DNA of 64,000 nt, taken from Thiobacillus sp. 65-29. Lineage in GTDB: Bacteria; Pseudomonadota; Gammaproteobacteria; Burkholderiales; Thiobacillaceae. Below are positions 1-64,000 of the stretch, piece by piece; positions within the stretch are counted from its first letter, which is position 1, and each line of letters opens with the position of its first letter. A program made the position numbers and the translations under genes. The stretch lies in contig MKWN01000023.1 of NCBI GenBank assembly GCA_001899775.1, forward strand, positions 1-64,000, given 5' to 3'. Below the pieces are notes generated by a model. That model was not told the origin of the DNA. It did no database searches and was given only the letters and a program-made list of their open reading frames with translations.

Positions 1-113
1 GAGCTACGCGCCTAATGCGGGGCGCATCATAACCGAAACGGGGCGCTCCTGTCGACTGCGGCGGGAATTTTTTCGCAGCTCGCCCGGTGTGCCGCACGGG
101 CTACAATCATTGC
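1..113. other. Leader upstream of the macro-domain gene
   Basis: I see no gene here. A TACAAT hexamer at 102-107 resembles a -10 box, but it sits only 6 bases before the ATG at 114 and no -35 box lies at a suitable distance, so I do not call a promoter. The stretch may be the end of an intergenic region that starts outside the window. Confidence 0.4.
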
Positions 114-623
114 ATGGTTGCCCCGCTGCGTGCCGTACACGCCGACCTCACCACCCTGGCTGTCGACGCCATCGTCAATGCCGCCAACCGCACCCTGCTT
201 GGCGGCGGCGGTGTCGACGGGGCGATTCACCGCGCCGCCGGTCCGGAACTGCTGGCCGAATGCCGCACGCTCGGCGGTTGCCATACGGGCGATGCGACGT
301 TGACACGCGGCTATCGCCTGCCGGCGCGCTGGGTGATCCACACGGTCGGCCCGGTGTGGCAGGGGGGCGACCACGGTGAAGCGGAGTTGCTGGCGTCCTG
401 CTACCGTCGCAGTCTCGAGGTGGCTGCGGCGGCGGGTGCTGCTACGCTCGCCTTCCCGGCGATCAGCACCGGCGCCTATGGCTACCCTTTCGAGGCGGCC
501 GCACGGATCGCGGTCGCCACCGTGCGCGACGGCATGACACGGCTTCCAGCCCTGCGTGAGGTCGTGTTTTGTTGCCATGGGGCAAGCGCCCTCGCCGTGT
601 ACCAGGCCTTACTTCAAACCTGA
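114..623 (+). CDS. Macro-domain protein (ADP-ribose hydrolase, YmdB/MacroD type)
   Basis: A 169-residue protein that is essentially one macro domain. The ADP-ribose-binding signatures are present in order: NAAN at residues 22-25, [14 protein letters not shown] at about 30-43, and the ISTGAYGYP phosphate loop near residue 120. Family members hydrolyse O-acetyl-ADP-ribose and remove mono-ADP-ribose from proteins or nucleic acids. I start it at the ATG at 114; the frame is open 27 bases further upstream, but that would add nine residues unlike the family. It stands alone on the plus strand, followed 29 bases later by a small conserved gene. No toxin or sirtuin partner is visible nearby, so its substrate is open. 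Confidence 0.9.
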
Positions 624-652
624 CGCGAGTTTCACGTTGACTGGAGAGCACC

Positions 653-997
653 ATGATCAGACTGTCGCAAACCCTGAATGCCTGGAATACGCCCATGTTC
701 CGGGAGACGTTCAAGCACGAGATCGAAAGCCTCGACCCTGGCCTGCTGCCCCTGCAGGAAGGTCTGTCGCGCAGCAGTCATGTCACCGCCACGCCCTTCC
801 GCGCCGTGCCGCTCGCGGCCGACCGTGAAGACGGGCAGTTGCGGATCAAGACCGGTATTTTCTACACCGGCATCATCGCCGGTTGCAGCTGCGCCGACGA
901 TCCGACGCCGATCGACGAGCAGACGGAATACTGCGTGCTGGAATTCGCCGTCGACACGACCACGGGTGTAGCCTCGGTACAGCTCACCGAGGAGTGA
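653..997 (+). CDS. Small conserved hypothetical protein
   Basis: A 114-residue cytosolic-looking protein preceded by a good ribosome-binding site (GGAGAG, 7 bases before the ATG). It has no signal peptide or membrane segment. The middle contains G-C-S-C-A-D-D-P (residues about 81-88), and the C-terminal half reads like an alternating beta-sheet. I do not recognise the family well enough to name a function. It follows the macro-domain gene closely and may be cotranscribed. It ends 9 bases before the convergent PilZ gene. Confidence 0.75.
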   Translation: MIRLSQTLNAWNTPMFRETFKHEIESLDPGLLPLQEGLSRSSHVTATPFRAVPLAADREDGQLRIKTGIFYTGIIAGCSCADDPTPIDEQTEYCVLEFAVDTTTGVASVQLTEE

Positions 998-1006
998 GCC
1001 GCGCGT

Positions 1007-1678
1007 TCACTCCTTGCGCAGGCGCTGGCGGTAGACCAGGGTCATCACCAGCAGCCGCGCATCCTTGTCGAGGTCGAGGAACTGTACCCCCAGGGTGTGC
1101 ACCGTGACATCCTTCACGAGCTGGCTGTCGAGCGCGCGCACGACGACTTCGGTGCGCACTTCTTCCTCGATGTCTTCGGCGACCCGCACCCGGAAGCTGA
1201 GCATGTATTTCGTGTCCTTGCGTCCCATCGGGCCGGGCAGGACCAGTTGTCCGCCGCCGACGCTGAGATCGCGCAGCGTGACCGCCGTTTCCTTGCGGCT
1301 GACCGGATTGAACAGGGTCGCGGGCAGGTTGACGACGGTGCGCAGGTCCTTGCGAATGCGCGTGGCGAGCACCTGTCGTGGGTATTCGATGTGCATGTGC
1401 GGGTAGGGCTGCGTATGCAGCTTCACCACCTTGGACTTGAAGGTAAAGTGCTGTGTGCCGGAGAATCCCTTGACGTTGTAGGGCGTGCCCTCCTTCACGG
1501 CAAGCACCTTGCCGGCGGCGATCGGGTTGGTGACGATGAGGGTGTGGTTCTTCAGGAAGCCGAGAAATCCCACCGGCATGAATTCGCCGACGACTTCGAG
1601 TGCCGAATGAACCTGGAGCATTTCGCCCGGCTGCAAGGCAAGGTCTTCGAAGGCAATGGGGATGTCGTCTTCGGACAT
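1007..1678 (-). CDS. YcgR-like PilZ protein (c-di-GMP flagellar brake family)
   Basis: A 223-residue protein with a YcgR-type N-terminal domain (residues about 10-100) and a PilZ domain (about 105-220). The c-di-GMP-binding signature is visible as RKDLR at 109-113 followed by DLSVGG at 137-142, the expected RxxxR and DxSxxG. Proteins of this build bind cyclic di-GMP and slow the flagellar motor. The ATG at 1678 is chosen because the open frame beyond it overlaps the kinase gene and has no family-like sequence. It is the last gene of an operon with a response regulator and a histidine kinase, and the operon has a flagellar sigma-28 promoter, which fits a motility role. Confidence 0.88.
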   Translation of the reverse strand: MSEDDIPIAFEDLALQPGEMLQVHSALEVVGEFMPVGFLGFLKNHTLIVTNPIAAGKVLAVKEGTPYNVKGFSGTQHFTFKSKVVKLHTQPYPHMHIEYPRQVLATRIRKDLRTVVNLPATLFNPVSRKETAVTLRDLSVGGGQLVLPGPMGRKDTKYMLSFRVRVAEDIEEEVRTEVVVRALDSQLVKDVTVHTLGVQFLDLDKDARLLVMTLVYRQRLRKE

Positions 1679-1712
1679 GGGGTGCGGTGCGCTGGCTATC
1701 ACGTGAGGACGC

Positions 1713-2366
1713 TCACGGCACGATGAGGCTGAATACGGCGCCGCCATCGTTGGCGAGGCGCAACGCGCCGTGGCGACCACGGTTTTCGTGGGCCTCGGCG
1801 ATGAGACGGGCGAATTGCAGGCCCAGCCCGGTGCCGCGTGCCCGATAGGGCGTGCCATCGGCCAGGCTGGCCAGGATGTGCGCCGGAAACCCTTCCGAAT
1901 CATCGCGCACGCTGAACTCCAGGCAACCATCCTGCACGTCCGCCTCGATGCGAATGCCCGAGCGCGCGTAGACCAGCGAGTTGTGGACGGCATTGATCAG
2001 CGCCATCTCGACGAGGTCGCGATCGAAGAATCCGATGGGTGGAACGTCGGCGGTCACCTCGCTGACAACCTGGACGCGACCATGCGCCAGCCCTTCCGCG
2101 CGCCGGGTCAGCTCGTCGACGAGATCGTGGGGCGAATAGGCGTCGATGGTCGGGATCAGGCGCCCCTGATTGGCCTTGTAGACCAGCAGGGCCTGCTGCA
2201 GGCGCTCGACCACGCCCTGGCATTGCATGCGTGCGGCATCGAGTGCCGCGTCGCGCGTGGCGTCGCCGGTGTCGGGAATGGTGTCGAGGGTCATCGACAG
2301 CAGCCCGAGATTGTTCTTCAACTCGTGGATCAGGGCTGCGTAGAAATCGCTGTTGTCGCCACTCAT
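1713..2366 (-). CDS. Short histidine kinase without a sensor domain
   Basis: A 217-residue kinase of only a dimerisation/phosphoacceptor helix pair and an ATPase domain. The H-box is HELKNN with the histidine at residue 14, the N-box is NAVHNS, and the G2 box is GTGLGL. The G1 box reads DDSEGFP, so its first glycine is serine. There is no membrane segment or PAS/GAF domain, so the input must come from a partner. Its ATG overlaps the stop codon of the upstream response-regulator gene (ATGA), suggesting coupled synthesis and that this regulator is its partner. Whether it acts as kinase or phosphatase cannot be read from sequence. Confidence 0.85.
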   Translation of the reverse strand: MSGDNSDFYAALIHELKNNLGLLSMTLDTIPDTGDATRDAALDAARMQCQGVVERLQQALLVYKANQGRLIPTIDAYSPHDLVDELTRRAEGLAHGRVQVVSEVTADVPPIGFFDRDLVEMALINAVHNSLVYARSGIRIEADVQDGCLEFSVRDDSEGFPAHILASLADGTPYRARGTGLGLQFARLIAEAHENRGRHGALRLANDGGAVFSLIVP

Positions 2367-4024
2367 GCGTGCTTCCTGTGGATACCGAAGCGGCTCTCGA
2401 TTTCCCGCAGATGCAGGCGCAGGCCAGCCAGGCGCGGATGCCCCGGCGCCTGGCGTTCGGCCTCGCCGAGCTGGCGTCGCGCGGCCTCGATCATCGGCTC
2501 GTCCATGCCGGCCTGGTCGATGTGCTTGAGGATGACCCACACCGTGTTCATGCTGATGCGCGGGTTGAACGGTGCGGCTGTGCAGGCGGTGAGCAGCCTC
2601 TCCGCGGCGGTGCGGAAATCGCCCTTCTGCGCGAGCACGACACCCTCGTTGTTGAGCTTGCGTACGTCGGCGGTGGCGGAAGCGAGAACACTGCCGCCGG
2701 CGTCATCGCGCCCCGCGTCGGCGTAGATCTTGCGCGCCTTCGCCAGCAACGCGTCGCTGTCGTGCGCATTGCGGGCGACTTCGGCGACGACGGCATCGGC
2801 TTCGTCGAGGCGTCCGTTGGCCATGCAGGTACTCGCCAGGTCGAGCATGAGCTGGGGGTCGCCGTGCGCGCCGGCGGCACGCAGGCTGGCGACGCTGTCG
2901 AGCGTCTTCGCCGCTTCGGCCGACTTGCCCTCACGCGTGTAGGCCGCACTCTGCGTGACGGCCATCACCAGTTGGCCCTCGGGCGTCGCTTCCAGCGTGC
3001 GCTTGTTGAACTTGAGCGTGTTGGCCACGGCCTTGAGGTCGCCCTGTTGCAGCTGCACCCGGCACAGGTTGCCGTAGTCGGCGGGGGTGACGAAGACGGA
3101 GTGGCGACCCTTCTCGATGGCCTGGGTGCAGGCCGTCCGTGCGGTGTCGAGATCGCCGTTGTCGAACGCCACCTCACCCAGCTTCTGCTGCCGCCGCACC
3201 GTGCGCGCGGAAACGGCAACGCCCTGCTGCAAGGCCTCCTGCGCCGCTGCCGGATCTTTCTTCGCCAGACAGACATCGGCCAGCAGATCGTAGGCGGAGA
3301 CCATCTCCGGTGCATGTTCGAGGACATCGCGCAACTCTTCCTCGGCCGCCTCGTCCTTCTGCTGCAGGTGCAGGGCGCGCGCCAGCCCCAGACGCGCCCA
3401 CGGCACGGCACGCATGGCGATCACCTGCTTGTAGAGCGCCTCGGCTTCCTCGAAGCGCCCCATCGCATTGAGGATTTCGCCCTTGAAGCGTAAGGCATCG
3501 ATCGCATAGCGTGGCTGCTCGCGCATGAGCGCGTCGCATGCGTTGATCGCTGCTTCGAGCTGGCTTTCCTGGAAGTGCCGGTAGGCATCCGCGAAAGCCC
3601 GCTTGCGCAGCAGGATCGACACCAGCCGCGCGCACAGCACTTCGGCACTGAACGGCTTGATCATGTAGTCGTCCGGTGCGAGCTCCGCGGTGGCGACGAC
3701 TTTTTCATAAAAGGATTCGGCGGTGACCATCATGAACACGGTCTCCAGCGAAATGAGGTTGCTGTGGCGCAATTCCTCCAGCAACTGCTGACCGTCCCGG
3801 CCCTCGCCGAGATTGAAGTCGCACAGGATGAAATCGTAGGGTTTGTTGCGGATATGGAAGATCGCCTCGGCGGCGTTCGCGGCGAGCTGCACCTTGGTAA
3901 TGCCGAAATTGGAAAGCGTCAGCCGCAGCGCATTGCGCATGCCCGAGTAGTCGTCCACCACCAGTGCACGCAGCGCGCCAAAGTCGATAGCCGGTTTGCC
4001 GGCACCAGCCGGAGGGAATGCCAT
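2363..4024 (-). CDS. Response regulator with C-terminal TPR repeats
   Basis: A 553-residue protein: a CheY-like receiver domain at residues about 18-140 followed by a long TPR-type helical array. The receiver has the acidic pair D24-D25, the phosphorylation site D69 (in LCDFNLG), a T/S switch near 108 and the conserved lysine in MIKPF near 128. It has no DNA-binding domain, so it probably acts through protein contacts. I chose the ATG at 4024 over an in-frame TTG at 4060, because a 7-bp hairpin in the leader spans the region just before it. It heads a three-gene operon (regulator, kinase, PilZ protein) whose start matches a sigma-28 promoter at 4089-4115. Confidence 0.88.
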   Translation of the reverse strand: MAFPPAGAGKPAIDFGALRALVVDDYSGMRNALRLTLSNFGITKVQLAANAAEAIFHIRNKPYDFILCDFNLGEGRDGQQLLEELRHSNLISLETVFMMVTAESFYEKVVATAELAPDDYMIKPFSAEVLCARLVSILLRKRAFADAYRHFQESQLEAAINACDALMREQPRYAIDALRFKGEILNAMGRFEEAEALYKQVIAMRAVPWARLGLARALHLQQKDEAAEEELRDVLEHAPEMVSAYDLLADVCLAKKDPAAAQEALQQGVAVSARTVRRQQKLGEVAFDNGDLDTARTACTQAIEKGRHSVFVTPADYGNLCRVQLQQGDLKAVANTLKFNKRTLEATPEGQLVMAVTQSAAYTREGKSAEAAKTLDSVASLRAAGAHGDPQLMLDLASTCMANGRLDEADAVVAEVARNAHDSDALLAKARKIYADAGRDDAGGSVLASATADVRKLNNEGVVLAQKGDFRTAAERLLTACTAAPFNPRISMNTVWVILKHIDQAGMDEPMIEAARRQLGEAERQAPGHPRLAGLRLHLREIESRFGIHRKHA

Positions 4025-4051
4025 GTTCTTGCGATCCTGCGAAGAGTCCCC

Positions 4052-4069
4052 ACCGCACAATGGTGCGGT
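4052..4069 (-). other. Hairpin in the response-regulator leader
   Basis: A perfect 7-bp inverted repeat (ACCGCAC / GTGCGGT) with a four-base loop lies 28 bases upstream of the ATG and downstream of the predicted sigma-28 start site. It would form in the mRNA leader. It could affect translation or mRNA decay; no T-run follows, so it is not a terminator. Confidence 0.5.
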
Positions 4070-4088
4070 TTCCTTGATTTCTCGGGTT

Positions 4089-4115
4089 TTATCGGCATTT
4101 GGCGGCCAAACTGAA
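4089..4115 (-). promoter_or_regulatory. Sigma-28 (FliA) promoter of the regulator-kinase-PilZ operon
   Basis: Read on the minus strand, the -10 element is GCCGATAA (4096-4089), identical to the flagellar sigma-28 consensus. It is preceded at exactly 11 bases by TTCAGTTT (4115-4108), six of eight matches to TAAAGTTT. The expected start site is near 4081, giving a leader of about 57 bases. fliA is encoded in the same window at 15454-16164. This is a sequence match only. Confidence 0.72.
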
Positions 4116-4131
4116 CCTTCTACCCGTCGGA

Positions 4132-4935
4132 TCAGGTGCCGCCGAGGCCAATCGTGTCCGCGAACGGGCGGCTCGGGTACTGAAACGCGACCGGACCGTC
4201 GGCGCGCGCGTGGACGAACTGGCGCACGAAGGGGTCGTCAGAATCGGCGATGCCTGCGGCCTCCCCCTCCGCGACGACGACGCCGTCATGGAGGAAATAG
4301 ACGTAGTCGGCCACCTTGAGCGACTCGGACACGTCGTAGGTCACCACCACCGAAGTCAGTCCAAGCGCATCGTTGAGGCGGCGCATGAGGCGGGCGATGG
4401 TGTTGAGCGAAATCGGATCGAGTCCGGCGAACGGTTCGTCGTACATGATGAACATCGGGTCGAGCGCGATCGCACGGGCCAGCGCGACACGCCGCTCCAT
4501 GCCGCCGGAGAGCTCCCCGGTGCGCAGATCGCGCGCACCACGCAGGCCGACCGCGTGCAGTTTCATCAGCACCAGGTCACGGATCACGTCCTCCGGCAGG
4601 TCGGTGTGCTCGCGCATCGGATAGGCGATGTTGTCGAATACCGAGAGATCGGTGAACAACCCGCTCACCTGGAACATCATGCCCATCTTGCGCCGCATGG
4701 CGTAGAGGGCGTCATTGCCGAGTTCGTGTACGACCTGGCCATTGAATTTCACGTGGCCGCGCGCCGGCTGCAGCTGCCCGCCGACGTGACGCAGGAGCGT
4801 GGTCTTGCCGCAGCCGCTGACCCCGAGGATGGCGACCAGCTTGCCGCGCGGAATGTCGAGATTCACCCCGCTCAGAACCGACCGCTCGCCGTAGGCAAAA
4901 TGCAGATCGCGGATCTCGACCAGGCGCTCGCTCAT
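4132..4935 (-). CDS. mlaF: MlaF-type phospholipid-transport ABC ATPase, orphan
   Basis: A 267-residue ABC ATPase with Walker A GVSGCGKT, signature LSGGM and Walker B MYDEPFAGLD. It ends in the MlaF-type tail with DGPVAFQYP (compare DGPVPF in E. coli MlaF). MlaF powers MlaE in retrograde glycerophospholipid transport to keep the outer membrane asymmetric. Two things are odd. The usual partners mlaE, mlaD, mlaC and mlaB are not beside it; instead its ATG lies one base after the sucB stop. And the H-loop histidine is a tyrosine (VVVTYDVSES). It could serve a permease encoded elsewhere. Confidence 0.85.
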   Translation of the reverse strand: MSERLVEIRDLHFAYGERSVLSGVNLDIPRGKLVAILGVSGCGKTTLLRHVGGQLQPARGHVKFNGQVVHELGNDALYAMRRKMGMMFQVSGLFTDLSVFDNIAYPMREHTDLPEDVIRDLVLMKLHAVGLRGARDLRTGELSGGMERRVALARAIALDPMFIMYDEPFAGLDPISLNTIARLMRRLNDALGLTSVVVTYDVSESLKVADYVYFLHDGVVVAEGEAAGIADSDDPFVRQFVHARADGPVAFQYPSRPFADTIGLGGT

Positions 4936-4936
4936 C

Positions 4937-6148
4937 TCAGTGCTCTTCCAGCAGCGCTTCCGGCGCTTCCAGCGCTGCCTTCACCGCGACCAGGAACTGC
5001 ACCGCGTCGCGGCCATCGATGAGCCGATGGTCGTAGGTGAGCGCGAGGTACATCATCGGACGGATCACCACCTGACCGTGCTCGGCGACGGGCCGCTCCT
5101 GGATGGCGTGCATGCCGAGTATGGCCGACTGCGGCGGGTTGAGAATGGGTGTGGACAGCAGCGAACCGAACACGCCGCCATTGGTGATGGAGAAGGTGCC
5201 GCCCGCGAGTTCTTCCAGGGTGAGTCGCCCGTCGCGCGCGCGGCGGGCAAAGTCGGCGATGGCCGCCTCGATCTGCGCCGAAGTCAGGGTCTGTGCGCGG
5301 CGCAGGATGGGCACCACCAGCCCGCGCGGTGTGGAAATGGCGATGCCGATATCGGCATCGTCGTGCCACACGACGTCGCCGCCGTCGATGGCGGCGTTGA
5401 CGATGGGAAACTGCTGCAGCGCCCCGCACACCGCCCGCACGAAGAAGGACATGTAGCCGAGCTTGACGCCGTGCCTCACTTCGAAATCGGCCTTGTAGCG
5501 CTGCCGCAGGGCGTTGACCGCAGCCATGTTCACCTCGTTGAAGGTGGTGAGCAGGGCGGCACCCTGCTGCGCCGCGACGAGGCGCTCGGCCACGCGCTGA
5601 CGCAAGCGTGACATCGGCTCGCGTTTAATCGGTGTGGGCATCACGTTCGCCCCCTCTCCCGCCCCGGGAGAGGGTTGGGGAGAGGGAGGCGAAGCCATCG
5701 GTGTGGGCATCACCCTCGCCCCCTCCCCCGCTGCACGAGCGGATGGCAGGGGACGCGGCTGAGTTGCGCGCATTGCAACGGGTGCGCCGGGCAAGCTGCC
5801 TTCACGCTCTCCTCCGCCTTTTCCCCTCGAAGGAGTTGGCGTTGTCCGCGCCGCATCAGCCGCTTTCGCCGGTCGAGGCGTTTCGGACGGCGTGCTCGCG
5901 GTGACGCTCTCGCCGGTCTCGATGACCGCGATGATTTCCTCGGCCGTAACCGAATCGCCTTCCAGCCGGGCGATCTCGACCAGGGTGCCGGACGCGGGAG
6001 CGGGTATTTCGAGGATCACCTTGTCGGTTTCGAGATCGACCAGGGTATCGTCGCGCGCGACGGTATCGCCGACCTGGCGGCGCCACGGCAACAGCGTGCC
6101 GCTGGCGACCGAATCCGACAGGGTGGGCACGCGTACCTCAACTCGCAT
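4937..6148 (-). CDS. sucB: Dihydrolipoyl succinyltransferase (E2 of 2-oxoglutarate dehydrogenase), E3-binding domain missing
   Basis: A 403-residue E2 protein. Residues 1-75 are a lipoyl domain with the lipoylated lysine in DLETDKV. The C-terminal catalytic domain begins around [13 protein letters not shown] and keeps the active-site [12 protein letters not shown]. Between them I find no peripheral-subunit-binding domain. The roughly 95 linking residues are low-complexity Pro/Gly/Ala sequence translated from palindromic repeats ([14 protein letters not shown] and relatives), as in the flhB tail. Overall length still matches the family. The ATG at 6148 overlaps the sucA stop by 11 bases; an upstream ATG at 6166 is possible but adds unlike sequence. 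No lpd gene for E3 lies in the window. Confidence 0.93.
5628..5760. repeat. Palindromic repeat cluster inside sucB
   Basis: A 9-bp perfect palindrome, CCCTCTCCC / GGGAGAGGG, lies at 5652-5660 and 5666-5674, followed by GGTTGGGGAGAGGG. Its flank, ATCGGTGTGGGCATCAC, is directly repeated at 5628-5644 and 5697-5713 (69-bp period), and the second unit has a decayed palindrome. The 5645-5686 element is nearly the same as 20157-20199 in flhB, differing mainly in the short loop. Both are translated in frame. Confidence 0.85.
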
Positions 6149-8834
6149 ACGGGGTCTCCAGCGCATCCTGGATCAGCGCTTCCAGCTCGGCGCGGTGACG
6201 CGACACGTAGCCCGAGGCCGGCGCCGCGGCCGGGGGGCGGCCGGCGTACTGGAAGCGCTGCCCTGCCGGCGTGCAATGGTTGAGATGGTGCAGCGTCTGG
6301 TACCAGGCGCCCTGGTTCATCGGTTCTTCCTGCGCCCAGATGAAGGTGGCAGCGTGAGGGTAGGCATGCAGGACTGCGCGCAGCGTGTCTTCGGGAAATG
6401 GATAGAGCTGCTCGATGCGCACCAGCGCGACCTCATCCAGCCTGCGTTCCGCACGGGCGGCCTCGAGATCGAACCACACGCGGCCGCTGCACGCGACGAC
6501 ACGCTTGGCCATGCGCGGTGCACGCGGGTCGTCGATGACCGGACGGAACGCACCCGCCGAGAGATCCGCGAGTGACGAGGTCGACGCGGGATGGCGCAGC
6601 AGGCTCTTCGGTGTGAGCACGACCAGCGGCTTGCGCGCCGGCCGCACGATCTGCCGACGCAACAGGTGGAACATCTGCGCCGGCAGCGTCGGCACGCATA
6701 CCTGGATGTTGTCCTGTGCGCACAGCTGCAGGAAGCGTTCGAGCCGCGCCGAGGAGTGTTCCGGTCCCTGGCCTTCGAAGCCGTGCGGCAACAGCAGCGT
6801 AAGACCGCACAGGCGGCCCCATTTCGCCTCGCCGCTGGTGATGAACTGGTCGATCACCACCTGCGCGCCGTTGGCGAAGTCGCCAAACTGCGCCTCCCAT
6901 ATCACCAGGGTGTCGGGGTCGGCGGTCGCGTAGCCGTACTCGAACGCGAGCACCGCCTCTTCCGACAGCATCGAGTCGATGACGGTGAAGCTGCCCTGGC
7001 GTTCGTGGATGTGTTCGAGCGGGATGTAAACGCCGCTCTGGCGCCGCTCGCGCTTCTGGTCGTGCCACACCGCATGACGGTGGAAAAAGGTGCCGCGCGC
7101 CGAATCCTGTCCCGACACGCGCACGCTGTGTCCGGCATCGAGCAGACTGGCGTAGGCCAGCGTCTCGGCATAGCCCCAGTCGACCGGCAGCGCGCCAGTA
7201 CGCATCCGGCGCCGGTCGTCGAGCACCTTCTGCACGCGCGGGTGCAGTTCGATTTCATACTCCAGCGTGGTGACGCGCTCGCCGAGAAAATCCAGGCGCG
7301 GGGCCGGCACGGCCGTCGGCACCTCGTCCGGGTTCCTGCTGCGAAAGCGTCCCCAATGCGTACCGAAGGTCTGCTTGAAGTCGGACGGTGCCGGCGGGCT
7401 CAGCGATTCGCCATGCTCCAGCCGATCGCGGCAGCGATCGACGAGATCGTCTACCTCCACTTGCGTCAGAATCCCCTCCTCGACCAAGCGCTGCGCATAC
7501 AGCACGCGCGTGCTCGGATGCGCGTTGATGCGCCGGTACATCAGGGGCTGCGTGGCGAGCGGTTCGTCCTGCTCGTTGTGACCGTGACGCCGGTAACACA
7601 CCAGGTCGATGAAGCAGTTCTTGTGAAAGGTGTAGCGGAAATCGACCGCGGTCTGTACCGCGAACGCGACAGCCTCCGGATCGTCGCCGTTGACGTGCAG
7701 TACCGGCGCCTCAACCATCTTGGCGACGTCGGTGCAATAAAGCGTCGAGCGTACGTCGCGCGGATCGGAGGTGGTGAAGCCGATCTGGTTGTTGACGACG
7801 ATGTGAATCGCACCGTTGTTGCGAAAGCCACGTGTCTGCGACATGTTGAGACTTTCCATCACCACGCCCTGCCCGGACAGCGCCGCGTCGCCGTGCAGAA
7901 TCACCGGCACCACCTCGTAGCCGAGTACGTCGCCGCGGCGATCCTGGCGTGCGCGCACCGAGCCGCGCACCACCGGATGCACGATCTCCAGATGCGAGGG
8001 ATTGAACGCCAGCGCAAGGTGCACTGGACCGTACTCGGTCGCGATGTCGGTGGAAAAGCCCAGGTGATACTTGACGTCACCCGACAGCGGGGTATCGGGA
8101 TCGCCATTGACCGGCTCGGCGTACAGGCTGTCGACGGTACGCCCCATGAGATTCACCAGCACGTTGATGCGCCCGCGATGCGCCATGCCCATCACGATTT
8201 CCTTCGCACCGTGGCGCGCGCAGCGGGCGATCACCAGATCGAGCAGGGGAATCAGGCTCTCGCCGCCTTCCAGCGAAAAGCGCTTCTGGCCGACATGACG
8301 GGTGTGGAGAAATTTTTCCAGTGTCTCGGCGTCGGTCAGGCGCTTGAGCAGTTGCTTCCTGAGTTCGGCCGGGACATCGAAGCGTCCCTGCGCGGATTCG
8401 ATGCGCTCCTGCAGCCAGCGCTTGCGTGCCACGTCGGTGATGTGCATGTACTCAAAGCCGATGCGCCCGCAGTAGGCGGTGCGCAAACGGTCGAGAATGT
8501 CGGCGAGCGTGGTCCGGTCAACGCCGCACAGCGAGCCGGTTTCGAACTCCCGTGCGAGATCGGCTTGGGTCAGACCGTAGTGCGCCGGATCGAGCTCGGG
8601 TGTGGGCGGCGGCTCGAAGCGGCGCAGCGGATCGAGGTCGGCCTTGCGCACGCCCAGATAGCGGTAGGCGTTGATGAGCCGCAGTACCGCGACCTGCGCA
8701 GTGTCGGCACAAGGCTGCTCGCCGGGCAGCGCTTGCGCCAGCCAGGGGGACAGGGTGTCGTCCACGAGCGTTTCCAGGTACGCCGTGTTGCCGGCATACA
8801 GGGGAGTGCTCCGGTACCAGTCGGGCGCGCTCAT
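6138..8834 (-). CDS. sucA: 2-Oxoglutarate dehydrogenase E1 component
   Basis: An 898-residue thiamine-diphosphate-dependent E1, close to the usual 930. It decarboxylates 2-oxoglutarate and passes the succinyl group to the lipoyl arm of SucB in the TCA cycle. Recognisable blocks include [13 protein letters not shown] (ThDP domain), [29 protein letters not shown] (ThDP/Mg binding) and the C-terminal [12 protein letters not shown]. The ATG at 8834 follows the gltA stop by 17 bases, and the 3' end overlaps sucB. It sits in a TCA series, maeB-sdhCDAB-sdhE-gltA-sucA-sucB, on the minus strand. Confidence 0.97.
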
Positions 8835-8851
8835 GAGCCCATCGGATGAAG

Positions 8852-10147
8852 TCAGGCGCCGCGCTGCTCGAGCGGCACGAAGCTGCGCCGCGCGGCGCCG
8901 GTATACAGCTGGCGCGGGCGGCCGATGCGGTGCGCGGGATCGGACAGCATTTCATGCCACTGCGCGACCCAGCCGGCGGTGCGTGCCAGCGCGAACAGCG
9001 CGGTGAACATGCTGGTGGGGATCCCCATGGCACGGAAGATGATGCCCGAATAGAAATCGACGTTGGGATACAGCTTGCGCTCGATGAAGTATTCATCCTC
9101 GAGCGCGATGCGTTCCAGTTCCAGCGCGATCCTGAACTGCGGATCATCGCGCAGATCGAGTGCGTCGAGCACCTCGTAGCAGGTACGACGGATGATCGCG
9201 GCGCGCGGATCCACGTTCTTGTAGATCCGATGACCGAAACCCATCAATCTGAACGGGTCGGACTTGTCCTTCGCGCGGCGGATGAATTCGCCGATCTTCG
9301 AGACGTCGTCCATTTCTTCCAGCATGCGCAGTACCGCCTCGTTGGCGCCGCCGTGCAGCGGCCCCCACAGCGAAGCCATGCCGCTGGCGATGCAGGCATA
9401 GGGATTGGCGCCGCTCGACCCCGCCAGGCGCACGGTCGAGGTCGAGGCGTTCTGCTCGTGATCCGCATGCAGGATGAAGATGCGATCGAGCGCGCGCGCC
9501 AGGGCCGGATTGGGCTCATAGTCCTCGCACGGGGTCGCGAACATCATGTGCATGAAGTTCTCGGCGTAGGAGAGCCGGTTCTGCGGATAGACGAAGGGCT
9601 GCCCCTCGTTGAACTTGTAGGCCCAGGCCGCCACCGTCGGGATTTTCGCGATCAGCCGGTGGGCGACGCTTTCCCGGTGCTGCGGATTGAAATTGTCGAG
9701 ACCGGCGTGATAGAAGGCCGACATCGCACCGGTCACCCCGATCATCACCGCCATGGGATGCGCACTGCGGCGAAAGCCGCGGAACACGTTCTCCATCTGG
9801 TCGTGCAGCAGGGTGTGATGGCTGATCGACTCGACGAAAGCCTGTTTCTGCGTCGCGGTCGGCAGTTCGCCGTGCAGCAGCAGATAACAGACTTCCATGT
9901 AATCCGACTGATACGCCAGTTCCTCGATCGGATAGCCGCGGTAATACAGAAGGCCCTCGTCGCCATCGATGTAGGTGATCGCCGAGTTGCAGCTCGAGGT
10001 CGCGGTAAAGCCCGGATCGTGGGTGAAATAGCCATGCGCACCCAGCGGGCGGATGTCGATGACCGGCTTGCCGTAGGTGCCTTCCTCGACCGGCAATTCG
10101 ATCGGGGGGCTGCCGTCGCTGAAGGTGAGGGTGACGGTTTTCTTCAT
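8852..10147 (-). CDS. gltA: Citrate synthase
   Basis: A 431-residue type I (hexameric, Gram-negative) citrate synthase, the usual length. It condenses oxaloacetate and acetyl-CoA. The N-terminal small beta domain is present, as are [11 protein letters not shown] and the active-site block [15 protein letters not shown] with catalytic histidine; the catalytic Asp lies in the following DFYSG block. The start ATG overlaps the stop of sdhE (ATGA at 10144-10147), so both are probably translated in a coupled way. Confidence 0.98.
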
Positions 10148-10419
10148 TTTGCATCTCGAAAATATTGCAGGCCTTCAATGAGCCGAGCCAGCTCGACATC
10201 ACCCGCTGGCATACGGTCATGCAGCATGTCGACGATAGTCATGTCCGGCAGGGCCAGCAGCCGCTCGAACGCAGCTGTCGCCTCAGGACGAAGTGTAGCG
10301 CGGCGGGCCGCCCAAAAGCCACCCAGCAGCAGATCCAGCTCCAGCAAACCGCGGCGACAGCGCCAGGCGATGTGCTCGGCGTGGTGCAGCGCGATTTCCG
10401 TATCGGATGGGTCACACAC
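10144..10419 (-). CDS. sdhE: Succinate dehydrogenase flavinylation factor SdhE
   Basis: A 91-residue small helical protein of the SdhE/YgfY family, which assists covalent attachment of FAD to SdhA. The key RGxxE motif reads RRGLLELD near residue 22. It starts inside the end of sdhB (8-base overlap) and its stop overlaps the gltA start. This position, directly after sdhB, is the classical one and supports the call. Confidence 0.93.
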
Positions 10420-11107
10420 GCCGCTTCACCAGCAAGGCGCGGATGCGTCCGATCGCCGCGGCCGGATTCAGTCCCTTGGGACAGATGTCGACGCAGTTGA
10501 GGATGCCGCGGCAACGGTAGAGCCGATACGGGTCCTCCAGATGGTCGAGGCGCGCCGATGTCGCCTCGTCGCGACTGTCGGCAAGGAAGCGATACGCCTG
10601 CAGCAGGCCCGCCGGGCCGACGAAGGTTTCCGGGTTCCACCAGGACGAGGGACATGCCGTCGTGCAGCAACCGCACAGGATGCACTCGTACAGCCCGTCG
10701 AGCTGCGCCCGTTCCTGCGGGCTCTGCAAGCGCTCCACCTCCGGCTCGGGTTCATCGTTGACCAGCCACGGCTTGATCGAGCGGTACTGCCTGAAGAACG
10801 GCTCCATGTCCACGACGAGATCGCGGATCACCGGCAGCCCCGGCAGCGGGCGCACCTCCACCGGCTCCTTCAACTCACCGAGCGGCGTGATGCAGGCCAG
10901 CCTGTTCCTGCCGTTGACGTTGACCGCGTCCGATCCGCACACGCCCTCGCGGCACGACCGGCGCAGCGAGAGCGTCTCGTCCTGCGCCTTGATCGCGATG
11001 AGCGCGTCGAGCAGCATCTTGCCGGCGGGATCGATATCGAGCTCGACGTCCTGCATGAACGGGGGGTCGCCGGATTCGGGGTTGTAGCGGTAGAGGCGGA
11101 ATTTCAT
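10412..11107 (-). CDS. sdhB: Succinate dehydrogenase iron-sulfur subunit
   Basis: A 231-residue electron-transfer subunit with three cluster sites. The [2Fe-2S] ligands are in SCREGVCGSDAVNVNGRNRLAC, and the [4Fe-4S] and [3Fe-4S] ligands in CILCGCCTTACPS and CRGILNCVDICPKGLNP. It passes electrons from the FAD in SdhA to ubiquinone at SdhCD. The ATG at 11107 gives the family N-terminus (MKFRLYRYNP). Unusually, it is separated from sdhA by about 570 bases of repeat DNA, while all other genes of this operon overlap. It may therefore depend on read-through or on its own promoter. Confidence 0.97.
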   Translation of the reverse strand: MKFRLYRYNPESGDPPFMQDVELDIDPAGKMLLDALIAIKAQDETLSLRRSCREGVCGSDAVNVNGRNRLACITPLGELKEPVEVRPLPGLPVIRDLVVDMEPFFRQYRSIKPWLVNDEPEPEVERLQSPQERAQLDGLYECILCGCCTTACPSSWWNPETFVGPAGLLQAYRFLADSRDEATSARLDHLEDPYRLYRCRGILNCVDICPKGLNPAAAIGRIRALLVKRRV

Positions 11108-11149
11108 GCGGGCCTCCAGGATGCGGCCAGCTCTTGCGGCCACGCTACG

Positions 11150-11335
11150 GCTTCGCGTTTCGCCTGCGGGCGAGTCACTTTCTTTTGTGTGGCCAAAAGA
11201 AAGTAACCAAAGAAAAGGCCACCCCTGGCGTGTCGGCCTGCGGCTCCCCTGCGCTGCTCGCAGCCCGAGGCGGGGCTGGAACTCGCCCTGGCAGGCCACA
11301 CAAAACGTGGCCTGCTGCGGAGTTCGGACACCCAT
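11150..11335 (+). repeat. Structured repeat, copy L, between sdhA and sdhB
   Basis: About 185 bp with two strong hairpins. Hairpin 1 pairs ACTTTCTTTTG (11177-11187) with CAAAAGAAAGT (11194-11204). Hairpin 2 pairs GCAGGCCAC (11291-11299) with GTGGCCTGC (11307-11315) around the loop ACAAAAC. Shared blocks such as AACCAAAGAAA, AACTCGCCCTGGCA and TGCTGCGGAG also occur in copy R, in the opposite orientation. The frames through it are open by chance and resemble spurious translations I recall from many proteobacterial genomes. Confidence 0.85.
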
Positions 11336-11459
11336 CCCCTTTTTTCCTCGGGCTGCTGCGCTGCTCGGCGACACACAAGGGGCTCCCCTGCGCGCGCCCG
11401 GGGGTTGTCCCCCTTCAGCGCTGCCGATTTGGCGTGTGCGGACGCGGAACAAGCGGAAC

Positions 11460-11655
11460 CGTGTCCGAGCTCCGCAGCACGGGGCGTTTTGTGCCCCGTG
11501 CCAGGGCGAGTTGGTGGAGCGCCCGGCCGCGCGCGCCAAATCGGGGACCCGAAGGGCAGCGATGTGGGGTCGCCTTTCTTTGGTTCCTTTCTTTGGCGAG
11601 ACAAAGAAAGGAACTCGCCCAAAGGCGAAACAGGGCCTTCGCCCTGCGCAAACGA
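11460..11655 (-). repeat. Structured repeat, copy R, inverted relative to copy L
   Basis: The second copy of the element faces copy L. Hairpin 1 pairs TTCCTTTCTTTG (11584-11595) with CAAAGAAAGGAA (11602-11613). Hairpin 2 pairs GCACGGGGC (11477-11485) with GCCCCGTGC (11493-11501); on the minus strand its loop is again ACAAAAC. Stem bases differ from copy L but stay paired. About 125 bases separate the copies. I see no gene in 11108-11675. Confidence 0.85.
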
Positions 11656-11675
11656 CGGCCACGACACGATGCGCA

Positions 11676-13430
11676 TCAATACACCCTTTCCCCCGGCCGG
11701 ATCGACTCCACCGTCAGCGGTTTCAGCCGCACTGGTTTGGTGTCCACCTGGTCGCCTTCGCGCATGTACAGCGTATGCTTCAGCCAGTGCGCGTCGTCGC
11801 GTTGGGGGAAATCCTCGCGCGTGTGGGCACCCCGGCTTTCCGTGCGATCGAGCGCGGAAACCAGTGTGGCACGCGCCACGAGCAGAAGGTTTTCCAGCTC
11901 CAGCGCCTCGATGCGTGCGGTGTTGAACACGCGGCTGCGGTCGTCGAGCCCCGCCTGTGCCAGGCGCGCCGCGAGCCCGTCCAGTTCGGCGAGTCCCTCC
12001 CGCAGCATCGCATCGGTACGAAACACGCCACAATGTTTCTGCATGACGCGGCGCAGATCGGTGGTGATCGCCGCGACGCGCTCGCTGCCCTGGCGCTCCC
12101 AGCGCGCCAGCCGCGCGCGGCCGGCCTCTGCCGCATCTTCAGGGAGGGGACGCGGATACGGGTTGTCGCGCAAAGTTTCCAGCATGTGACGACCCGCGGC
12201 ACGGCCGAAGACGATGAGATCGAGCAGCGAGTTGCCGCCCAGGCGGTTGGCGCCGTGCACCGACACGCAGGCACACTCGCCGACGGCGTACAGGCCGGGC
12301 ACCGGCTCCTCGGGCCCGGAATGCACGGGGGCGACGACCTGTCCGTGCAGATTGGTGGGGATGCCGCCCATCATGTAGTGCGCGGTCGGCGCCACAGGAA
12401 TCGGCGCGCGCGCCGGATCGATCCCGGCGAAACGGATGGACAGCTCGCGGATGCCGGGAAGCTTCTGCGCGATCGCCGCTTCGCCGAGATGGTCGAGCTT
12501 GAGCTCGACATGATCGCCGTGTGCGCCGCAGCCGCGCCCCTCGGCGATCTCGATGGCGATCGCGCGCGCAACGACGTCGCGCCCCGCGAGATCCTGTACG
12601 TGTGGCGCATAGCGCTGCATGAAGCGCTCGCCGTGCCGGTTGAGCAGATAGCCGCCCTCACCGCGCGCACCTTCGGTGATAAGGCAGCCGACGCCGGCGA
12701 TACCGGTGGGATGGAACTGCCAGAATTCCATGTCCTGCAACGGCAGGCCCGCACGCAACACCATGCCGAGTCCGTCGCCGGTGTTGATGAGCGCGTTGCT
12801 GGTGTTGCCGAACACGCGCCCCGCCCCGCCGGTGGCGAGCAGCGTCACGCGCGCCTCGATGAGCAGCGGCTCGCCGGTCTCGATGTCGAGCGCGGTAATG
12901 CCGAGGCAATAGCCGGCGGCGTCGCGCACGAGATCGAGCGCGAAGTATTCGTCGAAGAACTGGGTGCGGTGCCTGATATTCTGCTGATACAGCGTGTGCA
13001 GCAAGGCATGCCCAGTACGGTCGGCCGCGGCGCAGGTGCGTGTCGCCTGCTCGCCGCCGAAATTTTTTGACTGGCCACCGAACGGGCGCTGGTAGATCCT
13101 GCCGTTTTCCAGCCGCGAGAACGGCAGGCCCATGTGCTCCAGTTCGTAGACCGCGCTCGCCGCCTCGCGACACATGAATTCGATGGCGTCCTGATCGCCC
13201 AGCCAGTCGCCGCCCTTGACGGTGTCGTACATGTGCCATTCCCAGCGGTCGTCGTCGACGTTGGCGAGCGCCGCGGTGATGCCGCCCTGCGCCGACACCG
13301 TATGCGAGCGGGTGGGAAAGACCTTGGACACCACCGCGACCTTGTAGTCGGAGCGCGCCAGTTCGAGCGCGGCGCGCAGGCCCGCGCCGCCGCCGCCGAC
13401 GATGAGGGCATCGAAACGCCGCCGGTTCAC
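11676..13430 (-). CDS. sdhA: Succinate dehydrogenase flavoprotein subunit
   Basis: A 584-residue flavoprotein, normal length, that oxidises succinate to fumarate. The dinucleotide fold is [14 protein letters not shown]. The FAD-attachment histidine is in [13 protein letters not shown], and the substrate site includes QFHPTG and EGARGEGG, with HYMMGGI nearby. I start it at the GTG at 13430, which overlaps the sdhD stop (GTGA) and gives the family N-terminus; the long open frame upstream is a shadow. Downstream, a repeat block separates it from sdhB. Confidence 0.97.
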
Positions 13431-13771
13431 GGCAGGCTCCACAGTGTCGCCGCAAGCGCGGCGACACTGCCCGCCAGGGTGACGATGACAACCAGATACA
13501 GAATCAGGCGCACCAGGGTCGGCCGCACGTAGTCCATGAGCACGTCGCGTAGGCCAACCCACGCATGCAGCGCCAGCGCGGCCGCCGCGAGCACGCACGC
13601 GACCCGCATGGCCACCGGCTGAAACAGCGCGCGCCAGCCGACGAAATCGACCGGCAAGGCGAGCAGGATGCGCATACCCAGTACCGGCAAAGCGAGCGCA
13701 AGCACGACCGCGGTGGCGCGCTGCACCAGCCAGGTCCCGGTACCCGTATGCGAACCCGCGGCGATTTTCAT
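13427..13771 (-). CDS. sdhD: Succinate dehydrogenase membrane anchor SdhD
   Basis: A 114-residue membrane protein with three hydrophobic segments. With SdhC it anchors the complex and holds haem b and the quinone site. The block [15 protein letters not shown] has the family's HxxxGLRDxxxDY pattern with the haem-ligand histidine and the quinone-site Asp-Tyr. The ATG at 13771 overlaps the sdhC stop (ATGA); an in-frame ATG 15 bases upstream is also possible. Its stop overlaps the sdhA GTG. Confidence 0.93.
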
Positions 13772-14148
13772 CGGAGTAGTCTCCACGCCACGGCGAGCGT
13801 GACCATGGCGGAGACGACGAGCACCGCGATGCTGCTGCGCCGTGCGTCAGCGAGCGAGCTGCCCCAGTGCAGGTCCAGCGCGAGGTGGCGCAGCCCTGCG
13901 AAGAAATGATGCGCGAATGCCCAGGTCCAGCCGAGCAGTGCGAACTTGCCGAGCGGATGGCCAAACCAGCCGGCGGCCCGCTGGAAACCGCCCGCGTCCG
14001 CGAGCGAAACCGACAGCGCCGCCACGCCCATCGGCAGTGCCGCGAACAGGAGCACGCCGGACACGCGATGCAGCAGCGACACCCAGGCGGTGACCGGCAG
14101 GCGGATGCGCAGGGGATTGAAGTCGACGGGACGCGCAGCCGGTTTCAT
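13768..14148 (-). CDS. sdhC: Succinate dehydrogenase cytochrome b556 subunit
   Basis: A 126-residue membrane subunit with three transmembrane helices. The N-terminal [10 protein letters not shown] is the family signature around the quinone site, and [13 protein letters not shown] carries the haem-ligand histidine region. It is the first gene of the sdhCDAB group and lies 20 bases after maeB on the same strand, so the malic enzyme and succinate dehydrogenase may share a transcript. Confidence 0.94.
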
Positions 14149-14168
14149 GTCGGCACGTCGCAGCGGGT

Positions 14169-15389
14169 TCAGCGTCGCCGGGCAGCCTGCTTCGCCGCCC
14201 GTGCCACCGCCTGCGGCACGCGTTCCCGCAGGCGCGGATCGAAGGGCTTGGGCAGGATGTAGTCGGGGCCAAAGACCAGTTTCTTCAGTCCATAGGCCTT
14301 CAGGACCGATGCCGGCACCTTCTCGCGCGCCAGCCCCGCCAGCGCGTGCACGGCCGCGATCAGCATCTCCTGGGTGATCTGCCGCGCGCGCGCGTCGAGC
14401 GCGCCGCGAAAGATGAAGGGAAAGCCGAGTACGTTGTTGACCTGGTTGGGATAGTCCGAGCGGCCGGTCGCCATCACCAGATCACTGCGCGCGGCCTTCG
14501 CCTTCTCGGGCAGGATTTCCGGGTTGGGGTTGGCCAGCGCGAACACGATGGGTTTCTCGGCCATGGCCTTCACCATCGCCGGTGTGACGAGATTCGGGCC
14601 CGACACGCCGACGAACACGTCGGCACCGACCATCGCCTCCGCGAGCGTGCGCAGCCGCGTGCGGCGCGCGTAGGCTTTCTTGAAGGCATTGAGGCCGCTG
14701 CGTTCCTTGTGCACCACGCCTTGCGAGTCGACGAGCAGAATGTTGGATTTCTTCGCGCCCATCGCCACCAGAAGATTGAGCGAGGCGATGCCCGCGGCGC
14801 CGGCGCCGAGACAGACGATCTTCGCGGTCTCGAGCGACTTGCCCTGCACCTGGAGCGCGTTCAGCAGGCCCGCGCAGATGATGGTCGCCGTGCCGTGCTG
14901 GTCGTCATGGAATACCGGGATGTCGAGCTTCTTCTTCAGCGCCGCCTCGATCTCGAAACAGTGCGGTGCGGCGATGTCCTCCAGGTTGATGCCACCGAAG
15001 GTCGGCGCGATGGCTTCGACCACGCGGATGAATTCCGCCGGTGTCTTCGCCTCGACTTCGATGTCGTACACGTCGATGCCGGCGAACTGCTTGAACAGCA
15101 CCCCCTTGCCTTCCATCACGGGCTTGGCAGCGAGCGGGCCGCGATCGCCGAGACCGAGGATGGCGGTGCCGTCGGTGATTACCGCGACGAGATTGCCCTT
15201 GTTGGTGTAGTCATAAGCCTTCGCCGGATTCTTCGCGATTTCCAGCACCGGCTGCGCGACACCCGGCGTGTAGGCAAGGGAGAGATCCGTCTGCGTGGCG
15301 CAGGGCTTGGAGGAAACGACTTCGAGCTTGCCCGGTTTGGGCAGCCGGTGATAATCGAGGGCTTTTTTCTTGAGAGTGGCCTGGCTCAT
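14169..15389 (-). CDS. maeB: Malic enzyme, short form without phosphotransacetylase domain
   Basis: A 406-residue malic enzyme that converts malate to pyruvate and CO2. It contains the malate-binding and catalytic blocks [32 protein letters not shown] and the NAD(P) fold [15 protein letters not shown]. Many proteobacterial MaeB proteins are about 760 residues with a C-terminal phosphotransacetylase-like domain; that domain is absent here. Coenzyme preference cannot be decided by eye. It probably supplies pyruvate or NAD(P)H alongside the TCA genes that follow it. Confidence 0.93.
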
Positions 15390-15453
15390 GGAGAGACTGC
15401 GCGCGGATTGGACAAGCCGCCATTATCGCGGATTTGTCCGGGGTTGGCCCGCG

Positions 15454-16164
15454 TCAGTCCTTCCAGACCTTGAGCTGGGCGCGCAGGCGTGCGACGGCCT
15501 GCGAATGCAGCTGGCACACGCGCGATTCGGAGACACCCAGTACCGCGCCGATTTCCTTGAGGTTCATGTCCTGTTCGTAGTACATGCCCATCATGCTGCG
15601 CTCGCGTTCCGGCAGGTGATGGATCGCGGCGATGAGGCTCGCGCGGAAGCCCTCGTCTTCCAGCAGGGCGAGCGGATCGCTGCTGCCGTCGACCAGATAG
15701 CGTTCCAGGAAACTCGCGCTGTCCTCGTCGGAAAAATCCTCGTAGTACAGGAGTTGCGAGCATTTCACGTCGCCCAGCATCGCCTGGTACTGGGCGATCG
15801 GCAGGCCGAGTTCGGCGGAGATTTCCTGTTCGCTCGGCGACTTGCCGTGACGCTGTTCCAGGCGGCTGATCGCCGCCTCGATCTGGCGCGACTTCTGCCG
15901 CACGTGGCGCGGCAGCCAGTCGGCCTCGCGCAGTTCGTCGAGCATGGCCCCGCGGATGCGCTGCGTGGCATAGGATTCGAATTGTGCACCCTGCGTGCCG
16001 TCGAAGCGCGCCACGGCATCCATCAGCCCAATGAGTCCGACCTGGATCAGGTCATCGACTTCGACGCTGGCGGGCAGGCGCGCCATCATGTGATACGCGA
16101 TGCGCTTGACCAGTGGCGCATACTTGGTGATCTGTTCGTCCTGGGACGAAGGCTTACCAGCCAT
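15454..16164 (-). CDS. fliA: Flagellar RNA polymerase sigma factor (sigma-28)
   Basis: A 236-residue FliA-family sigma factor. Region 2 (YAPLVKRIAYHMMARLP to QRIRGAMLDELREADWLPR), region 3 and region 4 (ALPERERSMMGMYYEQ-like block, then LKEIGAVLGVSESRVCQLHSQA helix-turn-helix) are complete. It directs transcription of late flagellar and chemotaxis genes from GCCGATAA-type promoters, one of which lies at 4089-4115 in this window. It follows the FlhG-like gene by 129 bases, the normal place for fliA in flhA-flhF-flhG-fliA clusters. Confidence 0.96.
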   Translation of the reverse strand: MAGKPSSQDEQITKYAPLVKRIAYHMMARLPASVEVDDLIQVGLIGLMDAVARFDGTQGAQFESYATQRIRGAMLDELREADWLPRHVRQKSRQIEAAISRLEQRHGKSPSEQEISAELGLPIAQYQAMLGDVKCSQLLYYEDFSDEDSASFLERYLVDGSSDPLALLEDEGFRASLIAAIHHLPERERSMMGMYYEQDMNLKEIGAVLGVSESRVCQLHSQAVARLRAQLKVWKD

Positions 16165-16293
16165 GTTTCAGCTACTTCCCTTGTCATTGTTGGCGAGCGG
16201 CCCGAAACCGGCGCCGTCGCCAAGCAGCAAGCTGCTTCATGATTGTCGATCCTGCGAGGTATCGCCTCGCACCGTATGTCTCGTTTGTACGGA
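16165..16293. other. Gap between the flhG-like gene and fliA
   Basis: A 129-base non-coding stretch upstream of fliA on the minus strand. It could carry a separate fliA promoter, but I find no convincing sigma-70, sigma-54 or sigma-28 pair in it and no clear hairpin. Confidence 0.3.
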
Positions 16294-16938
16294 TCAACAA
16301 CGGGCACTCCGGCCCTTCTCCTCGCCGGCCATTCTAGCGGCAAGCGCGGCAAATGGCTCAACTTCCTCAGCAAAACACAAAACTTTACGCACGAAGGCGA
16401 TGTCGAGAAACCGGCTGCCTGCCTCCCGCAGGCGGCCGCAGGCGAACGCATCACCGATGAGACTCACCTTGCTGCCAGGCTGGCAAAGGGCGACGGTCTT
16501 CAGCAGGCGGAACGCCCGCTGCAATGCCCGGACTTCGGTTGGAGCATCGATGATCACATGATTCTCGGCTCCGGGCAGGGGCACCCATGCGTCGCAGGTG
16601 AAATCCGCGTCCAGCAGCACAGCGTCGTAGCGGGCGGCCACCGCGGCGATGCCTGCCGCATCCATCCGCAGACCGGGTGCGAGCCAGACGTCGCCGTGTG
16701 CCATCGCCAGCACGTTGAGCTGGCCCCGGGCCAGCTGCTGCGGCCCGTCGAAAAGGCTGTGCGCCGCTGTCGGTGCAGAATGGCGCGCGCCGGTCTCGAT
16801 GCGCAGCACGCGCCAGCCGTATCGATGCAAGGCCGCACCCAGCCGCTCGCCCGTCGTCGTTGCCAGGGAAAAACAGTGCAAGACGCAGGGCGTCTGGCCG
16901 GAGCGCCGCCGCAGCCCCGTTGCCTGGTCAGGCGGCAC
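16294..16938 (-). CDS. Degenerate FlhG/FleN-like protein lacking the P-loop
   Basis: A 214-residue protein in the place of flhG, between flhF and fliA. Residues 4-10 read DQATGLR, the DQAxxLR helix with which FlhG stimulates the FlhF GTPase. After it, where FlhG has the deviant Walker A (KGGxGKT), the sequence is HCFSLATTTGERLG, with no lysine or glycine-rich loop. A Walker-B-like strand remains (YDAVLLDADF, near residue 108), followed by weakly MinD-like sequence. I start it at GTG 16938, overlapping the flhF stop by 11 bases; no better start exists. It is shorter than FlhG (about 270-300). It probably cannot bind ATP or dimerise as FlhG does. A different, unrelated role is possible. Confidence 0.75.
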   Translation of the reverse strand: MPPDQATGLRRRSGQTPCVLHCFSLATTTGERLGAALHRYGWRVLRIETGARHSAPTAAHSLFDGPQQLARGQLNVLAMAHGDVWLAPGLRMDAAGIAAVAARYDAVLLDADFTCDAWVPLPGAENHVIIDAPTEVRALQRAFRLLKTVALCQPGSKVSLIGDAFACGRLREAGSRFLDIAFVRKVLCFAEEVEPFAALAARMAGEEKGRSARC

Positions 16939-18052
16939 GCGAGTCCCTTGCGGCGCGCTCGGCCTCGACGCCGGCAAACAGCGGCCAGTCGTCCGCGTCC
17001 AGCGTGTAGGGCGTGGCGAGTCGGGCGCCCTTGAGCGCGCGGTCGACGAGATAGGTCGCCTGGGGCAGGTGCAGATCTTCCGGCACCCGCTGGCCGGTGC
17101 AGACATATGCCAGCGGCAGGCGATGCCGGATCAGGCAATCCAGCGCCGCACCCGGTTGCGGCGTCTCGTCGAGCTTGGTGAGGACGCAGGCGGCCGCCCC
17201 CGTCCCGAAGCGGCTCACCGCCTGTTCCAGCGCCGCGCCCTGCAGGCCCGCGGCGATCACCGCGATGCGGCGCACGCCGAGCGCGTCGAGCGCCACCACG
17301 TCGCGCACGCGCGGATCCAGCGGCGCATGGCCGGCCGTGTCGATCAGCACCAGCTTCCTGGCGGCGAGCTGCGGCAACAGCGCCGTGAGTGTCGCCGCAT
17401 CCGGTGCGGCATGAACCGGAATGCCGAGCAGATCGGCATACACGGCAAGCTGCGCGCCAGCACCGACGCGCCAGGCATCCGCCGCAACCAGCGCAACGCC
17501 GGCGGCGCCGTGCACATCAACACCACGCGCGGCGAGCTTCGCGAGGGTCGTGGTCTTGCCCACACCGGTCGAACCGACCAGTGCCAGCACGCCACCCAGT
17601 GCGACCGGATCCGCGTTGCGCGGCAACACCGGCAGATTGCGAAGCAACACCTGGCGCAGCCAGCGCTGCGCGGCGTCGGCGTCCAGCCCGCGTGGCAGGC
17701 GTGCAGCGAGCGTGCGCGCCAGTGCACCACCGAAGCCCGCGGCGAACATTGTCTGCATCAGCGCCACCCGCACCGGGTCGCGCCGCCGCGCGCTGCCCCA
17801 GGCGAAGCCGGCAAGCTGGTTCTGCAACAGCCCACGCAGACGGTTCAACTCATGGAGAATGCGCGAGCTGCCCGGCAGTTCCGCCGCCTCGACCGGAGCG
17901 GGTGCCGCCAGTTCGCCATACGCGCTGGCGAGCAGTTCCACGCCCTGCGGGTGCGGTCGGGTCGACAGCACCACGGCATCGTCGCCAAGTTCGCGCCGCA
18001 CCCGCGCCAATCCCTCGCGCGCATTCGCCGCGACAAACATCCGCACGCTCAT
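16928..18052 (-). CDS. flhF: Flagellar SRP-family GTPase FlhF
   Basis: A 374-residue SRP-type GTPase that sets the place and number of polar flagella. The G1 loop is GSTGVGKTTT, G2 is in DAWRVG, G3 is DTAG and G4 is TKLD, all intact. The N-terminal basic region (MSVRMFVAANAREGL) and a divergent middle domain are as usual. The ATG overlaps the flhA stop (ATGA), and the 3' end overlaps the FlhG-like gene. FlhG normally both stimulates and restrains FlhF; here the partner has kept only the stimulating motif. Confidence 0.95.
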   Translation of the reverse strand: MSVRMFVAANAREGLARVRRELGDDAVVLSTRPHPQGVELLASAYGELAAPAPVEAAELPGSSRILHELNRLRGLLQNQLAGFAWGSARRRDPVRVALMQTMFAAGFGGALARTLAARLPRGLDADAAQRWLRQVLLRNLPVLPRNADPVALGGVLALVGSTGVGKTTTLAKLAARGVDVHGAAGVALVAADAWRVGAGAQLAVYADLLGIPVHAAPDAATLTALLPQLAARKLVLIDTAGHAPLDPRVRDVVALDALGVRRIAVIAAGLQGAALEQAVSRFGTGAAACVLTKLDETPQPGAALDCLIRHRLPLAYVCTGQRVPEDLHLPQATYLVDRALKGARLATPYTLDADDWPLFAGVEAERAARDSRAA

Positions 18053-20124
18053 GATGTCCCTCCGATCGTCAGTTCCGTCGTCACCTGCACCATTTTATCG
18101 GCGGGCACCTCGGCATAGGCAATGACGGCGAGCCGCGGCAGGTTGCGCCGCAGCAGACGCGACAGGATGGCGCGCAATCCGGGCGATGTGAGCAGCACCG
18201 CCGGGTGCCCCGCTTCCTCCTGTGCGACGAGCGTGCGCTCGGCCTCTTCGTTCAAGGCATCGAGCGTCGCCGGGCTGAGCAGCGCTTCGCCTTCGTCACC
18301 CATTTCGTCCAGCAGACGCGTCTCCGTCTCGGCCGCGAGGCCGATCACATGCAGCGTATCTGTGCCCTCGAACAGACGATCGACAATGCTGCGCCCGAGC
18401 GCGGCGCGCACCGTCTCGACCAGGTCTTCGATCGCCTGCGTGGTCGGCGCGCGTGCCGCGAGCGCTTCGAACAGGGTGCGACTGTCGCGGATCGACACGT
18501 TTTCCGCGATGAGCTGCTGCAGGATGGTCTGCACGCTGGTAAGCGGCAGATGGCGCGGTGTCACGTCCTCGACCAGACCGGGCTGGTTGCGCACGAGCGT
18601 GTCGAGCAGTTGCTGCACCTCGCTGCGCCCGAGCAGTTCCGGCGCGTGCTGACGAAACACCGCCTCGACCTCGCGGGCGAGCAGATCCGCCGGCTGCAGG
18701 ACCACGAAGCCGCGCAGTTCCGCTTCCTCCACCCGCTCCGCCTCGATCCAGATTCCCGCGAAACCCGTCAGCGGGTCGGCACCCACAATGCCGTCGAGAC
18801 GGCCCAGCACGTCGCCCATGTCGACGGCGAGTACCTGTCCGGGCGGCAATTCGCCGTGCGCGACATCGACGCCCTTCAGCGTGATGCGGTAAGCGTTCGG
18901 CTTGAGGTCCAGGTTGTCGCGCACCCGTACCAGCGGCACCACCAGGCCCATGTCGGCGGCGAAACGTCGCCGCGCCTCGGTGATGCGCGCCAGCGCCACG
19001 CCGCCATGGGCACGGTCGACCAGCGGAATGAGGCGATAGCCGACTTCCAGCGCGAGCACATCGACCGGCGGGATGTCGTCCCAGGTGAGATCGAGCGGCG
19101 CGGGTGTCTCGTCGATCACTTCCAGCGGCTCGACCTCGAGTGCTGCGCGCTGCTGGCGTGTCAGCCACAGGCCGACGCCACCCAGCAGTGCCGCGATCAG
19201 CAGAAACGCCACGTGCGGCGTGCCGGGAATCAGGCCCAGCACGGCCAGCACGCTCGCGGCGACGAACAGCGTCTGCGGCCGGCCAAAGACCTGCGCGGAA
19301 AACTCGCGGCTGAGATCCTGCTCGCTCGATGCGCGACTCACCACGATGCCTGCCGCGGTGGAAATCACCAGCGCGGGAATCTGCGCCACCAGGCCGTCCC
19401 CGACGGTCAGCAGTGCGTAGCGGCCCAAGGCCTCGGTGAGCCCGAGCTGGTGCTGAAACACGCCCACCAGAATTCCGCCGATGAGGTTGACCACCAGGAT
19501 GATCATGCCGGCGATCGCATCGCCGCGCACGAATTTCGAGGCACCATCCATCGCCCCGTAAAAATCGGATTCGCGGCTGATTTCCGTGCGCCGCGTGCGT
19601 GCCTCCACCTCGGAGATGAAACCCGCATTGAGATCGGCATCCACCGCGAGCTGCTTGCCCGGCATCGAATCGAGCGTGAAGCGCGCCGCCACCTCGGCGA
19701 TGCGTCCGGCACCCTTGGTGATCACGACGAAATTGATGATGACGAGGATCAGGAATACCACGAAGCCGACGGTGTAATTGCCGCCGACCAGGAAATTGCC
19801 GAACGACTCGATCACCTTGCCCGCCGCGTCCGGCCCCGTATGGCCCTGCATCAGAATGATGCGGGTGGATGCAACGTTGAGCGCCAGGCGCAGCAGCGTG
19901 GTCAGCAGAAGCACGGTCGGAAAGACCGAGAAATCCAGCGGCCGGCGCGCGTTCAGGCTCACCAGCAGCACGATCATCGCCAGTGCGATGTTGAGCGTGA
20001 ACAGCACGTCGAGCATGAAGGTGGGCAGCGGCAACACCATCATCGCCAGGATCAGCAGCACCAGCATCGGCACCGCCAGCCGCTGCACCGGCATGCCCAT
20101 CACCATCACCCCCTGCGCACTCAC
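18049..20124 (-). CDS. flhA: Flagellar type III export gate protein FlhA
   Basis: A 691-residue export-gate protein of normal length and apparently intact: about eight N-terminal membrane helices, then a large cytoplasmic domain. The FHIPEP signature region reads DSMPGKQLAVDADLNAG, and the charged loop RRTEISRESDFYGAMDGASKFV follows. It binds substrate-chaperone complexes and uses the proton motive force for export. It begins with GTG, overlapping the stop of the shortened flhB (GTGA), and its stop overlaps flhF. Confidence 0.96.
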   Translation of the reverse strand: MSAQGVMVMGMPVQRLAVPMLVLLILAMMVLPLPTFMLDVLFTLNIALAMIVLLVSLNARRPLDFSVFPTVLLLTTLLRLALNVASTRIILMQGHTGPDAAGKVIESFGNFLVGGNYTVGFVVFLILVIINFVVITKGAGRIAEVAARFTLDSMPGKQLAVDADLNAGFISEVEARTRRTEISRESDFYGAMDGASKFVRGDAIAGMIILVVNLIGGILVGVFQHQLGLTEALGRYALLTVGDGLVAQIPALVISTAAGIVVSRASSEQDLSREFSAQVFGRPQTLFVAASVLAVLGLIPGTPHVAFLLIAALLGGVGLWLTRQQRAALEVEPLEVIDETPAPLDLTWDDIPPVDVLALEVGYRLIPLVDRAHGGVALARITEARRRFAADMGLVVPLVRVRDNLDLKPNAYRITLKGVDVAHGELPPGQVLAVDMGDVLGRLDGIVGADPLTGFAGIWIEAERVEEAELRGFVVLQPADLLAREVEAVFRQHAPELLGRSEVQQLLDTLVRNQPGLVEDVTPRHLPLTSVQTILQQLIAENVSIRDSRTLFEALAARAPTTQAIEDLVETVRAALGRSIVDRLFEGTDTLHVIGLAAETETRLLDEMGDEGEALLSPATLDALNEEAERTLVAQEEAGHPAVLLTSPGLRAILSRLLRRNLPRLAVIAYAEVPADKMVQVTTELTIGGTS

Positions 20125-20990
20125 CCGATCACCTCATTAATCGTTTTGGGCCCAGCGTTCGCCCCCTCTCCCGCTTGTGGGAGAGGGTTGGGGAGAGGGT
20201 CCGTTTTTGGCCCAGCGTTCGCCCCCTCCCCGCTTTGCAACGAAGCGCCCACCCCTCCCCGCGCCGCCTGCTCCTGCCGCGCGCGCACCTGCGCCTGCAC
20301 CTCGGCCGGCAGTTCGGCTTCGCGCGCCTCGGCCAGCACTTCCTGACGGGTCATCGCGTGACGCCGCAGATAACGCCACCAGCGCCAGCCGGCATCCAGC
20401 GCCGCGGCCAGCGTCAGCGCGAGTGCCACCGCCATCACACCCTCGCCCACCCATGCGGCGAATGCGTGCAGCGTCGTCCCGCCATCCGCTGCCGGCAATG
20501 CACTCCAGCCGTTTTCCAGCGCCCAGGCGACTGCACCGGCGACCAGCAGCAGTTTCAGTGCCGTGAGAAAAACATCGAACCACGCATCCTGTGACAGCAG
20601 GCGTGCAACGGGTTTGAAGGGTGAGGCACGCGTGAAGTCGGCCCGCGTCGCCTGTGGAGCGAAGGTCCAGCCCGACAGCAGCAGCGGCGCCACGAGCGCG
20701 GCGACGAAGAGCGCCACCAGAAGCGGCAGCAGAACGAGCAGAAGGTCGAGCACCGGGTGCAGGAGATCCATACCCAGCGGCGCCGCCGCCTGCCGCAGCG
20801 CCAGCGTGGTCAGCGTCTCGAAACCAGTGAGCACGCGCTGCGCCAGCCAGCCCAATACCCCCAGCCCGGCAAGCAACACCACCCAGCGCGCGAATTCAGC
20901 GGAGCGCGGCACGTCACCCGCGTTGCGCGCCGTCTGAAGCCGGCGCGGGGTCGCAGGCTCGCTGCGGGAAAGATCGGTCTCCTCGGCCAT
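20121..20990 (-). CDS. flhB: FlhB, C-terminally truncated, with a repeat-encoded tail
   Basis: A 289-residue FlhB (family about 350-390). The membrane part is present: the start SEPATPRRLQTARNAGDVPRS, four hydrophobic segments and the linker start MTRQEVLAEAREAE. After RARQEQAARGG the sequence becomes Gly/Pro/Asn-rich and comes from two repeat units (GEGANAGPKT appears twice), then ends. The cytoplasmic domain with the NPTH autocleavage site, which switches export from hook to filament, is missing, and no remnant of it lies nearby. The stop still overlaps the flhA GTG. The frame is open and not obviously decaying, so I list it as a CDS. An assembly error at the repeat is possible. Confidence 0.85.
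   Translation of the reverse strand: MAEETDLSRSEPATPRRLQTARNAGDVPRSAEFARWVVLLAGLGVLGWLAQRVLTGFETLTTLALRQAAAPLGMDLLHPVLDLLLVLLPLLVALFVAALVAPLLLSGWTFAPQATRADFTRASPFKPVARLLSQDAWFDVFLTALKLLLVAGAVAWALENGWSALPAADGGTTLHAFAAWVGEGVMAVALALTLAAALDAGWRWWRYLRRHAMTRQEVLAEAREAELPAEVQAQVRARQEQAARGGVGASLQSGEGANAGPKTDPLPNPLPQAGEGANAGPKTINEVIG
20141..20260. repeat. Palindromic repeat pair forming the flhB 3' end
   Basis: Two units about 60 bp apart share TTTTGGGCCCAGCGTTCGCC-like flanks (near 20145 and 20205). The first contains the perfect palindrome CCCTCTCCC / GGGAGAGGG and GGTTGGGGAGAGGG (element 20157-20199); the second is degenerate. It is the same family as the cluster inside sucB at 5628-5760. Confidence 0.85.
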
Positions 20991-21061
20991 TCACTGTCTC
21001 GAGTTTTGGCGGAGTCTAGCATGTTCGATGCCAGCGCAAGGTTTCAGCCTTATCGCCTATC

Positions 21062-21298
21062 ATCCTAAAACCGCAGTTGACCGCTTGATACGCTCACCAA
21101 CGTCGCATGAATACTGAAAAGTCCGCCTTTGTTTGCCTTCACCTGTCAGGTGAGTCCGCTACGCACCCGCTGGCACGCCGGCTCACGCACCTGCCTTTGG
21201 CGCGCCTCCTTGCAGGCCCCGGCCTGCGGCGTCGTTGCTTCGCGGCAGGCACGCGATCCGACGCACCATCGGATGCGTCCAACTGCGGTTTTTAGGAT
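21062..21298 (+). mobile_element. MITE-like element A
   Basis: A 237-bp non-coding element bounded by imperfect inverted repeats: ATCCTAAAACCGCAGTTG at 21062-21079, and its complement at 21280-21298 with one extra A. Its interior matches element B (42784-43118) in the opposite orientation, for example AGTCCGCTACGCACCCGCT, CGCGCCTCCTTGCAGGC and GACGCACCATCGG. No transposase is present. It fills most of the gap between flhB and the methyltransferase gene, and its right end provides AGGA 10 bases before that gene's ATG. Confidence 0.85.
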
Positions 21299-21307
21299 CA
21301 TCCCGCC

Positions 21308-21949
21308 ATGGACCCCGTGCTGTACGACGCCTGGTACGACACACCCCGTGGCCGCTGGATCGGCGACACCGAATTCGCGCTCGCCGCACGACGCCTCGCG
21401 GCTCCGGCAGGCGCGCGACTGCTCGATGTCGGCAGCGGCACCGGCTGGTTCACACGCCGCTTCGCCGCGGCCGGGCTTGCAGTTACCGGGCTCGATATCG
21501 ATCGGGCGTGGCTGGATTACGCACGCGTGCATAGCGACGCCGCGCTCGACTGGGTCGCTGGCGATGCCGCCGTGCTGCCCTTCGCCGACGCCAGCTTCGA
21601 CTACGTGGTATCCATCGCCGCATTGTGCTTCGTCACCGACGAGGCGCGCGCCGTCGCCGAGATCGTGCGGGTCACGCGCCGCCGTTTCGCCATCGGCTGG
21701 CTCAACCGCGCCAGCCTGCTCTACCGGCAGAAGGGCCGCCACGGTGGCCAGGGCGCATACCGCGGCGCGCGCTGGCACGACGCCAGTGAAGTGCGCGCCA
21801 TGTTCACCGGCCTGCCGGTACGGAATCTGCGCCTGGACTCGGCGATTTTTCTACCCGGGGGCGGCCCTGCGGCGCGCAGGCTGGAAACGCGCCTGCCCGC
21901 TTCCCTTCCCTTCGGCGCGCTGTTGCTGGTGTCAGGCGACAAGGCCTGA
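21308..21949 (+). CDS. Class I SAM-dependent methyltransferase
   Basis: A 213-residue methyltransferase of the Methyltransf_11 type. Motif I is LLDVGSGTGWFTRRFA, followed by the acidic GLDID after strand 2 and a motif at AVLPFADASFDYVVSIAALCFV. It transfers a methyl group from S-adenosylmethionine; the substrate is unknown, though ubiquinone-type and small-molecule enzymes look alike. The ATG at 21308 is preceded by AGGA from the end of MITE-like element A. It is convergent with trpS, 8 bases away. Confidence 0.88.
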   Translation: MDPVLYDAWYDTPRGRWIGDTEFALAARRLAAPAGARLLDVGSGTGWFTRRFAAAGLAVTGLDIDRAWLDYARVHSDAALDWVAGDAAVLPFADASFDYVVSIAALCFVTDEARAVAEIVRVTRRRFAIGWLNRASLLYRQKGRHGGQGAYRGARWHDASEVRAMFTGLPVRNLRLDSAIFLPGGGPAARRLETRLPASLPFGALLLVSGDKA

Positions 21950-21957
21950 CGCGCCGG

Positions 21958-23160
21958 TCAGCCGAACGTCAGCCCCATCGCCTCGCGTACGTCGCGCATG
22001 GTGTCGCGCGCCAGTTCCTGCGCCTTTTCGCTGCCGTCGGCAAGGATGTTGCGTACCTGGTCGGGATTGTCCTCATAGTGCTGCGCACGCTCGCGGATCG
22101 GTGCGAGTTCGTTCAGCACGGCATCGATCACCGGCTGCTTGCACTCGAGACAGCCGATGCCGGCGCTGGTACAACCGGCGGTGACCCACTGGCGCACGGC
22201 GTCGTCGGAATAGACCTGGTGGAACTGCCATACGGGGCAGTTGGCGGGATTGCCGGGATCGGTGCGCCGCACGCGTGCCGGATCCGTGGGCATGGTGCGG
22301 ATTTTCTTCGTCACCGTTTCGGGGTCTTCGCGCAAGGCGATGGTATTGTTGTAGGACTTCGACATTTTCTGTCCGTCGAGGCCCGGCATCTTCGACGCTT
22401 CGGTCAACAACGCCTCGGGTTCGACGAGAATCATCTTGCCCGAGCCTTCGAGGTAGCCGAACAGCCGCTCGCGATCATTGAGCGACAGGTTCTGCGCATC
22501 GTTGAGCAGCGCCTTCGCCGACTCGAGCGCTTCCTCGTCGCCTTTTTCCTGATACGCGGTACGGCATTCCTCGTACACGCGTGCCTTCTTCGCGCCGAGC
22601 TTCTTCACCGCCGCCCGCGCCTTGTCCTCGAAACCGGGCTCGCGGCCATACATGTAGTTGAAGCGACGTGCGAGCTCGCGGGTGAATTCGATGTGCGGTA
22701 CCTGGTCCTCGCCAACCGGCACCAGATTGGCACGGTAGATCAGGATGTCCGAGCTCATCAGCAACGGATAGCCGAGAAAGCCGTAGGTCGACAGGTCCTT
22801 GCTGGAGAGCTTCTCCTGCTGGTCCTTGTAGGTCGGCACGCGCTCCAGCCAGCCCAGCGGCGTCATCATCGACAGCAGCAGATGCAGCTCGGCGTGCTCG
22901 ATCACACGCGACTGCACGAAAAGCGTCGCCTGCGCGGGGTCGACGCCGGCGGCGAGCCAGTCGATCACCATGTCGCGTGCGTTGTCCTCGATCACCTCCG
23001 GGGTGTCGTAATGCGTCGTCAGGGCATGCCAGTCGGCGACGAAGAACAGGCACTGGTACTCGTTCTGCAGGTGCAGCCAGTTTTTCAGTACACCGTGGTA
23101 GTGGCCCAGATGCAGGCGCCCGGTGGGACGCATGCCGGAGAGAACGCGATTGGAATACAT
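21958..23160 (-). CDS. trpS: Tryptophanyl-tRNA synthetase
   Basis: A 400-residue class I synthetase that charges tRNA-Trp. The HIGH-type motif is in GMRPTGRLHLGHYHG and the KMSKS loop in GQKMSKSYNN. It is longer than the 334-residue E. coli enzyme; many betaproteobacterial TrpS proteins are of this 400-residue form with an insertion before KMSKS. It ends a minus-strand series with the site-2 protease, YciO and Rnm genes. Confidence 0.96.
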   Translation of the reverse strand: MYSNRVLSGMRPTGRLHLGHYHGVLKNWLHLQNEYQCLFFVADWHALTTHYDTPEVIEDNARDMVIDWLAAGVDPAQATLFVQSRVIEHAELHLLLSMMTPLGWLERVPTYKDQQEKLSSKDLSTYGFLGYPLLMSSDILIYRANLVPVGEDQVPHIEFTRELARRFNYMYGREPGFEDKARAAVKKLGAKKARVYEECRTAYQEKGDEEALESAKALLNDAQNLSLNDRERLFGYLEGSGKMILVEPEALLTEASKMPGLDGQKMSKSYNNTIALREDPETVTKKIRTMPTDPARVRRTDPGNPANCPVWQFHQVYSDDAVRQWVTAGCTSAGIGCLECKQPVIDAVLNELAPIRERAQHYEDNPDQVRNILADGSEKAQELARDTMRDVREAMGLTFG

Positions 23161-23175
23161 GGCGGGGGTCAGGGA

Positions 23176-23880
23176 TCAGGCGATGACGATCTGGATCAGT
23201 GCAAGCAAATGGGTGAGGTCGGTGAAGGTGAAGAGCGCGACCAGAGCAATGAATACGCTGATCAGCGGCCACAACACCAGGCCCAGCACGCCGGTGAACA
23301 GCAGGCCCAGCAGGATGAACAGGCCATACGGTTCGAGTTTCGCATACTGGATGGCCTGCTTCATCGGCAGCAGGCTGACGGCGACACGGCCCCCGTCGAG
23401 CGGAGGCAGCGGAATCAGGTTCAACGCCATGAGAATGACATTGATGAGCACGCCGGCCGCGCCCATGAGCATCAGCGGCGCGCTCGCGAAACCGCTGCCC
23501 AGCGCCTGGCCGAAATGGATCGTCAGCGCCCAGAAGATCGCCATGGCGAAATTCATGCCGGGACCGGCAAGCGCCACCCACAGCATGTCCTGTTTGGGGC
23601 GGCGCAGGCGGCCGAAGTTGACCGGCACGGGCTTGGCCCAGCCGAACAGGATGGCGCCGCCACCCAGCAGCTTGCTGGTGAGCAGGATCACCAGCGGCAC
23701 CAGAATGGTGCCCACCGGGTCGATGTGCTTCAAGGGATTGGCGGTAATGCGCCCCGCCGCCGCCGCGGTCATGTCGCCGAAGTGGCGCGCGACATAGCCG
23801 TGCGCGGCTTCGTGCAGGGTGATGGCGAAGATCACCGGCAATGCGAACACCGCGACCTTCTGGACGATGGACAGCTCCAT
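23176..23880 (-). CDS. Site-2 protease family (M50) membrane metalloprotease
   Basis: A 234-residue, strongly hydrophobic protein of the small YwhC-like S2P group. The zinc site HEAAHG (HExxH) is in the first helix region near residue 23, and the second motif, NLIPLPPLDGGR, supplies the conserved Asp. There is no PDZ domain. Such proteins cleave within the membrane; the substrate is unknown. It sits between yciO and trpS, a frequent arrangement in betaproteobacteria. Confidence 0.9.
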   Translation of the reverse strand: MELSIVQKVAVFALPVIFAITLHEAAHGYVARHFGDMTAAAAGRITANPLKHIDPVGTILVPLVILLTSKLLGGGAILFGWAKPVPVNFGRLRRPKQDMLWVALAGPGMNFAMAIFWALTIHFGQALGSGFASAPLMLMGAAGVLINVILMALNLIPLPPLDGGRVAVSLLPMKQAIQYAKLEPYGLFILLGLLFTGVLGLVLWPLISVFIALVALFTFTDLTHLLALIQIVIA

Positions 23881-23886
23881 GCCGCG

Positions 23887-24510
23887 TCAGGCCTCGAAAT
23901 CCACGGCGTCGCCCTTGCCGTAGCGCAGCACCGCCGGCGTGTCGCCGGTGAGATCCACCACCGTGGTCGGCGTGAGACCGCAGGCACCGCCGTCGACGAC
24001 GAGATCGACCTGGTGCTCCAGGCGTTCGCGGATTTCCCACGGCTCGGTGAGCGGCACGTCCTCGCCGTCCAGCAACAGGGTCGAGGACAGGATGGGTTCG
24101 CCAAGTTCGCCAAGCAGCGCCTGCACGACAGGATGGGCGGGCACCCTCAAGCCGATGGTGTCGCGCTTCTTGTGCAGCAGGCGTTTGGGCACCTCACGCG
24201 TACCGCGCAGGATGAAGGTGTAGGCCCCCGGCGTATGCGCCTTCAGGAGGCGGAACTGGCCGTTGTCGACCTGGGCGTAGTGGCCCAGTTCCGAGAGATC
24301 GCGACACACCAGGGTGAGATCGTGGCCGCTGTCGAGTCCGCGCACCGACAGCAGGCGCATCGCCGCCTCCTTGTCGCCGATGCGGCAGCCCAGTGCATAG
24401 CACGAGTCGGTCGGATACACGATCACACCGCCGCGCCGCAGAATCTCGACCGCCTGCTGGATCAGGCGCGGCTGCGGGTTTTCCGCGTGAATACTGAAGA
24501 ATTGCGCCAT
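23887..24510 (-). CDS. yciO: YciO family protein (TsaC/Sua5-like)
   Basis: A 207-residue protein of the Sua5-YciO-YrdC superfamily. It follows E. coli YciO block by block (GHDLTLVCRDLSELGHYAQVDN, TFILRGTREVPKRLL, KKRDTIGLRVPAHP). TsaC relatives make threonylcarbamoyl-AMP for tRNA t6A; the role of YciO itself is not settled. The ATG at 24510 is chosen because the sequence before it overlaps rnm. It lies 4 bases after rnm. Confidence 0.88.
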   Translation of the reverse strand: MAQFFSIHAENPQPRLIQQAVEILRRGGVIVYPTDSCYALGCRIGDKEAAMRLLSVRGLDSGHDLTLVCRDLSELGHYAQVDNGQFRLLKAHTPGAYTFILRGTREVPKRLLHKKRDTIGLRVPAHPVVQALLGELGEPILSSTLLLDGEDVPLTEPWEIRERLEHQVDLVVDGGACGLTPTTVVDLTGDTPAVLRYGKGDAVDFEA

Positions 24511-24514
24511 GGCT

Positions 24515-25387
24515 CTAGAAGCACGCGGCCGAAGCCGGTGCGAGAAGCGGTTGGAGTTCCGGCCAGCCTTCCCACACCGGCCGGCAATAATGCGGCAACG
24601 CGGGGACCCGACCCGGCTCGATGCCTTCACCGGGCGCGTGAAAATCCGTGCCACGCGAGGCCTTGAGCCCGAACGCGCGCGCGAGATCGGCCCACTTGCC
24701 GTATTCGGAGGGATGATGGCTGCCGGTGATCACCTCGACACCCGCCCCGCCGAGCGCACGGAAGGCATCCAGCAAACGGTGGGTGTCGCGCGCGGTGAAG
24801 GGGTAGCGCCCGGGATGCGCCAGGACCGCCGTGCCGCCGCTGCCGCGAATCCAGCCCACGGCGTTTTCCAGCGACGTCCACTCGTGCTCGACGTAACCCG
24901 GATTGCCGCGCGTGAGGAAATGGCGGAACGCCGCACGCAGGTCGCCGGCATGACCCTCGTCCACCAGCCAGCGCGCGAAGTGCGTACGGCCGACCATCTC
25001 CTTGTTCGCCGCGCGCGCATGCGCCCCTTCGTATGCCCCGGCAATCCCCGCGCGCGCGAGATCCGCGCCCATGCGGCGCGCGCGTTCCATGCGACCCTGG
25101 CGAATACCCACCAGTCCCGCGGCAAGCTCGGGGTGCGCCGGATCGATGCGCAAGCCCACCACGTGCACCGTCACGCCTTCCCAGGTCACCGAGATCTCGA
25201 CACCGGGGATCAGCGTGATCCCCTCCGCCTCGGCCGCGGCCCGTGCCGTGGCAATCCCGGCGATTTCGTCATGGTCGGTCAGGGCGAGAACGTCGACACC
25301 GTTGGCCGCGGCGCGGGCCACCAGTGCGGCGGGGGAAAGCATGCCGTCGGACGCATCGGAATGGCAATGCAGATCGATATTGAGCAT
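24515..25387 (-). CDS. rnm: PHP-domain 5'-3' exoribonuclease / 3',5'-nucleotide phosphatase (RNase AM, YciV)
   Basis: A 290-residue PHP-family metal-dependent phosphoesterase. Metal ligands appear as [11 protein letters not shown] at the N-terminus, LTDHDE near 38, PGVEIS near 60, VLAHPGRY near 190 and GTDFH near 257. E. coli YciV trims 5' ends of rRNA and hydrolyses 3',5'-bisphosphonucleotides. It is divergent from yciB across a 119-base gap. Confidence 0.9.
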
Positions 25388-25506
25388 CGTGAATAAATTC
25401 GTCGACCGCAGCGTCGGGCGCTTGGTCAGGAGGACGAATCATAGCAAAATACGCCGTCTTCTGAATTGCGGCAGGCACCCGACCACGCCGAAGCACATAC
25501 CAAAAT

Positions 25507-26124
25507 ATGAAAAAGCTGCTGTTCGACCTGTTTCCCATCATCGTGTTTTTTCTCGCCTACAAGCTCGGCGACGCCAACGCGGAAGCCACGCGCGCATTCA
25601 TGGCTGGAATTGGCCTGCCGCAACCGGTCGGCACGGGCGAAAAACCCGGCATCTATCTCGCCACCGTGCTCGCCATCGTCGCCAGCTTCGGCCAGATCGC
25701 CTGGGTGAAGCTGCGCGGCCAGGTCATCGAGACCATGATGTGGGTCAGCCTTGGCCTCATCGTGGTGTTTGGCGGCGCCACGCTGTGGCTGCACGACGAA
25801 AGCTTCATCAAGTGGAAACCGACGGTGCTCTACTGGATTTTCGCCGGGATCATTTTCGGCGCTGCGGCATTTGGTCGCAACGTCATCAAGAGCCTGATGC
25901 AGGCGCAGATGGAACTTCCCGACCCCGCATGGAGTCGATTGAATGCGAGTTGGGGCGGTTTTTTTGCGTTCATGGGTCTTGCAAACCTGTTCGTCGCCTT
26001 CAATTTCTCCACGGACACCTGGGTGGACTTCAAGCTGTTCGGCAGTCTTGGGCTGATGCTGGTGTTCGTGGTCGCCCAGAGCATGATGCTCACCAAATAC
26101 CTGGACAAGGAAGAAAACAAATAA
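25507..26124 (+). CDS. yciB: Inner-membrane protein YciB (septation protein A family)
   Basis: A 205-residue membrane protein with five to six hydrophobic segments and the family start [15 protein letters not shown]; a YciB-typical block, [21 protein letters not shown]-like, lies near residue 150. It is linked to septation and envelope growth. Its stop overlaps the yciI start (TAATG). The first of five plus-strand genes: yciB, yciI, bolA, ppiC, hfq. Confidence 0.93.
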
Positions 26125-26426
26125 TGTTGTATGCCGTCGTCGGCCAGGATGTGTCCGACAGCCTCGAGCGGCGCCTCGCCGCCCGCCCCGCGCATCTGGC
26201 GCGCCTGCAGGCCTTGCAGGACGACGGGCGTCTGCTGCTCGCGGGTCCCTTCCCCGCGATCGACACCCATGACCCGGGGCCGGCGGGCTTCACCGGCAGC
26301 CTCGTCGTCGCCGAATTCGAATCGCTCGCCGACGCCCAGGCCTGGGCGGACGCCGACCCTTACGTGGCGGCCGGCGTCTACGCCGGCGTGACCGTCAAAC
26401 CCTTCAAGAAGGTATTGCCCGCATGA
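26124..26426 (+). CDS. yciI: YciI-like protein
   Basis: A 100-residue ferredoxin-fold protein of the YciI/YCII family. The conserved His-Asp region is around [23 protein letters not shown], with [17 protein letters not shown] near the end. Relatives are small dehydrohalogenase-like or dimeric alpha-beta barrel proteins; the biochemical role in most bacteria is unknown. Its ATG overlaps the yciB stop, and its stop overlaps the bolA ATG. Confidence 0.9.
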
Positions 26427-26686
26427 GCACGGCCGACCTGATCCGCGCGCGGCTTGCCGCGCTGGATCCCGAAACCCTCCAGCTGGAGGACGAAAGCGCC
26501 CAGCATCGGGGCCACGCGGGCGCCGCGGGAGGGGGCGGGCATTTCCGTCTCACCATCGTGTCGCCGCGCTTCGACAGGCTTTCCACCCTCGCCCGCCATC
26601 GTCTCGTCTACGACGCGCTGGGCGAAATGATGCAGCGCGAAATCCATGCGCTGTCGATCACCGCACTCACTCCCGAAGAACTCTAG
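26423..26686 (+). CDS. BolA family protein
   Basis: An 87-residue BolA-fold protein ([18 protein letters not shown], then [30 protein letters not shown]). The invariant histidine region is H-R-L-V-Y, and the C-terminal [13 protein letters not shown] is typical. BolA proteins pair with monothiol glutaredoxins in iron-sulfur handling or act in stress morphology. ATGA overlap with yciI indicates coupled translation. A ppiC gene follows 14 bases later. Confidence 0.9.
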
Positions 26687-26700
26687 AAAAGGAACCCCCC

Positions 26701-27507
26701 ATGCGTGTCATCCCGCTCACCACTCTGGTCCTGCTGGCGCTCACCCCGCTGGCCCAGGCACAGACCCCCGCCGCCGTACCGGCGGCCGAGACGGCCAAGC
26801 CGCTCGCCGTGGTCAACGGCCGCGAGATTCCCGCGCTGTATGGCGAACTGGTGAAACGCGAAATGGCCCAGGGCCAGCCCGACAACGCCCAACTCGACGC
26901 GCGCGTGCGCGAATCGCTGATCAACCTGGAACTGCTGTCGCGCGCCGCCCTCGACAAGGGCCTGGATCGTGACCCGCGCCTGGCGGCGACGCTCGACATC
27001 CGGCGCAAGGACCAGCTCGCCAAGGCCTACCTGGAAGACTATGTGAAATCCCATCCGGTGACCGACAAGGAAATCGAGGACGCGTATGCACGCGCCTCCG
27101 CCCAGCCGGCGCCGACCGAGTACCGCGCCCGCCACATCCTGGTGAAGACCGAGGCGGAAGCGAAGAAAATCATCACCGATCTCGGCAAGAAGGCCAAGTT
27201 CGAGGATCTGGCGAAAAAGCTGTCACAGGATCCGGGCTCGGCCAAGAACGGCGGCCAGCTCGACTGGTCGGACCGAGGTGCCTTCGTCGCGGAATTCTCC
27301 GAAGCAATGACCGCCCTGAAGAAGGGCGAAACCACCAAGGCCCCGGTGAAAACCCAGTTCGGCTGGCACGTCATCCGCCTCGACGACGTACGCGAGCAGA
27401 AGTTGCCGCCGCTGGACGTGGTGCGCAGCGAAATCACGCGGCAGCTTCAGCAGCAGCGCGTGCGCGACGCCATCACCGCCGCTCGTACCAATGCAAAAAT
27501 CGAATAA
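26701..27507 (+). CDS. Periplasmic parvulin-type peptidyl-prolyl isomerase
   Basis: A 268-residue exported chaperone/isomerase. Residues 1-20 are a signal peptide ending in AQA. A SurA-like N-terminal helical region follows, and the parvulin domain spans about 140-240 (EYRARHILVKTEAEA, SQDPGSAKNGGQLDW, TQFGWHVIRLDD). It should assist folding of envelope proteins. Good ribosome-binding site AAAAGGAA. PpiD/PrsA-like in size; the exact orthology is not decidable by eye. Confidence 0.92.
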   Translation: MRVIPLTTLVLLALTPLAQAQTPAAVPAAETAKPLAVVNGREIPALYGELVKREMAQGQPDNAQLDARVRESLINLELLSRAALDKGLDRDPRLAATLDIRRKDQLAKAYLEDYVKSHPVTDKEIEDAYARASAQPAPTEYRARHILVKTEAEAKKIITDLGKKAKFEDLAKKLSQDPGSAKNGGQLDWSDRGAFVAEFSEAMTALKKGETTKAPVKTQFGWHVIRLDDVREQKLPPLDVVRSEITRQLQQQRVRDAITAARTNAKIE

Positions 27508-27563
27508 TCCGCTAATAATATAAACGGAGCGTCGTTCCGATTTCAACTGACAGGAAACCAGAA

Positions 27564-27806
27564 ATGGCCAAAGAACATAACCACCTGCAAGATGTCTTCC
27601 TCAACACCCTGCGCAAGGAGCGCATTCCGGTGGCCGTCTTTCTCGTCAACGGCATCAAACTGATGGGCCGCATCGAATCCTTCGACCAGTTCGTCGTGCT
27701 GCTCAAGGGCCAGGACCAGGCCGCGCAGATGATCTTCAAGCACGCCATCTCGACCATTTCGCCCTCGCGTGAAGTGGTGCTGCCGCCGCGCGACGCCGAC
27801 GCCTGA
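27564..27806 (+). CDS. hfq: Hfq RNA chaperone, divergent
   Basis: An 80-residue Hfq. The Sm1 region ([37 protein letters not shown]) and Sm2 motif ([11 protein letters not shown]) are clear, so it should form the hexamer that matches small RNAs to mRNAs. Differences from the usual gammaproteobacterial form are phenylalanine instead of tyrosine before KHA, and two extra residues in the loop before it (KGQDQAAQM against KNTVSQM). It is not next to hflX, the common hfq neighbour, but follows ppiC. A second hfq elsewhere in the genome is possible. Confidence 0.92.
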
Positions 27807-27812
27807 TTCGGA

Positions 27813-29414
27813 TCACTCGACGTGGGCAGCCAGGAGGCTGCCCGCTGTTCGCGCTTCCACCAGAACGACTGCGCCGCCACGGTAGGCCTGCTTGTAGCGC
27901 GCCGCCACCGTCGCGAGTGCCTTCCTGTCATTCAGATACACCACGACGTAGTCTTGCGGGTGCGCCGCCAGCCAGGACGCCACTTCCGCACCGCGCACTT
28001 CGACCAGCGGCCGTTCGAGCCGGCCAAGAAACTGGTACTGCGCATGGTAGGTGGCCAGGTTCGCCACCATGCGCCCTTCACCCTGCACCGCGCGGATCGC
28101 GCGCGCCATCGGTTTGATGTCGTAAAGTGAGTGCAGTGCGTGCATGGCCGCAACCTGCACCAGCACCATCGTGACGCCACCCAAAGCCGCGAGCGTCCAA
28201 CCGGCCGGGGCACCCCGACGCCCGGCCCACCAGACGGCGGCCGCCAGCGCCATCAGCGCCGCGCCCGGCCAGACCGGCGGCAACGCGGCCACCTCGTCGT
28301 GCAGCGCATGGACCTTGCCGCTGGCGACGAGCACCAGCGCGATGCCCAGCGCCGCGACCCCCAGCGCCGGCAACCCGACGCGCATCGATGGCCGCTCCGC
28401 CAGCAGGCGCGCCGTCAACAGCGCAAAGGCCGGGAACAGCGGAATCAGGTAATGCGGCTGCTTGCCGCTGATGAAGGAAAAGGCGATCAGCACCGGCAGC
28501 ATCCACGCGAGGCAGAAGCGCATGCCACGGTCGAGGCCTTCCCGGCGCCGACGATTCAGCGCCTGCCAGAAACCTGGCCAGACAAACCACGGGAACAGCA
28601 GGATCGGCAGCAAGGGCAGGTACCACCACACCGGCCGCCGGTGGGCGAAGGATTCCACCATGCGGTTGGCGGTCTGACCCCAGAAAATTGCGTTGCGATA
28701 GGCTTCCCCGCCCGCGAAGCCGGCCGGAATCGCCCACGCCAGCGCGATCGCGGCCCCCAGCAGCACCGCGAGCAGCACCCCGCCGAACCAGCGCCGCCAC
28801 GTCAGCCCCGGATTCCACCACGGCGCCAGTACCGTCACCGGCAGGAGGTCGAGGAGGATGACCGGTCCCTTGGTCAGCACCCCCATGCCGATGGCGATTC
28901 CCAGCATGACAAAGCCGCGGCGCCTGCCGTCGGCGGCGTAAAGGACGCCGTGCATGCCCAGCAACACCCAGAACGCCAGCATGACGTCGAACATCACCGA
29001 GGTGGAAAACACGATCCACAGCAGGGTGCTCGCCAGCACCAGCGCGGCCTGCCCCCCGAGCCCCGCATGCCGAGGCCACAGGCGGCCCGCCAGCAGCATC
29101 GTCAACCCCAAGGATGCGGCGGAAAACAGCGGCAACACCAGACGCGGCCACCAGTCGCTGACGCCGAACAGCGCCCAGCCGGCGTGAAACATCCAGAAGA
29201 TGAACGGTGGCTTGTGGCTGTACGGTTGACCGTTCTTGAACGGCACCAGGAAATCGCCACGCTGCCACATCTCCCAGGCCACGCTCACGTAGCGCGTCTC
29301 GTCGATCGGCGTCAACGGCCGCGTGACCATCGCAACCCACGCCAGGAGCGCCAGCAGGCCGATGCTCGCAAGGAATGCGCCGCGTCCGCGCGTGCCCGAT
29401 ATATCTTCCATCAT
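27813..29414 (-). CDS. ArnT-like GT39 lipid-linked glycosyltransferase
   Basis: A 533-residue integral membrane transferase with about 12 hydrophobic segments. Near the N-terminus it has the catalytic loop PLTPIDETRYVSVAWEM, with the acidic pair of the ArnT/PMT clan, and KPPFIFWM as in ArnT. ArnT moves aminoarabinose from undecaprenyl phosphate to lipid A; the sugar here is unknown. The start is one of two adjacent ATGs (29414). Convergent with hfq; the upstream neighbour is a divergent PAP2 phosphatase gene. Confidence 0.88.
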   Translation of the reverse strand: MMEDISGTRGRGAFLASIGLLALLAWVAMVTRPLTPIDETRYVSVAWEMWQRGDFLVPFKNGQPYSHKPPFIFWMFHAGWALFGVSDWWPRLVLPLFSAASLGLTMLLAGRLWPRHAGLGGQAALVLASTLLWIVFSTSVMFDVMLAFWVLLGMHGVLYAADGRRRGFVMLGIAIGMGVLTKGPVILLDLLPVTVLAPWWNPGLTWRRWFGGVLLAVLLGAAIALAWAIPAGFAGGEAYRNAIFWGQTANRMVESFAHRRPVWWYLPLLPILLFPWFVWPGFWQALNRRRREGLDRGMRFCLAWMLPVLIAFSFISGKQPHYLIPLFPAFALLTARLLAERPSMRVGLPALGVAALGIALVLVASGKVHALHDEVAALPPVWPGAALMALAAAVWWAGRRGAPAGWTLAALGGVTMVLVQVAAMHALHSLYDIKPMARAIRAVQGEGRMVANLATYHAQYQFLGRLERPLVEVRGAEVASWLAAHPQDYVVVYLNDRKALATVAARYKQAYRGGAVVLVEARTAGSLLAAHVE

Positions 29415-29593
29415 GTCATCCAGTCCATCGCAAATCGTGTAATCTTGGCAACCCGCGCCGCCCTTCGGGGGAAATGCTGCGTGCAAGAATCGCCTCCGTG
29501 CCCATGACGCGTGCTTTTCGAGCCGGCATGCGCATCCCGCTTCCCTGCGGCACAATCCGCCGCACGAATGCGGCCTCTGATCGATTCGAAACG

Positions 29594-30292
29594 ATGTTCA
29601 ACGCCGCAAGCCCTCGCCCGCCTTCGATCTTCGTGGATTCCAGCGAAGTCCACAGACGATTGCGCCTGGCCATGTACGTATCGTGCCTGCTGTGGGCAGG
29701 CGCGCTGCTGTCCTGGCTCATGCACACGGACGCCTGGCTCGTCGAGCGCCTCAAGGCGAGTCCTGCCCTCGAATTTCTGCGCGCCTGCGGCACCTGGTAT
29801 TCGAACTGGGGCCTGTACCCTTTCTACCTGCTGTTCCTCGCAATGTTCGTGCTCGCCTACCTCAAACAACGCGCGCACTTGAAAACGCTCGCGCACGCCT
29901 ATCTCCTGGCGCAGGCGTTCGGAACGGCCCTGCTGGTGCACCTGATCAAGCTTGTTTCCGACAGAACTCGCCCCTTCGAGGGACCGTTTCACGACACCTT
30001 CTTCCATATTCCGCGTCTCACCCATGCGCTCCATTCGTCGTTCCCGTCCAATCACACCGTCGACGCCATGGTGGGGGCGATGTTCGTGGCCCTCTTCTGG
30101 CGGGGCCGGCGCGTGCCGGCGCTTGCCATCGTCGCCGCGCTGCTGATGGGCGTGTCGCGCATGCTCGTCGGCAAGCACTACCTGTCCGACGTCCTCGCCG
30201 GCCTCGCCCTGGGCATTGGCATCGTTGGCGTCACCCTGCTCGTGTATCTGTTGCCACGCTGGCACGCCGCCAGGCCCACGTCCGACAACTGA
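29594..30292 (+). CDS. PAP2-family membrane phosphatase
   Basis: About 232 residues with five to six membrane segments and the three PAP2 motifs: KLVSDRTRP, PSNHTVDAM (the usual PSGH as PSNH) and SRMLVGKHYLSDVLAG. Such enzymes remove phosphate from undecaprenyl pyrophosphate, phosphatidate-type lipids or lipid A. The start is uncertain; the frame is open to 29375 with other ATGs, and 29594 is chosen as the closest to the first membrane helix. Lies between an ArnT-like transferase and a VTT-domain gene. Confidence 0.85.
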   Translation: MFNAASPRPPSIFVDSSEVHRRLRLAMYVSCLLWAGALLSWLMHTDAWLVERLKASPALEFLRACGTWYSNWGLYPFYLLFLAMFVLAYLKQRAHLKTLAHAYLLAQAFGTALLVHLIKLVSDRTRPFEGPFHDTFFHIPRLTHALHSSFPSNHTVDAMVGAMFVALFWRGRRVPALAIVAALLMGVSRMLVGKHYLSDVLAGLALGIGIVGVTLLVYLLPRWHAARPTSDN

Positions 30293-30299
30293 GCGTGCG

Positions 30300-30986
30300 T
30301 CAAAGCCGCATGTCGCCCTCATTTTCGAGCGCGACGCTCCGCGCCGCGCCGCGCCGGTTGCGGTACAGATACACACCCAGCGCCATCGAAACCAGGAACA
30401 GCGTGACCGCAAGCCCGATCTTCAGCAGCGGCGCAATATGCACGCCGCTGCCGACCAGCGCGAAGACCAGCGTCTGCGGCAGATAGCCGACGAGGGTGCC
30501 GCCGAAGAACGGCACGGGACGGATGCTCGACATGCCTGCGGCAAGGTTGGTCAACAGGTTGCTGCCCACCGGCAGCAGGCGGATCAATACCGTCATGGAA
30601 AATGGATTGTCGTGGATGAAGCGGTCGAAGCGCCCGGCGCGCGCACCCAGCCGCGCGCGCAGCAGGTCCTTGCCGAAAAGGCGGGCGTAGGCGAAGCCCA
30701 GCATGCAGCCGAGCAGGGCCGCCAGTGCACCGAGCAGCGTGCCGAGGGCGACGTTGAAAGCGTAGCCACCGAGGAAGGCAACGACCTGGCGCGGCAGGCC
30801 GATGGCGGTGAAGATGCACCCCATCAAGAGGAACAGCAGCGCGCCGTTGACGCCGTGGCCGCGCACCCGCGCGTCGATCCACGCCTCGTTGACGCTGTTG
30901 CCCAGATCGCTGCTCTTGAAAAGATAGCCCAGCAAGGCCAGGCTCAGAATCAGCGCGAGGCCCTTGAGGATGACGCGCGCGTTCAT
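30300..30986 (-). CDS. VTT-domain (TVP38/DedA-like) membrane protein
   Basis: A 228-residue membrane protein with the VTT fold: FTAIGLPRQVVAFLGGYAFNVALGTLLG, then an RLLPVGSNLLTNLAAGMS re-entrant block. DedA/VTT proteins are lipid scramblases or flippases; several recycle undecaprenyl phosphate or phosphatidylethanolamine. It begins directly where the GT2 gene stops (no gap), so the two form an operon. It ends 7 bases from the convergent PAP2 gene. Confidence 0.87.
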   Translation of the reverse strand: MNARVILKGLALILSLALLGYLFKSSDLGNSVNEAWIDARVRGHGVNGALLFLLMGCIFTAIGLPRQVVAFLGGYAFNVALGTLLGALAALLGCMLGFAYARLFGKDLLRARLGARAGRFDRFIHDNPFSMTVLIRLLPVGSNLLTNLAAGMSSIRPVPFFGGTLVGYLPQTLVFALVGSGVHIAPLLKIGLAVTLFLVSMALGVYLYRNRRGAARSVALENEGDMRL

Positions 30987-31736
30987 CTACAGGTCGGAAT
31001 CGGCCTCGATGACAGGCAGGCGGACCCGCCGTTGCAGCCAGGCGACGCCGAACAGGTCGACGATGCCGACCCACAGCCGGTTGTGTACGCCGTACTTGGA
31101 CGCGCCGCGCTCGCGCGCCCGATGGTGCACCGGCACCGATACCACCGCGCCGCCATTGCGCAGCACCAGCGCCGGCAGGAAGCGGTGCATGTGGTCGAAG
31201 TTGGGCAGTTCCAGGAACGTCGCGCGCGCGAAAAGCTTCAGCCCGCAGCCCGTATCGGGCGTGTTGTCGCGCAGCATGCGTGAACGCACCCCGTTGGCGA
31301 TCCTGGAGGACAGCCGGCGGATGAAGGTGTCGTTGCGTCGCGCGCGCCAGCCCGCGAGCAGCTCCAGATTGGCCGGCTGCGCCGGATCGGCCAGCGCATC
31401 GAGCAGCGCCGGGATGTCGGCCGGGTCGTTCTGCCCGTCACCGTCGAGGGTCGCGATCCAGTCATACCGGGCGACGCGCACGCCGGAAGTCACCGCGCGA
31501 CTCTGGCCGCAGGACGCGCGATGGCGAATCACCCGCAGCATGGGAAATTCCGCCTTCAACGCATCCAGACGCGCCTGGGTGGCGTCGGTGCTGCCATCGT
31601 TGACGTAGATGATCTCGAACCCCGCGCGCCCGTTCAGCGCTGCCGCGATTTCACGTACCAGCGGTTCGACGTTGTCCTGTTCGTTCTTGACGGGAACAAC
31701 CACGGACAGGCTGCCGCGGTAGGCATGTGTGGGCAT
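30987..31736 (-). CDS. GT2 glycosyltransferase (dolichyl/undecaprenyl-phosphate sugar synthase type)
   Basis: A 249-residue GT-A enzyme without C-terminal membrane helices. The nucleotide-sugar-binding strand is VVVPVKNEQDNVEPLV, with YVNDGSTDAT, the DxD-type ATLDGDGQNDPADIP and a catalytic region around DTGCGLKLF. It resembles ArnC/DPM1-like enzymes that load a sugar onto a polyprenyl phosphate. Together with the ArnT-like transferase nearby it could make and use a lipid-linked sugar for lipid A or another envelope polymer. Confidence 0.88.
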   Translation of the reverse strand: MPTHAYRGSLSVVVPVKNEQDNVEPLVREIAAALNGRAGFEIIYVNDGSTDATQARLDALKAEFPMLRVIRHRASCGQSRAVTSGVRVARYDWIATLDGDGQNDPADIPALLDALADPAQPANLELLAGWRARRNDTFIRRLSSRIANGVRSRMLRDNTPDTGCGLKLFARATFLELPNFDHMHRFLPALVLRNGGAVVSVPVHHRARERGASKYGVHNRLWVGIVDLFGVAWLQRRVRLPVIEADSDL

Positions 31737-31975
31737 GTTGAGCTGATGGCGCGGTACGTACGGGCTGCCGGCAAGACCCCGGAAGCCATTTCAAAGAGCC
31801 GATGATTCGCAGCGACCGGCACGCGCGACTGTACGGCGGCGGCAAGTGTAACACCCGGCTTCCCATCCACAAACCGCGTCCCTGCAAGGCCGGCACAAAC
31901 AGGAAACGGCACGCGCCCCGGCGGGTGCCGGAAACGGGTGCCGAATCAGCTCGCTGGACGCCGCGTTTTCGCAGT
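31737..31975. other. Gap between the GT2 gene and hns
   Basis: 239 non-coding bases upstream of the GT2 operon and downstream of hns, both on the minus strand. I see no gene, no strong terminator hairpin with a T-run and no clear promoter pair. Confidence 0.3.
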
Positions 31976-32329
31976 TCAGCCCTGGCTGATCAGGAACGCG
32001 TCGCGGTTCTTGGCATCCTTGATCCAGTTCGGGGGTTTTCCGCGGCCCGTCCACGTCGCGCCCGTTTCCGGATTGCGGTATTTGGGTTTCGCGGTGGCGC
32101 GCCTGGCCGTGGCCTTGGGCTTCCGGCCCCTGGTCGACGCGGTCTTGGCAGTCGCCTTGGCCGCGCGCGTACGCCGTGCCTTGGGTTGCAGATCATCGAC
32201 GGTCAGGTCGTACGCGGCCATCATGGCGCGAATTTCCGCAATGATCGTACGCACTTCCTTCTTCCGGATTTTTTCCGCCTGCTTCAGAATTTCTCCGGCT
32301 TTCGATTTCAGTTCTTGATATGTCGGCAT
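31976..32329 (-). CDS. H-NS family nucleoid protein with AT-hook-like linker
   Basis: A 117-residue H-NS of the betaproteobacterial type. The N-terminal oligomerisation helices are at residues about 1-50, and the C-terminal DNA-binding domain has YRNPETGATWTGRGKPPNWI. Between them lies a highly basic Ala/Lys/Arg/Thr linker (about 52-82) containing TRGRKPKA, which includes an RGRKP AT-hook core. Such linkers add minor-groove contacts. It probably silences AT-rich foreign DNA. An AT-rich 400-base region lies upstream, as expected for an autoregulated hns gene. Confidence 0.92.
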   Translation of the reverse strand: MPTYQELKSKAGEILKQAEKIRKKEVRTIIAEIRAMMAAYDLTVDDLQPKARRTRAAKATAKTASTRGRKPKATARRATAKPKYRNPETGATWTGRGKPPNWIKDAKNRDAFLISQG

Positions 32330-32726
32330 CTAATGTTCCTTGGTTGGCTTCGCAATGGATGGACGGGATCCTGTGCCACGGAATCGCATACCCTGCACCA
32401 CCTCTCCCGGCAAATACCCCATCCCTGAAAACGGCCTGAATCGATTCACGGCTTTTTTCAGCGAATTAATTCTACATCCCTGCAATTATTTTCCAATTGC
32501 CTTTTATGCAAGAGACCGATTTTTCCGAATAAGGAATGTTGTGCAATCGGCACGATTCCCCGCGAGCGCGATATCGATGGGTTCGTCGTTCCGGCGAAAA
32601 CGAAATTTCGGGGGAAGGTCAAATGCCGGAACGACAAAACCAGAATTGTCCGATGTCTTCCCGGCGCGAACAGCAGGGCGATTGCCGGACGCCGTGATCG
32701 GCATGGCCACGGCAGTAGAAGGCATG
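32330..32726. other. AT-rich region upstream of hns
   Basis: 397 bases without a gene between hns and the tRNA gene. The middle (about 32440-32540) is much richer in A+T than the rest of the window, as in many hns promoters bound by H-NS itself. No hairpin terminator or conserved ORF is evident; small open frames here have no coding look. Confidence 0.5.
32469..32496 (-). promoter_or_regulatory. Possible sigma-70 promoter of hns
   Basis: On the minus strand TTGGAA (32496-32491) and TAGAAT (32474-32469) are 16 bases apart, inside the AT-rich tract. The leader to the hns ATG would be about 130 bases. A weak-to-moderate match; not tested. Confidence 0.4.
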
Positions 32727-32817
32727 TGGCGGAGAGGGGGGGATTCGAACCCCCGTCAGGGTATTACCCTGAACACGCTTTCCAGGCGTGCGACTTAAAC
32801 CACTCATCCACCTCTCC
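32727..32817 (-). tRNA. tRNA-Ser (anticodon GGA)
   Basis: A class II tRNA of 91 nucleotides with CCA encoded. The acceptor stem is GGAGAGG / CCTCTCC and the anticodon arm CACGC-CTGGAAA-GCGTG gives anticodon GGA (plus-strand 32781-32783), reading UCC/UCU. The long variable arm (TCAGGG / CCCTGA) and the T arm with GTTCGAATC confirm serine. It lies between hns and grpE, on the strand opposite grpE. Confidence 0.97.
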
Positions 32818-32905
32818 GCGAAGCCGCGCATCATACCGGAAGCGCCACCGGGGGGCAATTCGTCGTGACGGACGCGCTCCTCACCAAAAAAACCGATACG
32901 CGCCT

Positions 32906-32931
32906 CTTGAAAGCAGGCGGTCCGTCCCCAC
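32906..32931 (+). promoter_or_regulatory. Sigma-32 heat-shock promoter of grpE
   Basis: CTTGAAA at 32906-32912, a 13-base spacer, then CCCCAC at 32926-32931. The first element is identical to the sigma-32 consensus and the second differs from CCCCAT at one base. It ends about 30 bases before the grpE ATG. Confidence 0.8.
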
Positions 32932-32961
32932 GTGCACCGCATAACCGACAATGGAGCACCC

Positions 32962-33486
32962 ATGCAGGACAAATTCAATCGCGAACAACCGACGCACGAA
33001 GCCCAGGCGCAGAAGGAAATCATGCCGAGCCTGGAAGAGTCGCTGAAAGCCGCGGAACTGCAAGCCGCCGAGCACCACGATGCCTGGCTGCGCGCCAAGG
33101 CGGAGACCGAGAACATGCGCCGGCGCGCGGCGGAGGACGTCGACAAGGCGCGCAGGTTCGCGGTAGAGAGCTTCGCCGGCGAACTGCTGGCGGTGAAGGA
33201 CAGCCTGGAGGCGGCGCTCGCCGCGGAATCCCCCAGCGTCGACAACATGAAAAACGGGGTGGAACTGACTCTCAAACAGCTCGCCGCCGTGTTCGCGAAG
33301 TTCAGCCTCGTCGACGTCGACCCGCTGGGCGAGAAGTTCGATCCGCATCTCCACCAGGCGATCCAGGTGATCGACTCCGACCAGCCCGCCAACACGGTCG
33401 TCACCGTGCTGCAGAAGGGCTACCGTCTGCACGATCGCACGCTGCGGCCCGCGCTGGTGATGGTTGCCAAGGGTGCGGACGCTTGA
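32962..33486 (+). CDS. grpE: Nucleotide exchange factor GrpE
   Basis: A 174-residue GrpE. An N-terminal coiled-coil ([27 protein letters not shown]) is followed by the beta domain ending in [27 protein letters not shown], the family signature. It releases ADP from DnaK. The ATG at 32962 has GGAG upstream; the open frame 30 bases earlier is not needed. The gene's end (CTTGAAA spanning the stop) doubles as the -35 element of a second sigma-32 promoter for dnaK. Confidence 0.97.
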
Positions 33487-33507
33487 AATAGGCCCACCCT
33501 CCCCCAT
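33482..33507 (+). promoter_or_regulatory. Sigma-32 heat-shock promoter of dnaK, overlapping the grpE stop
   Basis: CTTGAAA at 33482-33488 contains the grpE stop codon (TGA, 33484-33486). After 13 bases comes CCCCAT at 33502-33507, followed by ATT. Both elements equal the sigma-32 consensus. It lies 38 bases before the dnaK ATG. Confidence 0.82.
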
Positions 33508-33545
33508 ATTCGCAACAACTCAAACATTTCTGGAAGGAACACATC

Positions 33546-35468
<1,923 letters not shown>

Positions 35469-35477
35469 GGGCGTAAG

Positions 35478-35524
35478 CGCTGAGCGGTGAGCGGTGAGCG
35501 GTGAACATCGCTCACCGCTCAGCG
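35478..35524. repeat. Heptamer tandem and inverted repeat between dnaK and dnaJ
   Basis: TGAGCGG is repeated three times in tandem from 35481. A 15-bp perfect inverted repeat, CGCTGAGCGGTGAGC (35478-35492) and its complement (35510-35524), spans it. It would form a strong mRNA hairpin. Only a short, mixed T-rich stretch (TTTCTC) follows, so I read it as a processing or attenuation hairpin rather than a full terminator. Related motifs (CGCTCACTGTTCACC) run up to the dnaJ ATG. Confidence 0.8.
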
Positions 35525-35565
35525 TTTCTCCGCCTCCCCTTACCGCCAACCGCTCACTGTTCACC

Positions 35566-36675
35566 ATGTCAAAACGCGACTATTACGAAGTCCTCGGCGT
35601 CGCCAAGAACGCCTCCGACGAAGAAATCAAGAAAGCCTACCGCAAGCTGGCCATGAAGTTCCACCCCGACCGCAATCCGGACGACAAGGGGACGGAAGAA
35701 AAATTCAAGGAAGCGAAGCTCGCCTACGAGATCCTGTCCGACTCCGACAAACGCGCGGCGTACGACCAGTTCGGCCACGCCGGCGTCGATCCGCAGGCGG
35801 GCATGGGCGGCGGGTTCGGCGGCGGCGGATTTTCCGATGCGTTTTCCGATATCTTCGGTGACATCTTCGGTGGCGGCAGCCGACGTGAACGCGTCTACCG
35901 CGGCGCGGACCTGCGCTACAACCTGGAAATCAGCCTGGAGGAAGCGGCGCGGGGCACCGAGACCAAGATCCGCATTCCCACGCTCGAAGAGTGCGGCACC
36001 TGTCACGGCAGCGGTGCGAAGCCGGGCACCACGCCCACCCCCTGCACCACCTGTGGCGGCCACGGCCAGGTACGCATCCAGCAAGGCTTCTTCTCGGTAC
36101 AGCAAACCTGTCCCCGGTGCAGCGGCACGGGCAAGATGGTGTCCGACCCCTGCCCGTCCTGTCACGGCGAAGGCCGGGTCAAGAAGCACAAGACGCTATC
36201 TGTAAAAATCCCGTCCGGGGTCGACAACGGCGACCGCATCCGTCTCGGGGGCGAGGGCGAAGCCGGGGTCAACGGCGGTCCGCCGGGTGACCTCTATGTG
36301 GTGGTTCATCTCAAGGAACATCCGGTCTTCAAGCGCCACGGCGATGACCTGCACTGCGAAATGCCGATCAGTTTCGCCACGGCGGCGCTCGGTGGCGAAA
36401 TCGAGATACCCACCCTGGACGGTCACGCCAAGATCAAGATCCCGAGCGAGACCCAGAGCGGCAAGGTATTCCGCCTGCGCAGCAAGGGCATCAAGGGCGT
36501 GCGCAGCCACGCTCCGGGTGACCTGTTATGTCATATGATGGTCGAGACGCCGGTCAACCTGTCCGAGCGCCAGCGTGAACTGCTGCGCGAATTCGAATCG
36601 CTGAGTCCGGGTCGCAACAACCACCCCCGCGCCCAGTCGTTCATGGACAAGGTCAAGGCGTTTTTTGGGCAGTAA
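35566..36675 (+). CDS. dnaJ: Chaperone protein DnaJ
   Basis: A 369-residue type I DnaJ. The J domain has HPDRNPDD, followed by a Gly/Phe-rich region ([21 protein letters not shown]). The zinc-finger region has four CxxCxG repeats ([32 protein letters not shown]) and C-terminal substrate domains follow. The ATG at 35566 starts the J domain; upstream open frame is the repeat. It stimulates DnaK ATPase. Confidence 0.98.
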
Positions 36676-36707
36676 GCCATCCCCATCCCTGGAGAAGGAG
36701 AACCACC

Positions 36708-37211
36708 ATGCGCATGTTCACCCGCATCGTCCCGTTTTGTGCCGCCCTGGTCGCCATGCCTGCCATCGCGGCGGACATACCCGTCATCGTGAAGATCCCG
36801 CGCCTGACCGTCGAGGCGTCTGAAAAAATCGCCCGCGCAACCCTGGATGCCTGTCGCAAGGACGGCATCCAGATCGGCGTCACCGTGGTCGATCGCAGCG
36901 GCGATCCGATGGTGGTGCTGCGCGACACGCTCGCACCGCGCATCACGCTCGAAATCAGCCGGCAGAAGGCTGCCACCGCAGTCAATTTCAACGCCACGAC
37001 CTCCAGCATGGAGGGCCGCTTCACGCAGCCCTTCTCGGTCGGCAAGGTGGAGGGGCTGGTGTTCTCGGCAGGCGGCGTGCCGATCGAGGCTGCGGGCAAC
37101 ATCGTCGGGGCGGTGGGCGTCTCCGGCGCAGCGACCGGTGCACAGGACGAAGCCTGCGCGAATGCCGGCATCCGCGCCGTTCAGTTCGAACTCGAAAGCG
37201 CAGGCCTCTGA
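36708..37211 (+). CDS. Secreted HbpS/GlcG-family (DUF336) protein
   Basis: A 167-residue protein with a signal peptide (residues 1-22, ending AIA) and a Haem_degrading/GlcG domain: ARATLDACRKDGIQIGVTVVDRSGDPMVVLRDTLA and the Gly-rich GGVPIEAAGNIVGAVGVSGA. Relatives bind haem or cobalamin-like ligands or are accessory proteins of glycolate and PduO systems. Its function here is unknown. Good ribosome-binding site GGAGAAGG. Not clearly tied to its neighbours dnaJ and tcdA. Confidence 0.88.
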   Translation: MRMFTRIVPFCAALVAMPAIAADIPVIVKIPRLTVEASEKIARATLDACRKDGIQIGVTVVDRSGDPMVVLRDTLAPRITLEISRQKAATAVNFNATTSSMEGRFTQPFSVGKVEGLVFSAGGVPIEAAGNIVGAVGVSGAATGAQDEACANAGIRAVQFELESAGL

Positions 37212-37245
37212 GTCGCGTTCGTCGATCCGACCGACACGCGGCAGC

Positions 37246-38052
37246 GTGAGTCCGCCCGCTGACGGCGTGGAGGATAGCGACTTCGAACGCCGCTTCGGCG
37301 GGGTTCGCCGCCTGTACGGCGCCGCTGCACTCGATCGCTTCCGCCGCGCGCACGTCTATGTGATCGGCATCGGCGGCGTCGGCGCCTGGGCTGCCGAAGC
37401 GCTGGCACGCTCGGCCATCGGGCGGCTCACCCTGATCGACCCCGACCACCTGGCGGAGTCCAACATCAACCGCCAGATTCATGCACTGAGCGACACCCTC
37501 GGGCAAGCCAAGATCGAGGCGATGCGCGCACGTATCCACGGCATCAATCCGGCGTGCGAGGTGAGAGGGGTGGAAACCTTTCTCGACCCGGCCAACCTCG
37601 GCCAACTGCTGGCGGAGCCCTGCGACCATGTGCTCGATGCCATCGACAACGCACGTGCCAAGAGCGCACTGATCGTGCATTGCGGGGGCGCACGCATCCC
37701 GCTGGTGTGTGTCGGCGCCGCGGGTGGGCAGACCGATCCGGGCCGCATCCAGTTGGCGGATCTTTCGCGCACCACGGAAGACCCGCTGCTCGCCAAGGTG
37801 CGCGCGACGCTGCGGCGCAAACACGGATTTCCGCGCGAGCCGGGCCGGAAATTCGGGGTGGAGTGCGTGTTTTCCACCGAGCCGCTGCGTTATCCGGATG
37901 CGGAAGGTGGCGTCTGCTATGACCGCCCACCCGACGCTCGCGTACATGGCCTCAACTGCGCCGGCTTCGGCTCGTCGGTCTGTGTCACCGCGAGCTTCGG
38001 CCTCCGCGCAGCGGCACGCGTGCTCGATTGCCTCGCCGCACGGCGGGATTGA
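37246..38052 (+). CDS. tcdA: tRNA threonylcarbamoyladenosine dehydratase (TcdA/CsdL)
   Basis: A 268-residue E1-like (ThiF/HesA) enzyme, the same length as E. coli TcdA when started at the GTG at 37246. It has the ATP fold GIGGVGAWAAEALARSAIG, DxxxxxNxNRQ as DHLAESNINRQIHAL, and a late CVFSTEPLRYP block typical of TcdA. It cyclises t6A37 in tRNAs to ct6A with ATP. The long open frame before the GTG is a shadow of the upstream gene. Confidence 0.93.
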   Translation: MSPPADGVEDSDFERRFGGVRRLYGAAALDRFRRAHVYVIGIGGVGAWAAEALARSAIGRLTLIDPDHLAESNINRQIHALSDTLGQAKIEAMRARIHGINPACEVRGVETFLDPANLGQLLAEPCDHVLDAIDNARAKSALIVHCGGARIPLVCVGAAGGQTDPGRIQLADLSRTTEDPLLAKVRATLRRKHGFPREPGRKFGVECVFSTEPLRYPDAEGGVCYDRPPDARVHGLNCAGFGSSVCVTASFGLRAAARVLDCLAARRD

Positions 38053-38076
38053 TTAACCCGGATTGTCAAATAGGCC

Positions 38077-38112
38077 GTCGGGCTTTAGCCCGACATGCCG
38101 GGTTGAAACCCG
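38077..38112. repeat. REP-like double hairpin between tcdA and tatD
   Basis: GTCGGGCT-TT-AGCCCGAC at 38077-38094 is a perfect 8-bp stem with a two-base loop. It is followed at 38099-38112 by CGGGTT-GA-AACCCG, a 6-bp stem with a two-base loop. It sits between two convergent genes, the usual place of REP elements, and may act as a bidirectional transcription or mRNA-decay barrier. Confidence 0.7.
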
Positions 38113-38171
38113 ATCTATAATCCATTGATTTGTTACGCACGGCTGTTCCAATGGATTTTTCGGGATTGAAC

Positions 38172-38939
38172 CTAAACGGGAATACGGAACAGGCGGAAAA
38201 AATTTTCCGTGGTCGCCTCGCCCACTGCTTCGGTGGTGAGGCCGCGTACCTCGGCAATGGCTTCTGCGACGTGTTTGACGTAGCCCGGCTGGTTGATCTT
38301 GCCGCGGTGCGGTACCGGCGCCAGATAGGGCGCGTCGGTTTCGATCAGCATGCGGTCGAGCGGAATCGCCGCTGCGACCTCGCGCAGCGCCACGGCGTTC
38401 TTGAAACTGACGATACCGGAAAACGAAATATGAAAGCCCAGATCGAGCGCCGCTTCGGCGACCGCAAGGCTCTCGGTGAAACAGTGCATCACGCCACCGG
38501 CTTCACCGGCGTTTTCCTCGCGCATGATGCGCAGCGTGTCATCGGCCGCCGCGCGGGTGTGCACTACCAGCGGCTTGCCGCACGTCCGCGCGGCACGGAT
38601 GTGGGTGCGGAAGCGCTCGCGCTGCCATTCAAGGTCACCAGTGAGGCGGAAATAATCCAGCCCGGTCTCGCCGATCCCCACGACCCTGGGGTGATCGGCC
38701 AAGGCAACCAGTTGCTCGACGCTCGGTTCGGCACAATCCTCGTGGTCGGGATGCACGCCGACCGTGGCATACACGTTCGGGTGCGCCTCGGTGAGCGCAA
38801 GAATCCCCGGAAAGCGCTCCAGATCGACGCCGATGCACAGGGCATGGCTGACCCTGTTCGCTTCCATGAGACCGAAGATGCCGGGCAGCTTGTCGGCAAA
38901 ATCGGGAAAATTGATGTGGCAGTGGGAATCGACGTACAT
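38172..38939 (-). CDS. TatD-family metal-dependent DNase
   Basis: A 255-residue TIM-barrel hydrolase with metal ligands in DSHCHINFPDF, IGETGLDYF, PLVVHTRAA, HCFTES and ETDAPYLAP. TatD/YcfH-type enzymes degrade DNA from the 3' end or remove D-aminoacyl groups. Started at the ATG at 38939; a TTG two codons upstream is unlikely. Position after holB and pilZ matches ycfH in the tmk-holB-ycfH order of E. coli. Confidence 0.92.
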   Translation of the reverse strand: MYVDSHCHINFPDFADKLPGIFGLMEANRVSHALCIGVDLERFPGILALTEAHPNVYATVGVHPDHEDCAEPSVEQLVALADHPRVVGIGETGLDYFRLTGDLEWQRERFRTHIRAARTCGKPLVVHTRAAADDTLRIMREENAGEAGGVMHCFTESLAVAEAALDLGFHISFSGIVSFKNAVALREVAAAIPLDRMLIETDAPYLAPVPHRGKINQPGYVKHVAEAIAEVRGLTTEAVGEATTENFFRLFRIPV

Positions 38940-39009
38940 AGGCAAGATGCAAGCTACAAGTTACAAGAGCGGCGCTTTGCGCCTTCAAGATTCCTGCAGC
39001 TTGAGGCCT

Positions 39010-39025
39010 GCAACTTGAAACTTGC
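39010..39025. repeat. Short repeat, copy 1 (tatD-pilZ gap)
   Basis: GCAACTTGAAACTTGC at 39010-39025 recurs exactly at 61974-61989. Each copy lies in a gap of less than 100 bases between two minus-strand genes. Here it is flanked by related CAAGCTACAAGTTACAAG sequence in the opposite sense, so the gap folds on itself. Confidence 0.7.
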
Positions 39026-39026
39026 C

Positions 39027-39398
39027 CTACATGGTATGAGTGGGACGGGTGGATTTTAACGAACCACCGAGCAAACCTTCAATCTTGTTGTGTGCGGTCT
39101 TGCCGCTTTCGTTGAAAGCGAACTGCACGCCCACGCCCTGGGTGCGGCCGCCGTGCGCGCCGCCCGGGGTGACCCACACCACCTTTCCCGACACCGGCAG
39201 CTTGGCGGGATCGTCCATCAGGGTGAGCAGCATGAACACTTCCTCGCCCATCTTGTACTGCTTGCTGGTGGGGATGAACAGCCCGCCGCCCTTGATGAAG
39301 GGCATATAGGCGGCAAACAGCGCGGATTTTTCCTTGATCGACAGCGACAGCACGCCGGGGCGGACATGTCCGGAAGCATCGTTCACAGCAGCGTTCAT
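39027..39398 (-). CDS. pilZ: Type IV pilus assembly protein PilZ
   Basis: A 123-residue PilZ-orphan protein (GVLSLSIKEKSALFAAYMPFIKGGGLFIPT, then GKVVWVTPGGAHGGRTQGVGVQF). True PilZ proteins of this class are needed for type IV pilus formation. I see no RxxxR before the core, so like other PilZ proteins it may not bind c-di-GMP. It follows holB, the usual position. The ATG at 39398 is used. Confidence 0.93.
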   Translation of the reverse strand: MNAAVNDASGHVRPGVLSLSIKEKSALFAAYMPFIKGGGLFIPTSKQYKMGEEVFMLLTLMDDPAKLPVSGKVVWVTPGGAHGGRTQGVGVQFAFNESGKTAHNKIEGLLGGSLKSTRPTHTM

Positions 39399-39408
39399 GG
39401 TAACTCTT

Positions 39409-40395
39409 TCATCCAAAAATATGCCGGTAGCGCACCAGCCATGCCTGCAATTGCAACGCCCGGTTGAGCGGATGCGTCAGCGTGCGGCCGTCATCCGCCT
39501 GCGTCCGGGCCAGCGTCAGGAGCCTCGCCAGGTTCGCCTGCGGCCCCAGCCGGGCGAGCGTCCCAGAAAAATCCCGGTTGAACTGCACGTCCCCCTGCAA
39601 GCGCACCGCCAGCAAATCACCCAGCCACTTGTACGCCAGCGTGTGCCAAACCTGCGGGCTCAGCGCCTTCCAGCGCTCACCGAGCGTCACCGGGTCGAGC
39701 CGTTCCGGCCGGGCCAGATTTTCCAGCACACCGCGCCGCTCGTCCAGTTCACCGCCTTCGACCCAGCGCAAGGCGTCGAGCGGCGTGCCGCCAGACAGCG
39801 CGAGCAGGTTTTCCGCGTCGGACACACCCTGACCGGCCAGCCAGCGCAGCGCCATTTCCACGGGCGGCAGGCCGATATCGAGCCGCGTGCAACGGCTGCG
39901 GATGGTCGGCAGCAACCGGCGCGGCTGGTCCGAGACCAGCACGAACACCGTATTTAACGGCGGTTCCTCGAGCACCTTTAACAGGGCGTTGGCGGCAGCG
40001 AGGTTGAGCATGTCGGCTGGGTCGATGAGCACCACCCGATGGCCCGCCCGATAAGTCGACAACTGCACGAATTCCACGGCTTCGCGCGCCTGATCGACCT
40101 CGATCGCGGTCGCCAGGCGCGTTTCCCCTTCCCGGTTGGTCTTTTCCTGCAGGCTGACACGGAGAAAATCCGGATGCCCGCCAGTGGCGAACCAGTGGCA
40201 CGCGGGGCACGCGCCGCAGGCGGCACCGCCGGTCTGCGGCGCTTCGCACAGCAGTGCCTGCGCCCAGGCCTGGGCAAGCTCGCCCTTGCCCACTCCGCGC
40301 GGACCGGCGAGCAGCAGCGCCTGCGCCGGCCGTGCGCGGCTGGCGCGCAGGCGCTGCCACGCGGTGTCAAGCCAGGGATACGGCGCCGCGCTCAT
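39409..40395 (-). CDS. holB: DNA polymerase III delta-prime subunit
   Basis: A 328-residue clamp-loader subunit. It has [13 protein letters not shown] (P-loop-like), a zinc site [10 protein letters not shown], the SRC-type [14 protein letters not shown] and C-terminal helices. It works with tau/gamma and delta to load the sliding clamp. Its ATG overlaps the tmk stop (ATGA). Confidence 0.94.
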
Positions 40396-41003
40396 GCGAG
40401 TTCCTGCAACAGCGCGGCAATTTCCGCCTGCAACGCGCCGATGCCCTGGCGCGCGTCGAGTACACGGATGCGCGCCGGTTCGGCCTGCGCGCGGTCCAGG
40501 TAGGCATGGCGCACACGCGAAAAGAAGCTGTCGGCTTCGCGCTCGAAGCGGTCAGCCGCCCGCGCGGCCGAGCGACGCGCCCCGGCGACCTCGGGTGGCA
40601 CGTCGAAGAGCAGGGTGAGATCGGGCGCAAAACCGCGCTGTACCCAGGCTTCCAGCGCGGCGACACGTTCCACCGGAATGCCGCGTCCGCCGCACTGGTA
40701 GGCGTAGCTGGCGTCGGTGAAGCGGTCGGACACGACCCAGGCGCCGCGTGCCAGTGCCGGCTGGATGAGCTCGGCCAGATGTTGCTGGCGCGCGGCGAAC
40801 ATCAGCAGCAGCTCGGTGTCGGCATCCATGTCGCGGTGCAGCAACAGCTCGCGCAGGGTTTCGCCCAGCGGCGTACCGCCCGGCTCACGCGTGACCAGCA
40901 CCTGCCGGCCCTGCGCGCGCAGCCAGTCGGCAACGAAGCCGAGATGGGTGCTCTTGCCCGCGCCGTCGACGCCTTCGAGCGTGATGAATTTTCCGGAACT
41001 CAT
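40392..41003 (-). CDS. tmk: Thymidylate kinase
   Basis: A 203-residue kinase that makes dTDP from dTMP. It has the P-loop [12 protein letters not shown], the DR(Y/F) block [17 protein letters not shown] and the [11 protein letters not shown] loop. Overlaps mltG upstream and holB downstream, each by ATGA. Confidence 0.97.
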
Positions 41004-41989
41004 TTCTGGTAGCGGTTGACTGCGCGGTTGTGTGCGTCGAGCGTGCCTGAAAACACGTGTGTGCCATCACCGCGTGCGACGAAATACAAGGCATCGGTCG
41101 GCGCAGGATTCAATGCCGCGCGGATCGCCGCCTCGCCCGGCATGGCAATGGGCGTCGGTGGCAGACCGGCGCGTGTATAGGTATTGTAGGGGGTGTCGGT
41201 CTGCAGATCGACCTTGCGCAGATTGCCGTCGAAGCGCTCGCCCAGCCCGTAGATCACCGTGGGATCGGTCTGCAGGCGCATGCCGCGCCGCAGACGGTTG
41301 ATGAACACCCCGGCGATGAGTGGTCGCTCCACGGCGACGCCGGTTTCCTTCTCGACGATCGACGCCATGATCAGCGCCTCGTAGGGCGTCTTGTAGGGCA
41401 GCCCGGGCGCGCGGCCTTCCCATGCCGCCCGCAGCTTGTCGCGTTGCAGGCGATAGGCGCGGCGCAGCACCTCGACTTCGGAACTGTGCGGCGCGTAATA
41501 ATAGGTATCCGGAAACAGCAGGCCCTCGACACGTGGTTCCTCGGCGCCGAGCGCCCGCAACAGCGCGGCCTCGTCCAGGTTCGCGCTGTCGTGCTTCAGC
41601 AGCGGCTGCGCCGCGAGCGCGGCACGCACCTCGCGCCAGCTCCAGCCCTCGATGAACTGCACGATCGCCTGTGAAACCTCGCCGCGCTCGATTTTTCCGT
41701 AGAGTTCCAGAGGCGTAAGCGGGCGATCGAGGGTATAGACGCCGACCTTGAGCGCGGTGCCCTGCCCCGTCACGCGGCCGAGCAGCCAGAACAGCGTCGC
41801 ATTGCCGACTACCCCCTCGCGCGCAAGCATCACGCTCAGGCTTCTCAGGTGCATGCCCGGCGTGACGTTGACCGTCCGCGGCATACCCTCGATGGACAGT
41901 GGTTGGCGCGCGTACCACGTGAGCCCGCCCGCCAGGGCCAGAGCGGCGGCGAGCGCGAACAGCAGCAGACGTTCAATCAGTTTCTTCAT
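41000..41989 (-). CDS. mltG: Endolytic murein transglycosylase MltG
   Basis: A 329-residue inner-membrane enzyme with one N-terminal membrane segment and a YceG domain. The catalytic glutamate is in [14 protein letters not shown], followed by [23 protein letters not shown]. It cleaves nascent peptidoglycan strands and limits glycan length. It overlaps pabC by 17 bases and tmk by 4, as in the conserved pabC-mltG-tmk-holB order. Confidence 0.96.
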
Positions 41990-42782
41990 GCAATGCGGTA
42001 TTCAATCGTGTGCTCCACCCTGCCGACGGGCAGCACACGTCGTCCAGACGCGCGATGTGACGCACCCCAAGGACGCTGTTGCAGATCATGACTTCCTCGG
42101 CAGCGAGTATAGCGGCTGGCGGGTAACGGCCCACACGCGTACCGAGTCCGAGACGCGGCGCCGCGCGCAGCAGCCGCGCGCGCGCCACGCCAGCGACGCC
42201 GGATGCGCTGACGTCCGGCGTATGCAGGATGCCCTGCGCGATCCACAGCAGATTGCTCATGACACCGCCGACCAGCATGCCGTCCACGTCGCACAGAATG
42301 CCCTCCACGATGTCCGGGTCATCCCATTCCGCACGCGCCAGCACATTCTCCAGGCGGTTGAGGTGCTTGATTCCGGCGAGGCGCGGCTGCCGAGCAAGGC
42401 GCAGCGTGCACCCGCGCGCGGTGATTCCATCCACGCCCTCGGGCTGGGCGTGCGCCGGCAGCGGCAGCCCCATTACGACGCGTGTCGCGGTCTGCCCGTG
42501 CGGTGGTGCGTATCCGCGCGCGCCGGTCCCGCGCGTGACGATGATCTTCGCAAGGGCAACACCCGCCTCCGCCACACGACACACCTCGTCGCGCAGCACG
42601 CCTTCGTCGGGACACTCAAGCGCCAGCGCCGCGCAATCGCCTGCGAGCTTGGCGTAATGGTCGCGCCACCAGCATGGCGCACCGGCCGCGGTGCGCAGGG
42701 TGCGGAACACGCCATCGCCATAGGCCAGCCCGCGGTCCAGCACGTCGACGCAATCGCTCACGTGGCCGTTGACGAGGATCAT
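41973..42782 (-). CDS. pabC: Aminodeoxychorismate lyase
   Basis: A 269-residue PLP-dependent fold-type IV enzyme that turns 4-amino-4-deoxychorismate into p-aminobenzoate for folate. It has the family start MILVNG, DRGLAYGDGVFRT, the PLP lysine in IKHLNRLENVLA, and SNLLWI. Its ATG is one base from the end of MITE-like element B, so its own upstream region has been replaced by that element; the AGGA of the element is only two bases from the ATG, too close to work well. Confidence 0.94.
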   Translation of the reverse strand: MILVNGHVSDCVDVLDRGLAYGDGVFRTLRTAAGAPCWWRDHYAKLAGDCAALALECPDEGVLRDEVCRVAEAGVALAKIIVTRGTGARGYAPPHGQTATRVVMGLPLPAHAQPEGVDGITARGCTLRLARQPRLAGIKHLNRLENVLARAEWDDPDIVEGILCDVDGMLVGGVMSNLLWIAQGILHTPDVSASGVAGVARARLLRAAPRLGLGTRVGRYPPAAILAAEEVMICNSVLGVRHIARLDDVCCPSAGWSTRLNTALHEETD

Positions 42783-42783
42783 A

Positions 42784-43118
42784 ATCCTAGAAACCGCAGT
42801 TGGACGCACCCGATGGTGCGTCTGATCGCGTGGCTGCCACGAAGCAACGACGCCGCAGACGCGACCGCGCAGCGCGGAGCAGAAGCCCTAGGGCGCGGTC
42901 GCTGGCGCCCCTGCGCTGGCCGATCCCCGCTGCGCGGGGCCCCTCGTCCCACGCTCCGGGGCGCGCCTGCAAGGAGGCGCGAGAACGGCAGGCGCGTGAG
43001 CAGGCGTGCCAGCGGGTGCGTAGCGGACTCACCCAACAGCTGACGGGGAGTGAATTCAAGAAATTCAGCGTTCATGCGATGTTCGAAAGGGAATGGAGCG
43101 GTCAACTGCGGTTTCTAG
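42784..43118 (-). mobile_element. MITE-like element B
   Basis: About 335 bp bounded by an 18-bp perfect inverted repeat, TCCTAGAAACCGCAGTTG at 42785-42802 and its complement at 43103-43120 (the last bases interrupted by element C and resuming at 43283). On the minus strand it matches element A along its length, with an extra block of about 100 bp in the middle. It fills the pabB-pabC gap. Its outer end carries the pabB stop codon. Confidence 0.87.
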
Positions 43119-43282
43119 GAGCCTGTCGGACTTGAGCGATCGTAGCGAGCCGAGTGGGAGAGCGAGGACAGATTTGTCCATTTTTGAGGCGCATAGCGGG
43201 CCTATGTAACGAAAAAATGGACAAATATGGACCGCTATCCCACCGGCGCAGTAGATCGTGCTCAAGTCCGACAGGCTCCTAG
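43115..43282. mobile_element. MITE-like element C, nested in element B
   Basis: A 160-bp non-coding core (43119-43278) with perfect 19-bp terminal inverted repeats starting GAGCCTGTCGGACTTGAGC, flanked on both sides by CTAG (43115-43118 and 43279-43282), a likely 4-bp target duplication. An inner palindrome pairs TGTCCATTTTT with AAAAATGGACA. Removing the core and one CTAG restores the end of element B. No transposase is encoded. Confidence 0.9.
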
Positions 43283-44619
43283 GATGGGTCCAGCGCGGCA
43301 AGGAGCCCACGCGCCTTGGCGCGCGTCTCGTCGAGTTCGCGCGCGGCGTCGGAATCGGCGACAATGCCTGCACCGGCGCGGAAATCCAGTCCCGCCCCAC
43401 GCAGCAGAAAGCTGCGGATGAGGATGTTGAAGTCGAAACTGCCGTCGCGGTTGATGTAGCCGACGCTGCCGGTATAGCTACGGCGCGGCGTCTGTTCGAG
43501 CGCGCGGATGATCTGCATGGTGCGCACCTTGGGGCAGCCGGTGATGGTGCCGCCGGGAAACACCGCGCGCAAGGCGTCGATCACCCGGGCCCCCGCGCGC
43601 AGGCGGCCGCGCACGGTGGACTCGATGTGGTGCACGTGACGGTAGCTGGCCAGTTCCATCAGCGCACTCACCTCGATGCTGCCCGGCACGCACACGCGTC
43701 CCAGATCGTTGCGCTCCAGGTCGACCAGCATGACGTGCTCGGCCCGCTCCTTCGGGTGGGCGGCGAGCCGTGCCCGCAGCGCGGCATCCTCGGCCGGGTC
43801 CGGACTGCGCGGGTGGGTGCCGGCAATCGGTCGCGTTTCCAGCACGCCGTCGCGTCCCAGCCGCACCAGGCGTTCGGGCGAGGAGCTGACGATGGACCAG
43901 TCGTCGACCCGGACCAGCGCGGAGAACGGCGCAGGGTTCCTTTGCATCAGGCGCGCGAACAGCGCCGACGGCGGCACCGCATCGGCGAATTCCGCATGCC
44001 AGCCACGCGACAGGTTGACCTGGAACACGTCACCGGCGCGGATCCACACCTGCACCTGTGCGACGCCGTCGAGGAAGCGCGCGGGGGCATCTTCCGTCAG
44101 ACTGCGCAGCGGCGGCATGGACGGAACGGCCGGCGGCGCGGCGTCGAGGTCGGCGGCCATGCGGTCGAGCAGGTCACCGGCACCGGCTTCCGCCATCAGT
44201 GTGCAGCGACGGCCCGCGCGATCGAACAGGATGGCCGCCGGAATGCGCGCCAGCCACGCGACGGGAAAGCCGTCGCCATCGTCGGCACGCCCCGCACTCG
44301 GTTCGAACCATGCGCCCAGTTCGTAGGACAGGGCACAAAGCCAGCCGCCGCGAAACGGCAGCTCTTCCGACCGGGGCTGTATCTGCGGCAAAATCCGCAT
44401 CGCCGCGTGGGCCTCCAGCGCCGCCAGACCGTCAGCGGCAGCGAAGCGCGCGACGTCCTGGGGAAAGGCGAAGAGAATGTCCCAGCCGCTGTCGGCGCTG
44501 CCGATGAACAGACCGGGATAGCGGTCGGTGTGCGCCGCCTGCAGCGCGATCAGGTCAGGTGCGGCGCGCCCCGGCGGCAGCGGCCAGTCACGGAGCAGGA
44601 TATCCGCAGGACCGGTCAA
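43279..44619 (-). CDS. pabB: Aminodeoxychorismate synthase component I (PabB)
   Basis: A 446-residue chorismate-binding enzyme. It has [51 protein letters not shown] and a late GAGIVADSD block. It adds ammonia to chorismate for p-aminobenzoate; pabC and folate context favour PabB over TrpE, although the PI-A-GT motif lacks the lysine of E. coli PabB. I start it at TTG 44619, which overlaps the fabF stop (TTGA). Its stop codon TAG lies in the CTAG at the element B/C boundary. Confidence 0.88.
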
Positions 44620-45848
44620 ACGCGCTTGAAGACCAGCGAACCGTTGGTGCCGCCGAAACCGAAATTGTTCTTGAGCGCGGCGTCGATTTTCATCTCGCGC
44701 GCGGTGTTCGCGCAATAATCGAGGTCGCACTCCGGGTCCGGTGTGGCAAGGTTAATGGTCGGCGGCGAGATCTGGTGATACACGGCAAGTGCGGTGAAGA
44801 TCGATTCGACCCCTCCGGCACCGCCGAGCAGATGGCCGGTCATCGACTTGGTCGAGTTGACCACGGTCCTGTAGGCAGCATCACCCAGTGCCAGCTTGAT
44901 CGCGTCGGTCTCGTTCTTGTCGCCGAGTGGCGTCGAGGTGCCGTGGGCGTTGACGTACTGGATCTGGTTGGCGTTGAGACCGGCATCGCGGATCGCATTC
45001 ACCATCGAGCGACGCGGGCCGTCGGTCGACGGCGCGGTCATGTGATAGGCGTCGCCGCTCATGCCGAAGCCGGCGACTTCGGCGTAGATGCGTGCGCCGC
45101 GCGCGCGGGCATGCTCGTATTCCTCGAGCACCATCACGCCGGCGCCCTCGCCCAGCACGAAACCGTCGCGATCCTTGTCCCACGGCCGACTGGCGCCGGC
45201 GGGATCGTCGTTGCGCGTCGACAGCGCGCGTGCCGCGGCGAAGCCGCCGACGCCGAGCGGCGACACCGCGCCTTCGGAACCGCCCGCCACCATCATGTCG
45301 ACGTCACCGTGCATGATCATGCGCGCGGACTGTCCGATCGCGTGCAGGCCGGTCGCACACGCGGTCACCACGGCGAGGTTGGGGCCCTTGATCCCGTAGA
45401 GGATCGACAGGTTCCCGGAAATCATGTTGATGATCGAGCCCGGAATGAAGAAGGGCGAGATCTTGCGCGGCCCGGATTCCGTGACCACGGCGTGGGTTTC
45501 CTCGATCAGAGGCAAACCGCCGATGCCGGAGCCGATATTGATGCCGATGCGTTCGGCATTGGCCTCGGTGACCTCGAGACCGGCGTCACGGATGGCCTGG
45601 ATACCCGCGGCCATGCCGTACTGGATGAACAGATCCATCCGTCGCGCTTCCTTGGGATTGAGATACTGCCCGATATCGAAATTCCGGACTTCACCCGCCA
45701 TGTGCGAGGCGAAGGGCTCGGGATCGAAACGGGTAATGCGGGCGATGCCTGAGCGGCCGGCGATCAGGTTGTCCCACGCTTCCGGAATGGTGTTGCCGAC
45801 GGGGGAGACGATTCCCAGGCCGGTGACGACGACGCGACGAATGGACAA
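44616..45848 (-). CDS. fabF: 3-Oxoacyl-ACP synthase II
   Basis: A 410-residue condensing enzyme that elongates fatty acids. The catalytic cysteine is in [14 protein letters not shown], the two histidines in [11 protein letters not shown] and [13 protein letters not shown]. It follows acpP by 27 bases, as usual, and its stop overlaps the start of pabB. Confidence 0.97.
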
Positions 45849-45875
45849 AGGTCGGACCTTTTTGCTGGTGGACGA

Positions 45876-46109
45876 TCAGCTCGAGTGGCTGTTGACGTAG
45901 TCGATGGCCTGCTGGACGGTGGTGATCTTCTCCGCTTCCTCGTCGGGGATCTCGCAGCCGAATTCCTCTTCCAGCGCCATCACCAGTTCGACCGTGTCGA
46001 GCGAGTCGGCGCCGAGGTCGCCGACGAAGGAGGACTCTACCTTGACATCCGCCTCGTTGACGCCCAGTTGTTCGGCGACGACCTTGATTACACGCTGCAC
46101 GTTATCCAT
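45876..46109 (-). CDS. acpP: Acyl carrier protein
   Basis: A 77-residue carrier protein with the phosphopantetheine serine in [20 protein letters not shown]. It carries acyl chains for FabD, FabH, FabG, FabF and PlsX, all encoded around it. The leader holds a strong hairpin with a T-run just before the ribosome-binding site, which could tune its high expression. Confidence 0.98.
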
Positions 46110-46125
46110 TACTGCTCCTCTCTAG

Positions 46126-46152
46126 AAAAAAGGCTTCAATCGAATTGAAGCC
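46126..46152 (-). terminator. Terminator-like hairpin in the acpP leader
   Basis: On the minus strand a perfect 9-bp stem, GGCTTCAAT / ATTGAAGCC, with a three-base loop is followed directly by six Ts (plus-strand A-run 46126-46131). It has the form of an intrinsic terminator but lies only 16 bases before the acpP ATG. It may partly stop fabG read-through or act as an attenuator. A possible -10 box (TAAAAT) lies upstream of it. Confidence 0.75.
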
Positions 46153-46196
46153 CGGAAAAATCAAACCCCGGGATTTTACCAAACTTTCCCTGACGG

Positions 46197-46937
46197 TCAC
46201 GCCATGTACATGCCGCCATTGACATGCAGCGTCGTGCCCGAAACATAGCCCGCCGCGGGCGATGCCAGGAACAGCACGGCCTGCGCAATGTCCTCCGCGG
46301 AGCCCAGCCGGCCGAGCGGGATGTGCGCCAGCAGCGCTTGACGCTGGGCCTCCGGCAATGCGCGCGTCATATCGGTGTCGATGAAACCCGGCGCAACGCA
46401 ATTCACCGTGATGTTGCGGCTGCCGACCTCGCGCGCGAGCGACTTGGTGAAGCCCATGATGCCCGCCTTGGCGGCGCTGTAGTTGGTCTGTCCGGCATTG
46501 CCCATGGCCCCCACCACCGAGGCGATGGAAATGATGCGCCCGGCGCGCGCCTTCATCATCGCGCGCAGCACCGCGCGCGACAGGCGGAACACCGAGGTGA
46601 GGTTGGTTGCCATGATGGCATCCCATTCCTCGTCCTTCATGCGCATCAGAAGATTGTCGCGGGTGATCCCAGCGTTGTTGACCAGAACATTGACCGCGCC
46701 AAAATCCTTCTCGATCGTGGCGACCACGGCATCGACCTCGCCGGCGTCGCACACATCGAGCTTCATGCCGCGGCCCCCGATGTTCGCTGCCGCGAGATAT
46801 TCGCCGATGGCGCGGGCGCCCTGCTCACTCGTCGCGGTACCGATGACGGTGGCACCCGCGTTGCCGAGCGCCAGTGCAATCGCCTGGCCAATGCCACGAC
46901 TTGCGCCGGTGACCAGGGCAATTTGTCCTTGCAGCAT
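46197..46937 (-). CDS. fabG: 3-Oxoacyl-ACP reductase
   Basis: A 246-residue short-chain dehydrogenase. It has TGASRGIGQAIA (NADPH fold), NNAGITRD, the catalytic Ser-Tyr-Lys in SIASVVGAMGNAGQTNYSAAKAG, and the C-terminal TLHVNGGMYM. It reduces 3-ketoacyl-ACP. Started at the ATG at 46937, with an AAGGAGAAAGG ribosome-binding site, 10 bases after fabD. Confidence 0.97.
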   Translation of the reverse strand: MLQGQIALVTGASRGIGQAIALALGNAGATVIGTATSEQGARAIGEYLAAANIGGRGMKLDVCDAGEVDAVVATIEKDFGAVNVLVNNAGITRDNLLMRMKDEEWDAIMATNLTSVFRLSRAVLRAMMKARAGRIISIASVVGAMGNAGQTNYSAAKAGIMGFTKSLAREVGSRNITVNCVAPGFIDTDMTRALPEAQRQALLAHIPLGRLGSAEDIAQAVLFLASPAAGYVSGTTLHVNGGMYMA

Positions 46938-46947
46938 TCCTTTCTCC

Positions 46948-47871
46948 TTATGTGTTGAGCGCAGCCGCAAGACTGGCTTCGTCGACCAGCGCCACGGCCG
47001 GCAGGCTGTCGTCGATGCGCTTGGTGAGGCCGGCCAGCACCTTGCCGGGGCCGCATTCGATCACGCGCCCGATACCGGCGGCCTTCAGCGCCCGCACCGT
47101 CTCGACCCAGCGCACCGGCGTATGCAACTGTTTCGCCAGCGCGTCGCGGATAGCATCCGGCTCGGCGTGGCTCTGCACGTCGGTGTTGTGCAGCACGCGA
47201 ATCGTCGGCGCCTTGATCTCGATGCCTGCCAGGTGTGCACGCAGCGTGTCCGCCGCCGGCCGCATCAGCGAGGAATGCGAGGGCACCGACACCGGCAGCG
47301 GCACTGCGCGCTTGGCGCCCTTGTCCTTCGCCAGCGCCATGGCGCGCTCGACCGCGGCCTTGTTGCCGGCGATCACCACCTGCCCCGGTGAATTGAGGTT
47401 GACCGCCTCGACCACTTCGCCCGCGGCCGCCTCACTGCACGCCGCACGCACGACATCGTCATCCAGGCCGAGGATGGCCGCCATCGCGCCAATGCCTTCC
47501 GGCACCGCCGCCTGCATCGCCTCGGCACGGAAGCGCACCAGCCTGATCGCGTCCGCGAAGCCCAGCGCGCCGGCGGCGACCAGCGCCGCATACTCACCCA
47601 GGCTGTGTCCCGCCATCAGCACCGGAGCCGTGCCGCCCGCGGCCTGCCACGCGCGCCAGACGGCAATGTCGGCGGCCAGCATCGCCGGCTGCGTGTGGAC
47701 GGTCTGGTTGAGCAGCTCGGCAGGGCCGTCGGTCACCAGCGCCCACAGATCCTCGCCGAGCGCATCGGACGCTTCGGCAAAGGTGGCGCGGATTTCGGCG
47801 CGCCCGCCCCAGCCGGCCATCATGCCGACCGCTTGCGAGCCCTGCCCTGGAAATACGAATGCGAGTTCCAT
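46948..47871 (-). CDS. fabD: Malonyl-CoA:ACP transacylase
   Basis: A 307-residue acyltransferase with FPGQGSQAVGM, the active serine in MAGHSLGEYAALVAAG and the histidine in VSVPSHSSLM. It loads malonyl groups on AcpP. It lies between fabH and fabG on the minus strand. Confidence 0.97.
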   Translation of the reverse strand: MELAFVFPGQGSQAVGMMAGWGGRAEIRATFAEASDALGEDLWALVTDGPAELLNQTVHTQPAMLAADIAVWRAWQAAGGTAPVLMAGHSLGEYAALVAAGALGFADAIRLVRFRAEAMQAAVPEGIGAMAAILGLDDDVVRAACSEAAAGEVVEAVNLNSPGQVVIAGNKAAVERAMALAKDKGAKRAVPLPVSVPSHSSLMRPAADTLRAHLAGIEIKAPTIRVLHNTDVQSHAEPDAIRDALAKQLHTPVRWVETVRALKAAGIGRVIECGPGKVLAGLTKRIDDSLPAVALVDEASLAAALNT

Positions 47872-47882
47872 CGAAAATCTTC

Positions 47883-48842
47883 CTAGAATTTGAGAAGCGC
47901 CGAGCCCCAGGTGAAACCGCCGCCGAACGCCTCCATCAGCACGGTCTGGCCGCGCCGGATGCGGCCGTCGCGCACCGCCACGTCGAACGCCAGCGGCACC
48001 GAAGCGGCCGAGGTGTTGCCGTGGCCGGCGACGGTCGTCACCACGCGATCCATGCTCATGCCGAGTTTTTTCGCGGTGGCGGAGATGATGCGGATGTTGG
48101 CCTGGTGCGGCACCAGCCAGTCGATGTCGGACTTCACGAGACCATTGGCTTCCAGCGTCTCGTCGACGATGCGATCGAGCGTATTGACCGCCATCTTGAA
48201 CACGGCATTGCCTTCCATGCGCATGTACGGGGGTTCATGCAGCCCGGTGGAGGCGCCGGTAGTGGTGCGCAGCAATTCCTTGTGACGCCCGTCGGCGTGG
48301 ATGTGCGTGGCGAGGATGCCGGGTTCGTCCGCGGCTCCGAGCACCACCGCGCCCGCGCCGTCGCCCCACAGGATGCAGTTGCTGCGGTCGTTCCAGTCGG
48401 TGATGCGCGACAGTGTCTCGGCACCGATCACCAGCACGTGCTTCGCAGCGCCGGTTCTGATGAACTGGTCGGCCACACTCAGCGCGTAGACGAAGCCGCT
48501 GCATACCGCCTGCAGGTCGAACGCGGGTTTGCCGTTGGTCATGCCCAGCTTGGATTGCACGATGCACGCGGTGCTGGGAAACACCAGATCGGGTGTGGTG
48601 GTCGCGACCAGCAACAGGTCGATGTCGTCGATGACGACCTCCGCGGCCTCGAGCGCCGCGCGCGCCGCCTGCGTGGCCAGGTCGCTGGTGAGTTCACCCT
48701 CGGCGGCGATGTGACGCTCGCGGATGCCTGTACGGTCGACGATCCATTGATCGCTCGTCTCGACCAGGCGCTCGAGGTCGGCGTTGGTGAGGATGCGCGC
48801 CGGCAGATAACTGCCGGTGCCGAGAATGCGGGAATAGGTCAA
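47883..48842 (-). CDS. fabH: 3-Oxoacyl-ACP synthase III
   Basis: A 319-residue initiating condensing enzyme. The Cys-His-Asn triad is in [21 protein letters not shown] and [12 protein letters not shown]. The family start [13 protein letters not shown] requires the TTG at 48842, which overlaps the plsX stop (TTGA); the open frame upstream is a plsX shadow. It condenses acetyl-CoA with malonyl-ACP. Confidence 0.96.
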
Positions 48843-49858
48843 GCGGCCACCCGTTGGATGAGTTGGATCTGGTCGGTGATGCGTTTCAGCACGTTGTTCC
48901 GCACCTCCTCGCACGCCGTCTCGATCGCGTGTTCGAAGGAGAAACGGTCGGCCGAGCCATGGCTCTTCACCACCACGCCTTTCAGGCCGAGCAGCGTGGC
49001 ACCGTTGTAGCGACGGGGGTCCATGCGACGCTTGAAGGCGTTGAGCACGGGCAGCGCCACGAGCCCCGCCATGCGTGTCAGCCAGTTGCGCTTGAACTCG
49101 GCACGCAGCGTGGTGGAGATCATCTTGGCGAGCCCCTCGGCGGCCTTGAGCGTAACGTTGCCGACAAAACCGTCGCACACCACCACATCCGTCGTGCCCT
49201 TGAAAATGTCGTCGCCTTCGACGTTGCCCTGAAAATTCAGATGACTGTCGCGCAGCAACTCGGCGGCCTGCTTCACCATCTCGTTGCCCTTGATGTCTTC
49301 CTCGCCGATGTTGAGCAGACCCACGGTCGGGTTCGGCTTGTGTTCCACCGCCGACACCAGCATCGCACCCATGATGCCGAATTGCAGCAGATGCTCGGCG
49401 GTGCAGTCGACGTTCGCCCCCAGGTCGAGCATCAGCACGTGACCTTTGAGCGTCGGCATGACGGTGGCAATGGCCGGACGGTCGATACCGGGCAGCGTCT
49501 TGAGGACGAAGCGGGCCGTCGCCATCAGGGCGCCGGTATTGCCCGCGGATACACAGGCGTCGGCTTCGCCGGACTTGACGAGGTCGATGGCGACCCGCAT
49601 GGAGGAATCCTTCTTGCCGCGCAGCGCCTGCGCGGGCGGTTCGTCCATCGCCACCACCTGGCTGGCGTGGCGCACGATGAGGCGTGGTCCGGTCTTGGCG
49701 CGACGCGCCTTCAGCTCGGCCGCGACGACGTCCTGCGGCCCCACCAGGATGACGTTGAGGTCGGGATTGCGCGCCAGGCAGCGGATCGCCGCCGGGACCG
49801 TGACGTGGGGACCATGGTCACCCCCCATCACATCGATCGCGACCGTGATGTTTTTCAT
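48839..49858 (-). CDS. plsX: Phosphate acyltransferase PlsX
   Basis: A 339-residue enzyme that makes acyl-phosphate from acyl-ACP for phospholipid synthesis. It has [12 protein letters not shown] at the N-terminus, [16 protein letters not shown], and [10 protein letters not shown] in the middle. The ATG at 49858 is used. It follows rpmF by 57 bases, and its stop is coupled to fabH. Confidence 0.97.
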
Positions 49859-49915
49859 GCAGCCGGAAATTGTGTCGGGCACGACGCGCCGGCCGACCGG
49901 CACGCGGCCGGCAGC

Positions 49916-50095
49916 TTATTCGCCCTTGGCCTTGACGACCTTGCGGCCGCGATAGAAGCCGCTCGGGCTGATGTGGTGGCGCAGATGCGTTTCGCCCGTG
50001 GTCGGCTCGACCGCCAGCGGCGGGTTGGTGAGGAAATCGTGCGCGCGGTGCATGCCGCGCTTGGACGGGGATTTCTTGTTCTGTTGGACTGCCAT
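49916..50095 (-). CDS. rpmF: 50S ribosomal protein L32
   Basis: A 59-residue L32: [17 protein letters not shown] at the start, [20 protein letters not shown] in the middle, and [12 protein letters not shown] near the end. It lies between yceD and plsX, the conserved yceD-rpmF-plsX order, and is preceded by an AGGAGC ribosome-binding site. No zinc cysteines are present, as in many proteobacterial L32 proteins. Confidence 0.97.
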
Positions 50096-50124
50096 TTCGT
50101 GCTCCTAAAAAATTTCGTGTACCC

Positions 50125-50544
50125 TCAGGCGGGACATTCACCTTCCGCGTGCATCGCCGCCATCGGCAGGCTCAACAGCACTTCGTCTTCAACCAGTGCG
50201 ACCAGATCCAGCTTCGCCGGCAGGAGGATCGCCTCGCAATCCACCATCTCGTCGAGCCGTTCCAGTTCACCCTCGTCCCGTGCGAAATGCAGCGTATGGC
50301 CGATATCGACCGTGTACGGCAACTCGCCCAGGCAACGCTGGCAGGTCAGCGTCGCATCGCCGCGAATCTCGATCCGCAGCGAAAGCGCATCGGAGTCGCC
50401 CGTCTCGCCCACGACTCGACAGAACAGCCCGCCTTGCGTAAATTCATGGGCCAGCCGCGGAAAAGCCGCCACGTCGTCGCGCACTTCCCACGACTGCGCG
50501 CTCTTGCAGAAGCGCCGCGGTTCGACTTCGACAGCTTGCATCAT
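50125..50544 (-). CDS. yceD: YceD (DUF177) family protein, 23S rRNA accumulation factor
   Basis: A 139-residue YceD protein with the conserved LTCQRCLGELPY and the acidic C-terminal half (EVLLSLPMAAMH...CPA). YceD is needed for normal 23S rRNA levels in several bacteria and forms a unit with rpmF. Two adjacent ATGs (50544, 50541) are possible. It is the first gene after the promoter at 50619-50647 and heads the long fab series. Confidence 0.9.
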   Translation of the reverse strand: MMQAVEVEPRRFCKSAQSWEVRDDVAAFPRLAHEFTQGGLFCRVVGETGDSDALSLRIEIRGDATLTCQRCLGELPYTVDIGHTLHFARDEGELERLDEMVDCEAILLPAKLDLVALVEDEVLLSLPMAAMHAEGECPA

Positions 50545-50618
50545 GACCGCTCGACAGGGGTTGCCGGGGACCTGCCCCAGGCCGCGATACGCCGCACCCG
50601 AATAAACAATAGCCCGCA

Positions 50619-50647
50619 ATAATATGATTTGCCGCAATTTTTGTCAA
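50619..50647 (-). promoter_or_regulatory. Sigma-70 promoter of the yceD-rpmF-plsX-fab operon
   Basis: On the minus strand TTGACA (50647-50642) and TATTAT (50624-50619) are exactly 17 bases apart: 6 of 6 and 5 of 6 consensus matches. The expected start is near 50612, with a leader of about 68 bases to yceD. Its -35 end is 17 bases from the divergent pycA ATG. Confidence 0.82.
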
Positions 50648-50663
50648 AGAAGAAGCGCCGCCC

Positions 50664-52082
50664 ATGATTAGAAAGATCCTGGTCGCCAACCGTGGCGAAA
50701 TCGCCGTGCGCATCGTGCGGGCCTGCGCCGAGCTGGGTATCAAGTCGGTCGCGATCTATACGGACGCCGATCGCCACGCCCTGCACGTGAAGAAGGCCGA
50801 CGAGGCGTACCACATCGGCAAGGACCCGATCCTCGGCTACCTGAACGCCCACACCCTGGTAAACCTGGCCGCGGCGTCGGGCTGCGACGCCCTGCATCCG
50901 GGCTACGGGTTTCTCTCGGAGAATCCGGATCTTGCCGCGATCTGCGCACGGCGCGGTATCCGTTTCATCGGTCCGTCACCGGAGGTCATTCGCCGCATGG
51001 GCGACAAGATCCAGGCCAGGAACGCGATGATCGCTGCGGGCATTCCCGTGGTGCCCGGTTCCGAGCACAACCTGGAGAGCGCCGCGGAAGCGCGCACGCT
51101 GGCGAACCGCATCGGCTACCCGGTCATGCTGAAGGCGACCAACGGCGGCGGCGGGCGCGGCATCCGTCGCTGCGACAGCGAGGAGGAACTCCTGAAGAAT
51201 TATGACCGCGTGGTGTCCGAGGCGAGCAAGGCCTTCGGCAAGCCAGAAATCTTCGTCGAGAAGTGCGTGGTCAATCCCAAGCACATCGAAGTGCAGATCC
51301 TGGGCGACACGCAGGGCAACATCGTCCACCTGTTCGAGCGCGACTGCTCGATCCAGCGTCGCAACCAGAAATTGATCGAGATCGCACCAAGCCCCCAACT
51401 CACCGAGGCGCAGCGCCAGTACATCGGCAAGCTCGCAGTGCGTGCAGCGAAGGCGGTCGGCTACGTCAACGCCGGTACGGTGGAATTCCTGCTCGACCAG
51501 GACAACCAGTTCTACTTCATGGAAATGAACACACGCTTGCAGGTCGAGCACCCGATCACCGAGAGCATCACCGGCGTCGACATCGTGCAGGAACAGATCC
51601 GTATCGCGGATGGCCAACCCCTGCAGTACCGGCAGGAAGACATCCATCACCGGGGTTACGCAATCGAGTTCCGCGTCAACGCGGAGGACCCGAAGAACGA
51701 ATTCCTCCCCAGCCTCGGCCGCATCACGCGCTACTATGCCCCCGGCGGTCCGGGTGTGCGCGTCGACGCGGCGATCTATACGGACTATGTGATCCCGCCC
51801 TATTTCGACTCGATGTGTGCCAAGCTCACGGTATGGAATCTTGGCTGGGAGTCCGCGGTCGAGCGCGGACGCCGTGCGCTCGCCGACATGCTGGTGTACG
51901 GAGTGAAGACGACGATTCCGTATTACCAGCAGATTCTGCAGCATCCGGATTTTCGCAGCGGCCAGTTCAACACCGGCTTCGTCGAAGCACACCCGGAGCT
52001 CACGCAATACACCGAGAAGAAACCGCCGGAAGTGGTCGCCGCCGCCATCGCCGCTGCCATCGCCGCCCATCAGGGACTCTGA
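50664..52082 (+). CDS. pycA: Pyruvate carboxylase subunit A (biotin carboxylase)
   Basis: A 472-residue biotin carboxylase. It has the N-terminal KILVANRGEIAVRIVRAC, HPGYGFLSENP, the ATP-grasp loop KATNGGGGRGIRRC, and EMNTRLQVEHPITE. AccC looks similar, but the gene is followed one base later by a carboxyltransferase/biotin subunit, so the pair is the two-subunit PycAB type that makes oxaloacetate from pyruvate. This would feed the TCA genes elsewhere in the window. Confidence 0.92.
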   Translation: MIRKILVANRGEIAVRIVRACAELGIKSVAIYTDADRHALHVKKADEAYHIGKDPILGYLNAHTLVNLAAASGCDALHPGYGFLSENPDLAAICARRGIRFIGPSPEVIRRMGDKIQARNAMIAAGIPVVPGSEHNLESAAEARTLANRIGYPVMLKATNGGGGRGIRRCDSEEELLKNYDRVVSEASKAFGKPEIFVEKCVVNPKHIEVQILGDTQGNIVHLFERDCSIQRRNQKLIEIAPSPQLTEAQRQYIGKLAVRAAKAVGYVNAGTVEFLLDQDNQFYFMEMNTRLQVEHPITESITGVDIVQEQIRIADGQPLQYRQEDIHHRGYAIEFRVNAEDPKNEFLPSLGRITRYYAPGGPGVRVDAAIYTDYVIPPYFDSMCAKLTVWNLGWESAVERGRRALADMLVYGVKTTIPYYQQILQHPDFRSGQFNTGFVEAHPELTQYTEKKPPEVVAAAIAAAIAAHQGL

Positions 52083-52083
52083 C

Positions 52084-53931
52084 ATGACCAAGGTATACGT
52101 TACCGACCTCGTCCTGCGCGACGGCCACCAGTCGCTGATCGCCACCCGCATGCAGACCGCCGACATGCTGCCGATCTGCCCCCAGCTCGACGCGGTCGGA
52201 TTCTGGTCGCTGGAAGCCTGGGGCGGCGCCACCTTCGATGCCTGCGTGCGCTTTCTGCGCGAGGATCCCTGGGAGCGCCTGCGCCAATTGAGGAAGGCTC
52301 TGCCCAATACGCGCATCCAGATGCTGCTGCGCGGCCAGAACCTGCTCGGCTACCGCAACTATTCCGACGACGTGGTGCGCGCCTTTGTCAGGAAATCCGC
52401 CGACAACGGCGTCGACGTGTTCCGCGTATTCGACGCAATGAACGACCTGCGCAATCTCAGGGTTTCGATCGAGGCAGTCAAGGCCGCCGGCAGGCATGCC
52501 GAGGGCGCGCTCTGCTACACCACCAGTCCCGTGCACGACATCGCGCACTTCGTGGAACTTGCCAAGGGCATGGCGGAAATGGGCTGCGACACCATCGCGA
52601 TCAAGGACATGGCGGGGCTGTTGACGCCCTACACTGCCTACGACCTGGTGTGCGCGATCCGCGAGGCGACGCAACTGCCGATCCATACCCACAGCCACGC
52701 CACCTCGGGCCTCGCCCACATGACGCACCTGAAGGCGATCGAGGCCGGCGCGAGCATCATCGATACCTGCGTCGGCGGATTTTCCGAAGGCGCGAGCCAT
52801 CCGACCACGCAGAGCCTGGTCGCCGCGCTTGCCGGCACCACCTACGACACGGGCCTGTCGCTCCCGCTTCTCGAGGAAATCTCGGCCTACTTCAAGGAAG
52901 TGCGCAGGAAGTACTGGCAGTTCGAATCGGAGTTCACCGGCACCGACACCCGCGTGCTGGTCAACCAGGTGCCCGGCGGCATGATCTCCAACCTTGCCAA
53001 TCAGCTGAAGGAGCAGGGCGCGCTCGACAGGATGAACACGGTGCTCGAGGAAATTCCCCGCGTGCGCGAGGATCTCGGCTATCCCCCGCTGGTCACCCCC
53101 ACGTCGCAGATCGTCGGCACCCAGGCTGCGTTGAACGTGCTCACCGGCGCGCGCTACAAATCGGTCACCAACGAGGTGAAGCTCTACCTGCAGGGCCGCT
53201 ACGGGCGCGCGCCCGGTCACGTCAACGAGGAAGTGCGCAAGCTCGCGGTGGGCGATCTCGACGTCACGACCTGTCGTCCGGCGGATCTCCTTGCCGACGA
53301 ACTCGACAGGCTGCGCAATGAAATCGACAGCCTCGCGCGTTCCGACGAGGATGTGCTGACCTACGCCATGTTTCCCGATCTCGCCAAGACCTGGCTGCAG
53401 GAGCGGGCGGCCGGCAGCCTGACGGCCGAGCCGTTGCTGCCGCGCAGCGCAGCCCAGGCCGAGGCCGCACCGCGCTACGCCGCAGACGAATTCCGCATCA
53501 CCCTGCACGGCGAGACCTACCACATCAAGCTTGCCGGCAGCGGTCGTTCCGAGTCGGGCCAGCATCCCTACTTCGTGTCCATCGACGGCATTTCGGAAGA
53601 AGTGCTGGTCGAACCGCTCAACGAGGTTGCAATTACTGCCGGCGGCGGCGGGACACGCAAGACAGCCGCGGCAGCGACCGTGGCACCCGGGCAGAAACCT
53701 CGCCCGAGCCACCCGGGCCACGTCACCGCGGCCATGCCCGGCACCGTCGTCGAGGTACTCGTCGGTATCGGGCAGAAGGTCAAGGCCGGCGACGGCGTGC
53801 TGGTGATCGAGGCGATGAAAATGGAAAGCGAGGTGCAGGCGCCCATTGCCGGCGTCGTCATCAACATCTTCGCCAGGAAGGGCGACGCGGTGACGCCCGA
53901 CATGGCACTCGTCGAAATCCAGCCGGAATGA
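52084..53931 (+). CDS. pycB: Pyruvate carboxylase subunit B (carboxyltransferase with biotin domain)
   Basis: A 615-residue protein: an HMGL-like TIM barrel (VTDLVLRDGHQSLIATRM, metal site HTHSHATSGLAHM), a conserved PYC_OADA region and a C-terminal biotinyl domain with the lysine in VIEAMKMESEV. The same build is found in oxaloacetate decarboxylase alpha chains; pairing with a biotin carboxylase and the lack of oadB/oadG here favour pyruvate carboxylase. The membrane partners could lie elsewhere, so OadA is not excluded. Confidence 0.9.
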   Translation: MTKVYVTDLVLRDGHQSLIATRMQTADMLPICPQLDAVGFWSLEAWGGATFDACVRFLREDPWERLRQLRKALPNTRIQMLLRGQNLLGYRNYSDDVVRAFVRKSADNGVDVFRVFDAMNDLRNLRVSIEAVKAAGRHAEGALCYTTSPVHDIAHFVELAKGMAEMGCDTIAIKDMAGLLTPYTAYDLVCAIREATQLPIHTHSHATSGLAHMTHLKAIEAGASIIDTCVGGFSEGASHPTTQSLVAALAGTTYDTGLSLPLLEEISAYFKEVRRKYWQFESEFTGTDTRVLVNQVPGGMISNLANQLKEQGALDRMNTVLEEIPRVREDLGYPPLVTPTSQIVGTQAALNVLTGARYKSVTNEVKLYLQGRYGRAPGHVNEEVRKLAVGDLDVTTCRPADLLADELDRLRNEIDSLARSDEDVLTYAMFPDLAKTWLQERAAGSLTAEPLLPRSAAQAEAAPRYAADEFRITLHGETYHIKLAGSGRSESGQHPYFVSIDGISEEVLVEPLNEVAITAGGGGTRKTAAAATVAPGQKPRPSHPGHVTAAMPGTVVEVLVGIGQKVKAGDGVLVIEAMKMESEVQAPIAGVVINIFARKGDAVTPDMALVEIQPE

Positions 53932-53938
53932 GCATGCA

Positions 53939-54520
53939 ATGAAACTGGTCCTCGCCTCCACCTCGCGCTACCGCCGCGAACTGCTGTCGCGCCTGCACGT
54001 ACCCTTCGAAGTGCTGGCGCCCGATGTCGACGAGACGCCCCTGCCCGGCGAGTCGCCGTCGGCCACGGCGCTGCGTCTGTCGGTCCTGAAGGCGCAGGCC
54101 GCCGCCGCGTCCTGGCCTGACGCCCTGATCATCGGCTCCGACCAGGTGCTGATGCTGGGGGAGGCCCAGCTCGGCAAGCCCGGCAATTACGCGAACGCAT
54201 TCGCCCAACTGAAGGCCATGCAGGGGCGCGCAATGGTGTTCCATACCGCGCTGACGCTGCTCAACAGCCGCACCGGCCGCACGCAGACGCGCGACGTCCC
54301 GACGACGGTACACATCCGCCGGCTCAGCGACGCACAGATCGCCGCCTACCTCGAAAAGGAAAAACCCTACGATTGCGCCGGCTCGGCAAAGAGCGAGTCC
54401 CTCGGCATCGCCCTGATGGAGCGCATGGACAGTGCGGATCCCACGGCACTCATCGGCCTGCCCTTGATGGCGCTGACCGGGATGCTCGCCAACGAGGGCG
54501 TCGACGTGCTGACGTGCTGA
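53939..54520 (+). CDS. Maf/YceF-type nucleotide pyrophosphatase
   Basis: A 193-residue Maf-family protein: LASTSRYRRELLSRL, PDVDETP and IIGSDQVLMLG near residue 70. It hydrolyses non-canonical or modified NTPs; the YceF subgroup prefers m7GTP. In many proteobacteria yceF sits next to yceD-rpmF; here pycAB separates them. Its stop overlaps the GTG start of the next gene. Confidence 0.92.
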   Translation: MKLVLASTSRYRRELLSRLHVPFEVLAPDVDETPLPGESPSATALRLSVLKAQAAAASWPDALIIGSDQVLMLGEAQLGKPGNYANAFAQLKAMQGRAMVFHTALTLLNSRTGRTQTRDVPTTVHIRRLSDAQIAAYLEKEKPYDCAGSAKSESLGIALMERMDSADPTALIGLPLMALTGMLANEGVDVLTC

Positions 54521-55233
54521 CCGAACGCGCAACCGGCACGCTGTACCTGATCCCGGTGCCCCTGGGGCCGGTGAGCCCCGACGCCTGCCTGCCGCCCGAC
54601 ACCCTCGCCGTCACCCGCCGTCTCGAGCATTTCGTCGTCGAACGCGCCAGGACGGCACGCGCGCACCTCAAGGCCATGGCCCACCCGAAACCGCTGCAGG
54701 CGCTGCACATCGAGGAACTCAACGAACACACGCCGCCAGCGGTGATTCCCGCACTGCTGGCGCCGCTGAAAGCCGGCCACGACCTTGGCCTGCTGTCGGA
54801 AGCAGGCTGTCCTGCGGTCGCCGACCCCGGTGCCGCACTGGTGCTGGCAGCACATCGTGCAAACATCCCGGTCGTGCCGCTGATCGGCCCATCGTCCATT
54901 CTGCTCGCCCTCATGGCCTCCGGCCTGGGCGGCCAGCGCTTCGCCTTCCACGGCTACCTGCCCGCCAGGGAGCCCGCACGCAGCCAGGCCATCCGCGATC
55001 TCGAAAAAACCGCGCGCCGCGACCGTGCCACCCAGCTCTTCATCGAAACGCCCTACCGCAGCGCGGCCCTGCTCGATGCGCTGGCGACCACGCTCGCGCC
55101 CGACGTACTGGTGAGCGTTGGTGCCGACCTCAGCCTGCCGGGGCAGCTGATCCAGACGCGCAGTGCGAAGAACTGGCGCGGGCAGGCCGAGACGGTGAAG
55201 GACCGGCTGGTGGTGTTCGGCATCGGCATGTAG
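54514..55233 (+). CDS. Tetrapyrrole-methylase-type SAM methyltransferase (RsmI-like, short)
   Basis: A 239-residue protein of the TP_methylase fold: GTLYLIPVPLGPVSPDA, LLSEAGCPAVADPGAALV and VPLIGPSSILLALMASGLGGQRFAFHGYLP match RsmI in order. It is shorter than RsmI (about 285), lacking the C-terminal part, so it may be the second, uncharacterised RsmI paralogue often found beside maf. It starts at GTG 54514, inside the last codons of the maf gene. Confidence 0.82.
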   Translation: MLTERATGTLYLIPVPLGPVSPDACLPPDTLAVTRRLEHFVVERARTARAHLKAMAHPKPLQALHIEELNEHTPPAVIPALLAPLKAGHDLGLLSEAGCPAVADPGAALVLAAHRANIPVVPLIGPSSILLALMASGLGGQRFAFHGYLPAREPARSQAIRDLEKTARRDRATQLFIETPYRSAALLDALATTLAPDVLVSVGADLSLPGQLIQTRSAKNWRGQAETVKDRLVVFGIGM

Positions 55234-55352
55234 CGCGCCGGCCGAGCGCGTCAGGCGCTACCGACCGTACGTCCTGCGCGTACCGTTTCCCATGGTGCGG
55301 TGGCGAACATGCACATGCATGGCTGCCTGGGGTATCGTTTGGGATTCCTGCC

Positions 55353-56162
55353 ATGAACATGAGTCCAGCCATGTCCCGCCCCATCCTCTACCACAGTCCC
55401 ATCTGTCCATTCTGCCAGCGCATCGACATCCTCCTCACGCTCAAGGGTCGCCGCGAGGACGTCGAGGTGCGTACCCTCGATCTCGCCGTGCCGCGGCCCG
55501 ACTGGCTGCTCAAGAAAACCCGCGGCGCCCCTGCCCTGCCCGTGCTGGAAACCGCGGACGGCCATATCGTCCGTGAAAGCCTGGTGATCATGCAATATCT
55601 GGAGGACGTCTACCCCGAGCGCCCGGTCGCGCAGCGCGATCCGTGGTGGCGTGCAGTGGAGAACATGCTGACGCGCATGGACAGCGATTTCTTCAGCCAG
55701 GGCTACGGCTGGCTGATGAACCAGGATCCGGAGCGACGCCCGGCGCTGCGCGAAGGGATGCTGAAGCACTACGCACAGCTCGACGATTTCCTGCAGGCAC
55801 ATGCCCCCAAGGGCCCGTTCCTGTTCGAGGAATTCGGCTGGGCCGAGACGGTCTTCACGCCCTTCTTCCAGCGCTTCGGCTTCCTGGAGTATTACGAGGA
55901 CTTCCGCCTGCCTGACGAGGCGCGCTACGACCGTGTGCGCCAGTGGGTGGATGCCTGCATGACGCATCCTGCGGCGCAACAGGCCAGCCACGAACAGATC
56001 GTCAAGCATTATTACGATTTCGCGAAAGGCTTTGGCAACGGCGCCTTGCCGCCCGGACGCAGCAAGTCGTCACTGGCCCTGGAGCCGGACTGGCGCACCC
56101 GACCGATGCCGCCACGTGACAAGTACGGCCACAGCGCGACCGACATCGAACTGGGACTGTGA
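55353..56162 (+). CDS. Glutathione S-transferase family protein
   Basis: A 269-residue GST. The thioredoxin-fold domain has a C-P-F-C motif (residues 18-21), cis-Pro in GAPALPVLE and ESLVIMQYLED; an all-helical C-terminal domain follows. The redox cysteine suggests omega/beta-like or reductase activity. An ATG at 55371 (MSRPILYHSP) is an equally good start. A 119-base gap upstream holds no clear gene. Confidence 0.85.
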   Translation: MNMSPAMSRPILYHSPICPFCQRIDILLTLKGRREDVEVRTLDLAVPRPDWLLKKTRGAPALPVLETADGHIVRESLVIMQYLEDVYPERPVAQRDPWWRAVENMLTRMDSDFFSQGYGWLMNQDPERRPALREGMLKHYAQLDDFLQAHAPKGPFLFEEFGWAETVFTPFFQRFGFLEYYEDFRLPDEARYDRVRQWVDACMTHPAAQQASHEQIVKHYYDFAKGFGNGALPPGRSKSSLALEPDWRTRPMPPRDKYGHSATDIELGL

Positions 56163-56241
56163 AACGCGCAGCGCGGCGGGCTTGCACAGCGCCGCCGCGT
56201 GTCTACGATGAAGGAAGCCAGCCAAACGGAAGGAGCGCATC

Positions 56242-56517
56242 ATGTCGGGGATCGTCATTGAAACCGCACCGGACGCTGCACGTCTCGCCAGCCTGGGCGT
56301 CGAGCGCTGGCCGGAATGGACTTCCGAAAATGCGGAATTCCCGTGGGAATATTTCGAACAGGAAATCAGCTACATCGTCGAAGGTCGCGCGATCGTGACA
56401 CCGGAAGGCGGCGCCCCCGTGGAAATCGCCAGCGGCGATCTGGTTACCTTTCCCTCCGAACTGCTGTGCAGGTGGAAGGTCGTGGAACCGCTCCGCAAGC
56501 GCTACCGCATCGGCTGA
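56242..56517 (+). CDS. Cupin-domain protein (DUF861 type)
   Basis: A 91-residue single cupin: WPEWTSENAEFPWEYFEQEISYIVEGRAIVTPEGG, then SGDLVTFPSELLCRWKV. Similar domains occur in ureidoglycine aminohydrolase and plant-like cupin_3 proteins. Metal-ligand histidines are largely missing, so catalysis is uncertain. Strong ribosome-binding site GGAAGGAG. Convergent with the HIT gene. Confidence 0.85.
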   Translation: MSGIVIETAPDAARLASLGVERWPEWTSENAEFPWEYFEQEISYIVEGRAIVTPEGGAPVEIASGDLVTFPSELLCRWKVVEPLRKRYRIG

Positions 56518-56524
56518 CCGCCAC

Positions 56525-56917
56525 TCACGACCAGTATTTCGCCTTGTCCGGCAGGATCCAGCGCACGCCGCCACGCGGATCTTCCTTGTCGCCGCGATAG
56601 CGCGGGATCAGGTGGATATGCAGGTGCGGCACGGACTGTCCACCCGCCTGCCCATGGTTGATGCCGATGTTGTAGCCATCCGGCCGGTGCAGGGCATCCA
56701 GTTTCTCCTTGGCGCGCGCGAGCATGTGCAGCAGCGCGCTCTGTTCGTGTTCGGTGGCCTCGAACAGGGTCGCGACATGGCGACGCGGGATGATGACGGT
56801 GTGGCCGAGCGACACCGGAAAACCGTCGCGATAGGCCACGGTCAGTTCGTCCTCGGCGACGATACGGTGCGGTTCCAGGACACAGAAGGGACAGGGTTTC
56901 GGAGCGGAAGCGTTCAT
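56525..56917 (-). CDS. HIT-family nucleotide hydrolase
   Basis: A 130-residue HIT protein. The catalytic triad is in VPHLHIHLIPR, with GYNIGINHGQAGGQ before it. The N-terminal CPFC is a zinc-type knuckle. Such proteins hydrolyse AP4A-like or AMP-linked substrates. The ATG at 56917 is used; the long open frame upstream runs into the next gene region and is a shadow. Confidence 0.9.
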   Translation of the reverse strand: MNASAPKPCPFCVLEPHRIVAEDELTVAYRDGFPVSLGHTVIIPRRHVATLFEATEHEQSALLHMLARAKEKLDALHRPDGYNIGINHGQAGGQSVPHLHIHLIPRYRGDKEDPRGGVRWILPDKAKYWS

Positions 56918-57088
56918 GCGAAAGGTGAGGGCAAAAGGTGTGGGCTCCAGTTGCGGGCCGGAGCTGGTTAAAATACATTGTCGCTTCTTTGGCATGCGAA
57001 TGTCATGTCCGCGTGTCAGGAGGGCCTGGGGCCGTATCGGCAACACGCTCCGAATCCCGCTGCACTTGAGTCTTTTTTGAGGAAAACC

Positions 57089-57595
57089 ATGCACCCAGCC
57101 TTGCACAAAAACGGTCTCGCCGCCCTGATCGCGGCCGGATGCCTCGGACTTGCCACGCCTGCCCTCGCAGCCGAACACGCGCATCACCATGCGCCCGACG
57201 CCCACGCGGCCGCACCGGCACTGAAGCCGGGCCAGAAATGGGCGACCGACGACACGCTGCGCCGCGGCATGGATTCGATCCGGCAGACAATGAGTCCACG
57301 CCAGGAAGCCATCGACAAGGGCCGCCTCGGCAGCAGGGATTATCAGCAGATGGGTGCGGCGGTACACAAATCCATCGTCGAGGTCGTGAGCCAGTGCAAG
57401 CTGCCGAAGGATGCCGATTCCGCACTGCATTCCATCGTGCTTGGCGATCTCGTCCAGGGCGCAGAACTCATGCAGAAATCCCCCAAGGTCGACACCCAGC
57501 GCGCCGCCGCCCTGGGCGTGCTGCAGGCACTGCGCAATTACGGGGAATATTTCCAGCACCCGGGCTGGTCGCTCGGCCCTGCTCCGGGACGCTGA
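57089..57595 (+). CDS. Secreted His-rich small protein of unknown function
   Basis: A 168-residue protein with a signal peptide ending ALA near residue 27, then a histidine-rich stretch (AEHAHHHAPDAHAA). The mature part is helical (MDSIRQTMSPRQEAIDKG, SIVEVVSQCKLPKDADSALHSIVLGDLVQGAELM) with one conserved-looking cysteine. I recall similar periplasmic DnrO-like metal-associated proteins in Rhodocyclales, but the role is unknown. Ribosome-binding site GAGGAAAA. The His cluster suggests metal binding. Confidence 0.8.
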   Translation: MHPALHKNGLAALIAAGCLGLATPALAAEHAHHHAPDAHAAAPALKPGQKWATDDTLRRGMDSIRQTMSPRQEAIDKGRLGSRDYQQMGAAVHKSIVEVVSQCKLPKDADSALHSIVLGDLVQGAELMQKSPKVDTQRAAALGVLQALRNYGEYFQHPGWSLGPAPGR

Positions 57596-57601
57596 TCTGG
57601 A

Positions 57602-58957
57602 CTAGCTTTCGCGGAACAGGCGAATCGCCTCGTCGAGGCGCTGCACGGCATGCACCGCCATGCCGGCAATCTTCTGTTTGGGCTGGTTGGCGGACGGCAC
57701 GATGGCCTGGCTGAAACCGAGCTTGGCGGCTTCCTTCAAGCGCTCCTGCCCGCGCTGCACCGGGCGGATTTCGCCGGCGAGCCCCACTTCGCCGAACATC
57801 ACCAGCTTGTCGGGCAGCGGCTGGCTGCGCAGCGAAGACACGATCGCCGCGAGCACGGCCAGGTCGGCCGCGGGTTCGCTGATCTTCACGCCACCCACCG
57901 CATTGACGAAGACGTCCTGATCGAAGCAGGCAATCCCCGCGTGGCGGTGCAGCACCGCAAGCAGCATGGCCAGCCGGTTCTGCTCCAGGCCGACCGACAG
58001 GCGACGCGGACTCGGCGCATGACTGGTATCGACCAGCGCCTGGATTTCCACCAGCAGCGGGCGCGTACCCTCCTGTGTCACCAGCACACAGGAACCCGGC
58101 ACTGGCTCGCCATGACGCGAGAGAAAGATCGCCGAAGGGTTGGACACGCCCTTCAGCCCCTTCTCGGTCATGGCGAACACGCCGATCTCGTTGACCGCAC
58201 CGAAGCGGTTCTTGAACGCACGCACCAGCCGGAACGACGACCCGGTATCGCCCTCGAAATACAGCACGGTGTCGACGATGTGTTCGAGCACGCGCGGACC
58301 GGCGATGGCGCCCTCCTTGGTCACGTGACCGACGAGGATGATCGCGGTGCCGCTCTGTTTCGCGTGACGCGTGAGCTGGGCGGCGCATTCGCGCACCTGT
58401 GCCACCGAACCGGGCGCGGAGCTCAGCGCCTCGGAATACAGGGTCTGGATCGAGTCGATCACGGCGACATCGGGCGCGAGTTCGCCCAACTGCGTAAGAA
58501 TCGCTTCCAGGCGAATTTCCGGCAACACTGGCAGGTTCGCTTCCGGCAGGCTCAACCGCCGCGCGCGCAACGCCACCTGGCGCGCCGACTCCTCGCCACT
58601 CACATAAAGCGTTTTCTGGGTGCCGGACAGTCCGGCGAGCGCCTGCAGCAGCAGCGTCGACTTGCCGATACCGGGGTCGCCGCCGATCAGGGTTACGCCG
58701 CCCGGTACCAGGCCGCCGCCGAGTACGCGGTCGAGTTCGCCGATGCCGGTCGGGATGCGGCTCTCCTCGGACGCCTCGACCTCGCGCAGCATCTGCACGC
58801 GGCTGGTTGCCGCCAGCGACTGGAAGCGCGGCTTCGCCGCTTCAGCGATAGTCTCGACCAGGGTGTTCCAGGCGCCGCAGGCGGGACACTGCCCCTGCCA
58901 TTTGGGCGCGCTGCCGCCGCATTCGGTGCAGGTGTAGACGGTCTTCGCCTTGGCCAT
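57602..58957 (-). CDS. radA: DNA repair protein RadA
   Basis: A 451-residue RecA-like repair protein: zinc finger CTECGGSAPKWQGQCPACG, Walker A GGDPGIGKSTLL, the RadA motif KNRFG and a C-terminal Lon-like domain (VNAVGGVKISEPAADLAV). It is a branch-migration helicase in recombination. It lies downstream of cysM and convergent with the His-rich gene, 6 bases away. Confidence 0.97.
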   Translation of the reverse strand: MAKAKTVYTCTECGGSAPKWQGQCPACGAWNTLVETIAEAAKPRFQSLAATSRVQMLREVEASEESRIPTGIGELDRVLGGGLVPGGVTLIGGDPGIGKSTLLLQALAGLSGTQKTLYVSGEESARQVALRARRLSLPEANLPVLPEIRLEAILTQLGELAPDVAVIDSIQTLYSEALSSAPGSVAQVRECAAQLTRHAKQSGTAIILVGHVTKEGAIAGPRVLEHIVDTVLYFEGDTGSSFRLVRAFKNRFGAVNEIGVFAMTEKGLKGVSNPSAIFLSRHGEPVPGSCVLVTQEGTRPLLVEIQALVDTSHAPSPRRLSVGLEQNRLAMLLAVLHRHAGIACFDQDVFVNAVGGVKISEPAADLAVLAAIVSSLRSQPLPDKLVMFGEVGLAGEIRPVQRGQERLKEAAKLGFSQAIVPSANQPKQKIAGMAVHAVQRLDEAIRLFRES

Positions 58958-59033
58958 TGCGTGCGATCTCAGCAGCCGCCGTGCGCGCGTACCCGCCGAT
59001 CGCGCACGCGCCGCAAATCATCGAGATCGTCCA

Positions 59034-59921
59034 TCAGGCCGGAAATACGCCGGTCGACAGATAGCGGTCGCCGCGGTCGCAGACGATGGAGACGATCACC
59101 GCGTGCTCGACTTCCTTCGATAGTTGCAGCGCCGCCCACAGCGCGCCACCCGAGGAAATACCGGCGAAGATGCCCTCCTCGCGCGCAAGCCGCCGCGCGG
59201 TTTCCTCGGCATCCTGCTGGCTCACGTAGATCATCCGGTCGATGCGGCTGTTGTCGCAGATTGCCGGCACGTAGTCCGCCGACCACTTGCGGATGCCGGG
59301 AATCTGCGCACCTTCGGTGGGCTGCACGCCGACGATCTGGATCGCGGGATTCTGCTCCTTCAAATAGCGCGAGCAGCCCATGATGGTGCCGGTGGTGCCC
59401 ATGCTGGAGACGAAATGCGTGATCCGGCCTTCGGTGTCGCGCCAGATTTCCGGCCCGGTGGTGCAGTAATGCGCTTCGGGATTATCTGGGTTGGCGAACT
59501 GGTCGAGCACGCGGCCGATCCCCTGCTTCTCCATCGCCAACGCAAGATCGCGCGCGCCTTCCATGCCGGTTTCCCGGCTCACCAGTTGCAGCTCGGCACC
59601 GAACGCGCGCATGGTCTGTTGCCGCTCGACGGACGCGTTCTCCGGCATGATGAGGATGAGCCGGTAGCCGCGCATCGCCGCCGCCATCGCCAGCGCGATG
59701 CCGGTGTTGCCGCTGGTCGCCTCGATGAGGGTGTCGCCCGGCTTGATCTCACCGCGCGCTTCCGCGCGCTCGATCATCGACAGCGCCGGCCGGTCCTTGA
59801 CCGAACCTGCCGGGTTGTTGCCTTCGAGCTTGACCAGCACGATGTTGCCGGTCTCGCCAGGCATGCGCTTGAGCCTGACCAGGGGCGTGTTCCCGACGCA
59901 GTCTTCGATGGTCTTGTACAT
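59034..59921 (-). CDS. cysM: Cysteine synthase B
   Basis: A 295-residue PLP enzyme. The PLP lysine is K42 in PAGSVKDRPA, the substrate loop is EATSGNTGIALA, and SSMGTTGTIMG binds phosphate. It makes cysteine from O-acetylserine and sulfide or thiosulfate. The CysM type is indicated by SVKDRPALSM and short length. It follows ugd by 3 bases. Confidence 0.95.
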   Translation of the reverse strand: MYKTIEDCVGNTPLVRLKRMPGETGNIVLVKLEGNNPAGSVKDRPALSMIERAEARGEIKPGDTLIEATSGNTGIALAMAAAMRGYRLILIMPENASVERQQTMRAFGAELQLVSRETGMEGARDLALAMEKQGIGRVLDQFANPDNPEAHYCTTGPEIWRDTEGRITHFVSSMGTTGTIMGCSRYLKEQNPAIQIVGVQPTEGAQIPGIRKWSADYVPAICDNSRIDRMIYVSQQDAEETARRLAREEGIFAGISSGGALWAALQLSKEVEHAVIVSIVCDRGDRYLSTGVFPA

Positions 59922-59924
59922 GAA

Positions 59925-61247
59925 TTACGCCCGCCCGATCGGGAAATACTCGAAGCCCATCTCGCGCATCGCCGGCGGCTCGTACAGGTTACGCCCGTCG
60001 AAGACGACGGGCGCCTTGAGCAGGGTCTTCATGGCGTCGAAGTTCGGACTGCGGAACACTTTCCATTCGGTGACGATGAGCAGCGCGTCCGCACCCTTCA
60101 GCGCATCCATCGGGCTATCCACCAGCAGCAGGTCGGCACGCTCACCGTAGATGCGGCGCGTCTCCTCCATCGCCGCGGGATCGTATGCCGACACGCTCGC
60201 ACCCATCTGCCACAGCGCCTCGAGCATGGTGCGGCTGGGCGCTTCGCGCATGTCGTCGGTGTTGGGTTTGAAGGCGAGCCCCCACATGGCGAAACGCCGG
60301 CCCTTGAGATCGGTGCCGAAGCGCGCGGTGAGTTTGTCGATGAGAATGCGCTTCTGCGCGTCGTTGGCGTCCTCGACGGCATCGAGCACGCGCAGCGGAA
60401 TGCCGTTTTCCTGCGCGGTACGGCGCAAGGCCTGGACGTCCTTGGGGAAACACGAACCGCCGTAGCCGCAGCCAGCATAGAGGAAATGGTAGCCGATGCG
60501 CGGGTCGGAGCCGATACCGTGGCGCACCTGTTCGATGTCGGCGCCGAGTCTTTCCGCGAGGACGGCGAGCTCGTTCATGAAGGAGATGCGCGTGGCCAGC
60601 ATGGCGTTGGCGGCATATTTGGTGAGTTCGGCACTGCGGATGTCCATGACGGCGAGACGCTCGCGACTGCGCTGGAACGGTGCGTAGAGTTGGCGCAGCA
60701 GTTGAGTGGCGTGCTCGCTGGCGGTACCGATGACGATGCGGTCGGGTTTCATGAAATCCTCGACCGCAGCGCCCTCCTTGAGGAATTCCGGGTTGGAGGC
60801 GACATCGAATTCGATCGCCGCGCCACGCCTGGCGAGTTCCTCGGCAAGCGCGGCCTTCACCTTGTCGGCGGTGCCGACCGGCACCGTGGATTTGTCGACG
60901 ACGAGCTTGTATTCGTTCATGTGGCGGCCGATGTTGCGCGCGGCGGCGACGACGTACTGGAGGTCGGCGGAGCCGTCCTCGTCGGGCGGGGTGCCGACGG
61001 CGATGAACTGGATCTGGCCGAAGGCGACCGACGCCTCGACGTCGGTGGTGAACGACAGCCGCCCCGCCGCGACGTTGCGCTTCACCATGTCCTCCAGCCC
61101 GGGCTCATAGATCGGGATGCCGCCCGACTTGAGGATCTCGATCTTCCTCGGATCGACGTCGAGGCACAGCACTTCGTTGCCGACTTCGGCGAGGCAGGTT
61201 CCGGTCACCAGGCCGACATAGCCGGTACCGATCACGGTAATCTTCAC
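59925..61247 (-). CDS. ugd: UDP-glucose 6-dehydrogenase
   Basis: A 440-residue dehydrogenase: NAD fold [19 protein letters not shown], the catalytic cysteine in [13 protein letters not shown], and [13 protein letters not shown]. It oxidises UDP-glucose to UDP-glucuronate, a precursor for polysaccharides and for aminoarabinose, which may be relevant to the ArnT/GT2 cluster at 27813-31736. It lies between pyrF and cysM. Confidence 0.97.
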
Positions 61248-61257
61248 AACGCTTCTC

Positions 61258-61956
61258 CTAACGGTTTTTAATCTCGGTTTGAATCTGTTTCAGCACCGCG
61301 AGCGGATCGGATGCGGCGGTGATCGGCCGGCCGATCACGAGATCGGTCGCACCCGCGTGCAAGGCCTGCGCAGGCGTCATCACGCGACACTGGTCGCCCG
61401 CTTCGGCACCGGCCGGACGAATGCCCGGCGTCACCAGACGAAACTCCTCGCCCAGTTCCGTGCGCAGCAGCGTCGCCTCCTGCGCCGAGCACACCACACC
61501 ATCCAGCCCACAGGACTGTGCCAGCCGCGCCAGCCGCAGCACCTGCGCCGCCGGGGCGTCGTTCACGCCGACCTCGCCGAGATCTTCGGCGCTCATGCTG
61601 GTCAGCACCGTCACCGCGATCAGCAGCGGTCGTTGCGGCAGGTCCACCAGCGCCGCGCGCGCGGCGTCCATCATGCGGCGCCCGCCCGAGGCGTGCACGT
61701 TCACCATCCACACCCCCAGCCCCGCCGCCGCGCGGCAGGCCGCCGCCACCGTGTTGGGGATGTCGTGAAATTTCAGGTCGAGAAACACCTCGAAACCACA
61801 CGCCACCAACGTGCGCACCAATTCCGGTCCGGCCACGGTGAAGAGCTCCTTGCCGACCTTGACGCGGCACAGCGCCGGATCGAGCCGTTGCGCCAGCGCC
61901 AGCGCCGACGCCGCCTCCGGAAAATCCAGCGCAACGATGATCCTGGTTGAATTCAT
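61258..61956 (-). CDS. pyrF: Orotidine 5'-phosphate decarboxylase
   Basis: A 232-residue enzyme that makes UMP. It has IVALDFPEA, the catalytic [12 protein letters not shown], and [14 protein letters not shown]; the phosphate site is in LVIGRPIT. The ATG at 61956 is used; a repeat lies just upstream. Order lapA-lapB-pyrF is conserved. Confidence 0.97.
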
Positions 61957-61973
61957 CGCTTTCCTTGCAACTT

Positions 61974-61989
61974 GCAACTTGAAACTTGC
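61974..61989. repeat. Short repeat, copy 2 (pyrF-lapB gap)
   Basis: GCAACTTGAAACTTGC at 61974-61989 is identical to 39010-39025. Here it is preceded by TTGCAACTT, so the unit is partly duplicated in tandem within the 36-base gap between lapB and pyrF. Confidence 0.7.
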
Positions 61990-61992
61990 ATC

Positions 61993-63159
61993 TCAGCCAT
62001 CGCCTTCGCGCCGTTCCGGATCGAAGCTGTCCCAGCGCCCGCACGCCGGGCAGCGCCAGAAAAACTGCTTGGCCTTGAAGCCGCAACTACCGCACTGATA
62101 GCGCATCATGCGCTGACTGTGCGTGGCGACCAGGCTCTTTTCCACCTGCAGCAGTTCGCGTTCGTCGGCTCCGGCGTTGATGAGTTCGGCTTCCAGCAGG
62201 CGATCCAGCGTGCGCAGGCTGGGGTTGCGCCGTAATTCCTCGCGCGCGAGGCGGCTCGCCGCCGCCGCGCCTTCGCTTTCCGACACCGCCAGATACAGGG
62301 CATTGAAGACGTCCGGTGAGGGCTGGCGCGCGTACAGTGCACGCAACCACTGCACCCCTTCGGCCAGACGGCCCAACTGCCGGTAGCTGCCAAGCACGCG
62401 GTCGACCACCAACGCCATGTGCGCCGTGCTTTGCGTTTCCACCAGCCGCCAGTCGGAGATCGCTGCCTCGTGCCGCCCCGCCGCCGCATCCAGATCGCCC
62501 GCCATCAGATTGGCGCGCACCGACTGACGGTTCACTGCGAGGGCTTGCTGCAGATGCGCAGCGGCCGCCTCGGGGTTGCCCTTCGCCGCTTCGAGCAGCG
62601 CGAGCTCGCAATTGAAATGCGCAATCTCCGCGTTGAGCGGCTTGCTGGTGTCCTTTTCCAGCACGCGCGCGGCGTCGATCGCCTTCTGCCAGTCCTTCTC
62701 CTGCACGTAGATTTCCAGCAGGAAGGTGCGTGCCTGGCCGTGCTGCGGCGTTTCCAGCAAACGCGTGAAGACTTGCTCCGCGCGGTCGAGCAGGCCCGCC
62801 CTGAGGTAGTCCTGGCCCAACTCGCTCATCGCGCGCAGGCGTTGCTCCTCGGCAAGTCCCTCGCGTTCGAGCAGGTTCTCGTGCATGCGAATGGCGCGGT
62901 CGAGTTCACCGCGGCGGCGGAACAGACCACCCAGCGCGAAGTGCAGATCGATGGTCTCGGGTTCGAGCTTGACGACTTCGAGAAAGGCCTCGATCGCCTT
63001 GTCCGGCTGCTCGTTGAGAAGGAAATTCACCCCGCGGAAATATGAATTCGGCAGCGCGCGTGATTCGGTGACGACCTGGCGAATGTCGACGCGTGCCGCG
63101 AGCCAGCCCAGTGCGAAGAACAACGGGATCGCCAGCAGCCACCACAGTTCGAATTCCAT
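61993..63159 (-). CDS. lapB: Lipopolysaccharide assembly protein B (YciM)
   Basis: A 388-residue TPR protein anchored by one N-terminal membrane helix (MEFELWWLLAIPLFFALGWLAAR). About nine TPR units follow, then a rubredoxin-type metal site (CGSCGF...CPACGRW). It directs LpxC turnover with FtsH and so balances LPS and phospholipid. It follows lapA by 11 bases. Confidence 0.96.
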   Translation of the reverse strand: MEFELWWLLAIPLFFALGWLAARVDIRQVVTESRALPNSYFRGVNFLLNEQPDKAIEAFLEVVKLEPETIDLHFALGGLFRRRGELDRAIRMHENLLEREGLAEEQRLRAMSELGQDYLRAGLLDRAEQVFTRLLETPQHGQARTFLLEIYVQEKDWQKAIDAARVLEKDTSKPLNAEIAHFNCELALLEAAKGNPEAAAAHLQQALAVNRQSVRANLMAGDLDAAAGRHEAAISDWRLVETQSTAHMALVVDRVLGSYRQLGRLAEGVQWLRALYARQPSPDVFNALYLAVSESEGAAAASRLAREELRRNPSLRTLDRLLEAELINAGADERELLQVEKSLVATHSQRMMRYQCGSCGFKAKQFFWRCPACGRWDSFDPERREGDG

Positions 63160-63170
63160 GATGGCCGCCG

Positions 63171-63452
63171 TCAGACGGGTCGGATGTCGGTGGCCGTTTC
63201 GGTATCGGCCGGCGCCGGAATCTTGCCGGCCTGGCGCCGCAGGCGAAACAGCGTCGGCAGCAGCGCGAGTACGCCGGTCAGCACACCGAGCACGAATGCG
63301 AGCCCCAGCATGACGATCAGCGGCGCCTGCCACACATAGCCGAGATAGGAGTAGAAGACGACGGACTGGCTGTTCTTGAGCGCAAAGCCGAGCACCAGCA
63401 GGAACACCAGCAGTTTGGCCAGCAGGCCCAGATAGTGCATGAGGTTTTTCAT
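63171..63452 (-). CDS. lapA: Lipopolysaccharide assembly protein A (YciS, DUF1049)
   Basis: A 93-residue protein with two membrane helices separated by a short loop (LVLGFALKNSQSVVFYSYLG, then LIVMLGLAFVLGVLTGVLALLP) and a basic tail. It works with LapB. Located between lapB and ihfB, the conserved place. Confidence 0.92.
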   Translation of the reverse strand: MKNLMHYLGLLAKLLVFLLVLGFALKNSQSVVFYSYLGYVWQAPLIVMLGLAFVLGVLTGVLALLPTLFRLRRQAGKIPAPADTETATDIRPV

Positions 63453-63540
63453 GTTCGTGCGGCGCGATGAATCCTGCGCATTCTACCCGCGTCGGACCAA
63501 TCGCCCAAGATTGACTGATTGGCGCGCACCCATTCCGGCC

Positions 63541-63568
63541 AAAAAAACGGCGCCACGCGGCGCCGTTT
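63541..63568 (-). terminator. Intrinsic terminator of ihfB
   Basis: On the minus strand a perfect 10-bp stem, AAACGGCGCC / GGCGCCGTTT, with a four-base loop ends in a run of T (plus-strand A-run 63541-63547). It lies 25 bases after ihfB and so separates rpsA-ihfB from lapA, which must have its own promoter in the remaining gap. Confidence 0.85.
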
Positions 63569-63592
63569 CAAAATATCCGAACTGCCCTGGAT

Positions 63593-63877
63593 TCAGCCGG
63601 GGAAATCCACCCGGTCGCGCAGTTCCTTGCCAGGCTTGAAGTGCGGCACGTATTTCGCCGGCACCTGCACACGCTCGCCCGACTTCGGATTGCGCCCGAC
63701 GCGGGCCGGGCGGTAGCTCAGGCTGAAACTGCCGAAGCCGCGGATCTCGATGCGCTCGCCGCGCGACAGGTTACGCGCCAGCGCGTCAAGGATCGTTTTC
63801 ACCGCGAGCTCGACATCGGCGACCGAGAACTGCCCATGCCGGGCCGCCAGACGGGCGATCAGCTCGGACTTCGTCAT
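63593..63877 (-). CDS. ihfB: Integration host factor subunit beta
   Basis: A 94-residue DNA-bending protein of the HU/IHF family. It has [29 protein letters not shown] and the arm [26 protein letters not shown], which places it with IHF beta. It partners IhfA in nucleoid structure and recombination. Position after rpsA is conserved. Three bases separate it from rpsA. Confidence 0.96.
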
Positions 63878-63880
63878 GAT

Positions 63881-64000
63881 TTATTCGGCGCTCTTGTTGT
63901 CGAGCTTGGCCTTCAGCAGCGCGCCCAGGTTGGTGGAGCCGCTGGAAGCGGCCGACTCGGCGGCGATCTTCTTCATTGCCGCGTCCTGTTCGGTCATGTC
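63881..64000 (-). CDS. rpsA: 30S ribosomal protein S1, C-terminal end (partial)
   Basis: The last 39 residues of S1, ending in TNLGALLKAKLDNKSAE, which matches the S1 tail in betaproteobacteria. The gene continues beyond the right edge. It precedes ihfB, as in the conserved rpsA-ihfB-lapA-lapB order. Confidence 0.9.
   Translation of the reverse strand, partial: DMTEQDAAMKKIAAESAASSGSTNLGALLKAKLDNKSAE

Follow-up and report, generated by a model that had tools for sequence, protein, structure and literature searches.

FlhB is not always kept in one piece: FlhX, HP1575 and FhlB are stand-alone FlhB C-domains, and HP1575 of Helicobacter serves as an FlhB "spare part." The part that these proteins supply follows the autocleavage site of the full-length protein, numbered N269/P270, and a 2026 study recasts this domain, FlhB-CCD, as an inhibitor whose removal switches export (PMC13344023). 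According to that study, loss of FlhB-CCD in Salmonella stops early secretion, whereas loss of both FlhB-CCD and Flk gives late secretion without a hook-basal body or FliK and, with overexpression, lets an FlgM fusion out (PMC13344023). Flagellar genes have also been described in bacteria without flagella. Twitching in nonflagellated Lysobacter enzymogenes involves FlhA, FlhB, FliI and FliR, and this bacterium is able to export foreign flagellin; the main text of that report makes no mention of FlhB truncation or NPTH (PMC7277350). Legionella oakridgensis is reported to keep sigma28 and FlgM without a flagellum (PMC5655016). We found no description in the open-access PMC literature of a second export set in Thiobacillus with an FlhB that lacks its C-terminal domain (here called C-less).

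Such an FlhB is encoded in the window, by which we mean the whole 64,000-nucleotide stretch of Thiobacillus sp. 65-29 DNA that was analyzed. The gene, flhB2 (20121..20990, minus strand), was delimited from its open reading frame, the PF01312 profile, alignment to structure chains and its relatives, and encodes 289 residues without the C-terminal autocleavage/switch domain. Bac_export_2 (PF01312) matches residues 9 to 247 at 150 bits (cut-off, 24.4), and because the match stops at profile position 244 of 335 (from position 3), the C-terminal part is missing. The conserved core, residues 1 to 244 (20259..20990, minus strand; defined from the alignment and an AlphaFold model), comprises the transmembrane part and the FlhB-CN helices and aligns to residues 1 to 253 of a 383-residue PDB FlhB chain, ending before the cleavage site. 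By both profile and alignment with solved FlhB chains, the membrane domain and FlhB-CN are present in FlhB2 and the C-terminal domain with its NPTH autocleavage site is absent. The AlphaFold model (mean pLDDT, 64.5; pTM, 0.34) has helices up to residue 254 and a disordered tail thereafter. FlhB2 scored below the cut-offs of both the flagellar FlhB equivalog TIGR00328 (120.2 bits against 349.25) and the injectisome SctU family TIGR01404 (83.8 bits against 358), and does not qualify as an SctU. An earlier sequence-only reading of this DNA had described a 289-residue flhB frame without the autocleavage domain, stopping on the GTG of a full-length flhA. All of this was borne out: the stop overlaps the flhA GTG, and the profile match of the adjoining FlhA is complete.

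The same reading had seen the FlhB tail run into two repeat units, and these are indeed there. Two 30-nt copies, 93% alike, are each translated as GEGANAGPKT (20142..20171 and 20202..20231, minus strand), and their 20-nt core occurs only at these two sites in the window with up to 3 mismatches allowed (0.02 expected by chance). Closer to the stop, a comparison of junctions picked out GAGGTGATC (20127..20135, minus strand), which codes for the conserved EVI at the end of FlhB2 and is likely, from its sequence, the Shine-Dalgarno sequence of flhA2; GAGGTG stands at the flhB2/flhA2 junction in 29 of 30 loci. We also considered a protein role for the conserved DEVIG end and set it aside, the flhA2 ribosome-binding site being the simpler reading. 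Among the 30 tails, 14 have nothing beyond the core and a VDEVIG-type end, 11 are repeat-like by pattern match, and the other 5 are short or diverged, some resembling repeat remnants. A repeat collapsed in assembly, which had been named as a possible refutation, does not account for the short protein. All 30 loci are C-less, including one in a single-contig genome (G040) and the 14 without a tail, and a further single-contig genome (G046, locus L059) also has a C-less FlhB. Because the C-less form is conserved in repeat-free relatives, a collapsed repeat does not explain it, and the repeat did not bring it about. The trait is old and conserved, and the repeat was inserted later, upstream of the flhA ribosome-binding site.

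The gene is part of a second set of flagellar export genes that lies in two places on one contig: flhB-flhA-flhF-(flhG)-fliA in the window and fliF-G-H-I-J-X-O-P-Q-R 160 kb away. On the minus strand downstream of flhB2 follow flhA2 (18049..20124; a full-length FlhA of 691 residues by profile and alignment, with a remodeled late-chaperone site), flhF2 (16928..18052; TIGR03499 over cut-off), a gene placed in the flhG position by its location and relatives (16294..17106; start unsure, no NCBIfam family match) and fliA2, encoding sigma28 (15454..16164; TIGR02479 and PRK06986 over cut-off), whose product is 58% identical to FliA1. FlhA2 passes the FlhA cut-off (804.6 against 772.1) and falls short of that for SctV (593.3 against 692.25). 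Pfam cut-offs were exceeded in this genome by FliF, FliG, FliH, FliI, FliJ, FliR, FlhA and FliP of the second set, and by FliO and FliQ in the proteins of a relative (G077), so that the flagellar type III export core of FliF, FliH, FliI, FliJ, FliP, FliQ, FliR and FlhA is represented. FliX, a 154-residue protein in the place of FliK-FliN, had no Pfam, NCBIfam or PDB match. The torque-helix residues of FliG2 look altered, in a residue numbering that is provisional. Searches with PF00460, PF00669 and PF01052 gave no genes for a rod, hook, filament or FliM/FliN C ring that belong to the second set, which thus does not qualify as a bacterial flagellum. Beside both operons no candidate substrate was recognized, and the conserved neighbors, to the extent read, were ordinary housekeeping genes. 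The set resembles the Salmonella flagellar gate in its membrane part, conserved N terminus and FlhB-CN helices and in the partners FlhA, FliP-Q-R, FliH-I-J, FliF and FliG, and differs from it in having neither NPTH nor FlhB-CCD.

C-less FlhB was present in 48 of 100 sampled Thiobacillaceae genomes: 37 of 39 in Thiobacillus (the two exceptions being 79% and 75% complete), 8 of 9 and 3 of 3 in two related genera (g6 and g12), and 0 of 49 in other genera. T. thioparus DSM 505 is among the carriers. In a search of the order (399 genomes, 279 with a match), the C-less form appeared, among the matches listed, only in five Thiobacillaceae genomes (at least 347 bits), the other matches listed having at most 215 bits and frames of at least 356 residues. 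Flagellin accompanied it in 36 of the 48 genomes. In 11, five of which combine at least 90% completeness with at most 5% contamination, it was the sole PF01312 match; none of these had flagellin (PF00669), which was missing from one of the other 37, and none had FliM/N (PF01052). Rod/hook genes (PF00460) were absent from 10 of the 11, the exception being G049, which may be flagellated because rod and FlgM pieces share one contig. The genome-wide search for flagellar structural parts covered these three families. A six-frame search of 1,557,543 bases, which make up a portion of the flagellin-less genomes, turned up no NPTH with Y or F directly after it. FliF was found in 10 of the 11, and the fliF-to-fliR block recurs in flagellin-less genomes, with all ten genes scored in three (G085, G077 and G052). 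As the second set is kept in genomes where no flagellin was found, its job in Thiobacillus and the two related genera is probably, to judge from gene content, something other than building a flagellum.

The reading that we favor, with a probability of roughly 0.6 for the explanation as a whole, is that flhB2 encodes a true FlhB, maintained by selection, in which the gate-closing membrane part and FlhB-CN remain and FlhB-CCD has been lost. It would belong to an old second flagellum-derived export apparatus (FliF ring, FliG, FliH-I-J ATPase, FliO-P-Q-R, FlhA, FlhF and sigma28 FliA2) whose gate is predicted, by analogy with Salmonella, to be switchless and locked in late export, perhaps as an FlgM/sigma28 signaling device. 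Loss of FlhB-CCD would remove the early-substrate dock and the switch; with no dock and no early substrates found, there would be nothing to switch between, so that the gate would stay permanently in "late" mode, as in Salmonella lacking FlhB-CCD and Flk. The Salmonella mutants are close in structure, with a stop at residue 258 compared to a core end of FlhB2 at about 253 of the 383-residue chain, and are alike in that rod and hook are absent and FliK is not needed (PMC13344023). They are, however, a laboratory state with hyperactive flhDC, whereas the second set is natural and conserved and has its own FlhA, FliI, FliP, FliA and FlgM (PMC13344023). Two reported results count against the late-locked reading: in Salmonella, CCD-less FlhB performs well only when flhDC is hyperactive, and late secretion is blocked by an flk+ allele (PMC13344023). 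With less confidence, we suggest that FlgM2 may be a substrate, in which case its export would release FliA2, and that the machine may be a signaling or secretion device and not a tail builder. Export without the switch had been one of three options in the sequence-only reading, and it fits best of the three, with the amendment that the gene in the window is part of a second, paralogous set and does not encode the flagellar FlhB.

Evidence for an FlgM partner came from co-occurrence: FlgM was found in 10 of the 11 genomes with only a C-less FlhB and in duplicate in all 7 flagellated genomes. The FlgM model also matched below its cut-off in one of the 14 control genomes, which counts against FlgM2 as the substrate. 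FlgM2 exceeded the TIGR03824 cut-off in this genome and in G064. A sigma28-type promoter scoring at least 21 lies 5' of flgM2 in 13 of 15 loci, scores that are not independent because 12 of these promoters trained the matrix. FliA, FlgM and a sigma28 promoter-like box at flgM2, the elements of a sigma28/FlgM checkpoint, are thus all present. A strict pattern revealed no sigma28 promoter before fliF2 or flhB2; the region upstream of flhB2 has a conserved TGCTAGACTC-like box. In a narrower and rather unlikely form of the favored reading, the set would be purely for signaling: the late-locked gate would export FlgM2 across the inner membrane, the freed FliA2 would drive a nonflagellar regulon that may include type IV pilus/polar-hub genes, and gate activity (proton motive force, ATPase) would be the signal.

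A dedicated nonflagellar substrate in place of FlgM2, or help to type IV pili or intercellular structures, is an unlikely alternative. In the part of the flagellin-less genomes that was scanned, the best sigma28-like promoters after those of flgM2 lie in front of a FimV/HubP-family gene and of a prepilin gene, and Lysobacter enzymogenes provides a precedent for twitching (PMC7277350). The matches are few, in one genome each (4 of 1,066 upstream regions at a score of at least 16, where the antisense strand gave 1 and 30 resamplings averaged 0.67), and no candidate substrate stands beside the operons. Like the second set, L. enzymogenes OH11 keeps flagellar export genes without a flagellum; there, the gate was shown to export a foreign flagellin, and the genes reportedly do not form an operon (PMC7277350), whereas the second set lies in two compact operons with a C-less FlhB. 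The remodeled site of FlhA2 also speaks for a different substrate, although it is part of the case for the favored reading as well. FlhA2 rows form one side of a branch (SH-aLRT, 100), and all 50 have R at the T490 place and T, S, M or A at the F459 place (R and T in this genome), compared to T and F/Y, respectively, in all 19 FlhA1 rows, none of which has the remodeled site. Salmonella FlhA F459A reportedly secretes less FlgK, FlgL and FliC with FliH and FliI present and exports more when both are absent (PMC5789064). The change may imply that FlhA2 does not handle the classical late substrates, which counts against the late-export reading.

About equally improbable is a decaying relic: an old second flagellar set, already without its axial genes and the last part of flhB, that is gradually disappearing. 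It would explain why rod, hook and C-ring genes belonging to the set were not found, why divergence is faster in FlhB2, FliF2 and FliG2 than in FlhA2 and FliA2, and why the FlhB2 tail accepts repeats. The second set is nonetheless under purifying selection: frames are intact, and for each of eight genes dN/dS in the six pairs of lowest pS ranged from 0.04 to 0.42. In the pairs listed for all eight genes, pN was much smaller than pS; for seven genes, FlhB not among them, these pairs include ones formed by two flagellin-less genomes. The near-universal presence in the genus and the retention where no main-flagellum genes were found also argue against decay.

This genome has a main flagellum elsewhere. 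A full-length FlhB is encoded on contig C47, a second flhA, fliP, flagellin, rod/hook and FliM/N are present, and the rod/hook, flagellin and FliM/N matches lie on C5 and C10, apart from the second set on C23. Loss of the flagellum, another of the three earlier options, does not fit this cell. The intact second flhB that had been named as counterevidence does exist, and tells against the sequence-only reading as regards the flagellum; as a separate gene it is not the other half of the window gene. A stand-alone C-domain and flagellin and hook genes, for which a search had been proposed, were all found. That the second set merely serves the main flagellum, for instance in placement or regulation through FlhF, the flhG-position gene and FliA2, is suggested by its flhF and sigma28 copies and by the flagellin alongside it in most carriers, yet we consider it improbable, slightly more so than a relic, as the set is kept where neither flagellin nor FliM/N was found. 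The remaining earlier option, that a separate FhlB/FlhX-like protein supplies the missing domain in trans, has a candidate in the stand-alone C-domain at C10:60218-60445 (TIGR00789 match below cut-off), but is very improbable: that gene adjoins main-flagellum genes (fliC-fliD-fliS and a fliK-like gene), such a domain also occurs, among the matches listed, in several genera that lack flhB2, and no second PF01312 match was found in the 11 C-less-only genomes.

The second set, under the favored reading a switchless gate locked in late export, can be compared with further known systems. FlhX, HP1575 and FhlB likewise represent FlhB parts separated in nature, as C-domains alone, whereas FlhB2 is an N-domain alone, with no C-domain partner found in the 11 genomes. 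L. oakridgensis lacks the flagellar regulon altogether and apparently degrades its FlgM (PMC5655016), whereas the second set keeps the export gate too, making it a case in which sigma28, FlgM and the export gate have been retained jointly while the organelle seems to have been lost. A C-less gate that in several genomes has neither a flagellum nor early substrates that could be detected would indicate how far stripping can go under selection. As a natural, conserved gate without FlhB-CCD, it would provide an independent natural test of the model of CCD as inhibitor (PMC13344023), and one that can be pursued in cultured Thiobacillus such as T. thioparus DSM 505.

The gene flhB2 (20121 to 20990, minus strand; the suffix 2 marks a second, paralogous flagellar export set, and the suffix 1 the copy of the main flagellum) encodes 289 amino acids that cover only positions 3 to 244 of the 335 in the FlhB profile. 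When the protein was aligned to three solved FlhB chains, its match stopped at residue 253, 259, or 263, short of the cleavage site. Its tail includes two 30-nt repeat units that are 93% identical, the stop codon overlaps the GTG of flhA, and the adjacent flhA is complete. The frame lacking the autocleavage domain that the sequence-only reading had described is thus confirmed. An intact second flhB, which that reading had named among the findings that would refute it, does exist as far as the flagellum is concerned, since a full FlhB is encoded on another contig (C47) of the same genome. FlhB2 is an FlhB relative by sequence whose scores fall below the equivalog cut-offs of FlhB and of SctU. 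An AlphaFold model built with 28 sequences predicts, at modest confidence (mean pLDDT 64.5, pTM 0.34), long helices up to residue 254 followed by a disordered tail.

FlhB proteins without the C-terminal domain (C-less FlhB; the missing domain, FlhB-CCD, is that of NPTH autocleavage) were found in 48 of 100 Thiobacillaceae genomes, with matches ending at positions 238 to 248 of 335 in frames of 254 to 310 amino acids. They occur in 37 of 39 Thiobacillus genomes, in 8 of 9 and 3 of 3 genomes of two related genera (g6 and g12, respectively), and in none of the 49 genomes from other genera, some few of which have FlhB fragments only. All 30 Thiobacillus loci that we read are C-less, and GAGGTG stands at the flhB2-flhA2 junction in 29. 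Repeat-like tails are present in 11 of the 30 by the pattern used, 14 have nothing beyond the core, and 16 encode at most 258 amino acids. Given these tailless loci, the shortest forms (ending ...RQQQAGQ-R-VDEVIG), and the 248 to 261 amino acids of the eight FlhB2 proteins measured from g6 and g12, the short end looks ancestral; the repeat units lie after an old core end and ahead of the probable flhA ribosome-binding site. The repeat as the cause of the truncation was rejected, as relatives have short C-less forms without a repeat tail.

Three PF01312 matches occur in the genome, which spans 2.9 Mb in 61 contigs and is 99.99% complete: the full-length FlhB of C47, the gene in the window, and a C-domain within a frame of 100 amino acids on contig C10. 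FlhA and FliP are each present in two copies. The gene order on C47 is flhD-flhC-(methyltransferase)-motA-motB-flhB-flhA-flhF-flhG-fliA, with two more mot-like genes; on C10 lie fliC-flaG-fliD-fliS, a fliK-like gene, the FlhB C-domain protein and, further along, fliE-to-fliR genes, with names at both loci given by eye save where a family matched. The stand-alone C-domain suggested earlier is therefore present (L007:10198-10497, 99 amino acids) and lacks NPTH; it is TIGR00789-like, below the cut-off, and adjoins fliC-fliD-fliS and the fliK-like gene. On C23, the contig of the window, a second block (fliF-fliG-fliH-fliI-fliJ-X-fliO-fliP-fliQ-fliR) lies ~160 kb from the window genes. Since the flagellin-type (C10 and C5 only), rod/hook (C5 only), and FliM/FliN (C10 only) matches of this genome are all off C23, the window genes belong to a second set for which no axial genes of its own were found. 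Paralogue identity between the sets ranges from 27% (FlhB) to 69% (FliI). The gene in the flhG position (16294 to 17106, minus strand) did not match FlhG1 when the paralogues were compared and matched no NCBIfam model, and it may have lost its ATPase signature. The FliK-FliN place is taken by the conserved protein FliX, ~154 amino acids long (L127:9604-10068, with counterparts at this position in other loci; the G000 copy lies within L016 11810-12454, minus strand), which has no match among Pfam, NCBIfam, or PDB families.

The flagellar export core around FlhB2 fails tests for a flagellum. C-less FlhB is the sole PF01312 match in 11 of the 48 genomes, and flagellin is missing from all 11, compared to 1 of the 37 others (G099, 84% complete). 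FliM/FliN was found in none of the 11 and in all seven flagellated genomes tested alongside; rod/hook PF00460 was not found in 10 of the 11, and FliF was present in 10. The exception in both cases is G049, which has no FliF match and two PF00460 matches on a contig shared with an FlgM, and which may be an incomplete flagellated genome. Completeness is 90% or more and contamination 5% or less in five of the 11. We read the fliF-to-fliR block in G064, G085, G077, G098, G055, G052, G005, and G039 and partly in G006 and G032; G085, G077, and G052 have scores for all ten genes, some being masked in other genomes by the longest-frame rule of the reading. FliF2 and FliG2 form one fused frame of 721 amino acids in G012 (L118:5674-7839), and fliQ2 and fliR2, which touch in G052 (L126), are ~2.6 to 2.8 kb apart in two g6 genomes (L116 ~5150-7929; L129 ~4409-6979). 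The g6 genome G016 (contig C54, L052) has flagellin, rod/hook, and FliM/N matches, yet no full-length FlhB among its two listed PF01312 matches, reflecting either an assembly gap or a flagellum with C-less FlhB.

For eight genes, Nei-Gojobori dN/dS was 0.04 to 0.42 in the six lowest-pS pairs listed per gene (lowest for FliA, FliI, and FlhA), some values being inflated by frames that start upstream of the true start. Pairs of two flagellin-less genomes are among those listed for seven genes; for FlhB, only pairs with one are. A quick FlhA tree with 36 rows, which left out 7 of 43 loci with no adjacent FlhA in the stretch read, places all 17 FlhA2 rows on one side of a long-stemmed branch (SH-aLRT 100), where each genus groups; the root is unsure, as the outgroup did not group together. 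We take set 2 to be old and passed down within the family rather than recently copied.

FlgM belongs to the late substrates. PF04316 revealed two FlgM proteins in each of the seven flagellated genomes tested and, among the 11 flagellin-less genomes, one in nine, two in G049, and none in G032; it matched in 4 of 14 control genomes, above the cut-off in 3. FlgM2 (C23:212427-212591) exceeds the cut-off of the NCBIfam FlgM model and has 35 positions in common with FlgM1 across ~100. Boxes of the TAAxGTTT/TAAAGAAT-N11-GCCGxxAA type score at least 21 upstream of flgM2 in 13 of 15 loci, 12 of which trained the matrix (the thirteenth, L188, scores 23.3); the L183 box scores 16.9, and L190 is absent among the matches listed (80 of 84). 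Homologues of one GGDEF/EAL-type protein are near flgM2 in 14 of the 15. In the 1,444,299 bases scanned from five genomes without flagellin, the highest-scoring sigma28-like sites besides these lie ahead of a FimV/HubP-family gene (G085, score 20.9; L222 near 11954, minus strand) and a prepilin gene (G005, score 19.0; L210 at 12333, plus strand). Scores of at least 16 were reached in 4 of 1,066 upstream regions from 60 new stretches, against a resampling mean of 0.67 (n = 30) and 1 in antisense. These two sites, a lead only, recall Lysobacter enzymogenes, in which flagellar export genes act in twitching according to PMC7277350. In the window, a sigma28-like box with GCCGATAA (4115, minus strand; score 15.1) lies upstream of a response-regulator-like gene (2363 to 4060).

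At the chaperone site, each of the 50 distinct FlhA2 rows with 600 or more amino acids carries D (46 rows) or E (4 rows), followed by T, S, M, or A at the F459 place and R at the T490 place, whereas in each of the 19 FlhA1 rows the three residues are D, F or Y, and T. The site has thus been altered and then kept in that altered state. In Salmonella, according to PMC5789064, F459A reduces FlgK, FlgL, and FliC secretion when FliH and FliI are present but increases export in their absence.

We found no description of the second set in the open PMC literature; its parts are known, and their combination was not found described there. According to PMC13344023, Salmonella that lacks Flk and all rod-hook genes secretes late substrates independently of FliK once the FlhB-CCD is lost (through a stop at 258 or by deleting 270-383), and loss of the CCD abolishes early (FlgE) secretion; this late secretion requires hyperactive flhDC, and flk+ brings the block back. 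Like those CCD/flk mutants, the Thiobacillus set in nature has no CCD, and no rod/hook gene was found in 10 of the 11 flagellin-less genomes. By this analogy, we infer that the set-2 gate would be locked in late mode. The wrapping of the FliPQR gate by the membrane part of FlhB, as described in PMC7064499, would explain why the FlhB N-domain alone is worth keeping.
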